Of a DNA stretch of 38,090 bases, positions 1 to 38,090 are shown piece by piece. This stretch comes from a virus. Every line of letters starts with the position of its first letter. Positions within the stretch are counted from its first letter, which is position 1. Location of the stretch: positions 1-38,090 of the IMG/VR virus record IMGVR_UViG_3300022200_000142; one strand, given 5' to 3'. The notes below the pieces were generated by a model. That model was not told where the DNA came from. It saw only the letters and a list, made by a program, of their open reading frames with translations, and did no database searches. Position numbers and translations under genes: made by a program.

Positions 1-1
1 A

Positions 2-2377
2 GATTTAAACCACGATGCTCCTGAATGGGCAACACACTACCATATCCTCAAAACAAATTCTAATGGTATAGAGAGATTTGTGTCTTTTCCTTTATCTAGA
101 GTTATCGGCTTACCTAAACTAAGTAATGGTAACACAAACCCGCTAGATGGTGTTTATTTTTACAGGGGGTTCTTGCGAAATGATTACAGAGCAATAGATT
201 CTGCAATAAGTTTGACAGCCACGTCAATATCTGACATGGAGTTAATCTATATTCCGCTGAACTCATTACAAAATAGTACTGTTGGTTATACAAGTTTTAA
301 CAACACACCATTAGCATACGATTATGTTCCGGGAGATAGGATACGGTTTTGTTATTATTTAACTTCAACAGCTCCCTACGTCCCAACAGTTTCTGGTCAG
401 TATTTTGAAGCCGAGGCTGATGCTGAAATAGTTTTCTATGACTCTGAGATAAACGCAATTGCTATTAGACCTAATGACTTACCAAGCAATCTTGTAGGAG
501 CTAATGGTATTTTTGATAAAACAAACTCCGCTGGTACGGCAGTTTTTGAGGGAGCAACTGCTATTAGAGGCATGTTGTGTGAAATTTACACACCTGAGAA
601 AGAGAAAGCTCCAGAGTTTTATTATGAAATGTACACTGGTACAATTAGCGCAGACACTGCTAACTCAAGGTACTATCACGTTGGTAATGTTCAAACTCAA
701 AACTCAGCACAAAGTGCGATTATAGAACTGACAAATGGGGACTGTTTCTTGAAGCCTAGAACTTATATGTGGAGATCGGTGCTAACAGCACTTTCTGATA
801 CAGCGCAAACACAAGTCTTTAATTACGTTTTAGAAGAAGCAAATTATTTTGACAAAGTTCCATCTAAAACTTGGGGAGCAGGTAGACCAAACAGAAGTAT
901 AAGGTCTACTTCGCAACAAGAGGATATCACAGGGTTTTTAGGAGAGGTTACACGACCTACCACTATAAGGTTTTCAGAACCGTTATTACCAGAACAAGGC
1001 TTTAATGGTTTGGGTACAATATATGATTTAAACTTCAAGGACGCAAATGGTGCACTTAGAGCGATCCAGCACATGCATACTGATGGAAGTAAGACGTTTA
1101 TTTTCCACGAAAACGACACAGGATATGTAGAGAGCGATAGGGCTGTTACTACCACTTTAGATGGTTCAAACATAACTATTGGTGCAAATACTCCAGTTAG
1201 CGATGTGGTATATTATGGTATTGCTGCGGGAATAGGTACACATCCTGAATCTTTTGCTGCTAACAATTATAGAAAATACTTTGTTGATGCAAACAGAGGG
1301 CAGGTTTGTAGAATTTCTCAAGATGGTATAACACCAATCTCTGAGCAGGGAATGAATAAATATTTCAAGAGGGTTTTCCGCGAAATGATAAATTCGCCTG
1401 AAACCTCTAGAGCGTTTGGTGCTTATGACAAGAGAACAGACGAGTACACTATAACACTACAATGGAATACAGAATTAAGTGGTGCAGCATCTACATCTAT
1501 TTCTTATGCTTCTGCTACAAGTAGATTAACATTTACTGTAGCTGATACTTCGTTGTACGACATTTATGTTGGACAGTATATCAAATTAGTAGTGCCAAGA
1601 CAGCAAAACTTTGATGGTTCTGTTCAGTGGGGAGGTATAGATGATTTGTTTGCAATTCAAGCAATCACTTCGACTACGATAACTTTGCAAATACCTCTAA
1701 GACCACAATATGCAAGTATTCGTAATCAGCTTAACATATTCTTTGGAGGAGTAGAAGACCCATCAAAACCAGTAGACGCTGTGGCTTCTATATTCCCACC
1801 AACAGCACAAACTATAACTTATAATGAAAGATTGAAGGCGTGGACATCTTTCCATAGTTTCAAGGCTGAGTTTTTATGTAGTGCGGGAATGGAGTTTGTT
1901 TCTTTCCGTGGTGGTAACTTATATATGCATGATGATTACAATAATCCTCACAGTTATTATGGGGTTGATTATCCTGCGTACATTGATATTATTTCAAACA
2001 TGGGAGGCGATCAAGTAAAGATTTGGAAAACAGCAGCTTTAAAAGTTACAACAGATGACGACATAGTGAATGAAGCAGATTTTGTTGTTGCTATTGATGC
2101 TGTAGACACCACTGGTGCTCCAGAACCAATATCGGGAGGGGTTGAAGATAGTCGTGGTAAAATATCCACCGGTAAAAACTTTGTGTACAAAGAGGGACAA
2201 TTATACACTGCTTATATGAGAACTGGAACCGGTACATCTTATGCAAACTTCATCGAAGGAGATAAGCTGAGAGGGTATTGGTTGTACACAAGGTTTAAGA
2301 TAAAGAGTGGAACAAATAAGATTTATAAAATTATTTCTGCAACATTTGACTTTTTAATGTCAAACTATACAAGGTAA
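2..2377 (+). CDS. Tail nozzle / tail stabilisation protein, 5' end outside window
   Basis: A long structural protein of at least 791 residues. The frame is open to the window edge (readable from base 2, beginning D-L-N-H-D-A-P-E-W-A), so the GTG at 80 is not a real start and the N-terminus is missing. The opening 'APEWATHYHI' followed by a beta-rich body with no signal peptide or membrane segment resembles the stabilisation/tail tube B (nozzle) proteins of podoviruses and crAss-like phages. These form the distal tail tube that seals the portal and contacts the host surface. Three ejection-protein-like genes follow, as gp12 precedes gp14-16 in T7. The function is inferred from this resemblance and gene order; other beta-rich tail proteins are possible. 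Confidence 0.65.
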   Translation, partial: DLNHDAPEWATHYHILKTNSNGIERFVSFPLSRVIGLPKLSNGNTNPLDGVYFYRGFLRNDYRAIDSAISLTATSISDMELIYIPLNSLQNSTVGYTSFNNTPLAYDYVPGDRIRFCYYLTSTAPYVPTVSGQYFEAEADAEIVFYDSEINAIAIRPNDLPSNLVGANGIFDKTNSAGTAVFEGATAIRGMLCEIYTPEKEKAPEFYYEMYTGTISADTANSRYYHVGNVQTQNSAQSAIIELTNGDCFLKPRTYMWRSVLTALSDTAQTQVFNYVLEEANYFDKVPSKTWGAGRPNRSIRSTSQQEDITGFLGEVTRPTTIRFSEPLLPEQGFNGLGTIYDLNFKDANGALRAIQHMHTDGSKTFIFHENDTGYVESDRAVTTTLDGSNITIGANTPVSDVVYYGIAAGIGTHPESFAANNYRKYFVDANRGQVCRISQDGITPISEQGMNKYFKRVFREMINSPETSRAFGAYDKRTDEYTITLQWNTELSGAASTSISYASATSRLTFTVADTSLYDIYVGQYIKLVVPRQQNFDGSVQWGGIDDLFAIQAITSTTITLQIPLRPQYASIRNQLNIFFGGVEDPSKPVDAVASIFPPTAQTITYNERLKAWTSFHSFKAEFLCSAGMEFVSFRGGNLYMHDDYNNPHSYYGVDYPAYIDIISNMGGDQVKIWKTAALKVTTDDDIVNEADFVVAIDAVDTTGAPEPISGGVEDSRGKISTGKNFVYKEGQLYTAYMRTGTGTSYANFIEGDKLRGYWLYTRFKIKSGTNKIYKIISATFDFLMSNYTR

Positions 2378-2406
2378 AGGGGTATTTAACTATTAAATTT
2401 GCACAC

Positions 2407-3336
2407 ATGGCATTACCACTAGCAGTTCCTTTAGCAGCAGCAGCGATACAAACCGGCATAGGTGTTGGTCAAGCTGTGGGGGGTACAATAAATAAACAAA
2501 AAGCCGAAAGAGAAAGAGAGGCTGCAATATCTGCATTAGAAGGTATTGATTATGCTGATTTTAATCAAGCTTATTACGAGGAGCTTAATAGAAGAGCTTC
2601 TTTAGGTCTTCCAGAAGAGCAGCGAATCTACGCTGAAACCATGGCAGAAAGAGCAGCTGGGGCTGGTTTAGCTGTTGGAGAGGATAGAAGGGCTGGTTTA
2701 GTTGGGATTGGACGATCACAAGCAAGTTTATCAGACGCATACAGCAACATTGCAATGGCAGATATAGCCATGAGAGAACAGAACGCACAAGCAATGTTGG
2801 CTGAAATGAGTAAGAGGGGAGAAGCAACTTATGGTGAAGAAATGCAAATGGGTCAACTTGACTTAGCTTTAGCAGAACAAGCAAGACAAGAAGGGCTTAG
2901 TATGCAACAAGCAGGTATACAAGGAGCAATGACAGGTTTGGGTGTGATTGCTACTATGAAAAGTGGAGGTAGAGGTTTAGAAAACCTTTATGGTGATGTG
3001 ACTACTCCCCCAACAGCTACTCCTCCAACAGCTACTCTCCCAACAGACACTCCTCCAACAGTTTCATTGGGTTACACTCCTCCGCAAAGTCTTTCTCTGT
3101 CACAAAACAACAGTCCTTTTGCTTATGGTTCAGGTTTAACTTATACTCCGGGAATGTCTAATAGAACAAACTTATCACCTGCATTTGGGACATTCACACC
3201 GTCAGTTTCATTGGGTTACACTCCTCCGCAAAGTCTTTCTCTGTCACAAAACAACAGTCCTTTTGCTTATGGTTCAGGTAGAACAAACTTATCACCTGCA
3301 TTTGGGACATTCACACCGTCTGGTATTGGTCAATAA
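2407..3336 (+). CDS. Small internal virion (ejection) protein, T7 gp14-like in character
   Basis: A 309-residue protein. Residues 1-25 are Ala/Gly-rich and hydrophobic with glycine-zipper spacing (VPLAAAAIQTGIGVGQAVGG). A long Ala/Glu/Met-rich helical region follows (about 30-190), then a low-complexity tail of Thr-Pro repeats and a duplicated block. This helical, membrane-seeking composition and the place directly after the nozzle gene match podoviral gp14-type proteins, which leave the capsid first and insert into the outer membrane. The C-terminus carries a recent in-frame tandem duplication. There is no Shine-Dalgarno sequence; ATG 2407 begins the hydrophobic segment. The role is inferred from composition and order. 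Confidence 0.5.
   Translation: MALPLAVPLAAAAIQTGIGVGQAVGGTINKQKAEREREAAISALEGIDYADFNQAYYEELNRRASLGLPEEQRIYAETMAERAAGAGLAVGEDRRAGLVGIGRSQASLSDAYSNIAMADIAMREQNAQAMLAEMSKRGEATYGEEMQMGQLDLALAEQARQEGLSMQQAGIQGAMTGLGVIATMKSGGRGLENLYGDVTTPPTATPPTATLPTDTPPTVSLGYTPPQSLSLSQNNSPFAYGSGLTYTPGMSNRTNLSPAFGTFTPSVSLGYTPPQSLSLSQNNSPFAYGSGRTNLSPAFGTFTPSGIGQ
3059..3320 (+). repeat. In-frame tandem duplication inside the gp14-like gene
   Basis: Bases 3059-3135 recur without change at 3203-3279, and 3162-3203 recur at 3279-3320. The 144-bp unit was therefore duplicated, and the second copy lacks 27 bp (nine codons, LTYTPGMSN). Both changes keep the frame, which argues that the encoded tail is translated and tolerates length change. 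The perfect identity of the copies suggests the event is recent. Confidence 0.9.
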
Positions 3337-3346
3337 ATAAATAAAT

Positions 3347-4924
3347 ATGGCAGACTTATCATCAGAATTGTTAAAAGGTAAAAGCGCAGCGTTTCAGTAC
3401 AAACCTGTTGAAAGTAGAGAGCTTAGTTGGCTTTCTATGACTGAGAATCAGCGTAACTTTCTTGAGTCTGAAGCTAAAAGAAAAGAGCAGCAAGATTTAC
3501 GAGACCAGTTGGTTAAAGTTCAACAGTTAGGTTTGCCCAAAGAAATGCAGGGTTATTTAAACTCAAATGTTCAAAATTTAATTGAACAAGTAAGGAGTGG
3601 TGAGATAGACCCTAACTCTTACGATTTCAGATCAAAGATTGCTATCATATCTGGAGAAGGGGCACAACTATTTGCTATAAACGAGAACTTAAAAACCCTA
3701 TCTACAGAAGATAAAATGGTTATGGGTAGAGACGAGAATGGTGATCCTATAGACTTGTCAAATCAACTAAAAAGAGAATATTTTTCAGGGTTTGATACAG
3801 ACTATCAAGATGGTACAGATGTTTATGGTAAGTATTCCGCAATACAATCTAAACTGAACTCAGCTTTAAAACCTATTACATTTGACGATAAGAGCGTAAG
3901 TGCCCTAACAGATGAGTGGATTAAACGTAACGCTGAAACCAACAAAACGATACAAGGCTTAACACAACAAGGTTATACTGGTTATGATTTGATAACTGAA
4001 CTACAAAAGATAGACCCAAGTTTGATTGAGGATTATAAAAAATCTTTAGATGCAGCTTCTGATGTTTCGTTACAGATGGAGTATGCAAAGGCTAAAGATA
4101 TAGCAAGCAGAACTGGCGCAACTATATCTGACTACAATACTTACAAACAACAGAGGTTATCTCCATACACTCCTCGTCCTGTTAGAGTTACTGATCAGAC
4201 GTTTGATACCACACGTTTCGAACAAGAAGAGGCGACAAAAAGAGCACAAATGCGTCAATCACCAACTCCAACAACTTTTGAATTTGGTGGGGGAGCGTTT
4301 AGTTCAACTTTTGACCCTGCTACAGGCAAGGTTAAACAAGTACAATATTTTGGTCTAGATCCTACAACTTTAACTGATGCTTCTGGAAACAGTGTTACAG
4401 TGTTGGGTATAACAGTTGTAGATGGGAAGCGTGTTGCTGTTACCAGTGAAGGAGTTGTACCAAACAGTAGCGATTTAGCAGAGCAGTACAACAATCGTCA
4501 AAAAGCAAAACTTGGAGACGATGAAAAAATTGCATACGACAAGAAGTTGGAAGAGATGATGTTGGGACAAAATGTTGTCGAAAACGAACCAGACCCAGTC
4601 AAAGTTCAAAGCTTAGACGAATTGATCAAATCTTTTAGCGGAGTAAATGACGATGAAGAAGGATTAATAAAAGAACTAGTTAACATTTACAATTTAGATA
4701 AAGCCAACCCACAAACGCGCACGTTTTTATTCGACTTAACAAAATTTGCAAAAAAGAATGAAAACAATTTTGCTACAGAAAAGGGAAGAAAAGCTATCAT
4801 TAATAAAATTCTAGAGTTTCCGCAAATGACATCTAAGTTTGCACAACCTTTTGATTTTACAAACTCTAGTGAAGAACCGTTTGATGCAGAAAAGTTTTAT
4901 AAAGAACGTAAGGCAAAAAATTAA
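3347..4924 (+). CDS. Putative internal virion protein (gp15-like position), unknown fold
   Basis: A 525-residue soluble, mostly helical and charged protein without signal peptide, membrane segment or catalytic motif that I can recognise. The N-terminal third contains coiled-coil-like stretches (residues about 30-75). The middle (about 300-380) has a beta-rich patch around 'TFEFGGGAFSSTFDPATGKVKQV'-type sequence, and the end is Lys/Glu-rich. It lies 10 bp after the gp14-like gene and 6 bp before the giant gene, in the slot where T7-like phages encode gp15, the periplasmic tunnel component. The ejection role is inferred from position alone. Confidence 0.45.
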   Translation: MADLSSELLKGKSAAFQYKPVESRELSWLSMTENQRNFLESEAKRKEQQDLRDQLVKVQQLGLPKEMQGYLNSNVQNLIEQVRSGEIDPNSYDFRSKIAIISGEGAQLFAINENLKTLSTEDKMVMGRDENGDPIDLSNQLKREYFSGFDTDYQDGTDVYGKYSAIQSKLNSALKPITFDDKSVSALTDEWIKRNAETNKTIQGLTQQGYTGYDLITELQKIDPSLIEDYKKSLDAASDVSLQMEYAKAKDIASRTGATISDYNTYKQQRLSPYTPRPVRVTDQTFDTTRFEQEEATKRAQMRQSPTPTTFEFGGGAFSSTFDPATGKVKQVQYFGLDPTTLTDASGNSVTVLGITVVDGKRVAVTSEGVVPNSSDLAEQYNNRQKAKLGDDEKIAYDKKLEEMMLGQNVVENEPDPVKVQSLDELIKSFSGVNDDEEGLIKELVNIYNLDKANPQTRTFLFDLTKFAKKNENNFATEKGRKAIINKILEFPQMTSKFAQPFDFTNSSEEPFDAEKFYKERKAKN

Positions 4925-4930
4925 TACCAA

Positions 4931-7900
4931 ATGAACGAGGAATTAAAAAGACTGTTAGAAGAAGCCAAAGCTCAAGGTGCGTCAGATGATGATTTGGGAA
5001 AACTTATTGATTTATACGAGGCAGATCAGCAAGCAAGCGATGGAGGGGCTTCTGTGGGTTTTACCGAAGGCTCACAAGAGCCATCACAGCAGCCATCACA
5101 GCCTTCAAAGAAGAGTGGAGATTGGGTAGGTAGTCAAGAAGTTGGATATGAAAATGTAGACCCAAAGCAATTTGAGACTAAATTAAGCGCAGACCAAGAA
5201 GAGGAGTTTCAGAGGTGGTTATCTGAACAAAATAAGCGGGGCAACATTACTGACGGAGACTATAAATTCTACAAAGAAAACGGCTATGGGTATAATTATG
5301 ATTTCAGGGCTGCATACAAACAAGGCTTAGAGTCTTCTATAAATGAAGTAGATAATATGCAACATTGGGGTGATATTGGTAAAAAACCCAACCACCCCAC
5401 TTTTTCTGATGAATCAAAGTACCACAAAACAAGTGGTTATTTGGGTGGTTCTTGGCAAGGAGAGAAGTATACTCCCCCATCACAGCAACCATCACAGCCT
5501 TCAGAAAAGAGTGGAACTAAACCTTCTGTTTTAGTAGAGCAACCAATACCTGTTGGGGTAGCAGCACCACAAGAACCAACTGTAGAACCTATAGATTTAG
5601 CTTCATTCAAATTACCTAATTTATCTACAGAGGATAAAACAGCATCTCAAGTAAGACTTGAGGAAAAACAAAAAAAACTTGAACCTGTTGGTAAGTTTCT
5701 TGCTGAAGAAGAAAAGCTGTTTCCTGAAATCGCTACACGCGTTGTAGATGAAACCAATAGAGAAGAGTATATAAAAGAGGCAACAAGAATTGTTGAATCT
5801 GACAAAGAAAAAATGAAGGATATTGAAGCTCAATTCAAAATCCTTTCGGGAGAAGACATAACAGGCAAGATTGAATTACCAGCAGGTGTTACTCCAGAAC
5901 AATACATAAAAGATTTACAAAATCAATATGTAACTCTCAACAGAAATATACTTGCTACAACTAGTGCGATCTATGATGCTAAGTCAGAAAAAGGAACCGC
6001 ACTAGGTGCATTTAGAAATGCTGCGGTAAATGGATATACAAATGTTTTACAAGGAGATGTAGGGTTTGTTTTTGATGCATTAGCTATGATTGATCCTGCA
6101 ATGGCTGGTGCTGAAACAAGAGAAGAGGCTCTTAAAAATGCTAGAGAAGCTGCAAAAAATCTTGCAGTAAAAGATACTTTAGATTCTCAGTTAAAAGACG
6201 AAGCTACAACAGAGGAATATTTAGAAAAAATTAAAAAAGGAAATATTCTAAACGAAGGTCTTCTTGGTGCAACAGAATCTGTATTTGCTATGGCTACACC
6301 TGCCATGAGTGGGTTTTTCACTATGGCATATAAAGGTGCATTGGATGAGGTTGTAGATAAAGATTTATCAGAAACCGAAAAAAGACAATATGCTACCACA
6401 ATTGGTTTAATGAATCTTGGGTTAGAAAGATTTGGTATTAGTAAGGCTGTTAAGGGTGCGCCGGGAGTAACACAACAGATTGCAAAAGCGTTAGGCAATA
6501 AAGTTATAAAAGAAGCACCAGAGAATGTAACAGAAGAAGTGTTACAGCGTGCTATTGCTGAAGAAGTAAAAACTTTTGGTGATAAATTTAAAAGGGCTGC
6601 TGATCCAATAAAATTTTTAAATGCATTCTTGGCAGAAGCAGAAACAGGTGGTTTACAAACAGCATCTGAAATTGGCATTCAGCAAGCATATAACTGGGCT
6701 AAAGAAGATCAAATATTTGACATACCAGACAATGTTGCTGAAAAAATAATTCGAGGGGCTGCTGCTGAAGGTATTGGAGGTATTGCTTTTCGTGGTATTG
6801 GTGCTACAGTAGAACTTGTAGGTTCAGGTAAAAGAAATGCTATTGCTAATTTATCAACAAAAGAGTTTGATGATTTAGCACAAAAAATTCAAGACCCCAA
6901 AGCATTACAGGCATTAAAGGATAATTTACAAGCACAAGTAAACCTTGACCCAAGCAAAGCACCGTTGGCACAAAAAACACTTTCTGTTGTAGATGAAATA
7001 TCTTCTGCATTTAAAAGTGTTCCCGCAGATACACCAAATAGAAAGAAGGTTGTAGATGTAATGCTAGACAAACAGCGACTAGAAAAAGAAGCTGAAAATG
7101 CTCCAGACAAAACAATCTACGATAAGAGAATCAAAAAACTTAATGATCAAATTGGTGAATTAATAGAAGCTCCAGAGCCTATTGAGGAAGCTGCTGAAGA
7201 AGTTGTTGAACCTACAATCACACAAGATAAGTTTCAAGAGGCATTAGATTTCATCGAACCAATAGCTTCAGAAAGAAGAGAGTTAACTGTAGATGAAATA
7301 GGCAACGTGTATGAAATTCTTGGGGAGAATGCATCAGAGGTTATCGATATAGCACAAAAACCAGACGCTGTAGACTTATATAATTCATTAACAGATAAAA
7401 AGAAAGAGTATGCCATTCAAGAGCAAGCAGCAGGTAAAGTACCTGTACAGCCAGAAGCCAAAGCTAGCGAAAAAGTGGAGGAAGGAGAACCCAAAGCAGA
7501 ACCTGAAATCACTACCGAAGAAGGTAAAGCGACCCAAGAAAAAATAGAATCTGCTGCAAAATTTGGTGGTGTAAAGGCTAAAAACATAAGAGGTTTATAC
7601 GATATAAATCGTAAGATGTGGGGCTTAAGTAGACCTAAAGCATTAGCAGTATCAGTTGTTCAAGACTGGATGATTGGACAGATGGCTAAACGTGAAGGTG
7701 TTTCTAAAGATGAAATGTACTCAAAAATACAGTTTGTAAAGGGGGGTGAAAATTTACCACAGGGAGTTAGGTTTCAAAAAGACGGTTTTTCAATCCCAGA
7801 AAACGCAGGTGAGGGGTTAGATAAAGCAAGTAAAGCTATGTCTGAATTGTTCAATTTTAAACCAACTACAAAAGAAGATGTTTTAAAAGCATGGGAAGAA

Positions 7901-10900
7901 AAAGCTAAAGAAGTAAAAAAACTTTGGGAAAAATTTATGCCTAAAGGGGATATTGAGTTTTTTGAAAGGGCAAAAAGAGATGGTGATTATTATGTAGAAA
8001 TAGATGGTTTAAGTTTCCCTATAAAACACACGACTGCAAAAATATTTGCAAATGAGGCAGGTATGAGAAATGCTGTTTTAGACGCTACGGCTAGATTTGG
8101 ATTGAGAACTTCTCCACTAGAAAGTGCAAGATTTGACAAAGAGATACCATTTACAAGGTGGAGAAATAACTTAATAGAATCATTCGAATCGATACTTAAC
8201 GGACAAAAAGAACTGTTAAGTAGTAGGATAGAAAAGGGTATAGATACTGAACTTATAGCAAGACGAATAACTGAAACGGAGTTAATTATTGATGCTATCA
8301 AAAATAACTATTTTTTACCTAATGAAATAAAAGTAAAAGAAGTTAACACTGGAAAAGAACTTTTACTACAATACAATGTAGAGGGCAAATCAGCTCGTGG
8401 TGCAATGATGATGCAGATGGATGGTCAAGCTATTATATACGTTTTAACCGACCCTAATGTATCTACACCATTACATGAAATGGCTCATGTATTTGAGCAC
8501 TACCTTACTGATGCCGAGCGTAAGCTAGTAACATCTTGGGCAGGTACAAAAGATTGGACAACAGAAACATCAGAAAAGTTTGCAAGGGGGTTTGAAAAAT
8601 ACTTAGCGGAAGGTAAAGCCCCCGACAGTAAACTGCAAAAACTATTTGATAGATTCAAAGAGTGGTTAATTGACATTTATAATGGTATAAAGGGTAGTGA
8701 TATTGATGTAGAGCTTAATGATAAGATGCGAGCTTTATATGACAAAATGTTAAAAGCAGAAGAAGAAGTAAAACTTCCTCCTAAAACAAAAGTGCAAAAA
8801 GCTATAGATAAAACAGTCGAGGGTAAAATATCTCCTGCGAAAAAAGTAACTATAAGTGAAAAAGCTGGGTTAAAAAAGCAAATAAAAGATTTTGCTCGCG
8901 GTATGCGTGAAGCAGCAAAAGATCAAAGGGCTGTTGCAAAGGGTGCTACTGAATTATTAAAAGAGCTGCAAAACAAAGGTCAGATTACGTTGCGTCAAGC
9001 AAAAGCTTTATCAAAAGCAGCAGCAAAATTAAACTTTGGTTCTGCTAAAAGTGTAGAAGAGTTTGCTAAACGTGTGGAAAAAACCATACAAGATGTAAAT
9101 CACAGTACAAAACTTGACGAGGCTGTGTCTTTGCGTAGTAAGATGAAACCTTTAAAAAACAGCTTGGCTTCAGATGTTGCTCGTCTAAAAGAGTTTAAAA
9201 AAATCAACCCTAAGTTGGTAGATGACATTGACGCATATTTAGCAAAAGCTAAAGAGATAAACTCTGCTCTAAGAGCACCAAAACGCACAGCAAAAAAAGT
9301 ATCTCTGCCTACAACCATGAATTATGAAATGGTAGATAAGTATATCAAGGATACTTTAAAGGAGTTGGAAGAAGTTAATAAAGCAATCAGAGAAGAACAG
9401 TACCAGTACTTAGAGGGTATGGATTTGTCTGTTGCTGAGATGGACGAAATTATTTCTCTTTTAGAAGAGGGCAAAGATACCAAGTTATCACCGGAAAGAA
9501 AAAAGGAAATAGACGAGAGGTTAAATTCCTTGTATACTTTTTACAAAGACTTTTTAAGCGAAAAACTTGATGACGAATCTTTGTCTCCGACAGAAAAGAA
9601 GATTGTCAACTATTTAAAAGATGCGACATTGGAGAATTTACCTTTTACAGAGAAAGTAAAAGCTATCAAAGTAGCAGAAAACATTCTCCAAAACAACGAC
9701 TTTTCCGCAGCACAGCAAGTTGTGAACCAAATTGAAGCACAACAAGTAGTAAAAGAGTTTACTAGGGATAAGAAGTTGAGATTAAAAGATGTCTTAGGTG
9801 TTAAAGAGGGATATCTGGAAAATATTGCATCACTAACACAAGCTTTTAAGTATCTGTTAAAAGGAGAGCGTACTGCTGATAAATACGCTGTGAGAACAGG
9901 TATTACAGAGTTTGACATGGGTGTTGTACGAGCCAAAAGAAGAATGAACAAGCTCGTTGAAGACTACAATAAGATGGTATCTAAGATGGTTGGATATGGT
10001 ACAACTGAGAACATTGTTAAAAGAAGAGTCTTTAGTTACATGAGTCGTAACGACGGCACTAACAGCACAGAAATTGCAGAAGAGTTTAAGCGCAGAAAAG
10101 ATATTTTAGAAGAACAACTAAAGTATCTAAAAGCAACAGAAGGCAAATATGCGGAAGAGCTTGAAAAAGCATTGAAGGATATTGGTGTAGCCGAAGCTAC
10201 TGTTCCAAGTGATTTAAAATTAGATCCTCAAAATAAACAGATAGTAGACTTTTTTGTAAACAATTTCGAAGACATCTATGGGGAACACGCTGACGTAGCA
10301 CTTAGTGTTTTCAACAAGGTTTTACCACAAGATGTACAATATCTCCCAGACATTTTTCAAGCTGTAGATCAAACAGGTATTGATTTACAATTAAACGAGT
10401 CTGCTTACTTTGAAGATGCTCTTGATACCAAAGAGAGTTCAATGCTGAAAGATGTAACCAAATCAAAAGGTTTACCAAAAAATAACTCTGGTGAGGTTTC
10501 AAGAATATTAAATCTTGACTTTGACTCCTCTATGTTTAGAAAACTGGAAGATGCTCTGCTTGAGATTGAAACCGCAGCTGCTGTCGACAAGATGAGTCGT
10601 GTGTACAACACAAATAATTTGTCAAAAACTTTTGACGCTCCAGCTACAGCTGTTATGAAATCAAAGGTTTCAAACTATGTAAACAGCGTAAGGGGTCGTG
10701 GAGTCAACGCACAAACATCTAAATTTGAAAAGACGGTAAACAAAACAGTAGATTTTGTATCCAACTTTGTGGCAACAAAACTTTTAGGTAAGTTGACACA
10801 ACCCATTCTACAAACTATACCTGTATATGTCAGGTCGGCTATAAAAATGAACGCTGCTGGTATACGAGCTATGAGCATGGCTTATACCGGAAAAAGTCCT

Positions 10901-12094
10901 GAGTTGTTAAAATTAGCCCAAGAATATGGTACTGTTTCTTTACGAGGTAAACAATCTGTTGTCGACATCGACAGTTTGAAATCTAAAGTTAAAGTTAGCA
11001 ATCAGTTGAGCGAAACAATAGCTAAAAATTTAGGTATAAAAAATGCACTAAGGTTTGAAAAGTCTAGAGATTTTTTATCAAATGTTTACGAGAAACCATT
11101 AGAAATCCTATTAGAAAACCCAGATCGTAGAATTGCACAATCTTCTTGGGCTGGGTATTATGTGGACTACATGTATAAAAACAACATTGAGTTTGATTTG
11201 CAAAACGAATTAGAAAATCCAAATCTTGACGCAGTACAATATGCTAATTCTAGGGTTTCAGAAACTCAAAACGAATCTGTTAAGGAGAAGATGGGTGATT
11301 TGTTTACTTCCAAAAATTCACTTATAAAGATTTTACGAAATGTGATATTTCCGTTTGCAAACTTTCAGCAAAACCTCCGCACAGACATGTACAACAACCT
11401 CAGCATTTTAAAATCTCCAGCATCTTCTGTTGAGGATAAAAGAAATGCACTTAGAAGTTTAAGTGCGGGTATAGCTGAAACAGCAACATTTAACGCGCTT
11501 GCAATCTACATGAGAGCTTTGACAGCGTTAACAATTGGTTCTTTGTTGGGGCTGTACGGAGACGAAGAAGAGGAAGAAGTTGAGATAGTTTTAGGTATCC
11601 CGATGACTAAAAAAGAAAGGAGGAACTTTTACACAAATATTGTATCAGACTACAGCTTGGTTCCGTTTTCTGACAAGTTAGCCTTACTTGGTGTGGAGAG
11701 AGCTAACAAATACATCAAAGAAAGTGTCAATGGTGAAACTTATGATAAATATAAAGATGCATTTGTATACTCGCCAGAAAGCTATTCTGAGTTTTTCTTA
11801 AATGGTGGTGGTAAGTTCGGAAGTGCTTTTGACTTAGTAAAGGACACTGAGTTGAAGCTAGACATGGCAACAGACGGCTCATTTACAAAGTCAACAGTTT
11901 TTGGTGATGCTGATTATCCTGTTTCCCCAACAAGGGACGATATAGACTTAATGATAGCTCTTCAAGCAATGTATTTATTTTTACCGCTACCAAGAGAGGT
12001 AAAATCAGCTTCAGATGAAATAAGAAAAGATATAGAGACTGAGGCTAAATTGATTAAAGAAGTAGAAAAGAAAAAATACAAAAACACACAATAG
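4931..12094 (+). CDS. Giant virion protein with zincin motif and membrane segment (gp16-like / large polyvalent protein)
   Basis: A 2387-residue protein, the largest here. The N-terminus has two Pro/Gln/Ser linkers (PSQQPSQPS..KSG near residues 50-58 and 180-190). Ala/Gly-rich, possibly membrane-inserting helices lie near residues 360-400 and 440-480, and coiled coils near 690-760. A zinc-peptidase signature H1182-E-M-A-H1186 is followed by Glu-rich 'SEKFARGFEKYL' (about 1214-1225), as in gluzincin-like domains. Long charged helices follow (1270-1650). The C-terminal part (about 1950-2170, KLTQPILQTIP.., IFPFANFQQN) resembles the LPD38-type region of phage large polyvalent proteins. A membrane segment lies at about 2187-2210 before an acidic stretch. 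It is probably packaged and ejected with the DNA, like T7 gp16, with the peptidase acting on cell wall or host protein. The motif is seen; substrate and ejection are inferred. Confidence 0.6.
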   Translation: MNEELKRLLEEAKAQGASDDDLGKLIDLYEADQQASDGGASVGFTEGSQEPSQQPSQPSKKSGDWVGSQEVGYENVDPKQFETKLSADQEEEFQRWLSEQNKRGNITDGDYKFYKENGYGYNYDFRAAYKQGLESSINEVDNMQHWGDIGKKPNHPTFSDESKYHKTSGYLGGSWQGEKYTPPSQQPSQPSEKSGTKPSVLVEQPIPVGVAAPQEPTVEPIDLASFKLPNLSTEDKTASQVRLEEKQKKLEPVGKFLAEEEKLFPEIATRVVDETNREEYIKEATRIVESDKEKMKDIEAQFKILSGEDITGKIELPAGVTPEQYIKDLQNQYVTLNRNILATTSAIYDAKSEKGTALGAFRNAAVNGYTNVLQGDVGFVFDALAMIDPAMAGAETREEALKNAREAAKNLAVKDTLDSQLKDEATTEEYLEKIKKGNILNEGLLGATESVFAMATPAMSGFFTMAYKGALDEVVDKDLSETEKRQYATTIGLMNLGLERFGISKAVKGAPGVTQQIAKALGNKVIKEAPENVTEEVLQRAIAEEVKTFGDKFKRAADPIKFLNAFLAEAETGGLQTASEIGIQQAYNWAKEDQIFDIPDNVAEKIIRGAAAEGIGGIAFRGIGATVELVGSGKRNAIANLSTKEFDDLAQKIQDPKALQALKDNLQAQVNLDPSKAPLAQKTLSVVDEISSAFKSVPADTPNRKKVVDVMLDKQRLEKEAENAPDKTIYDKRIKKLNDQIGELIEAPEPIEEAAEEVVEPTITQDKFQEALDFIEPIASERRELTVDEIGNVYEILGENASEVIDIAQKPDAVDLYNSLTDKKKEYAIQEQAAGKVPVQPEAKASEKVEEGEPKAEPEITTEEGKATQEKIESAAKFGGVKAKNIRGLYDINRKMWGLSRPKALAVSVVQDWMIGQMAKREGVSKDEMYSKIQFVKGGENLPQGVRFQKDGFSIPENAGEGLDKASKAMSELFNFKPTTKEDVLKAWEEKAKEVKKLWEKFMPKGDIEFFERAKRDGDYYVEIDGLSFPIKHTTAKIFANEAGMRNAVLDATARFGLRTSPLESARFDKEIPFTRWRNNLIESFESILNGQKELLSSRIEKGIDTELIARRITETELIIDAIKNNYFLPNEIKVKEVNTGKELLLQYNVEGKSARGAMMMQMDGQAIIYVLTDPNVSTPLHEMAHVFEHYLTDAERKLVTSWAGTKDWTTETSEKFARGFEKYLAEGKAPDSKLQKLFDRFKEWLIDIYNGIKGSDIDVELNDKMRALYDKMLKAEEEVKLPPKTKVQKAIDKTVEGKISPAKKVTISEKAGLKKQIKDFARGMREAAKDQRAVAKGATELLKELQNKGQITLRQAKALSKAAAKLNFGSAKSVEEFAKRVEKTIQDVNHSTKLDEAVSLRSKMKPLKNSLASDVARLKEFKKINPKLVDDIDAYLAKAKEINSALRAPKRTAKKVSLPTTMNYEMVDKYIKDTLKELEEVNKAIREEQYQYLEGMDLSVAEMDEIISLLEEGKDTKLSPERKKEIDERLNSLYTFYKDFLSEKLDDESLSPTEKKIVNYLKDATLENLPFTEKVKAIKVAENILQNNDFSAAQQVVNQIEAQQVVKEFTRDKKLRLKDVLGVKEGYLENIASLTQAFKYLLKGERTADKYAVRTGITEFDMGVVRAKRRMNKLVEDYNKMVSKMVGYGTTENIVKRRVFSYMSRNDGTNSTEIAEEFKRRKDILEEQLKYLKATEGKYAEELEKALKDIGVAEATVPSDLKLDPQNKQIVDFFVNNFEDIYGEHADVALSVFNKVLPQDVQYLPDIFQAVDQTGIDLQLNESAYFEDALDTKESSMLKDVTKSKGLPKNNSGEVSRILNLDFDSSMFRKLEDALLEIETAAAVDKMSRVYNTNNLSKTFDAPATAVMKSKVSNYVNSVRGRGVNAQTSKFEKTVNKTVDFVSNFVATKLLGKLTQPILQTIPVYVRSAIKMNAAGIRAMSMAYTGKSPELLKLAQEYGTVSLRGKQSVVDIDSLKSKVKVSNQLSETIAKNLGIKNALRFEKSRDFLSNVYEKPLEILLENPDRRIAQSSWAGYYVDYMYKNNIEFDLQNELENPNLDAVQYANSRVSETQNESVKEKMGDLFTSKNSLIKILRNVIFPFANFQQNLRTDMYNNLSILKSPASSVEDKRNALRSLSAGIAETATFNALAIYMRALTALTIGSLLGLYGDEEEEEVEIVLGIPMTKKERRNFYTNIVSDYSLVPFSDKLALLGVERANKYIKESVNGETYDKYKDAFVYSPESYSEFFLNGGGKFGSAFDLVKDTELKLDMATDGSFTKSTVFGDADYPVSPTRDDIDLMIALQAMYLFLPLPREVKSASDEIRKDIETEAKLIKEVEKKKYKNTQ

Positions 12095-12125
12095 CAAATA
12101 TCGACTTTTGTAAAAAGATAAGACA

Positions 12126-12575
12126 ATGGCTCAATTCACATTAACAGCAACAGATACCGTTCCGCGATCATCCTCTGTGACCGGCACTGTAACATCATAC
12201 GCTAACAGTAAAACAATTACCGGTTCGGGAACTTCATTCTTAACAGAAGTTATGGGTGGTAACTGGTTATACGATACAAGTGGTAATCAGATTAAACAAG
12301 TTGATTACGTTGTTTCAGACACTGAGTTGGTGCTAAAGTCTGCTTTTGCTACACCACTTTCGGGAGCTACAGTAAAGTTGACAAGAGGTGATATGAGACA
12401 AATATCAATTGCTGCTAGTGGTGGTGATATCACAATAGTTGATGGGCAAGACAATACTTCCACAATAAAAGATAACAGCTCATTGACTCCAGAAATGGAT
12501 ATAAAGAGAAAGGTTGATCCTATAATTGTACAAGCAACTTCTGCTGCTTCTGCATTCTGTTCAACTACTCCTTAA
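12126..12575 (+). CDS. Small beta-rich structural protein
   Basis: A 149-residue Thr/Ser-rich protein with alternating hydrophobic pattern and no signal peptide. Residues 18-85 (VTGTVTSYANSKTITGSGTSF..., 'LVLKSAF') look like the small beta-sandwich module found in phage capsid decoration and tail appendage proteins. The C-terminal half (DITIVDGQDNTSTIKDNSS) keeps the same beta pattern. It lies between the ejection proteins and the lysis cassette, where podoviruses often place head or tail accessory genes. I do not recognise a specific family; a decoration or small fibre protein is the best guess. Confidence 0.45.
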   Translation: MAQFTLTATDTVPRSSSVTGTVTSYANSKTITGSGTSFLTEVMGGNWLYDTSGNQIKQVDYVVSDTELVLKSAFATPLSGATVKLTRGDMRQISIAASGGDITIVDGQDNTSTIKDNSSLTPEMDIKRKVDPIIVQATSAASAFCSTTP

Positions 12576-12585
12576 GTTTATTGTG

Positions 12586-12825
12586 ATGAGTTTCTGGAAG
12601 ATATTTGAAAATAGGAACAGGTACAACGAGAAGAATATCGTAGGATTTCTTTCGTTTGCAGTTATGACCATTTTTGCCACAACAGATATTGTAACAGGCA
12701 TAATGGGCAAAGAATTAGTTATAAATGACATCATTTTTAACTCATTTGTGTACATCACACTTGGTGCATTTGGTATTGCTGAGATAGGTAAAATTTTTGG
12801 AAAGGATAAAAAAGAAGAGGAATGA
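12586..12825 (+). CDS. Holin, two membrane helices
   Basis: A 79-residue protein with two hydrophobic helices (about residues 17-36 and 48-66) separated by a short polar turn (MGKELVIND), and a Lys/Glu-rich tail (GKDKKEEE). This is the layout of small class II-type phage holins, which form holes in the inner membrane to trigger lysis. The open frame extends upstream to 12526 but would overlap the preceding gene, so ATG 12586 (or GTG 12583) is preferred. Its stop overlaps the endolysin start as ATGA, which supports translational coupling and the lysis role. Confidence 0.75.
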   Translation: MSFWKIFENRNRYNEKNIVGFLSFAVMTIFATTDIVTGIMGKELVINDIIFNSFVYITLGAFGIAEIGKIFGKDKKEEE

Positions 12826-13295
12826 ATCTTTCAGACAACTTGACACTTGAGGAGTTTATAAGATCTAACACCGCTAAAAGAAGGGGTATAGATAACTCAC
12901 CAACACCTGAGCATTTAGAGTCAGCTAAGAAATTAGCTAAAAACATATTCCAACCAATCCGAGAAAATTTTGGTAAGCCTATCTTTATCAGTTCTGGCTA
13001 CAGAAGTGCTGCTCTTAATAAAGCCATTGGTGGAAGTCCAACATCACAGCACAGCAAAGGTGAGGCTATAGACATCGATCAAGACGGACATGGTAGTCCA
13101 AACAACACGGAGATATTTTACTGGATCAAAGACAATTTAGAGTTTGACCAGCTAATATGGGAGTTTGGGGACGATAAAAAACCTGACTGGGTTCATGTAT
13201 CATTTAAACCAAATGGTGCTCAGAGAAAGGAGATATTGAGGGCTAGAAGGGATTCAAACGGCAAAACATACTACGAAAAGTGGAAGGAAATATGA
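12822..13295 (+). CDS. Endolysin, peptidase M15 family
   Basis: A 157-residue single-domain zinc peptidase of the M15 (D-Ala-D-Ala carboxypeptidase/endopeptidase) type. 'ISSGYRSAALNKAIGG..SQHSKGEAIDID' holds the ligands H77 and D84, and 'DWVHVSF' gives the third ligand H125. Length and order match phage M15 endolysins that cut peptidoglycan cross-links. It has no signal peptide, so export depends on the holin gene that overlaps it by four bases. The downstream gene overlaps its stop as ATGA. The family call is firm; exact bond specificity is not visible. Confidence 0.9.
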   Translation: MNLSDNLTLEEFIRSNTAKRRGIDNSPTPEHLESAKKLAKNIFQPIRENFGKPIFISSGYRSAALNKAIGGSPTSQHSKGEAIDIDQDGHGSPNNTEIFYWIKDNLEFDQLIWEFGDDKKPDWVHVSFKPNGAQRKEILRARRDSNGKTYYEKWKEI

Positions 13296-13558
13296 AGATG
13301 CCTGTTTCGTATAAAGATTTTGCAAAAGATCCGGTAAAGGCTTTGTTGTTTATCACACTGTCAGCGATCTGTTATTTGTATATAGACAACAAGATGAACT
13401 ATCAAGGTCAAGTTGAAGATTGTTATGATAGAACAAAAATATTGGAGGAGAAGGTGGAAAAGTTAACGTATAGAGTTAGCAAGTCTGATTCAGCGTTAAA
13501 TGTTGCGGTAACTAAGTTAAAGGTGTTATCTAAACTTAACAAAATTGAAGACATATGA
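13292..13558 (+). CDS. Candidate i-spanin-like membrane protein
   Basis: An 88-residue protein starting at ATG 13292, which overlaps the endolysin stop (ATGA); an in-frame GTG at 13280 would add four residues. One membrane segment lies near the N-terminus (ALLFITLSAICYLYI, about residues 16-30). A predicted coiled coil follows (ILEEKVEKLTYRVSKSDSALNVAVTKLKVL). This type II membrane topology with a periplasmic coiled coil matches Rz-type inner-membrane spanin subunits, and the next gene encodes a possible lipoprotein partner. Flavophage lysis cassettes often contain several such proteins, so which one is the active spanin is open. Confidence 0.5.
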   Translation: MKMPVSYKDFAKDPVKALLFITLSAICYLYIDNKMNYQGQVEDCYDRTKILEEKVEKLTYRVSKSDSALNVAVTKLKVLSKLNKIEDI

Positions 13559-13923
13559 GATCGCTCAATTTTTTCATAACATTTTCTTTAGTACATGTTA
13601 CCACTAGTTGTGGTGTATCTGAGGGTCAGGTTTTTAGAAAAGAAGAGTTTGTTGATTTACAAACAGATTCTTTTTCAAATATGTTGAAGTTTGTAGAAGA
13701 AATAGATTCATCACATTTAGTAGAAAACTTTACACATAACTTTACCACACTGAAGGAAGAAAATGAAAAACTTGAAACCGAACTCGTTGAAACCAAACAT
13801 GAACTTGAAGTTGTTGAGCAAAAACTTGAAGTGGCAGAAAAACTTATTGAGGTTTATGTTCCTGCTGACACTGTTTCTTCCGACTTTAAGTTACTCCCAA
13901 TATCCAAAACAAACAGTAATTAA
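13555..13923 (+). CDS. Possible lipoprotein with coiled coil (o-spanin candidate)
   Basis: A 122-residue protein. The N-terminus has a short hydrophobic stretch ending in T-T-S-C19, a loose lipobox acceptable in Bacteroidetes, then a helical region with strong heptads (LKEENEKLETELVETKHELEVVEQKLEVAEKL, about residues 64-98). It starts inside the previous stop (ATGA at 13555). The last 68 bases overlap the next gene in another frame. An outer-membrane lipoprotein with a periplasmic coiled coil would suit the partner of the preceding type II membrane protein. The weak lipobox leaves room for a simple secreted or membrane-anchored protein. Confidence 0.45.
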   Translation: MRSLNFFITFSLVHVTTSCGVSEGQVFRKEEFVDLQTDSFSNMLKFVEEIDSSHLVENFTHNFTTLKEENEKLETELVETKHELEVVEQKLEVAEKLIEVYVPADTVSSDFKLLPISKTNSN

Positions 13924-14203
13924 TGGAGATACGGTTGTCATCATGCTTAGATCTCAAGCAGATGAAATGAACCAGACATTCCTTAATCAAAACTCCCAAA
14001 TAGACTCATTACGTTCAAATATTGATACAATAGAGTCACTTTATGTTGTAGAAAAGATACAAACATTCAATGATAGCTTGTTGATAGTTAATTACAAGTC
14101 TCAAGAAAAACATTACGAAAGTGAGGATGGACAACTGACAGTAAATGTGATAATATCAGTGTTAATGCTGTTAGGTTTTATAGCGATTCAAATGATAGAT
14201 TAA
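13856..14203 (+). CDS. Signal-peptide protein with C-terminal membrane helix, lysis cassette
   Basis: A 115-residue protein if ATG 13856 is used. That start places a clean signal peptide at the N-terminus (MFLLTLFLPTLSYSQ, cleavage after S-Y-S); the frame is open from 13763, but that start buries the signal peptide. The pattern 'QYPKQTVINGDTVVIML..QADEMNQTF' is one I associate with Bacteroidetes phage lysis-region proteins. A helical middle and a C-terminal membrane segment (VNVIISVLMLLGFIAIQM) follow. The mature protein would be periplasmic and tail-anchored. It is embedded out of frame in the end of the previous gene, as Rz1 genes often are in Rz. Role uncertain: spanin component or lysis regulator. 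Confidence 0.55.
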   Translation: MFLLTLFLPTLSYSQYPKQTVINGDTVVIMLRSQADEMNQTFLNQNSQIDSLRSNIDTIESLYVVEKIQTFNDSLLIVNYKSQEKHYESEDGQLTVNVIISVLMLLGFIAIQMID

Positions 14204-14204
14204 A

Positions 14205-14672
14205 ATGAAAAAAGTAATTATACTTGGTTTACTTGCTTTGATGTCCTGTACCATGGAAAAAAGAATGGACAGAAAGATAAGGAGAGCAGAAAGAAAAATT
14301 GAAAATTTAACGATTAAATATCCACAGTTACTACAAAAAGATACACTATATGACACGTTTAATATCGTCACTCCTACAGTTAAGTATGACACGTCGTTTA
14401 TTGATAAAGCTGGAGATACAACGTATATCTATAAAGACAAGCTTAGAATCAAGTATGTTAGGACAGGTGATACTACGTACATTGAAGGGGAGTGCAAGGG
14501 TGACACGATTATACAAACAGTGGAAATCCCTATTGAAAGAATCGTAGTCCGTAAACAAACTTTTGAAGAAAGGTTTGGACGCTTCTTTAAGTTTAGTTGG
14601 ATCCTTGTTGTAATAGTTTTACTACTTTACTTAGCTGTCAGAGGTATCTTTAGACTTATGAAGCCTTTTTAA
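14205..14672 (+). CDS. Candidate unimolecular spanin (u-spanin)
   Basis: A 155-residue protein with an N-terminal lipoprotein signal (MKKVIILGLLALMSC, lipobox L-M-S-C15) and a C-terminal membrane segment (WILVVIVLLLYLAVRGIF, about residues 127-144). The middle is beta-rich (repeated 'DTTYI' and 'YDT' strands). A lipoylated N-terminus in the outer membrane and a C-terminal inner-membrane anchor define u-spanins, which bridge and fuse both membranes at lysis, as T1 gp11 does. It is the last plus-strand gene before the convergent junction. The topology is seen; the spanin activity is inferred from topology and the lysis neighbourhood. Confidence 0.65.
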   Translation: MKKVIILGLLALMSCTMEKRMDRKIRRAERKIENLTIKYPQLLQKDTLYDTFNIVTPTVKYDTSFIDKAGDTTYIYKDKLRIKYVRTGDTTYIEGECKGDTIIQTVEIPIERIVVRKQTFEERFGRFFKFSWILVVIVLLLYLAVRGIFRLMKPF

Positions 14673-14687
14673 CAGAGTACATAGTGA

Positions 14688-14897
14688 TTATCTTCTAGAC
14701 AAGTTATCATAAAATCCAAGCTTTCTCAATATTTTTTCAGACTGTTTGTACTTGGGATGGTTGTCTACCTTTATGCCATAACCAATATTGTTTGCAACAA
14801 ACTTGGTTTGCCATTCTGTTACTAGTTCAATTCTACGACGGCAACTTATCCACCAAATCTTCAGGTTTATTTTCTTCTGACACTTCGGACATTTCAT
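14688..14897 (-). CDS. Small protein overlapping the 189-aa gene; separate gene or frameshift extension
   Basis: A 69-residue frame starting at ATG 14897 with 'MKCPKCQKK', which looks like the start of a zinc ribbon, although only one further Cys follows. Its first 65 bases overlap the end of the upstream gene in another frame. The part after the overlap (ELVTEWQTKFVANNIGYGIKVDNHPKY..) looks like real protein and has no ATG, GTG or TTG of its own between 14835 and the conserved-looking part. Either the gene starts at 14897, or this is the C-terminus of the upstream protein reached by a +1 shift near 14836-14840. It is the last gene of the minus-strand block. Confidence 0.45.
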   Translation of the reverse strand: MKCPKCQKKINLKIWWISCRRRIELVTEWQTKFVANNIGYGIKVDNHPKYKQSEKILRKLGFYDNLSRR

Positions 14898-15402
14898 AAT
14901 TCTCTAAGATTATTTTTTTGATTTCTTGTCTACGTTCCTCAAAGTGATTTAACAAATCAACAGTGTGGTTCTTCATTTCCTCAGTTGGTTGGTTTGCAAA
15001 TTGTCTAGCCAACTGTTTAGTTATTAAAGATATATGGTACACAATATACTTGTCTGTGAATATTACACTCTCAGCATACTCTTTACATACATAATCTATA
15101 ACAGACACAAAGATAGCAAAAATATTTCTTCGTTCTTGATATGTTTCTCCCGGAGCCATATCTACAGCATGGGTCTGAAACTTGTCCAACAAACTATCGT
15201 AAAACACATTGTCCGCAATATTCATCTTGTCGAACTCGCTATAAAACTTGTTATAACTTCTTATCGCTGTGTTGATGACTTTTCTATCTCTGTGTTTAGC
15301 GTCATAAACGTGGGAGTAAAACATCTCTCTAACAGTCGATACAAGTGCAGAAATTGCTATTCTAGTTGCTGAACTCTCAGCGATTATTTCTTGGTTTTTC
15401 AT
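14833..15402 (-). CDS. Hypothetical helical protein, 189 aa
   Basis: Not recognised. A soluble, mostly alpha-helical protein of mixed charge with no signal peptide or membrane segment. Its acidic end (SEVSEENKPEDLVDKLPS) is typical of a natural C-terminus, yet the +1 frame continues with protein-like sequence for another 49 codons. It overlaps the nuclease gene upstream by 26 bases. Being the distal part of the nuclease/kinase block next to the late genes, it could act in DNA packaging or processing. A small-terminase role is conceivable from length and helicity but nothing specific supports it. Confidence 0.55.
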   Translation of the reverse strand: MKNQEIIAESSATRIAISALVSTVREMFYSHVYDAKHRDRKVINTAIRSYNKFYSEFDKMNIADNVFYDSLLDKFQTHAVDMAPGETYQERRNIFAIFVSVIDYVCKEYAESVIFTDKYIVYHISLITKQLARQFANQPTEEMKNHTVDLLNHFEERRQEIKKIILENYEMSEVSEENKPEDLVDKLPS

Positions 15403-15751
15403 TTATCAAAGTTATTATGAGTTCGTAGAAGTCTTCTTTTGTCATGCTGACAATTTCACCCACGCGAGGTTTTTTCCAGAACACTGTGTTGATCAAATCA
15501 TCATCCGGCATCTCTGAGAGAATTTGAAACAGATTAGGATTGTTTGTATAACGCTTGGCTTGAATGTGGAAACCATACTTCTGTGTACCAAAAATATCCA
15601 CCTTTTCGTCATCCAACTGTCTAGACGAATATCTGCTTGTAGAAATACCTTCGTCACCCAAAAGTTCACGAAGCTCTTTAGCTAAATCTCTTTCGTATTG
15701 ATGCCCAGCTCTGCGAGCATTAATCGTTTTGGAACCTGTCTTTTTCTTCAT
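15377..15751 (-). CDS. PD-(D/E)XK nuclease, Holliday-junction-resolvase-like
   Basis: A 124-residue protein with the small resolvase core: 'GHQYERDLAKEL' supplies the helix-1 Glu (E20), 'EKVDIFG' the metal-binding Asp (D52), and 'GFHIQAKRY' a Q64-x-K66 variant of the usual E-x-K strand. Size and motif spacing match archaeal Hjc-type and phage resolvase-like nucleases that cut branched DNA, which phages need before packaging. The Gln in place of Glu occurs in several PD-(D/E)XK families. It overlaps genes on both sides (26 and 32 bases). The fold is likely; junction specificity is inferred. Confidence 0.6.
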   Translation of the reverse strand: MKKKTGSKTINARRAGHQYERDLAKELRELLGDEGISTSRYSSRQLDDEKVDIFGTQKYGFHIQAKRYTNNPNLFQILSEMPDDDLINTVFWKKPRVGEIVSMTKEDFYELIITLINEKPRNNR

Positions 15752-15992
15752 AGATTTCTTTTGTTGTGTCTTGAATCCTGTGCGAATACAGTCTGTTTAA
15801 AATCTCATACCTTTCCTCAACGTCTGGGTGCTGAGATTTAAAAGATGCTTTTTGATCATGTAGATGTGAGAAACAAGCAAAAAGCAATCGTCTCTTTGCT
15901 TGCTCATAAGTTTCACTTACAACACAGCTATAGTAATACTTTGTTTCGGTTAGAACGCGAAAATAAAAATCAGTCTTTTTTGAATTTCTCAT
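15720..15992 (-). CDS. Hypothetical protein, 90 aa
   Basis: Not recognised. The N-terminal half is beta-rich and aromatic (TDFYFRVLTETKYYYSCVV) and is followed by helices with 'EQAKRRLLFACFSHLHDQ', like a small RNA- or protein-binding alpha/beta fold. The gene is embedded in a chain of overlapping genes, sharing 32 bases with the nuclease gene and 23 with the upstream gene. Confidence 0.55.
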   Translation of the reverse strand: MRNSKKTDFYFRVLTETKYYYSCVVSETYEQAKRRLLFACFSHLHDQKASFKSQHPDVEERYEILNRLYSHRIQDTTKEIYEEKDRFQND

Positions 15993-16299
15993 AAATAAAT
16001 CCTTCTCTTACTGCGTATACAAACATATCGTTTATTGTGTAAATATCCAAATCTTTTACCCACTGTTGGTCTAACATTTCAGACAATGAGCGGTTCAAGT
16101 CTTTTGGATACTTTAAAAGCTTGTGATGCAGACCTTTAACTTTCTTATCGTTTTTCACTCTCTTGCGGTAATTGTTTTCCCATCTCAGTTTTATTTTCAC
16201 TCCGGTTCTGCGACCAACTTTCTTGGTGGTTTTGATCTCCACCTTTTCCACTTCGGTCTTTTTGTTTTTGAACCCCGAAAAGTATTCGTTCGAACTCAT
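15970..16299 (-). CDS. Basic hypothetical protein, 109 aa
   Basis: Not recognised. It is strongly basic in its first two thirds (KNKKTEVEKVEIKTTKKVGRR.., RWENNYRKRVKNDKKVKG), which suggests nucleic-acid binding, with a helical C-terminus (DLNRSLSEMLDQQW..). ATG 16299 is preferred over the adjacent GTG 16302. It starts 12 bases after the RecB/Cas4-like nuclease gene ends. Confidence 0.55.
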   Translation of the reverse strand: MSSNEYFSGFKNKKTEVEKVEIKTTKKVGRRTGVKIKLRWENNYRKRVKNDKKVKGLHHKLLKYPKDLNRSLSEMLDQQWVKDLDIYTINDMFVYAVREGFIYEKFKKD

Positions 16300-16310
16300 C
16301 ACACCAACTA

Positions 16311-17075
16311 TTAAGTATTGCCATTATAATCTCTGTGTTCACAGTTTTTAGCGGAACAAAGCCTTACACAGAAAAAGCTACTGGGTGTCTTCTTGACAAA
16401 CTCTGCGTTCTCCAATGCTTTTTTTATCTGAGGTATTGTAAGTTGTACCCATTCAACAGCATCGTCTATGTAAAACTGATTCCTGTTTACTGTTTCTATT
16501 TTTAATTTGTTTTTGTATTGTGGAATCTTGAAACCTTTAGTTACAATACCGTCCACTTGCTCTTTGGCGTAAAGATACAAATTCTGCTGTCTTGCGTACT
16601 TCTCTTCGTCCCATGAGCTTTTCCAATCATAATGCCACTCTCCTGCATCTAAATCGATATAACCTTGAAACATATATCCCGCAATATCCCACTCAATTAA
16701 ACGCTCAACAGCAGTAACATCCTCAAATATTTGAAAGTAATTTAACGAGTCTAATAGTTTATCGTATGTAGATTGAGCATATCTGTCTGTGTACGGATTT
16801 ACTTCAAACCTCCTATTAAGTTTGATATCAAGGGTGGCTATAATTGTTTTCATATCAAGCCTTCCACCATTTAACCAGAAGTTATAGAAGTCTTCCATTA
16901 TCTTATGGTAGGCTGATCCTGTGTACGCATAAAAGTTACCTGATCTATGACCAAGTATATAAGTCTCATACCAACTATATGGGCAAGAAACAAATGATGA
17001 AATTCTAGAGTAAGACCAAGTCATATCTTCCCATTGTTCTTCCAAGAACTGGTCGCATAAATTTTTATCTATCAT
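16311..17075 (-). CDS. RecB/Cas4-like PD-(D/E)XK exonuclease with probable Fe-S cluster
   Basis: A 254-residue nuclease. 'SYSRISSFVSCPYSWYETYI' near residue 21 is the characteristic RecB/Cas4 entry motif with a Cys (C31). 'GYIDLDAGEWHYDWKSS' supplies D141 and the D150-x-K152 catalytic pair. The C-terminal 'FFCVRLCSAKNCEHRDY' gives C236, C240 and C245. One N-terminal plus three C-terminal cysteines is the layout of the 4Fe-4S nucleases (Cas4, AddB). In phages such enzymes resect DNA ends for recombination-dependent replication or destroy host DNA. Its start overlaps the stop of the dNMP kinase gene (ATGA). Alone here, without Cas1 or a CRISPR array. Confidence 0.8.
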   Translation of the reverse strand: MIDKNLCDQFLEEQWEDMTWSYSRISSFVSCPYSWYETYILGHRSGNFYAYTGSAYHKIMEDFYNFWLNGGRLDMKTIIATLDIKLNRRFEVNPYTDRYAQSTYDKLLDSLNYFQIFEDVTAVERLIEWDIAGYMFQGYIDLDAGEWHYDWKSSWDEEKYARQQNLYLYAKEQVDGIVTKGFKIPQYKNKLKIETVNRNQFYIDDAVEWVQLTIPQIKKALENAEFVKKTPSSFFCVRLCSAKNCEHRDYNGNT

Positions 17076-17587
17076 AATTCAAAATAAAAAATTAAAAAAG
17101 CCACCTCTCTTTTCAAGTCGTCCAGTGTGCCGTTGTTATATATAGCAACATCCGTATACTCAAATATAGTATCGTCTATGCTAGACTCATCTTCGTATGG
17201 TTTTCTTTCATCGTATACAGCCACAATATAATCAAATACACCCTGTTCAACACAAGATTCAATCTCCCTTGCTGATCTCATGCCAACATAGATGTCGTTA
17301 GTCTTCATTATCTCTTTTGCAAGTCTAGCTGGATCCTCTGAGTTGTACTCGCATATCATGTTGTACCATTCCTCCCGGTGATTCATTCTGTCTTCGTAAC
17401 ACTCCTCAAATGATTTGTATCCATACTTGTCTTTAAGAGCATCGTAGATAAAGATTTCAGCAGCAGCTTGTGAGCTAGACTTAAATGTATATCCATACAT
17501 CTCATTAAGTATACCTGCTACAGTATCCTTACCGTGCCTAGCGTGACCGATGATTAATAGCTTGGGCTTTTTATTACTACTTTTCAT
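17072..17587 (-). CDS. Deoxynucleoside monophosphate kinase-like P-loop protein
   Basis: A 171-residue P-loop protein opening with 'LLIIGHARHGKDTVAGILNEMYG' (Walker A G14-x4-G19-K20-D-T), as in T4 gp1-type dNMP kinases and related adenylate-kinase-like proteins. 'YVGMRSAREIESC' around residues 101-113 fits the nucleotide-binding region and 'DYIVAVYDERKPY' the strand after it. The role would be phosphorylating dNMPs from host DNA breakdown to feed the phage polymerase. The fold is clear; which nucleotide it uses is not. Confidence 0.75.
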   Translation of the reverse strand: MKSSNKKPKLLIIGHARHGKDTVAGILNEMYGYTFKSSSQAAAEIFIYDALKDKYGYKSFEECYEDRMNHREEWYNMICEYNSEDPARLAKEIMKTNDIYVGMRSAREIESCVEQGVFDYIVAVYDERKPYEDESSIDDTIFEYTDVAIYNNGTLDDLKREVAFLIFYFEL

Positions 17588-17601
17588 TCTATTTATTTTT
17601 G

Positions 17602-17672
17602 AGCCAAGTGGGGGACTCGAACCCCCATCCCGCTGTCAACACAGCGACTTTACCAATTACAGCTAACTTGGC
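17602..17672 (-). tRNA. tRNA gene, probably Asn (GUU), with a non-canonical anticodon loop
   Basis: On the minus strand the 7-bp acceptor GCCAAGT/ACTTGGC (17666-17672 with 17603-17609) and a strong T arm (GGGGG TTCGAGT CCCCC) are clear, with a D arm GCTGTAATTGGTAAAGT. The anticodon stem CGCTG/CAGCG leaves a 6-base loop TGTTGA; shifting the stem by one gives an 8-base loop. A normal 7-base loop cannot be drawn. GUU after a U is the best anticodon reading. No CCA is encoded. Confidence 0.75.
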
Positions 17673-17677
17673 AACTA

Positions 17678-17793
17678 CCCCCGACTTTCGCTTGGGGATT
17701 AGTGTAAGCTCTTATACCAGACTTACACAGCGGGAAGGGATCATCTAGCTAGGGCTGCCCTTCGTGTCATCTCTCTGCATGATTAGATCAGAG
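17678..17793 (-). ncRNA. Folded RNA segment directly upstream of the tRNA
   Basis: About 115 nt without an ORF. Inverted repeats, in plus coordinates: CTCTG/CAGAG (17773-17777, 17789-17793), GAAGGG/CCCTTC (17734-17739, 17758-17763), GTGTAAG/CTTACAC (17702-17708, 17722-17728) and CCCC/GGGG (17679-17682, 17694-17697). The last hairpin has a CGAAAG-type loop and runs into a GTCGGGGG(T)AGTTGCC motif shared with 34633-34648. It may be the upstream part of the tRNA transcript or an independent RNA. Confidence 0.45.
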
Positions 17794-17811
17794 GCTAAGA
17801 TACTCTCCTGT

Positions 17812-18036
17812 TTACTTTAGAATTTCACGCCACTTCTTACTTATCTTTGTTGGGTCATTAACATACTCCGATAAAACAGCTATCATTTCATCGTTGTCCT
17901 CAAAAGCTATTGATTTACAACCAACTCTTACAATACAACCTCTTGATAAGAAATTTATTCTTACGTCGTAATCTTCTAACCTAGTTTCAATACTAGCTTG
18001 ATTTATGACTTTTGGTTCTAGTTCTCTTCCTTCCAT
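17812..18036 (-). CDS. Hypothetical protein, 74 aa
   Basis: Not recognised. A small alpha/beta protein with a central beta pair (YDVRINFLSRGCIVRVGCKSIAF) and a C-terminal helix ending in 'KKWREIL'. Two Cys (C34 and C40) have no zinc-like spacing. It lies 21 bases after the SPFH lipoprotein gene and is probably cotranscribed with it. Confidence 0.6.
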   Translation of the reverse strand: MEGRELEPKVINQASIETRLEDYDVRINFLSRGCIVRVGCKSIAFEDNDEMIAVLSEYVNDPTKISKKWREILK

Positions 18037-18057
18037 TTTTATTTAGTTTTTAATTGT

Positions 18058-18852
18058 TTACTTTAATCCTCTTACGATAGCTGTTTCTGATCCGAACACA
18101 TTGTTCTCACCATACTTACTTTTACCTTGACGAGCATATTCTAGATCAACCTCAAGTTGCTTCAACTGTAAAATCTCAGGTGTAGATAATAGCTTTTTGG
18201 TTTTAGCGTCTAGCACACCGGCATCATAGTTACCCTGTGCTTCAGCAACCTTAGCTTTTGCTAACGCAACCTGCTCTGCTTCTTTCTTTTCAGCAAGCTC
18301 GTTACGACCTAACTGTACTGCTGTTTCTTCTGCAAGTTTAGCAACTGAAGCCGGGATATCAACATCGGTCATTTGTAATCGTCTAAACTCTACATAGAAC
18401 TCAGGTAACTCTTGTGCTATAATCTCTGATAAAATCTGCTCTGCTTCTGTCCTCTTATTAATATTTAAGTCTACAGCAGAATATCTAGGAACCACTTCTT
18501 TACCAGCGCTCTTTAATGTCTTGATGATCTTAGTTTCGACATCTGTAATCTGTGTGTGAAGCAAGTTAACCTTATCTGGGTTCAAACGGTAATCAAGAGC
18601 AAGCTCAACAGTTGTTGACATATTGTTCTTGTCGTTGAACTCAAAGGTTTGGGTCAATGTCTTTTCGCGGACATCATACTCAACCATGTCATCCCACACC
18701 CAGTGAAGACCAACATTCATACCTTCTGGATACACTGTGGTTAAATTAGTTTGACCACCCCACGACACCTCGACACCTTTGTGTCCAGAATCAACCGTAG
18801 TACAACTTGTAATTAACAAAGCAGCTACAACTGCGTACATCACCTTTTTCAT
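18058..18852 (-). CDS. SPFH/Band 7 (prohibitin-like) lipoprotein
   Basis: A 264-residue lipoprotein: signal MKKVMYAVVAALLITSC with lipobox I-T-S-C17, then a Band 7 domain (about 22-190). The latter has the usual start 'VDSGHKGVEVSWGG', the 'LTVYPEG' stretch, 'STTVELALDYRL' and the 'VDIPASVAKLAEETAVQ' helix. A long Ala/Glu/Lys helix follows (KKEAEQVALAKAKVAEAQGN, about 190-230). SPFH proteins form large rings or cages on membranes and control proteases and membrane domains. Phages of Bacteroidetes sometimes carry them, perhaps to remodel the envelope or block lysis or superinfection. The domain is clear; the phage role is unknown. Confidence 0.8.
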   Translation of the reverse strand: MKKVMYAVVAALLITSCTTVDSGHKGVEVSWGGQTNLTTVYPEGMNVGLHWVWDDMVEYDVREKTLTQTFEFNDKNNMSTTVELALDYRLNPDKVNLLHTQITDVETKIIKTLKSAGKEVVPRYSAVDLNINKRTEAEQILSEIIAQELPEFYVEFRRLQMTDVDIPASVAKLAEETAVQLGRNELAEKKEAEQVALAKAKVAEAQGNYDAGVLDAKTKKLLSTPEILQLKQLEVDLEYARQGKSKYGENNVFGSETAIVRGLK

Positions 18853-18854
18853 AA

Positions 18855-19088
18855 TTAATTGAATTTATTGTTTTTAGATTGAATAAGATACACTATCAAT
18901 AAGGGTAAGCCTACTGGAAACAAAGCTCCAAGCATTAAAGAAATGAACCCAAGCCAAAGAGCATTATCAATATAATCTGATCTATCATATCTTTTTCTTG
19001 GATTAAGTTTTAAATCTTTGTTTAACCTATCAAGTAGTAAGTAAAATGAAATCGTTGCGGATACTACCGCTAATAAAAAGTAAATCAT
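18855..19088 (-). CDS. Small membrane protein, two helices
   Basis: A 77-residue protein with membrane segments at residues 1-19 and about 47-69, joined by a basic loop (DLNPRKRYDRSDY-like) and ending in a short basic tail. It sits 2 bases before the SPFH gene, and its start overlaps the stop of another tiny membrane gene (ATGA). The three genes likely form one envelope-directed unit; a partner of the SPFH lipoprotein is plausible. Confidence 0.6.
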   Translation of the reverse strand: MIYFLLAVVSATISFYLLLDRLNKDLKLNPRKRYDRSDYIDNALWLGFISLMLGALFPVGLPLLIVYLIQSKNNKFN

Positions 19089-19186
19089 CTTCGTTTGGTT
19101 TTTCTTGTTCGCTTAATAAATACATAGGTAAGCCAAAAGACATACACTACTGCTGATATTGCTAAAAGTCCTAATGCTCCTTTCAT
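19085..19186 (-). CDS. Tiny single-span membrane protein, 33 aa
   Basis: A 33-residue frame from ATG 19186: 'MKGALGLLAISAVVYVFWLTYV' forms one membrane helix, followed by a very basic tail (IKRTRKTKRR) that should stay in the cytoplasm. Its start and stop overlap both neighbours as ATGA (19183-19186 and 19085-19088). That precise double coupling is strong support for translation despite the length. Confidence 0.65.
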   Translation of the reverse strand: MKGALGLLAISAVVYVFWLTYVFIKRTRKTKRR

Positions 19187-19446
19187 AATTCAGTGTTATC
19201 TACGTTTAAGACTCTTTCGATGTTTAAGATCAACCTCTTGTTTTCAAGATACACCTGCTCTAGCTCGTTCTTTTCTAGCTCTGCCTTAGTAATAATTTCC
19301 TCTTGAACTTCCATGTCTTTCATCACGTCATGGTTAATTTTACTGAGGTCTGCTACTGTTTTTCTGAATATGCTTGTCGCGTTTTCAGATGCCTTTCTAC
19401 GAGAAGCTGCTCCCGTAGATTGTAGTAGGGAATTTAATGGATTCAT
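19183..19446 (-). CDS. Hypothetical coiled-coil protein, 87 aa
   Basis: Not recognised. Almost wholly helical, with heptad-like 'VQEEIITKAELEKNELEQVYLENKRLILNIERVL' over the last 40 residues and a polar N-terminus (MNPLNSLLQSTGAASRRKASENATSIF). It lies 2 bases after the phosphoesterase gene and overlaps the tiny membrane gene by four bases. Confidence 0.6.
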   Translation of the reverse strand: MNPLNSLLQSTGAASRRKASENATSIFRKTVADLSKINHDVMKDMEVQEEIITKAELEKNELEQVYLENKRLILNIERVLNVDNTEL

Positions 19447-19448
19447 GT

Positions 19449-20603
19449 TTATTTGATATTATGGATTACTGTTCCTACTAGCCCCTCTTCACCTTTGAAA
19501 ACAAAGCCTTCCGCACCCTTAATTGCTCCGGTGTATGCTTTGGATGCGTGCCAAGCGTCTGGAGATGATGGAGAGGTGACATACATCACATTCACTCCAC
19601 GATAATCCTTACTTTGTTGTGTAAGGAACTTCTGTGTATGATGAAGGTGTCCAAGTATCCAATAGCGATACGTTGTCATACCCCACTCTCTTGGTCTTTC
19701 GCTACTCATTATCAGCGGAAGATCTTGTGGTTTTTCGTTATGTCCATGGGCAAGTCCAATTAACACATCACCCCACTTGTAGTACTTCCTCGCTGGTGGG
19801 TCATTGTCCACAAATACACCCGGATGAGAGTTGAACACAGCAGATAGAGTCTCGCCTAAATAGAATACCCTCTCGTGATCGTGATTAGAGTAAACCATAA
19901 CCACATCCACCGGAGCCACTTTTGATAGTCTTATGACAGCCTCTGTGATAAGCTGAACGCCTACACGGAATAACTTCTGCCATCTGAGGTCATCCATCTG
20001 TGGTGTACCCTTGGTAGTCTGCGGGAATGGAAATGCTCTATCGCTGTTGTAGATATCATTACCAACCGGAAACAGAATCCTCTCTACCTTGTAGGAGGAA
20101 GCTTTAAATATCATATCCTCTAAAGCAAACCTAAACCTGTTCATGGCTATCTTGTAGTCATAGTCCTCACCGGTTTCTAATCCCCAAGCAAGCTTACCTA
20201 TATGAAGGTCAAAGATACATGGTACAAATAGGTTATTGGAGTGCTGCTCCATTGGCATATTGCCCCAAGTGCTACCGTCAATAGAACGTACAGCATCCTG
20301 TACAGCCTCGATGTAATCCTCTTTAATTGCATCTAAGGATAAGGTGGCATTTCTAACGAAGACTGAAGCTCCTTTTGTTTTAATCCAAGCGTGTTGCCAG
20401 TTCTTGGCTTCCATGCCGGACTCCTCTAAGGTTTCTTCAACAACACTATCTCTGAGATTTAACTTACCTATTCTGTAGCGGATAGCTCTAGGTTCAAAGG
20501 TTTCTCCGTATTGATCTGAGAGGATCTTGGCTATGTTATAAGAACCGTTGCCGGAATGATATAACTTTTTGATCTCCTCATCGTACTTTTTGTATTTTGG
20601 CAT
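19449..20603 (-). CDS. Calcineurin-like metallophosphoesterase with N-terminal HTH
   Basis: A 384-residue protein. Residues 1-55 resemble a helix-turn-helix (KKLYHSGNGSYNIAKILSDQYG...RAIRYRIGKL). The catalytic domain carries the metal ligands in order: D132-L-H134, G181-N-D183, N240-H241-D-H, H286-G-H288 and G-H319-L-H321. These five blocks define the calcineurin/SbcD-Mre11 phosphoesterase fold; no SbcC-like ATPase is adjacent. Phage proteins with the HTH-phosphoesterase layout are usually annotated only as DNA-associated phosphoesterases. It is the first gene after a strong terminator, so it begins a transcription unit. Substrate unknown; DNA end processing is inferred. Confidence 0.8.
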   Translation of the reverse strand: MPKYKKYDEEIKKLYHSGNGSYNIAKILSDQYGETFEPRAIRYRIGKLNLRDSVVEETLEESGMEAKNWQHAWIKTKGASVFVRNATLSLDAIKEDYIEAVQDAVRSIDGSTWGNMPMEQHSNNLFVPCIFDLHIGKLAWGLETGEDYDYKIAMNRFRFALEDMIFKASSYKVERILFPVGNDIYNSDRAFPFPQTTKGTPQMDDLRWQKLFRVGVQLITEAVIRLSKVAPVDVVMVYSNHDHERVFYLGETLSAVFNSHPGVFVDNDPPARKYYKWGDVLIGLAHGHNEKPQDLPLIMSSERPREWGMTTYRYWILGHLHHTQKFLTQQSKDYRGVNVMYVTSPSSPDAWHASKAYTGAIKGAEGFVFKGEEGLVGTVIHNIK

Positions 20604-20611
20604 ATTGTTGT

Positions 20612-20651
20612 TTTAAAAGTGCGGGAGGGTAACCAATCAAACCTCCCGCAC
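20612..20651 (-). terminator. Intrinsic terminator after the HNH gene
   Basis: On the minus strand a 10-bp GC-rich perfect stem GTGCGGGAGG/CCTCCCGCAC (20642-20651 with 20619-20628), with a 13-nt loop, is followed directly by TTTTAAAA. It separates the replication operon ending with the HNH gene (stop at 20677) from the phosphoesterase gene (start 20603). Confidence 0.85.
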
Positions 20652-20676
20652 ATAATGATTAATCTGAAACGCAAAA

Positions 20677-20940
20677 CTAACTCTTTCTGTTAAATTCACA
20701 AAATTTTTTATGAATTTTCTTCAGTAACTCTTTATACTCATTGATGTCACCATAAGAGGTGTGACACTCTCTGCATACAGCCATAAGGTTTTCAATGTGA
20801 TCTGCTGATTTAGATCCACCCATACCTCTGGCTTCAATGTGGTGTATGTCAACAGCCCTTCTACTGCAAATTTCACATGGGATAAAGTCTTCTATTCCAT
20901 AGTCAAAATGAGCCATGTAAATCTTAGTGTGCTTTTTCAC
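20677..20940 (-). CDS. HNH endonuclease
   Basis: An 87-residue HNH nuclease. 'FIPCEICSRRAVDIHHIEARGMGG' gives the first CxxC and the H-H of motif one. 'HIENLMAVCRECH' supplies the N and the second zinc pair, so the full treble-clef core is present. GTG 20940 gives an N-terminus (KKHTKIYM) that I associate with related Bacteroidetes HNH proteins; ATG 20916 is an alternative lying just after the upstream stop. It overlaps the AP2-like gene by 17 bases. The HNH may be a packaging-associated nicking enzyme or a free-standing homing nuclease. Confidence 0.85.
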   Translation of the reverse strand: MKKHTKIYMAHFDYGIEDFIPCEICSRRAVDIHHIEARGMGGSKSADHIENLMAVCRECHTSYGDINEYKELLKKIHKKFCEFNRKS

Positions 20941-21160
20941 ACATCTTAGGTTTTAAGATATTCACCGGGGACTTACCAATCTTAGCCATATAAACATCGT
21001 AAGCAACAGCTGCTTCTCTTTCTGTCTCACACTCTTTTTCCCAGTAGGTGTAATTTCTATTTGATCTCGCTATCCAAATTTCTTTGTTGTTTCTATAAAC
21101 TGACGCTACTCCTTTATATAATTCACTCTTCTTCAAATACTTTCTGTTATCTCTGTGCAT
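20924..21160 (-). CDS. AP2-like DNA-binding domain protein
   Basis: A 78-residue protein that is essentially one AP2/ERF-type domain. 'YKGVASVYRNNKEIWIARSNRNYTYW' gives the three-stranded sheet with the conserved GV and W-I-A. 'TEREAAVAYDVYMAKIGKSPVNIL' gives the AA-x-AYD helix and closing Asn. In phages AP2 domains are commonly fused to HNH nucleases as the DNA-reading part of homing enzymes. Here the HNH is a separate, overlapping downstream gene, suggesting a split AP2-HNH pair. The domain call rests on motif resemblance. Confidence 0.65.
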   Translation of the reverse strand: MHRDNRKYLKKSELYKGVASVYRNNKEIWIARSNRNYTYWEKECETEREAAVAYDVYMAKIGKSPVNILKPKMCEKAH

Positions 21161-21482
21161 CTCTTTCTGATTTCAAATAAGATAGGATTGATTGTAATGC
21201 TGTAATTCTAATCTGTAGTGCTTGTTTCAAGCTTGCAGTGTAATCTCTATCAAAAGCTTCTCCGCTAAGAAGTGATTCAACGTGTGATGATGTGTCACTC
21301 TTTTTCACAACACCATCATCGTGCAGCAACTTTCTACAAACATCAAAATGTTGTTTAGCTTTTGCTGCATGAAGCGCAGCGTTAGACATGAGAGCTGAAA
21401 GCTCTTCTATCTTTTCAATTACATTGTAGGGAGAATACACATCTACTTTCTCCTCTATAGCTTGAGATATTTGCTCTGTCAA
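21147..21482 (-). CDS. Hypothetical helical protein, 111 aa, TTG start
   Basis: Not recognised. Helical, with Ala-rich 'ELSALMSNAALHAAKAKQHFDVCRKLL' and a C-terminal helix (LKQALQIRITALQSILSYLKSE). The only suitable start is TTG 21482, overlapping the polymerase stop as TTGA; no ATG occurs before residue 32. It shares 14 bases with the AP2-like gene. Tight coupling to the polymerase suggests an accessory replication role, which is inference. Confidence 0.6.
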   Translation of the reverse strand: MTEQISQAIEEKVDVYSPYNVIEKIEELSALMSNAALHAAKAKQHFDVCRKLLHDDGVVKKSDTSSHVESLLSGEAFDRDYTASLKQALQIRITALQSILSYLKSERDAQR

Positions 21483-23293
21483 AATAATTTTAATTGTGAG
21501 GGTTTGACAACTTCTATGATTTTATAAACCTCTGAAATGTAATACTGATAATCAATATCATAATCAGAGAGTTCGACAAAGTTATTAAATAATCTCACAG
21601 GTTGTTGTGCGCAAATACTTGTTTTTTCTAAGGTTGTTTTTTTCACCTTAAACATATAGTCGCCCTTGTTAGAAGCGTAATATCTGTTTATTCTTTGTGG
21701 TAGTTTATGCTCTCCTAACAGAACATAAAATTGACTACCAACTTTTTGACTCATGCAGAAATTGTAAATGTTTTTATGATTTCTGATTGTATCTTCCGGG
21801 GCAACACTGTTTGCAAAATACTCATAGAGTGCTATTTTGATAATTGGTTTATCGTAACCTTTACCCAACACTAACGATCTTGTCCAATCACCTTTCTCTT
21901 TAACAGAGCCAGCAAACTGACCATTTTCGTTACACACAAAAGCATAGTAGCAGTTAACATCGCGTCTGATAATCTTATTGTAATAAGCATACTCTAACTG
22001 CATAAGGGTGTCTCTTTGCCACTGGTTGCAAACTTCATAATACTTCTCCAAATTATTCTTCTTCACCCTTGCTGTAACACCGTCTGTGTTTGCGCTAATA
22101 ACTTCAAATCCATTGAGCACAAGTCTCTCACACAACATTGTCAGTAAGAGTTGACCTGAAACAGTAATGGTAAAGAAAACTTTTTCATCTCTCACCCATG
22201 CATACTGGTTTCTTAAGTTACCAAAAGTGCCGTTGAGAGCAAGCTTAAATGTTTCACTCTTGAGTTTATCTCCAGCTTTTTTTGCAACAATTCTTTCGTC
22301 ATATATTTTTCGGTACACTTCCACAAAAGCGGAACCTAAATGAGCAGGGTGAAGATCGTATTCAATAACTATTCGTGGATAAAAAGAAGTTACATCCGCA
22401 TCAATGAAAAGTTCGTCATCGTCTGTTGTTAAAACTCCCGGTGCATCTTCTGTATGTAAACCACCAACACCATAACTGTAAAGTTTATCATGAAACTTTA
22501 CCTTATTTGAAACAGAGGTGTCAGATTTACTTTTATAAAACTCAAGAAGGTCTTGAAATTCTTTAGATTTAAAAGAAACTGTATCTACGATACACTCTTC
22601 AAGTCTTAGTTCAGAATAGTCTTTAGGAGATCTATCTTTTATGGATTTTTCTGAAGACCCTGTTAGTCCAGAATACATTCTTAATAGAACAGCCAACCCT
22701 GTAGACACACCATCTCTACTCATCACATCGATACCATAAGATTTTTCAATCTCAACTCTTAGGTTTAATGATTCTGCAACAGTCTTTGCTAAATGTTTGG
22801 TGAACTCAACGTCGTTGTAACAATAACTAATCACCTCATCAAAGTTCTCCACCGGAATATTTTCATGTGGGGAAAACGGTAAGTCTTGAACCTTGTGCCA
22901 CTGAAGAGTGATCATCAAACTCTTAAGAGAAACTCTTAGTTTTTTACTAAAGAGCATCTTTAACAAGTCAACAGTTTTGGGAACAATTGGGTATTTTTTA
23001 ATGAGTTCCCATTTGTGTAAACCATCGTCCGCACCAATTAAATCACAAGACAGTTCATACAACTCATAACAACCAGCTCCAGAAGCAGCAGCCGACAATA
23101 TTGGATTATCATATTCAATATTGTTGTACCCCATCAACAGCAAGTCGTTTGATAAAAACTCAGCAAGTAAGAAACTTTCGTCTTTTCTAGCAGAAATCTC
23201 AAACCCATAAGACTCATTTTTCCTGTAATTGATAAACAGAACATAGAAGAAGTTTGGTGCAACTTCAATATCAAAAACAAAAACATTCTTCAT
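21479..23293 (-). CDS. Family B DNA polymerase with 3'-5' exonuclease
   Basis: A compact 604-residue PolB. Exonuclease motifs: I F7-D8-I-E10, II GYNNIEYDNPIL (55-66), III YCYND161. The linker Y-x-G-G motif is YGVGGLH (274-280). Polymerase motif A is D300-VTSFYP, motif B is K350-LALNGTFG and motif C is A-N402-T-D404-G, a variant of the usual DTDS in which the first Asp is Asn. There are no obvious TPR1/TPR2 insertions, so protein priming is not indicated, and a primase-helicase is encoded upstream. The ATG overlaps the stop of the DnaA-like gene (ATGA). It should be the replicative polymerase. Length and motifs resemble the PolB type of crAss-like and related Bacteroidetes phages. Confidence 0.9.
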   Translation of the reverse strand: MKNVFVFDIEVAPNFFYVLFINYRKNESYGFEISARKDESFLLAEFLSNDLLLMGYNNIEYDNPILSAAASGAGCYELYELSCDLIGADDGLHKWELIKKYPIVPKTVDLLKMLFSKKLRVSLKSLMITLQWHKVQDLPFSPHENIPVENFDEVISYCYNDVEFTKHLAKTVAESLNLRVEIEKSYGIDVMSRDGVSTGLAVLLRMYSGLTGSSEKSIKDRSPKDYSELRLEECIVDTVSFKSKEFQDLLEFYKSKSDTSVSNKVKFHDKLYSYGVGGLHTEDAPGVLTTDDDELFIDADVTSFYPRIVIEYDLHPAHLGSAFVEVYRKIYDERIVAKKAGDKLKSETFKLALNGTFGNLRNQYAWVRDEKVFFTITVSGQLLLTMLCERLVLNGFEVISANTDGVTARVKKNNLEKYYEVCNQWQRDTLMQLEYAYYNKIIRRDVNCYYAFVCNENGQFAGSVKEKGDWTRSLVLGKGYDKPIIKIALYEYFANSVAPEDTIRNHKNIYNFCMSQKVGSQFYVLLGEHKLPQRINRYYASNKGDYMFKVKKTTLEKTSICAQQPVRLFNNFVELSDYDIDYQYYISEVYKIIEVVKPSQLKLF

Positions 23294-23730
23294 CGTATTG
23301 GTATGTTTAAATCTGTAAACTGTTTAATAGTTCCGTTAAAATCTTTCCCCTTTAATCGGTATAAATCTAAGTCTGATTGTATCCTTTCTAAATGCTGATT
23401 TACTGAGGTGTGATCCCAACCTTTACCGTAAAGATTCCCGATATGGCTTCTTGGAATGTTTGTGACTTCACATAGAACCCAAGAGATGATTCTTCTTGCT
23501 GTTGTTACTTTTTGCGGAGGTCTTCTGTTATACTTTTGATAGACACTTTTAAGAGGAACGTCAAAGTAATCACAAATCCTTTTTATAGTGTTTTCAATAG
23601 CTGCATCTAAAGTATTCTTAGTCTGGGTTCTGATGATGTTGGATAGAACATCTATTGTTTTAAGGTCTTCCTCAACTCGACTAAGTAAAAACTCTACCTC
23701 TTGTTTCTTATCTTCTATGGATTCCTTCAT
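23290..23730 (-). CDS. Orphan DnaA domain IV-like DNA-binding protein
   Basis: A 146-residue protein. Residues 1-45 form a helical, coiled-coil-like N-terminus. Residues 46-125 look like DnaA domain IV: 'ENTIKRICDYFDVPLKSVYQKYNRR', then 'KVTTARRIISWVLCEVTNIPRSHIGNLYG' and the signature 'WDHTSVNQHLERI' (D106-H-T-S-V110). No AAA+ module is present, so it can bind DnaA-box-like DNA but not oligomerise with ATP as DnaA does. Its gene overlaps PolB downstream and the HTH gene upstream. Origin recognition for the phage, or titration of host DnaA boxes, is the likely use; this is inference. Confidence 0.75.
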   Translation of the reverse strand: MKESIEDKKQEVEFLLSRVEEDLKTIDVLSNIIRTQTKNTLDAAIENTIKRICDYFDVPLKSVYQKYNRRPPQKVTTARRIISWVLCEVTNIPRSHIGNLYGKGWDHTSVNQHLERIQSDLDLYRLKGKDFNGTIKQFTDLNIPIR

Positions 23731-23932
23731 TTATGTATAGTTTTAACCAACATAGATTCATATAGTGTTCTGTGCTGAATAGTGGTTTAACCTCTTTTGT
23801 TTCTGTGGAGGTCTTTAGTTGATAGGTGTGTCTATGTACTGTTGACTCTGTGGTGTTATAGTAACGTGCCACGTCAGCACTACTCCACCCACGCATTAGT
23901 TTTAGTAGGTACTTTGTTCTTTTAGTCAGCAT
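23708..23932 (-). CDS. Small helix-turn-helix protein
   Basis: A 74-residue protein whose first half is a helix-turn-helix of the sigma-region-4/LuxR/transposase type: 'LLKLMRGWSSADVARYYNTTESTVHRHTYQLK' (about residues 9-40). The C-terminus is short and aromatic. It overlaps the DnaA-like gene by 23 bases and is preceded by a 42-bp regulatory block found again at 34.8 kb. It probably regulates transcription of the replication operon, possibly through that block. Confidence 0.65.
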   Translation of the reverse strand: MLTKRTKYLLKLMRGWSSADVARYYNTTESTVHRHTYQLKTSTETKEVKPLFSTEHYMNLCWLKLYINEGIHRR

Positions 23933-23933
23933 T

Positions 23934-23975
23934 GTGAAACATTATTTTACGTGAAACATAGACTTAATAGATGTT
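23934..23975 (-). promoter_or_regulatory. Conserved 42-bp block, copy 1
   Basis: Two direct repeats GTGAAACAT (23934-23942, 23951-23959) at 17-bp spacing, followed by GACTTAATAGATGTT. The block matches 34801-34842 at 38 of 42 positions. On the coding (minus) strand it ends one base before the start codon of the HTH gene, so it lies in the leader. It may be an operator or phage-modified promoter. Confidence 0.65.
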
Positions 23976-24002
23976 GTAAAACATTAAAACGATTTTACAA
24001 CA
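23972..24002 (-). promoter_or_regulatory. AT-rich hairpin between folded RNA and operon leader
   Basis: Perfect 10-bp inverted repeat TGTTGTAAAA/TTTTACAACA (23972-23981, 23993-24002) with an 11-nt loop. It lies between the folded RNA at 24005-24114 and the 42-bp block, and could end the RNA or act as an operator. It has no U-run typical of an intrinsic terminator. Confidence 0.5.
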
Positions 24003-24004
24003 AT

Positions 24005-24114
24005 GTATAAAAGCAATAGGGCGGTAACACTCTGTCTGAGACTGCTCCATATTAGTTTATACTGTGTTTCGCAGGCGAGGGTGTACCCCAGTTCATGCCC
24101 TACTGCTCTTATAC
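24005..24114 (-). ncRNA. Structured RNA closed by an 18-bp helix
   Basis: Bases 24005-24022 and 24097-24114 pair over 18 bp. Two positions pair only as G-U in the minus-strand RNA and would be A-C mismatches on the plus strand, so the RNA is read from the minus strand like its neighbours. Inside are smaller pairings (GGGTACACCC; CTC..GAG). It begins 8 bases after the stop of the Cys-rich gene, so it may be a processed 3' UTR RNA. There is no ORF. Confidence 0.65.
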
Positions 24115-24121
24115 TTTGCCG

Positions 24122-24463
24122 TTAGGCGTAATTGTAACGCTCACAAAACAACTTATAAGCATTATCAATGTTGCCGTTATCTTCCCCAATTTTTTCAGAA
24201 AGTTCATCATCTAATTCCACAACTTTCCAAAAATCTAATTCACAACAATCTCTTTCAATTTCTCTATCAAAGTTTGGTATATCTTCTTCTGTCTCTTGGT
24301 CAGTATCTAAATATTTTTGGCAAGTTGCTACGTCAGAGTAAACTGCACCATAATCGCTATCACCAACTTCTTCGTGTTGAAAAAATTGACAATTAGAACA
24401 ACTACGCCTAACAACAGGTATAGTGCATTGCTCTGTTTCGTTCTTTTTGCTATCTGTATTCAT
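24122..24463 (-). CDS. Cys-rich acidic hypothetical protein, 113 aa
   Basis: Not recognised. Seven or more Cys: 'EQCTIPVVRRSCSNCQFFQHEE', 'VATCQKYL', 'DCCEL', 'LFCERY'. The first CxxC with later Cys/His could bind zinc, and the sequence resembles short Cys-rich domains annotated in Bacteroidetes phages. The middle is very acidic (DTDQETEEDIPNFDREIERD). It follows the methyltransferase gene after 80 bases without features. Confidence 0.6.
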   Translation of the reverse strand: MNTDSKKNETEQCTIPVVRRSCSNCQFFQHEEVGDSDYGAVYSDVATCQKYLDTDQETEEDIPNFDREIERDCCELDFWKVVELDDELSEKIGEDNGNIDNAYKLFCERYNYA

Positions 24464-24543
24464 AATTCAAAGTTTTTATGTTATTAATTAAGTTTGTGCT
24501 GTAAGGTCGCAACGACACCATACCCAAACCGTTACAGACAATA

Positions 24544-25383
24544 CTACGCCAATCCTCCGAATATATGAGCAATCACATCAACAGTCCAACCATTACCTAA
24601 CATTTTATATCTATCGGTGTTTGAAACGCCTTCCGTATAATTGTCAGGAACAGTTTGTAGCCTTTCACACTCAACAACTGTAAGTTTGTGTATATTTTCG
24701 TTTCTATCCTTTGTGAAAGTTGATTTTTGCCCTTTATGCATATTTGAAGTCAAACAACTCGCTTTACCATCAGCATACCATAACTGTTCTAACCTTGTTT
24801 TATTACCAAATTTACCTAATAACCACTTTGGGTAATTATTGTGAAAGTTGGGAGTTTCTAAAATATCATAGACAGTTGTTTTGTTTTCTTTCGGTAATTC
24901 GTTTATAGGTATGTTTGTCCAATATATTCTTGGTCTATTATGGGCTGAAAAAATGCTTGAATTTATCCTTATTGGTTTAACACCAAGTGCATCTGTAATA
25001 ATATCTTCCCATTCTTTTTTCATTACCACATTTTCAAGTAAAAAATAAGTTGGTTTTACTTCATTTAAAACTCTTACAAATTCCCAAAACAAACCGCTTT
25101 TACCGTCAAACCCTTTTCCATTACCAAAAGAACTAAAAGATTGGCAAGGGCTTCCACCGAAAAGTAAGTCTATTTTTGGTAAATCATCTCCTTTTAATTC
25201 CGTAATGCTTCCAACTTGTTTAGTGTTTGGAAAGTTTTTTTGTGTTATGTAAATTGCTTTTTCGTCTATTTCAGAAGCAAAATAGTTATTCACTTTTAAC
25301 CCTACTTTTCGTAAAGCTAATTGTCCGCAACTCATACCATCAAAAAGAGATAGTACATTAAGCCCGTTATGTTCTTTTTTCAT
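24544..25383 (-). CDS. DNA (cytosine-5) methyltransferase
   Basis: A 279-residue complete C5-methyltransferase. AdoMet motif I is 'VLSLFDGMSCGQLAL' (about 10-24), the catalytic PC motif is GGSPC80QSF, ENV is at 117-119 and the Q-x-R-x-R-equivalent is 'AHNRPRIYW'. The C-terminal 'ERLQTVPDNYTEG...MLGNGWTVDVIAHIF' carries motifs IX-X. The spacing and the conserved 'FDGMSCGQ' resemble the phage/DNMT3-like short C5 enzymes. No restriction endonuclease gene is next to it, so it likely protects phage DNA from host restriction. It uses AdoMet to methylate C5 in a short site that cannot be read here. Confidence 0.92.
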   Translation of the reverse strand: MKKEHNGLNVLSLFDGMSCGQLALRKVGLKVNNYFASEIDEKAIYITQKNFPNTKQVGSITELKGDDLPKIDLLFGGSPCQSFSSFGNGKGFDGKSGLFWEFVRVLNEVKPTYFLLENVVMKKEWEDIITDALGVKPIRINSSIFSAHNRPRIYWTNIPINELPKENKTTVYDILETPNFHNNYPKWLLGKFGNKTRLEQLWYADGKASCLTSNMHKGQKSTFTKDRNENIHKLTVVECERLQTVPDNYTEGVSNTDRYKMLGNGWTVDVIAHIFGGLA

Positions 25384-25439
25384 CGTTATTGCTATTTTGA
25401 AAGTTTGTACTATTTAATCCTGCCCTAAATAATCCGCAA

Positions 25440-26387
25440 TTAGTTTGCTTTTCTTTCATGATACTTTCCGCACTCACAAACTATTTTACCTTCAATATCC
25501 CATAGTTTTTCATCTGGGCAATCGCAAACTAACTGTTCGCTTTGCCCTACAACATCGTGTATGCGTAAGGCTGCGTATCGTTCCATATGCTCAATTACGT
25601 TATTGGTTAGAATTGAGTCTTTCAAGCATTCTTCAAGATTATTCCAATCCTCTGGTTTGCAATGTTGATTTAGGTATTCTTCTGCTGTCATTCTATTTAA
25701 GTTTTTCGTTAATAAATCGCCCTTCACTTTCATTCTGTCTCCATTTGAGAATCGAACTACAAACCCTTCATGGTTATCTTCAACCATCCCCTTTAACAGA
25801 GAGTAATCTGAGATACCATCATACCTTTTAACTACATCACAATTAGCACCCTGTGCAATTACTTCTAACTGTTCGTATGTTGCTTCAGTTCCATCATCAG
25901 TTCTAATCGCACCCAGTAAAGTTAAGTTATCTTCCTCGCCATAGTCTACCACAATTCTGTTCCAACTTGCAGTAAACTCAAAAAGGTAGGTCATACCAGT
26001 TGAAAAGTTGTGGTTTAATTTACCAAAGAATATCAGAGATGCAACAAATGCTTGTTTTGAAGTGAATGAACCTCTTGATGCTCCAACCCACGCACCATCA
26101 TACCAAAATACAATGATAAGCGAACCATCCATCTTTTCATAAACCTCAAACTCAGAAGTTGGTGTATGTTTACCCTCCTCTACATTGAAGAATTTTCTAA
26201 ATGGTCTTGCTACTACATTACCTTTATCATCGGTCACTAAACCTCTGCACTGCAAAGTAACTTCATCCCACAGACCTTGATATTGAACCTTCTCGGTATA
26301 GTTCCAAATAGTTAAAGGTAGGGTTGGATGAGTCTGAGAGTATAGCAAACCATCTGATTGGTATTTATGTAGCGTTTCTAAGTTCAT
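25440..26387 (-). CDS. T4 Rnl1-like RNA ligase with C-terminal zinc ribbon
   Basis: A 315-residue ATP-dependent RNA ligase. The pre-motif 'CRGLVTDDKGNVVARPFRKFFN' (47-68) is typical of the T4 RNA ligase 1 family. Motif I is K85-M-D-G-S, the lysine that receives AMP. Motif III is 'YLFEF', IV is E207-GFVV and V is 'MKVKGD' (219-224). The last 30 residues hold C288, C290, C304, C306 and H310, a zinc-ribbon-like end not present in T4 Rnl1, replacing its tRNA-specific domain. Rnl1 rejoins tRNAs nicked in the anticodon loop by host nucleases. Three aberrant tRNA-like genes lie just upstream on the same strand, suggesting they are its substrates or partners. The activity is well supported; the link to those RNAs is inference. 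Confidence 0.85.
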   Translation of the reverse strand: MNLETLHKYQSDGLLYSQTHPTLPLTIWNYTEKVQYQGLWDEVTLQCRGLVTDDKGNVVARPFRKFFNVEEGKHTPTSEFEVYEKMDGSLIIVFWYDGAWVGASRGSFTSKQAFVASLIFFGKLNHNFSTGMTYLFEFTASWNRIVVDYGEEDNLTLLGAIRTDDGTEATYEQLEVIAQGANCDVVKRYDGISDYSLLKGMVEDNHEGFVVRFSNGDRMKVKGDLLTKNLNRMTAEEYLNQHCKPEDWNNLEECLKDSILTNNVIEHMERYAALRIHDVVGQSEQLVCDCPDEKLWDIEGKIVCECGKYHERKAN

Positions 26388-26427
26388 CGTAGTTTAATTA
26401 GATTTATTCATTTTATTTAGTTTTTAG

Positions 26428-26552
26428 TAGTCAGGACAGGATTCGAACCTGTATTATTCTAGCTACCAATATCATATAGGGGTACTTTAGTTTTCCCAAG
26501 AGATACCAGACCTCCGCCTCCTATACAGCGTCTACCATTCCGCCACCTGACT
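26428..26552 (-). tRNA. tRNA-like gene A (Leu-type body) with oversized anticodon region
   Basis: The 7-bp acceptor AGTCAGG/CCTGACT, D arm GCGGAATGGTAGACGC and T arm ACAGG TTCGAAT CCTGT are tRNA-Leu-like. Between D and T arms lie 75 nt, about 40 more than normal. TATAGG/CCTATA could form an anticodon stem but encloses about 40 nt. A short TATT/AATA stem could be the variable arm. No normal anticodon loop is visible. No CCA is encoded; A is the discriminator. Confidence 0.5.
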
Positions 26553-26554
26553 AA

Positions 26555-26640
26555 GTTGCTCGTCTTTCCAAGCTGTCACCACTTTGATAGCTCCTCCAAT
26601 GTTACTCTTCGGTTGTGTTCATAGATGGTTCACTATGAAT
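26555..26640 (-). other. Spacer between tRNA-like genes A and B
   Basis: 86 nt without an ORF. It contains a 7-bp hairpin TTCATAG/CTATGAA (26618-26624, 26633-26639) close to the 3' end of gene B, possibly a processing signal. Nothing else is recognised. Confidence 0.35.
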
Positions 26641-26642
26641 CG

Positions 26643-26744
26643 TAGTCAGGACAGGATTCGAACCTGTACGAGCATAGCTCCAATTTTTATGAGATTCGAA
26701 CTCCAGCTTACCCTTTAAGCGTCTACCAATTCCGCCACCTGACT
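26643..26744 (-). tRNA. tRNA-like gene B (Leu-type body) with oversized anticodon region
   Basis: It has the same acceptor and T arm as gene A and a D arm GCGGAATTGGTAGACGC. Between D and T arms are 51 nt. GAGC-TAT-GCTC forms a variable arm. The rest includes GAG-TTCGAAT-CTC, a second T-arm-like hairpin in place of a normal anticodon arm. No standard anticodon can be assigned. Confidence 0.5.
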
Positions 26745-26751
26745 ATTTTAT

Positions 26752-26934
26752 TTAGATATATTTACTAATATCTTCTTTAGCAATTTCAGTTATCGAATCA
26801 TCCATAATTTCTTTATTAGTATGCCCAATTACTATAACGGAATAATATTTACCATCCAATTCATATACCTGATATGCTGAATCTTTAACCCATTCACCTT
26901 CTCCGATGAATTTCGTTTTATCTAAATCTATCAT
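26752..26934 (-). CDS. Hypothetical protein, 60 aa
   Basis: Not recognised. A small acidic alpha/beta protein (KFIGEGEWVKDSAYQVYELDGKYYSVIVIGH..., then 'EIAKEDISKYI'). The frame is open to 27039, but the upstream part is translated tRNA-like sequence C (a familiar artefact reading MAKLVDARD...), so ATG 26934 is the real start. It is sandwiched between tRNA-like genes B and C. Confidence 0.6.
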   Translation of the reverse strand: MIDLDKTKFIGEGEWVKDSAYQVYELDGKYYSVIVIGHTNKEIMDDSITEIAKEDISKYI

Positions 26935-26948
26935 AATTATATTTTTAG

Positions 26949-27045
26949 TAGTCAGGACAGGACTCGAACCTGTAATGTGGTGATACCAGCTTATATCTTT
27001 ATCCACGAGAGTATCTCTTGCGTCTACCAATTTCGCCACCTGACT
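26949..27045 (-). tRNA. tRNA-like gene C (Leu-type body) with oversized anticodon region
   Basis: Acceptor AGTCAGG/CCTGACT, D arm GCGAAATTGGTAGACGC and T arm ACAGG TTCGAGT CCTGT. Between D and T arms are 46 nt, about 14 too many. AGAG-ATA-CTCT and GTGG...CCAC can pair, but no 5-bp stem with a 7-nt loop can be drawn. It is first in the presumed transcript, downstream of a TACCTTTG box. Confidence 0.5.
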
Positions 27046-27064
27046 ATATTATTTTAGTAGTAAT

Positions 27065-27092
27065 CTCGCCATTTCTTCGCCAAAGTGGCGAG
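27065..27092 (-). other. Hairpin upstream of tRNA-like gene C
   Basis: A 7-bp inverted repeat CTCGCCA/TGGCGAG (27065-27071, 27086-27092) between the presumed promoter at 27127 and tRNA-like gene C. There is no U-run on either strand, so it is not a simple terminator; it may be part of the RNA leader. Confidence 0.4.
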
Positions 27093-27126
27093 AAATTGTT
27101 TTGTTGTGCAATATACGAAGTTCAAA

Positions 27127-27134
27127 CAAAGGTA
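27127..27134 (-). promoter_or_regulatory. Possible promoter box TACCTTTG for the tRNA-like/RNA ligase unit
   Basis: The minus strand reads TACCTTTG, a perfect Bacteroidetes -7 box (TANNTTTG), identical to that of the promoter at 31714. The -33 position shows no exact TTTG (TGTC at the matching place), so strength is uncertain. Downstream lie tRNA-like genes C, B and A and the RNA ligase. Confidence 0.45.
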
Positions 27135-27154
27135 AAAAGACGCGGTGTTTAGGT

Positions 27155-27258
27155 GACACAATTCGCACCCCAACTCAAACTCCTTATGAGTCGCTGTGCA
27201 CCGCTATTCCATAAGTCTTACACATAGGACGCTTACGGTCAGGGGTGCTTCTTGTGTC
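27155..27258 (-). ncRNA. Structured RNA closed by a 7+3+7 helix
   Basis: GACACAA-GAA-GCACCCC (27258-27242 on the minus strand) pairs with GGGGTGC-GAA-TTGTGTC (27171-27155): two perfect 7-bp helices around a symmetric GAA/GAA internal loop that could form sheared G-A pairs. CTTATG/CATAAG pair inside. It starts 7 bases after the SSB stop codon and ends just before the promoter box at 27127, so it looks like a 3' UTR RNA or terminator-like element. Confidence 0.6.
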
Positions 27259-27264
27259 TAGTAT

Positions 27265-28023
27265 TTAGAATGGCAGATCATCATCCTCTACCTCGTCTAA
27301 AACTGTTGCTTTGTTAATCAAAGGAGTTTCATCTTTTGGTACAACAAGTTCTTCTTGAGACTCTTCAGTAGTTTCTGTTCTGTTGAAATACTTTTTGTGG
27401 TATTCGGGTAATTCAGCAGCAACTTCTAAAACAGTAGATATGAGGTCTTTTTCTGCGGACATAGTGGTGAACTTAGGCACTCTGAAAGGAATAGGTGCGT
27501 CTGTTCTCAACTCTGGGTCAACCTCACACTTAACAACAATTCCGTTTGACACACTCTTGTATGTAACACCGGCTTCAATCCAAGCGTTTAGAGAAGACTT
27601 GCTCAACTTAAGATGGATTAACTCTATCGGATTCATCTTCTTGTCCAACATAACAGCGTAGATAGAAGAAGCAAATACACCACCTGCTTTAACCACAACA
27701 CCTTCAATGTCTTTCCACAAACCTTCAGCAATGATTGTTGACTTTGTGTTGTGTGTTTTAGAACCAAACGTTCTAACATCAAGAGCGTCAGTCTTTGTGT
27801 TTCTAACTTCCCTTGACCAAATACCACTCTTGCTCTTGTTGTGATAACCAGTAACAGTAGACAGTATATCTACAGGTACAATGTAAAACGGTGGCTTTAA
27901 GATTACGGTTTGTTTTTTCTCTTTATCGTAGTAAGAGAAATAGCTTTTGTTCTCGGCTGCGCTGAACTCGATGAACTTTTTTGCTGGGTTAACCAGCTTT
28001 TCGGAATTGTTAAATAAACTCAT
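27265..28023 (-). CDS. Single-stranded DNA-binding protein (phage SSB)
   Basis: A 252-residue protein whose last residues are acidic and end in D-D-D-L-P-F, the partner-binding tail typical of SSBs. The body (about 10-190) is beta-rich with aromatic and basic positions (KSYFSYYDKEKKQTVILKPPFYIVPV) compatible with an OB fold. It lies 33 bases after the primase-helicase gene and has its own exact Bacteroidetes promoter at 28041-28071, as expected for a protein needed in bulk. It would coat ssDNA at the fork and recruit helicase or polymerase. The OB fold is inferred from the tail and context. Confidence 0.75.
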   Translation of the reverse strand: MSLFNNSEKLVNPAKKFIEFSAAENKSYFSYYDKEKKQTVILKPPFYIVPVDILSTVTGYHNKSKSGIWSREVRNTKTDALDVRTFGSKTHNTKSTIIAEGLWKDIEGVVVKAGGVFASSIYAVMLDKKMNPIELIHLKLSKSSLNAWIEAGVTYKSVSNGIVVKCEVDPELRTDAPIPFRVPKFTTMSAEKDLISTVLEVAAELPEYHKKYFNRTETTEESQEELVVPKDETPLINKATVLDEVEDDDLPF

Positions 28024-28040
28024 AATTAATTGTTTAAGTG

Positions 28041-28071
28041 CAAAGTTAAAATAAAATTAGAAATTGTCAAA
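28041..28071 (-). promoter_or_regulatory. Bacteroidetes-type promoter for the SSB gene
   Basis: The minus strand reads TTTG (28071-28068), 19 bases, then TAACTTTG (28048-28041): an exact match to TTTG-N19-TANNTTTG. It overlaps the 3' end of the primase-helicase gene and sits 18 bases before the SSB start codon. Confidence 0.75.
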
Positions 28072-29850
28072 AGAAGAATTGTCCCAATTTGGAAGTCTAC
28101 GCTCAGGTTCACTTCTGCGTAAACCTTTTCTTTCCCAAAACTGTACAACCGGATCCACACCTTCACAGGTATAACCGCAGTAGTTTTTGTTTATTCGCAG
28201 TATGACTGGTTCGTCCATGTTGGTGGGTTCACCACCTGTTTCTTTGCTACGAATTTTCTGAACGTGCAGTTCGGTATTGTACTTTCGAGTTGGATCATTA
28301 AGTACCCGGTGAACCACGATAAAGCTGTCTGCTTTGTTCGCTTTAATTTGACCCCCACTTACATCTGATTTCCAAGGTGTTCTAATGAATCCATCTTTGT
28401 CTTTATTTCTACCGGCAGTAGAGTTGACGTGATCTGCTACCCATACTGTAGAGAAGTTTTCTTTAAACTCTCTAAGCATGTTGGTTGCTTTCAAATTATG
28501 TCTGTGTTCGTCTAAGTTATTGGGAATATCCATGGCATTGAATGGTTCTGCAATAAGTAAATCAAACTCCATAACCTCATCGTAAATAACTTCTGCTCGT
28601 ATTAGAAAATCCTCCCAAGTATACAAGTACTTAGATGAGAATATAACAAATTGTTCGTCAACAAACTTATCTGCTAATTCTTTTTCTTCAGCACTCATCT
28701 CAACTAGAGGTATTCCAATATAGAACTCTTTTAGTTTTTTACGAAGTTCACCATCACTGTTTTCAAAGCTGGCGATAGAAACTTTAACTCCGTTAAACAT
28801 TGCCTCTAATACAGAGAGATACCACAGCACAAACGATTTACCACTGTTATCTAGTCCGCTAAACCAATCCAAGCTGTTATACTTGTACATCCAATGTCTA
28901 TCGAGTTTAGGGATATTAGAAGACTGTCCCATGGCAATTGTACCATCGATAATACTTTGTTCATACAAATCCATCTCCTCCCTGTCTGCCAAGAAATCAA
29001 AGTCACCATTTTCTCTTCTGAGAAACTCTTGTGCTTTTTCAATCTTCTTAGCTTCATGCAGTGGTGCTCTTTTGCCGTACTCTATACCATCAACAATAGT
29101 CTTTCTTGCTTGATTGAGATTCTTAACATCTTTCTGTTTAATCTCACCTTCAAGAGTTGCTATAGCATCTTTTTCGTCAATACGTCCAGCAGCAACATAG
29201 CCTCCAAGAAGTCTAGCTGCCTTAAGAAGTTGATCATGTTTTTCCCCATCAACAGAACTACGAACCATTGCGATAGCTTTACCCAACAGTTGAACATTTC
29301 TTCTGTCTTTTCTTTCAGACCTTTCTTTAGCAACTTCCGCTTCGGTCTTGGTACGAGTCCAAACCTTACTGTCTTGATTGTAGTAAAGGTCTGAATCATA
29401 GCTTTCAAAGCACAATCTAGAAATGTTCTTAGATGTGGTATCAAGTTCTGGATAACGCTCAATGAATGCAACATACATGTCTTCATGTTGAGATATGTTA
29501 GGTGAACATTTTACCAAAGCCTTTACACCTTTACCACTTGGAGATATCCAAGCAGCAAAGATGTATGGGTCATTTTTCAGTTGGTTCTTTTTAGTAGAAG
29601 GATCATCAAGTTTATCCCAATCGAGAACAAAGAGTCCGCTGTGTTCTGTGACGTTAGCGTCTGTTCTTTTTGTATCGGTAATCTTTCCCGCAAAAACAAC
29701 ACATGGTAAATCCTTCTTGTCCACTGTATCAGAACGAACACCCTCAACAGCAGTTTTACTTTTACCGTTTTTAATACGAGCTAAAGCTTGGGTAACATGG
29801 ATTAATGCCGGAGACTTACTTTTTAAATTTGAATAAATGGTAACTATCAT
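28057..29850 (-). CDS. Primase-helicase: BT4734/VirE-type N-domain fused to DnaB-like ATPase
   Basis: A 597-residue protein. The N-terminal region (about 1-170) matches the BT4734/VirE_N type: 'VVFAGKITDTKR', 'GLFVLDWDKLDD' with the D-x-D pair and 'AAWISPSGKGVKALVK'. A PriCT-like helical linker follows (about 200-290). The C-terminal RecA-type domain has Walker A 'GLDNSGKS' near 331-338, a hydrophobic strand ending 'FDLLIAEPFNAMD' as Walker B, and 'VWADH' plus 'GGQIKANKADSFIVVHRV' like the DnaB sensor region. It should prime and unwind at the phage fork with the adjacent SSB and PolB. The gene overlaps the upstream membrane-protein gene as ATGA. Confidence 0.8.
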   Translation of the reverse strand: MIVTIYSNLKSKSPALIHVTQALARIKNGKSKTAVEGVRSDTVDKKDLPCVVFAGKITDTKRTDANVTEHSGLFVLDWDKLDDPSTKKNQLKNDPYIFAAWISPSGKGVKALVKCSPNISQHEDMYVAFIERYPELDTTSKNISRLCFESYDSDLYYNQDSKVWTRTKTEAEVAKERSERKDRRNVQLLGKAIAMVRSSVDGEKHDQLLKAARLLGGYVAAGRIDEKDAIATLEGEIKQKDVKNLNQARKTIVDGIEYGKRAPLHEAKKIEKAQEFLRRENGDFDFLADREEMDLYEQSIIDGTIAMGQSSNIPKLDRHWMYKYNSLDWFSGLDNSGKSFVLWYLSVLEAMFNGVKVSIASFENSDGELRKKLKEFYIGIPLVEMSAEEKELADKFVDEQFVIFSSKYLYTWEDFLIRAEVIYDEVMEFDLLIAEPFNAMDIPNNLDEHRHNLKATNMLREFKENFSTVWVADHVNSTAGRNKDKDGFIRTPWKSDVSGGQIKANKADSFIVVHRVLNDPTRKYNTELHVQKIRSKETGGEPTNMDEPVILRINKNYCGYTCEGVDPVVQFWERKGLRRSEPERRLPNWDNSSFDNF

Positions 29851-30221
29851 TGTATTGGTTTTAACTCCATGAACCTATCGTCAACAGCAGGGTCAAATAA
29901 CCACAAGGTATTCTCATACTGTCTTTCGGCTAACTCTTGGTTGTACATAATTACTTTAGATATGGCTCCTGCCTTTTCAAAATGACTTTCGACGTACCTT
30001 GCTTCTTCAAGCGTGCTGATTAAGGCGTTACGCTTAACGAGGTGTAGCTCGTATTTAAAAGGGGACATTATCAGCAAAATCGCCATTGAAACAGATGTTA
30101 CACCGCTTACAATACCAATCACTCTTAAAAAGACAGTAACCATGTTGTATCTATTATTGAACAAAATAACCACCAAACCGCTCAATAATGAAACACTACA
30201 GAAAATTAATATCTGTTCCAT
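29847..30221 (-). CDS. Membrane protein, two or three helices
   Basis: Not recognised. A 124-residue protein: hydrophobic segments at about 3-20 (ILIFCSVSLLSGLVVILF) and 29-52 (FLRVIGIVSGVTSVSMAILLIM), then a soluble, helical domain of about 65 residues. The position between early genes and the primase-helicase (ATGA overlap) suggests an early membrane function, for example anchoring replication or excluding other phages; neither is shown. Confidence 0.55.
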   Translation of the reverse strand: MEQILIFCSVSLLSGLVVILFNNRYNMVTVFLRVIGIVSGVTSVSMAILLIMSPFKYELHLVKRNALISTLEEARYVESHFEKAGAISKVIMYNQELAERQYENTLWLFDPAVDDRFMELKPIQ

Positions 30222-30223
30222 GA

Positions 30224-30640
30224 TTACAATCCTTTTCTTACGGTTTCGATTAAGTCCTTGTGCTTAGATTTAAACTCGTCTCTGAGTTCTTCGGATTCAA
30301 ACCAAAAGCCAATGTATCTATTATTACACAAGCCATTTATCTCTATACAAGCGTTACATACATCAGCTTCCTGCTCAATAGCTGCATGGATTTCAATAAG
30401 CTGAATAAGTGCAAGTACTGCCTCTGCTCGTTCTTTGGTTGACATTTGGTCTACGTCGTCGTTGTTGTTTGAGTCGTATATCGAATAGCCTTTTCTGAAA
30501 AAAAACCAATTTCTATTAGGTATATCCTTCACCGAGTCTACGACCCTTGACTTAGTTTCTACTTGTGCAAGCAATGCCTTTACTTCAGCAAGTTCTTTTT
30601 CTGCGTTTTCAATTCGCTTTTGTAATTCTGATTTTTTCAT
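30224..30640 (-). CDS. Hypothetical protein with N-terminal coiled coil, 138 aa
   Basis: Not recognised as a family with a known role. Residues 1-28 form a coiled coil (LQKRIENAEKELAEVKALLAQVE). The remainder is a globular domain with 'RNWFFFRKGYSIYDSNN', 'AEAVLALIQLIEIHAAI' and 'IGFWFESEELRDEF', a pattern I have seen in Bacteroidetes phage hypothetical proteins. It overlaps the upstream gene by four bases. Confidence 0.6.
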   Translation of the reverse strand: MKKSELQKRIENAEKELAEVKALLAQVETKSRVVDSVKDIPNRNWFFFRKGYSIYDSNNNDDVDQMSTKERAEAVLALIQLIEIHAAIEQEADVCNACIEINGLCNNRYIGFWFESEELRDEFKSKHKDLIETVRKGL

Positions 30641-31155
30641 CCCTTCTTAATTTTAATTTGACTTGGTTTAAGGTTAAACTTCTCAGCTATCTCGTCAATA
30701 GTTAACTCGACTGGCTGTTCTTGTTCTTCGATTACTGGTTCTGCGTATTTCCATCCACAAGAGCTTGTCTCATATTCTGCTTCCTCAAAAGACTCTGCGT
30801 TATACCAAGCAACATATTTGCCATTCTTTTCCATAAAGACAACGCGCTTCGTTCTTTTCTTTTTAACCCCTCCCTCAATATCACTAACCCACATAAGCAT
30901 CGGGTACTTGTTCTTTACGTTAGCAGGGTGTTTTAGGACTGCGTCGAAGTTTTTATATCGCAAAGCTCTATTCCAAGTTTCATAGCGTTCAACAGTTGAG
31001 TCCCAATAAAAGCCACCGCTATCTTTACTTGTGTCTAAATATTTCTCAAAAACACTCGCATCGCGTTTGTTTCCCTGCTCCTCCTGTCTGTCAAGCATGA
31101 TTTCAACTAACTCGTCAGGGATTTTGTTTAGTTTTCCTTTTGTGTACTTTTTCAT
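30637..31155 (-). CDS. Hypothetical protein, 172 aa
   Basis: Not recognised. ATG 31155 is chosen because it overlaps the previous stop as ATGA; an upstream in-frame start at 31206 would overlap by 55 bases. Basic N-terminus (KKYTKGKLNKIPDELVEIMLDRQEEQG), a middle domain with 'GGFYWDSTVERYETWNRALRYKNFDAV', and a C-terminal helix-turn-helix-like 'TIDEIAEKFNLKPSQIKIKKG'. It lies in the early operon. Confidence 0.55.
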   Translation of the reverse strand: MKKYTKGKLNKIPDELVEIMLDRQEEQGNKRDASVFEKYLDTSKDSGGFYWDSTVERYETWNRALRYKNFDAVLKHPANVKNKYPMLMWVSDIEGGVKKKRTKRVVFMEKNGKYVAWYNAESFEEAEYETSSCGWKYAEPVIEEQEQPVELTIDEIAEKFNLKPSQIKIKKG

Positions 31156-31409
31156 GGCTTCGCTTCTATTTGGTTTGCTACTAAGGTGTAGCGCTCGTTT
31201 AACCACTCTTGAATTTCGTTTTTGGTTGCTGGAGTTCCACTAGTTGTTTCGCCATTAGAAATACGAACTAAAAAGTATTTGTCATCGACAACTCTTGCTA
31301 GAATGAAAAATGCCCCCATACGATTTTTATACAACCCTCCTATAACGAAAGGTACATCTTGTGTTTCTTCTTGACTTTTTGGTGTCAAGTACCATGTTCC
31401 TCTTTTCAT
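31152..31409 (-). CDS. Hypothetical protein, 85 aa
   Basis: Not recognised. A beta-rich small domain (FVIGGLYKNRMGAFFILARVVDDKYFLVRIS) followed by a helix (KNEIQEWLNERYTLVANQIE). It is the first gene of an overlapping early cluster that runs into the primase-helicase. A possible -7 box is at 31451-31458. Confidence 0.6.
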   Translation of the reverse strand: MKRGTWYLTPKSQEETQDVPFVIGGLYKNRMGAFFILARVVDDKYFLVRISNGETTSGTPATKNEIQEWLNERYTLVANQIEAKP

Positions 31410-31450
31410 ATAAATTGATTTTTGATTTATTTTTTACCGGGTTTACTGCA

Positions 31451-31458
31451 CAAATATA
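31451..31458 (-). promoter_or_regulatory. Possible promoter box TATATTTG
   Basis: The minus strand reads TATATTTG (TANNTTTG), 42 bases before the 85-aa gene, but the -33 region shows only TATG at a 22-base distance. A weak candidate for the promoter of the operon leading into the primase-helicase. Confidence 0.35.
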
Positions 31459-31499
31459 AAATAATAATTAATATCCACATCATAAGCTGCTTTATTAGA

Positions 31500-31707
31500 T
31501 TCTGAGATTGGTCAAAAAAGCAAGTTACCCCCTTCCCCCAAAGAGAATAACTTACTGTGACCTCTCTGCTCCATTGAGTTCTTCGAATAGGCTGATAGTG
31601 GGTAGCAAGTTATAGAAAACCCTTCTCTATCATTTAACACAATCTCAGCTTTACGTCGCTTCTATCGGTTGTTTCTGCATGAGGTGACCGATCTACCTCA
31701 TAGAATA
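31500..31707 (-). ncRNA. Promoter-driven structured RNA with pseudoknot
   Basis: About 200 nt without an ORF, downstream of an exact promoter at 31714-31744. A 9-bp helix CTGAGATTG/CAATCTCAG (31640-31648, 31502-31510) closes the 3' part. The 5' part is an H-type pseudoknot. Stem 1 is ATGAGGT/ACCTCAT (31695-31701, 31679-31685). Its loop ATCGGT (31687-31692) pairs with ACCGAT (31664-31669). Further pairs are TGATAG/CTATCA and ATAACTT/AAGTTAT. No intrinsic terminator is seen at its end. It is probably an independent small RNA or a long structured leader of the 31409 operon. Confidence 0.65.
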
Positions 31708-31713
31708 TTTCGA

Positions 31714-31744
31714 CAAAGGTAAAGTTACTTTTTAGAATACCAAA
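31714..31744 (-). promoter_or_regulatory. Bacteroidetes-type promoter of the structured RNA
   Basis: The minus strand reads TTTG (31744-31741), 19 bases, TACCTTTG (31721-31714): an exact TTTG-N19-TANNTTTG match. Transcription should start near 31707, at the 5' side of the pseudoknot. It overlaps the end of the 40-aa gene. Confidence 0.8.
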
Positions 31745-31847
31745 CATAATTTAACAATTCTGCTTCAATTTGCTCAGGGTCAACAGATTGTAATTCTTCT
31801 TCTGTTTGTATTGGTTGAACTATTTGTATTAACTCTCTTGGATCCAT
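31725..31847 (-). CDS. Hypothetical protein, 40 aa
   Basis: A 40-residue acidic frame (MDPRELIQIVQPIQTEEELQ... ending ELLNYVWYSKK), helical, with ATG 31847 overlapping the preceding gene by 19 bases. Not recognised. The coding potential is supported by position in the overlapping early cluster rather than by similarity. Confidence 0.45.
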   Translation of the reverse strand: MDPRELIQIVQPIQTEEELQSVDPEQIEAELLNYVWYSKK

Positions 31848-32026
31848 ATCTTACGGATTTCGTTTATTTCTTCTTCATTTGGTATTTTACCTTCTCTGTA
31901 CATGAACAGAAATTTATTGAAGTCATATCTGTTAGGATGAAGTCTAGCCCAGACCTCTGTTGCAAATTCTTTTTTGTTGAGGTGTGGATGTTTCTCTTGA
32001 AGTTCTTTGATAATTGTGTATGTCAT
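31829..32026 (-). CDS. Hypothetical protein, 65 aa
   Basis: Not recognised. Helical and charged (MTYTIIKELQEKHPHLNKKEFATEVWARLHPNR..., 'EEINEIRKIWIQES'). It is the first gene after the strong terminator at 32037, so it needs a promoter or read-through that I do not see. Confidence 0.55.
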   Translation of the reverse strand: MTYTIIKELQEKHPHLNKKEFATEVWARLHPNRYDFNKFLFMYREGKIPNEEEINEIRKIWIQES

Positions 32027-32036
32027 AATAAAAGGA

Positions 32037-32071
32037 TAAAAACTTGGACAGAGTGAAACACCCTGCCCAAG
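32037..32071 (-). terminator. Strong intrinsic terminator after the DUF932 gene
   Basis: Minus-strand hairpin of 13 pairs including two G-U, with a 3-nt TTT loop (CTTGGGCAGGGTG / CACTCTGTCCAAG, 32043-32071), followed at once by TTTTT. It lies 17 bases after the DUF932 stop codon and ends the early transcript coming from the right. Confidence 0.9.
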
Positions 32072-32087
32072 AAACCATAAAACAAAA

Positions 32088-32960
32088 TTAGATAAACATT
32101 ACAGTTCTCTCTTCAACGAATCGCATGATATCATCGAAGGCAATGTTGGACATCTTATAACCTGTGCCGGTCATTAGATATTCGTTCTTGCTTTCAACAC
32201 TCTCAAAGTTCTGTTGATGATTTGTATATCGTGTAACACCATTGAACAATGCCCACAGCGTTTTACCTTCAAGTTCAACCTCAGTTTGAAGACTGTTGGC
32301 GAATGCTTGTACTTGATTGAACTTTCGGGTTGAAACATCTTTTTGATTTGATCCAGCGTCAACATTGAAAATCTTTCTGATAACGCTTTCAATCATCTCG
32401 TCCTTAAGTTCTATATCAGCCATACGTTTGAAGTTATCCATCAAACCTTGATCGAGTTGCATTGCTCGTCTCATATCAGCCATAGCAGATTGTACACGAG
32501 AAGAGGCTGAGACTGTATGTCTGAACTTATCCAAACCTTTAAAGGCTTGGTAGAAGGTGTTGCTACATTTAATCACAGTAGAAGTTGAACCAAAACCTAT
32601 GGATAAACTACCATCGTGTGAATTGGTAGCAGTAATCCACCGCTTAACGCCACCCATGCCAATGTTCTCATCGGGAAGTGATACTTGTAGAAAGATTTTT
32701 CTACCATTAGCAAACAATCCTCCGCGCATAGTCTCTAACTCAAGACCTTGTGCAGCTTGAATGATAGTCTCAGCTAACTCGTAGTTCTGCATAGGTATAT
32801 ATCTATCACCCACAGTACCTAACCACGCGTTAGTATCGCTACGAAACATTCCATAAGAGTTTGTAGGTTTACCATCACCGCTGAATAATTCTTCTTTGGT
32901 CACTGTCCAGTTCAACTTACTTGCTTCAAGTAGTTCGAACGCTTTTTCATTTAGATTCAT
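32088..32960 (-). CDS. DUF932 family phage/plasmid protein
   Basis: A 290-residue DUF932 protein: 'YRDTNAWLGTVGDRYIPMQN'-like start (SDTNAWLGTVGDRY..), 'AQGLELETMRGGLFANGRKIFLQVSL', 'WITATNSHDGSLSIGFGSTSTVIKCSN' and 'RRAMQ'. These segments are the familiar core of this family, common in phages and plasmids and of unknown biochemical role. It is expressed early here and followed by a strong terminator, suggesting high or tightly bounded expression. Confidence 0.8.
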   Translation of the reverse strand: MNLNEKAFELLEASKLNWTVTKEELFSGDGKPTNSYGMFRSDTNAWLGTVGDRYIPMQNYELAETIIQAAQGLELETMRGGLFANGRKIFLQVSLPDENIGMGGVKRWITATNSHDGSLSIGFGSTSTVIKCSNTFYQAFKGLDKFRHTVSASSRVQSAMADMRRAMQLDQGLMDNFKRMADIELKDEMIESVIRKIFNVDAGSNQKDVSTRKFNQVQAFANSLQTEVELEGKTLWALFNGVTRYTNHQQNFESVESKNEYLMTGTGYKMSNIAFDDIMRFVEERTVMFI

Positions 32961-32987
32961 TTTGATTGATTTTAATTGATTACGAAT

Positions 32988-33146
32988 TTAATTTTTATTA
33001 TAAGAAATAACTTCAATTGTGGTTGAAGGTTTTTCAACACACTGGTTACACAGTACAAGTTCTTCGTGGAAGAAAGGGTATCTGTCTGCTGATCTAGCTT
33101 CTATCTTGGATAGTAAAGCTAACACGGATGTTGCTGTATTTAGCAT
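32988..33146 (-). CDS. Hypothetical protein, 52 aa, one CxxC
   Basis: A 52-residue frame from ATG 33146, overlapping the preceding gene by seven bases (ATGCTAA). It has 'MLNTATSVLALLSKIEARSADRY' then 'LVLCNQCVEKPSTTIEV' with a single CxxC that could bind metal as a dimer. Not recognised. Confidence 0.5.
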   Translation of the reverse strand: MLNTATSVLALLSKIEARSADRYPFFHEELVLCNQCVEKPSTTIEVISYNKN

Positions 33147-33346
33147 GGTTTATTGTAGATTTTATTGAAACAATAATTGTAGAACTGATAGTTGTCAAAG
33201 TTTTTAATCTTAGACATCTCAGTGTAAGGTGTGGTAGCATCGGACTGGGCATCAGTTTTGCTATCGTAGAAAACCAATGCCCCACCCAATGACCGAACAG
33301 AGTAGACTCTAAACTGTCCCCTTTCTTCTTCTATGCGTGTTGTCAT
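33140..33346 (-). CDS. Hypothetical protein, 68 aa
   Basis: Not recognised. Beta-rich start (GQFRVYSVRSLGGALVFYDSKTDAQSDATTPYTE) like a small single-domain fold, then an aromatic tail (NYQFYNYCFNKIYNKPC). ATG 33346 lies one base after the stop of a 20-codon frame, in a TAACATG junction. Confidence 0.55.
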   Translation of the reverse strand: MTTRIEEERGQFRVYSVRSLGGALVFYDSKTDAQSDATTPYTEMSKIKNFDNYQFYNYCFNKIYNKPC

Positions 33347-33347
33347 G

Positions 33348-33410
33348 TTAACAGTTTACGCTGTAGTAGTATTCCCAATCCTCTGATGAGGAGTCTATGT
33401 AGTTACTCAT
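33348..33410 (-). CDS. Possible 20-aa microprotein
   Basis: A 20-codon frame (MSNYIDSSSEDWEYYYSVNC) filling exactly the gap between two genes, with TAACATG junctions at both ends. Acidic and Tyr-rich. It may be a translated coupling peptide; coding status is uncertain. Confidence 0.35.
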   Translation of the reverse strand: MSNYIDSSSEDWEYYYSVNC

Positions 33411-33411
33411 G

Positions 33412-33654
33412 TTAGTAAGTATTAGCAAGTTGTTTAATTAAAGTTCCCATGCTTCCTACCTGTATGCCGATAGGAAGTCCCATTGATAATGCGTGGTTCA
33501 AGTGGTCGTGAGTTTCGATAAGGTATTCGTCGTTACCATCTATTTCGAATATTTCGAATATGCCCGAAGAGAAAATCTCTTTGGCTTTCTCCGTTACATC
33601 TAAAAAGATAAAGCGATTACCATCTACATCAGTAGTTACTATCGTTGTTTTCAT
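33412..33654 (-). CDS. Hypothetical protein, 80 aa
   Basis: Not recognised. ATG 33654 is preferred to TTG 33660. A beta strand pair (TTIVTTDVDGNRFIFLDVTEKAKEIF) followed by an acidic patch (EIFEIDGNDEYLIETHDHLNHAL) and a small hydrophobic end. It overlaps the Api92-like gene by 26 bases. Confidence 0.55.
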   Translation of the reverse strand: MKTTIVTTDVDGNRFIFLDVTEKAKEIFSSGIFEIFEIDGNDEYLIETHDHLNHALSMGLPIGIQVGSMGTLIKQLANTY

Positions 33655-34216
33655 AACCAATAAGTTGTGTTAGTTTGTTTAAGTTTTCTTTGCTTGCGTA
33701 TGTAGCAGCCTCAGTTAGTACTGAATTTACCTCTTCCTCGTCTGCTCCATCAAGATGTCCTATCATATCCTCAAACCAATACTGAACATCTTCAAGGTAG
33801 TTCATATGCTTACAGGTGGTCTCTATTCGATTACATTCCTTATCACCATCAAAGGATAGCTTTCCTGCGATGTCACTACCTGATTCAGAATAATAGATTT
33901 CACCCTTTAAGTTGTAAACCTTACAAATCTCTTCTGTAAGTTTTATCAGCGGTGACCACGCGGAATCCCCTGATATGGTTAGTGTATCAGATTCCAATTC
34001 GATGTCAAATAGAAACCATCTACTGCCGTAGTAGTACCCATCTTTACGCTCGTCCTCTTCCCATTTGTAGTCGAAGTCATCTCTGATTCCAAGAACGTAG
34101 TCACCCCAACCATTGAGGTAATTAAATTGGTCATAGGTTTCAAGTCTTTCAACTACCTTGGTTAATACATCAGCACTACCTTGTAATGTGATGTGATTAT
34201 AACAATTGTTTGCCAT
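33629..34216 (-). CDS. Api92/YubB-like protein with ferredoxin-like domain
   Basis: A 195-residue protein beginning 'MANNCYNHITLQGSADVLTKVVERL', the characteristic start of the YubB/Api92-like ferredoxin-fold family ('MANWCxNxLxVxG'). Further conserved-looking parts are 'FDIELESDTLTISGDSAWSPLIKLTEEICKVYNL' and 'YYSESGSDIAGKLSFDG'. The family occurs on plasmids and phages as an early, non-essential gene of unknown function. The C-terminal helices are variable. Confidence 0.7.
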   Translation of the reverse strand: MANNCYNHITLQGSADVLTKVVERLETYDQFNYLNGWGDYVLGIRDDFDYKWEEDERKDGYYYGSRWFLFDIELESDTLTISGDSAWSPLIKLTEEICKVYNLKGEIYYSESGSDIAGKLSFDGDKECNRIETTCKHMNYLEDVQYWFEDMIGHLDGADEEEVNSVLTEAATYASKENLNKLTQLIGYENNDSNY

Positions 34217-34238
34217 GATTAATTGGTTTTAATTGGTT

Positions 34239-34379
34239 TTATTCTACAATTTCATCTTCATAAAACCTAACATCTGTTATTTGGGTTTTATTCTTAAATA
34301 CTTCTACGGCGGTTTCTCTCACTTTAACGAAGAATTCATTTCCAAATTCATCAGTAAAATTAATATCTCTGTTTGCCAT
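34239..34379 (-). CDS. Hypothetical protein, 46 aa
   Basis: A 46-residue acidic frame from ATG 34379 (MANRDINFTDEFGNEFFVKVRETAVEVF...EDEIVE) with alternating beta pattern. It starts three bases after the 70-aa gene ends. Not recognised; tight spacing supports coding. Confidence 0.55.
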   Translation of the reverse strand: MANRDINFTDEFGNEFFVKVRETAVEVFKNKTQITDVRFYEDEIVE

Positions 34380-34382
34380 GAT

Positions 34383-34595
34383 TTATTTGTTTAATTCGTA
34401 TTCATTTATCAAATCTTCTAAATCCCACTCACTTAGTTCTTTAAAGAATTGTAAGTTATACGCGTCCCCACTGAGATAAGTGGAACCACCTTGTCCATCG
34501 TTCCAAATTGTAACAAGTGGGTTGTTAGTTTTACATTCATACCCCAAACCTCTGCGAGTTTCAAAGTATCTTACTGATGTCACTTTTAGTTCCAT
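34383..34595 (-). CDS. Hypothetical protein, 70 aa
   Basis: Not recognised. Beta-rich (LKVTSVRYFETRRGLGYECKTNNPLVTIWNDGQGGSTYL) then a helix (FFKELSEWDLEDLINEYELNK). It follows the hairpin region at 34600-34676. Confidence 0.55.
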   Translation of the reverse strand: MELKVTSVRYFETRRGLGYECKTNNPLVTIWNDGQGGSTYLSGDAYNLQFFKELSEWDLEDLINEYELNK

Positions 34596-34599
34596 AATT

Positions 34600-34672
34600 T
34601 ATTAGTTTAAATGGTTTGAGCGGAGCGAGGGAGGCAACTCCCCCGACCTCGGCTTTCACGAGGTAGTCCCTA
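34600..34672 (-). promoter_or_regulatory. Two GC-rich hairpins in a leader
   Basis: Minus strand: ACCTCG-TGAAAGC-CGAGGT, then GGGAG-TTGC-CTCCC. Between them runs GTCGGGGGAGTTGCC (34633-34648 region), also found with one extra T beside the tRNA at 17670-17685 after a similar hairpin loop. No U-run follows, so it is a leader element or folded RNA rather than a terminator. Confidence 0.5.
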
Positions 34673-34676
34673 GCAC

Positions 34677-34784
34677 CTAGATTAAGGTTATGCAGTAGAT
34701 AACGTAAGTAACAAAGCACACAAGTGCTGTGTAAGGAAATGCAACTTCACCAAGGAAGTCAACTAATTTGATTAAGTTTTTCAT
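34677..34784 (-). CDS. Tiny membrane protein, 35 aa
   Basis: A 35-residue frame from ATG 34784: 'MKNLIKLVDFLGEVAFPY' then one membrane helix (TALVCFVTYVIYCITLI). Its leader 'AATAAAACCAAATCGA' nearly equals that of the 75-aa gene at 35761, and the conserved 42-bp block lies just upstream. Both support real expression. Function unknown. Confidence 0.6.
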   Translation of the reverse strand: MKNLIKLVDFLGEVAFPYTALVCFVTYVIYCITLI

Positions 34785-34800
34785 TCGATTTGGTTTTATT

Positions 34801-34842
34801 GTGAAACATTTTATTTCGTGAAACATGGACTTAATAGATGTT
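34801..34842 (-). promoter_or_regulatory. Conserved 42-bp block, copy 2
   Basis: GTGAAACAT repeats at 34801-34809 and 34818-34826 (17-bp spacing) then GACTTAATAGATGTT, matching 23934-23975 at 38 of 42 bases. It lies directly upstream of the 35-aa membrane protein gene, as copy 1 lies upstream of the HTH gene. Confidence 0.65.
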
Positions 34843-34850
34843 AGCAACAA

Positions 34851-35084
34851 TTAGTAGTAGCTATCATTAAAGTATTCCACATTTACAATCATTGCTTCGT
34901 TATCACCGCAAATAGCTTCTACTTTAACATCTTTGTAATCACACACAAAGTTATCACCGTGTTTTTTTTCTACCATCTGCTTTGCTTCTTCTTCGCTATT
35001 TGCTACAACCACTACACTACATACAAGACTACTTGCAAACATAGTGTCGGGTTGATCATCAGAGTATATTCTATAAATTGTCAT
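34851..35084 (-). CDS. Hypothetical protein, 77 aa
   Basis: Not recognised. Alpha/beta pattern (MTIYRIYSDDQPDTMFASSLVCSVVVVANSEEEAKQMVEKKHGD..) resembling small ferredoxin-like domains of phage early proteins. ATGA overlap with the next upstream gene. Confidence 0.6.
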   Translation of the reverse strand: MTIYRIYSDDQPDTMFASSLVCSVVVVANSEEEAKQMVEKKHGDNFVCDYKDVKVEAICGDNEAMIVNVEYFNDSYY

Positions 35085-35272
35085 AATAAAAATGATTCGT
35101 ATACCAGTTCATAGAACAATTCTGGGTTGTTCTGTTCCCACTTTTCACATTCCTCCGCAGTCAACTCTCTGCCATCTTCAGTAGCTGATTCAAGGAATGC
35201 ATTACAAAACTCAGGATAGTCAGGTTTACCGTTCCATCCTATTTTGATATTGCTCAACTTCTGTCTATTCAT
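35081..35272 (-). CDS. Hypothetical protein, 63 aa
   Basis: Not recognised. Acidic, helical C-terminal half (ESATEDGRELTAEECEKWEQNNPELFYELVYESFLL). It overlaps both neighbours by four bases, so the three genes 34851-35511 form one coupled unit. Confidence 0.6.
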   Translation of the reverse strand: MNRQKLSNIKIGWNGKPDYPEFCNAFLESATEDGRELTAEECEKWEQNNPELFYELVYESFLL

Positions 35273-35511
35273 AATTCTTGATTATTAATCCATTCTTTTA
35301 CTTCGTCTTCAATGTGATACTTGATGCTGTCGTATAGTGCATTCCACTTACCTTCACCTTCAAGTTCATATGCTGCATCTATTGCCTCCGTGTCGGTTGT
35401 TACCGCGCTGAATGTTTTGTAGTCATTGTTGAAATTTAACTCAACACTAACTTTGTGATGCCCATAGCTTACTTGTCGGCTACTGGCATACCAAACAGAT
35501 ACTTGTTTCAT
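35269..35511 (-). CDS. Hypothetical protein, 80 aa
   Basis: Not recognised. Beta-rich N-terminal half (MKQVSVWYASSRQVSYGHHKVSVELNF) and helical end (YDSIKYHIEDEVKEWINNQEL). First gene of the coupled unit that runs to 34851. Confidence 0.6.
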   Translation of the reverse strand: MKQVSVWYASSRQVSYGHHKVSVELNFNNDYKTFSAVTTDTEAIDAAYELEGEGKWNALYDSIKYHIEDEVKEWINNQEL

Positions 35512-35533
35512 GATTATTGATTTTTAAATTGTG

Positions 35534-35761
35534 TTATAATGATTTAGCGTTTAAGATTTCGTTGATGTTATCTCGCATATAATTCAGCAAAATATCGTAC
35601 TCTTCGTCCTCTATATCGTAGTCAAGTTCTAAGTGTGACACATGCTTAAACTTCTCACCAAAGTGTTCTTCTATACTTATAACTACTCTACCTTCGTGAT
35701 TATCGGTTTCAAAGTAAAACCTACCGTTGAATTTGTAGAAATCTATCTGCATTAGTTTCAT
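35534..35761 (-). CDS. Hypothetical protein, 75 aa
   Basis: Not recognised. Acidic alpha/beta protein (YKFNGRFYFETDNHEGRVVISIEEHFGEKFKHVSHLELDYDIED..). Its leader 'AATAAAACCAAATCAA' is shared with the 35-aa gene at 34784. Confidence 0.6.
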   Translation of the reverse strand: MKLMQIDFYKFNGRFYFETDNHEGRVVISIEEHFGEKFKHVSHLELDYDIEDEEYDILLNYMRDNINEILNAKSL

Positions 35762-35775
35762 TTGATTTGGTTTTA

Positions 35776-36384
35776 TTAGTGAATTACAAGACCTACTTTG
35801 TTTGTGTTACTGAACCATTTGGTAGCATACAAATCGTACTTACTCGCGTCCGCATAGTCATTCTGCCTAAGCGATTCTGCGCTGTCAAATATTCTTGAAT
35901 GCCTATCTACATTGGTGTCAATAAGATGGTCAACAGTAGACCCCTCAGAATAGATGATATCGTAGTTCTCAGGTAGGTCTATCTCTTTGAATAGTGGAAT
36001 TGATTTCGTATAGCTGTAGAACTTTACGTTAGGATTGCGTCGAGCAATCTCAATCCACTTAGCAATATATGCCCGCGAATAATAGTCGCCACTATCATGC
36101 ACTCTAAGATAGTCTACACGTTTACGTTTAATCTCAGCACACATCACATCTACAAAATCATCTTGTTTGGTGGCGTTATACCTTGCAACGAATGCAGGTT
36201 TAACATTGCCCCAAATGTATGCACCTTTGCGAGCATAACAGATTTTAGCACACGAACCTGCAAAGGGACAAGTACGTCTACCTGTTTCGGGGTCTTCGAA
36301 TGCGGGTATACCGAAGTTGAATACACGTTTACCGAATTCTTTGGATGTCTTTTTTAGCTTTGAATTTTGCGTTAATAGTTCCAT
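35776..36384 (-). CDS. GP88-family protein
   Basis: A 202-residue protein of the phage 'gene product 88' type. The opening 'MELLTQNSKLKKTSKEFGKRVFNFGIPAF' and the Cys-rich 'TCPFAGSCAKICYARKGAYIW' are the family's hallmark. They are followed by 'FVARYNATKQDDF', 'RVHDSGDYYSRAYIAKWIEIARRNP' and 'FYSYTKS'. The Cys pattern (C-x5-C-x3-C) could hold a metal or Fe-S centre. The family is widespread in phages and has no established function. Its leader (AATTCAATTCCA-ATG) equals that of the next upstream gene. Confidence 0.75.
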   Translation of the reverse strand: MELLTQNSKLKKTSKEFGKRVFNFGIPAFEDPETGRRTCPFAGSCAKICYARKGAYIWGNVKPAFVARYNATKQDDFVDVMCAEIKRKRVDYLRVHDSGDYYSRAYIAKWIEIARRNPNVKFYSYTKSIPLFKEIDLPENYDIIYSEGSTVDHLIDTNVDRHSRIFDSAESLRQNDYADASKYDLYATKWFSNTNKVGLVIH

Positions 36385-36403
36385 TGGAATTGAATTTGAT
36401 TAG

Positions 36404-36625
36404 TTACACCTTTCGCCAATTGGACACCTTACCATTTTTTACGTCAATCCAAAATAATAACGCCATTGGTTTATGCAAGCGGTTCAAACCCTTTGCTTCA
36501 TCAGCAAAAGCTTGCATTTGTTCTTTTGTAAAAATACCTTTCGGTGTATGGAGATTAAGTTCTGTGTCTACCTTGAAAGATGAGCCAAAAATACTTGTCT
36601 GTGCTTTAAACTGTACGTTTTCCAT
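36404..36625 (-). CDS. Hypothetical protein, 73 aa
   Basis: Not recognised. 'MENVQFKAQTSIFGSSFKVDTELNLHTPKGIFTKEQMQAFADEAKGLN' then an amphipathic end (ALLFWIDVKNGKVSNW). It shares the leader 'AATTCAATTCCA' with the GP88 gene and follows the large structured RNA region. Confidence 0.6.
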   Translation of the reverse strand: MENVQFKAQTSIFGSSFKVDTELNLHTPKGIFTKEQMQAFADEAKGLNRLHKPMALLFWIDVKNGKVSNWRKV

Positions 36626-36663
36626 TGGAATTGAATTTTAATTGTTTTTTGTTTGATTTTTAG

Positions 36664-37249
36664 ATTGTGCAATTGGTCGCGAACCATCGGCATCTACATA
36701 CGTTGCACAATTAAGCGTTTATTGCGTTACTGCATTGCTATTTCACTTCGGAAACACTTAAAACGTTAGCAATAACAGTTCGACGTTAGTCGACATAAAT
36801 ATTTGCGGTATACTGCCCGCATAACAGCCCTTGTCATATGTCTACAGAGACACACTAAACCTTCATAATGAGTTTTAACTACATATAAAAGGAATATATA
36901 TAGCCCTGCCTTTGGTATCAGTTACCCACTATTAAGCGCATACAGTTTGTCTCATCAGTATGAAGCAGCCCTTGCGACATTACAAGGTATCAAGTTTTAT
37001 GTCGTGACCAAACCATAGGTTGAAAGCCTATGTAAGTACGTCCACAAAGCGTTACCAATGTTACTAGTACTTTATTTCAGGAAAGTAAGAGAATGAACGA
37101 CATCTTTGATATTGAGACCTTAGCATTTCGCCCAGTCTCTCAGGCATTGCGCCCTTTTGAATATCGTACCTAAGTAGATGTATTTTTGTCTTAGGTATAT
37201 TTGAGCCCTATGACGGTTGCGAGCCGCCCAAAGTCGCGCGAATAGGGCT
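36664..37249 (-). ncRNA. Large ornate structured RNA candidate, about 590 nt
   Basis: No ORF, and at least eleven helices. In plus coordinates: AGCCCTAT 37204/37242; ACCTAAG 37168/37190; GATATT 37108/37160 enclosing TGAGAC 37113/37135; CATAGG 37014/37027; CCTTG 36970/36983; CATAC 36939/36958; a 9-bp helix 36879/36895 with one G-U valid on the minus strand; TGTCT 36839/36848; TGCGG 36804/36817; ATTGCTA 36734/36767; ATTGTGCAA 36664/36703. Size and phage setting recall the GOLLD and ROOL large RNAs; I cannot confirm homology. Probably transcribed from the promoter at 37628 through the 113-aa gene. Confidence 0.65.
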
Positions 37250-37255
37250 TTTTGC

Positions 37256-37597
37256 TTACTTTGCAGCCGTCTTTTTGTTTTGGCGTACTGCTTTGCGTTG
37301 CTGTATTTCTACCTTGTTGAATTTACGCAGCGTCATAAACCCGTCGTAAATGCTGTAAAAGGGCTTTTTAGGTAGTTTTGCGACGAATTGTTTAAAGGTT
37401 GGCGTTTCACTTTTACCTAATATATTAGATAAATGTTCTGACGCCGTTACTACTTTATAAATATTAGATGCCGTTTTGCTTTCTATTTTATATTCGGCAT
37501 TGGCAAGTCTAACAAAGTCAAAACTTGTCTTTTCTTCTTTGGCTTTTAATGTTTCAATTGTAGTTAATGCCTTGTTAATTACTTTAGATGTTTTCAT
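37256..37597 (-). CDS. Basic hypothetical protein, first early gene
   Basis: A 113-residue, strongly basic protein (MKTSKVINKALTTIETLKAKEEKTSF..., ending 'RKFNKVEIQQRKAVRQNKKTAAK'). It is helical with a basic tail suited to nucleic-acid binding. Not recognised. It is the first minus-strand gene after the control region, carries its own promoter at 37628-37660, and ends seven bases before the large structured RNA. Its basic nature and position make an RNA-binding partner of that RNA possible; this is speculation. Confidence 0.6.
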   Translation of the reverse strand: MKTSKVINKALTTIETLKAKEEKTSFDFVRLANAEYKIESKTASNIYKVVTASEHLSNILGKSETPTFKQFVAKLPKKPFYSIYDGFMTLRKFNKVEIQQRKAVRQNKKTAAK

Positions 37598-37627
37598 TTT
37601 AAATTAGTTTTTTGTTTTATGGTGCTA

Positions 37628-37660
37628 CAAAGATTGTGTAAAAAAATAATACAGTCCAAA
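37628..37660 (-). promoter_or_regulatory. Bacteroidetes-type promoter of the first early gene
   Basis: The minus strand reads TTTG (37660-37657), 21 bases, AATCTTTG (37635-37628), one mismatch from TANNTTTG. Spacing to the start codon at 37597 is about 30 bases. It should drive the 113-aa gene and the structured RNA. Confidence 0.6.
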
Positions 37661-37723
37661 TTTATTTTCGCTTTGTGATAAAATAACTTGTAACTCATTG
37701 AAAATCAGTGCAATAAATTTCAA

Positions 37724-37756
37724 TGTAGGTACATATAAAAAACGTATGTAGGTAGA
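37724..37756. promoter_or_regulatory. Two outlying copies of the TGTAGNNACA site
   Basis: TGTAGGTACA at 37724-37733 and TGTAGGTAGA at 37747-37756 match the unit of the array at 37910-37994, and lie upstream of the early promoter. They suggest the same protein binds near the promoter. Confidence 0.45.
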
Positions 37757-37909
37757 TAGCTACCTTTTAGATCATTGGATGTAGTGTGTTTATTTCCCCC
37801 TTTAACCTATCAATTTAATAGACTATTCAAACAGAAAATAACCCATAAACTCTACCAAGTTAGTAGACTAATAAAAAAGGACGGGAGGATTAATTCAAAA
37901 AAAAATAGT

Positions 37910-37994
37910 TGTTGCAACAATTAATACAACTACAATAGATATTGCTACACTATATGTATAAACATTAGTTGTAGAAACATTATATGTAGATACA
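37910..37994. repeat. Six 15-bp iterons with dyad TGT-N4-ACA
   Basis: 10-bp dyads begin at exactly 15-bp steps: 37910 TGTTGCAACA, 37925 TACAACTACA, 37940 TATTGCTACA, 37955 TGTATAAACA, 37970 TGTAGAAACA, 37985 TGTAGATACA. Four are perfect TGT-N4-ACA; two have one altered half-site. The flanks are AT-rich. Such arrays serve as operators or replication-initiator iterons. Confidence 0.7.
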
Positions 37995-38061
37995 TTTATT
38001 TTTCGAGGGGGGGACGGTCTGAGAAATCGACTTTCCTTTGCGGTGTGGTGGGGGTGCATAT

Positions 38062-38076
38062 GGGGTATAATACCCC
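38062..38076. promoter_or_regulatory. Perfect palindrome GGGGTAT-A-ATACCCC
   Basis: A 7-bp dyad with one central base in a G/C-rich patch (38005-38090) that contrasts with the AT-rich surroundings. It could be an operator for rightward genes beyond the window. The rest of 37598-38090 holds the promoter and iterons listed separately and no gene. Confidence 0.4.
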
Positions 38077-38090
38077 CCAAATACCTCTGA

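Follow-up and report, generated by a model that had tools for sequence, protein, structure and literature searches.

What does a phage make when it encodes genes with a sound tRNA body and an anticodon region too large for an anticodon arm? The window analysed here, a stretch of 38,090 nucleotides of viral DNA, holds three such genes on its minus strand. Judged by its genes, the contig is Crassvirales-like, as it encodes a crAss muzzle protein and the best matches of its DNA polymerase are gut crAss-like phages. The original prediction offered three candidates: tRNAs from which a short insert is removed, tRNA mimics, and decoys for anticodon nucleases. Our results come nearest to the mimic and support neither of the others. 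We read the genes, with a probability of roughly one half, as stable non-coding RNAs in which a tRNA-Leu-like chassis carries a payload domain that likely binds a target. The anatomy itself, a tRNA frame that lacks an anticodon arm and holds a structured payload, is highly probable; an effector role, in which payloads bind specific host or defence molecules, is a tentative proposal.

Genes C (26949..27045), B (26643..26744) and A (26428..26552) have the same tRNA-Leu-like frame, read directly from the sequence, with 5′ ends at 27045, 26744 and 26552 and A73 at 26949, 26643 and 26428, respectively. In each, the acceptor AGTCAGG/CCTGACT pairs at 7 of 7 positions, the D arm is of tRNA-Leu type (TGGCG[A/G]AAT(T)GGTAGACGC), and the T arm (ACAGG-TTCGA[A/G]T-CCTGT) pairs at 5 of 5 positions. 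This confirms the normal bodies and oversized anticodon regions that had been predicted, including D-to-T intervals of exactly 75 nt (A), 51 nt (B) and 46 nt (C). ARAGORN reports none of the three genes, and the Rfam tRNA model RF00005 (gathering cut-off 29 bits) accepts them all, with 39.6 bits for C, 38.1 bits for B and 38.7 bits for A. An anticodon arm with a 5-bp stem, a 7-nt loop and U33 is found in 0 of the 3, again as predicted. Elsewhere in the window, a minus-strand tRNA (17601-17672) combines perfect acceptor and T stems with a 6-nt anticodon loop (CGCTG-TGTTGA-CAGCG) and is unassignable by ARAGORN, and a Twister-sister ribozyme lies at 34607-34681 on the same strand (Rfam 35.9 bits; gathering score 34).

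The interval of each gene is occupied differently. The 46-nt payload of gene C (26974..27019, minus strand) forms a well-supported H-type pseudoknot in which GATACT..GGTATC crosses GTGG..CCAC, the 3′ strand of the latter stopping 3 nt before the T stem; this helix pair was matched by 0 of 30 shuffles. In the 51-nt payload of gene B (26668..26718, minus strand), GAGC-UAU-GCUC makes a short hairpin at the tRNA-Leu variable-arm position, ending 2 nt before the T stem, and the remainder contains no anticodon arm. The second T-arm-like hairpin previously noted in this gene (GGAG-TTCGAAT-CTCA) is present with just 3 consecutive base pairs, GAGC-UAU-GCUC being the better element. For the 75-nt payload of gene A (26453..26527, minus strand), the predicted fold puts a branched arm closed by GUAUAGG/CCCUAUAU where the anticodon arm would be; support for this fold is weak because its minimum free energy has a z of only −0.57, and a pseudoknot in gene A is not well supported. 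Payloads A, B and C have no detectable relatives within the collected copies (238 distinct inserts), so that for them the support extends no further than the frame and the overall architecture. Between genes B and A lies a spacer RNA element of about 90 nt (26553..26642, minus strand), nearly identical to an element in another locus (L188) and ending in the hairpin GCUUG-GAAAGA-CGAGC. Its motif GACAGC..GAAAGAC occurs 25 times across loci, mostly immediately ahead of tRNA-framed genes.

The comparison of homologous loci that had been proposed showed the same frame in viral contigs far beyond chance. A 26-mer across the acceptor and D arm occurs in at least 120 IMG/VR stretches, as does a 25-mer with a D loop one base shorter (again at least 120), with a few contigs common to the two sets. 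Among 84,980 bacterial and archaeal genomes the 26-mer was found on 3 contigs, and the frame family looks phage-specific. One of these copies is in a Chitinophagaceae MAG; the two other matches come from MAGs bearing the labels Neisseriaceae and Peregrinibacteria, and may be phage contigs that were binned wrongly. The hosts are probably Bacteroidota, on the indirect evidence of the Chitinophagaceae copy, of one carrier's terminase, which shares 68% identity with an Olleya phage terminase, and of spacers ahead of start codons that are A-rich and have no Shine-Dalgarno sequence. Our collection comprises 213 loci with up to 4 copies each, 277 copies in all, among which 238 different inserts occur; the family counts are lower bounds from exact-match scans biased to the AGTCAGG frame and from contigs that are fragments. 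The inserts measure 20-161 nt (median 58), and outside recurring families they are about as dissimilar to one another as shuffled sequence. Cultured phages and plasmids gave no match to the full-length Leu frame, their matches being halves of ordinary tRNA-Leu or attP-like sites, for example beside the S-TIP37 integrase. We found no description of tRNA-framed RNAs with variable inserts in the open-access literature. The same shell, carrying hundreds of inserts in at least 200 other phage fragments, therefore looks like an undescribed phage RNA class and not like broken or spliced tRNAs.

Across this family the tRNA core is kept and the anticodon arm is not. U48, the nucleotide preceding the T stem, and A73 are each retained in 240 of 267 copies, and A14-A15 and the GG of the D loop are likewise kept. 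A canonical arm (5 bp, 7 nt, U33) is seen in 1% of 220 distinct family inserts, the same as in shuffles (1%), and in 87% of ordinary Leu tRNAs of the same loci (n = 30 inserts). What is enriched instead is a helix at the tRNA-Leu variable-arm position, its 3′ strand stopping exactly 2 nt short of the T stem (z = 10 and 14.8; z = 8.6 against dinucleotide shuffles of 143 dereplicated inserts). Where this anchored helix is strong, its 5′ strand lies far upstream in 50 of 62 inserts, and in those 50 the best additional helix exceeded shuffles most when it crossed the anchored one (z = 3.9), followed by helices nested upstream (2.7) and nested inside (1.8); an earlier set of 79 inserts gave 7.5, 3.7 and 1.6, respectively. 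For most inserts, it is these aggregate statistics that argue for a crossing helix. A pseudoknot score without an anchor has a mean z of just −0.47 over all inserts, the signal emerging once the T stem serves as anchor for the helix. As a separate observation, two tRNAs with the acceptor TGTAAGG (L054 7500, minus strand; L120 4295, plus strand) have a normal-looking GTC anticodon arm, G73 and an enlarged variable arm.

Three recurrent payload families, here termed F1, F2 and F3, provide evidence at the level of individual base pairs. Patterns taken from the payload alone recovered F1 in 50, F2 in 18 and F3 in 30 viral stretches, and nearly all copies continue into a T arm and 3′ acceptor strand inside a pairing tRNA frame, a few having odd or truncated 5′ sides. 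The same payloads recur with other acceptors (loci L330, L339, L364 and L390); there are many unrelated payload families, and one family can occupy different frames. In F1 (18 sequences), 98.4% of cells are paired and 10 pairs show two-sided changes, as against 2.4 in shuffles, including A-U to G-C in the crossing helix and A-U to G-C in the anchored helix, with further examples in the acceptor, D stem and T stem. F2 (7 sequences) and F3 (9 sequences) are both 100% paired, with 7 and 9 two-sided-change pairs (shuffles: 2.4 and 1.9), the anchored helix of F2 varying as U-A/G-C/A-U and A-U/U-A/C-G. Two-sided changes in the anchored helix are common to all three families, the acceptor and T stems covarying as well; the crossing helix is invariant in F2 and F3, and its covariation comes from F1 alone. 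An Rfam search with F1 and F3 matched the tRNA frame and gave no known class for the payload. The sequences thus have a frame under pairing selection and, in the anticodon arm's place, a folded domain with its 3′ helix resting against the variable-arm position.

No neighbouring protein gene is conserved, the best reaching at most 17 of 274 loci. In the window, the genes adjoin a T4 Rnl1-like RNA ligase (PF09511; 25440..26387, minus strand), a neighbour and not a conserved partner. As a partner it was rejected: of 50 carrier contigs just 7 have the ligase, and the genes most closely related to it, in 80 other loci, have no such RNAs beside them. Of these loci, 6 of 80 passed a scan for odd tRNAs, some of the six being joined ordinary tRNAs. 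We also rejected a cis-regulatory position, as the tRNA-framed RNAs are placed relative to genes like ordinary tRNAs, and antisense pairing to the own locus, for which the longest match (5.3 nt, versus 4.4 nt for other loci) was unconvincing.

A frame under strong pairing selection, with its Leu-type elements kept and the anticodon arm gone in nearly all copies, would also be expected of decoys or sinks for host or defence factors that recognise the tRNA body, such as its acceptor/CCA end, its elbow, LeuRS or EF-Tu, the insert merely blocking decoding. We consider this unlikely, and such decoys would have no need for covarying payload families or for payloads common to different frames. The anticodon-nuclease decoys suggested by the original prediction are unlikely for another reason, as the anticodon loop, which these nucleases cut, is missing.

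In Y RNAs, a domain that binds Ro60 is coupled to a tRNA-like module, and related phages appear to encode such molecules. The cultured phage crAss001 has a TROVE/Ro60 gene and, about 270 nt downstream of it, an unannotated tRNA frame whose insert measures 95 nt (L407, from 46596 to about 46454 on the minus strand). The insert bears the motif GTTCC...GGTGTAG...GTTACTTC; such a motif-bearing frame is also found in PhiCrAssBcn1 and cr106_1, and unannotated counterparts sit beside TROVE in crAss001 relatives (L414 2500 and L415 2573, both plus strand). Y-like arrays (GTTCCCC...GTAG...TACTTC, then a tRNA T arm) also stand beside TROVE genes in phages of Caulobacter, Brevundimonas, Xanthomonas and Microcystis (L416, L417, L418 and L419). 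We read these TROVE-linked RNAs as Y RNAs. Phage TROVE proteins are noted in PMC7824862, which for cells mentions a tRNA-like partner. That the Leu-framed RNAs are themselves YrlA-like partners of a phage Ro60/TROVE protein is very unlikely, because the TTACTTC-type motif, derived from the TROVE-linked RNAs, occurs in 0 of 238 Leu-framed payloads. TROVE genes do occur in 5 of 50 carrier contigs versus 0 of 39 control contigs, an enrichment that is suggestive only; the 38-kb contig, possibly a fragment, has no TROVE gene, and the window has no match to YrlA (RF02553). The crAss001 case shows a tRNA frame being used in related phages as the carrier of an apparently protein-binding RNA. Among other crAss-like phages, the gut phage cr4_1 (L403 25681, plus strand) encodes a further tRNA-framed RNA whose D arm differs and whose interval spans 75 nt; a faecal phage relative (L405) shares this frame and interval, its acceptor and T stems having changed in a compensatory manner. 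That stretch of cr4_1 also contains three hatchet ribozymes, RAGATH-7, RAGATH-9 and a group I intron.

Some tRNA-framed genes are placed as processing signals might be: 23% sit 10-40 nt upstream of an ATG, versus 7% of random positions, as if RNase P and RNase Z cut polycistronic phage mRNAs at them ("tRNA punctuation") and the insert were irrelevant. Ordinary tRNAs in the same loci are placed similarly (19%) and the covariation of payloads would go unexplained, leaving this account only a slim chance. We give slightly less credence to two further accounts. One is that these are pseudo-tRNA genes, decaying or chimeric, within phage tRNA arrays, the anticodon region bearing the scars of recombination; copies do often stand among ordinary tRNAs, and their inserts are hypervariable. 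Decay, however, would not produce stems that pair perfectly and show compensatory changes, keep U48, A73 and the anchored helix, or yield covarying payload families in 18-50 contigs, which bears out the earlier argument against simple decay. A tRNA body with a pseudoknot at the anticodon place would suit RNAs directed to the ribosome, the pseudoknot acting in the decoding site in a way comparable in principle to tmRNA or IGR IRES pseudoknots. The payloads differ in size (20-161 nt) and in fold, the G3-U70 pair is missing, and there is no element common to all of them, as the decoding site would require.

Precursors with short introns, whose removal would restore a decoding tRNA-Leu, are extremely unlikely despite the tRNA-Leu-like body and the adjoining ligase gene: the remaining anticodon and variable arms should then be conserved around the insert, yet the whole interval varies, its 5′ anticodon strand is unanchored (z ~2), intervals of just 20-33 nt exist, and for a group I intron the window has no Rfam match down to E 0.5 and the inserts are far too short.

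The reading that we favour is a tRNA-Leu-like chassis with a payload. Host RNase P and RNase Z would excise the chassis, made up of acceptor, D arm, T arm, U48 and A73, from phage transcripts, after which it would receive a 3′ CCA and be shielded from decay. As the anticodon is not used by bacterial LeuRS and the retained positions are of Leu type, the chassis could possibly be leucylated. The place of the anticodon arm is taken by an independently folded RNA domain, often a pseudoknot, with its 3′ helix at the variable-arm position beside the T stem, and each payload most likely binds a target of its own. So many fast-diverging versions hint at targets in conflict with the host, such as defence factors, a suggestion we hold with some reserve; counter-defence or host takeover as the role of the payload is a guess. 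It is conceivable, if doubtful, that phages of Bacteroidota, and perhaps others, carry evolving repertoires of tRNA-scaffolded RNA effectors, in which a single conserved tRNA-Leu-like shell, processed by the host, presents many unrelated pseudoknotted domains, each directed at a different host or defence molecule, and shells swap payloads. As tRNA finders drop or mislabel such genes, hundreds of phage RNAs are left unread. The TROVE-adjacent RNA of crAss001 makes the general idea testable now.

Among known systems, tRNA-Leu (RF00005, type II) is closest in body: acceptor, D arm, T arm, A14-A15, U48 and A73 are alike, scores lie above the gathering cut-off, and the family helix ends 2 nt before the T stem as the Leu variable arm does. 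In contrast to tRNA-Leu, the family has no anticodon arm and carries a payload of 20-161 nt that is mostly unrelated between copies and often pseudoknotted. Like Y RNA and YrlA, it links a tRNA-like module to a functional RNA domain that is separate from it, and related phages have Y-like tRNA-framed RNAs adjoining TROVE genes; unlike them, the Leu-framed RNAs lack the Y motif and have a complete tRNA body closed by its own 5′ and 3′ ends, and the window contig, possibly a fragment, holds no TROVE gene. tmRNA likewise has tRNA-like ends and pseudoknots in the place of the anticodon arm. The window genes, however, have no Rfam tmRNA match and their pair 3-70 is U-A, and Leu-framed RNAs have an intact D arm, are far shorter and exist in many unrelated versions. 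In the engineered tRNA scaffold, an aptamer stands in place of the anticodon arm and the tRNA body serves as a stability shell for foreign RNA, an arrangement like the one proposed here, except that the Leu-framed RNAs are natural, evolving and phage-borne. If they are stable and their payloads target-specific, they would be the natural counterpart of that laboratory device and a new RNA route by which phages act on their hosts.
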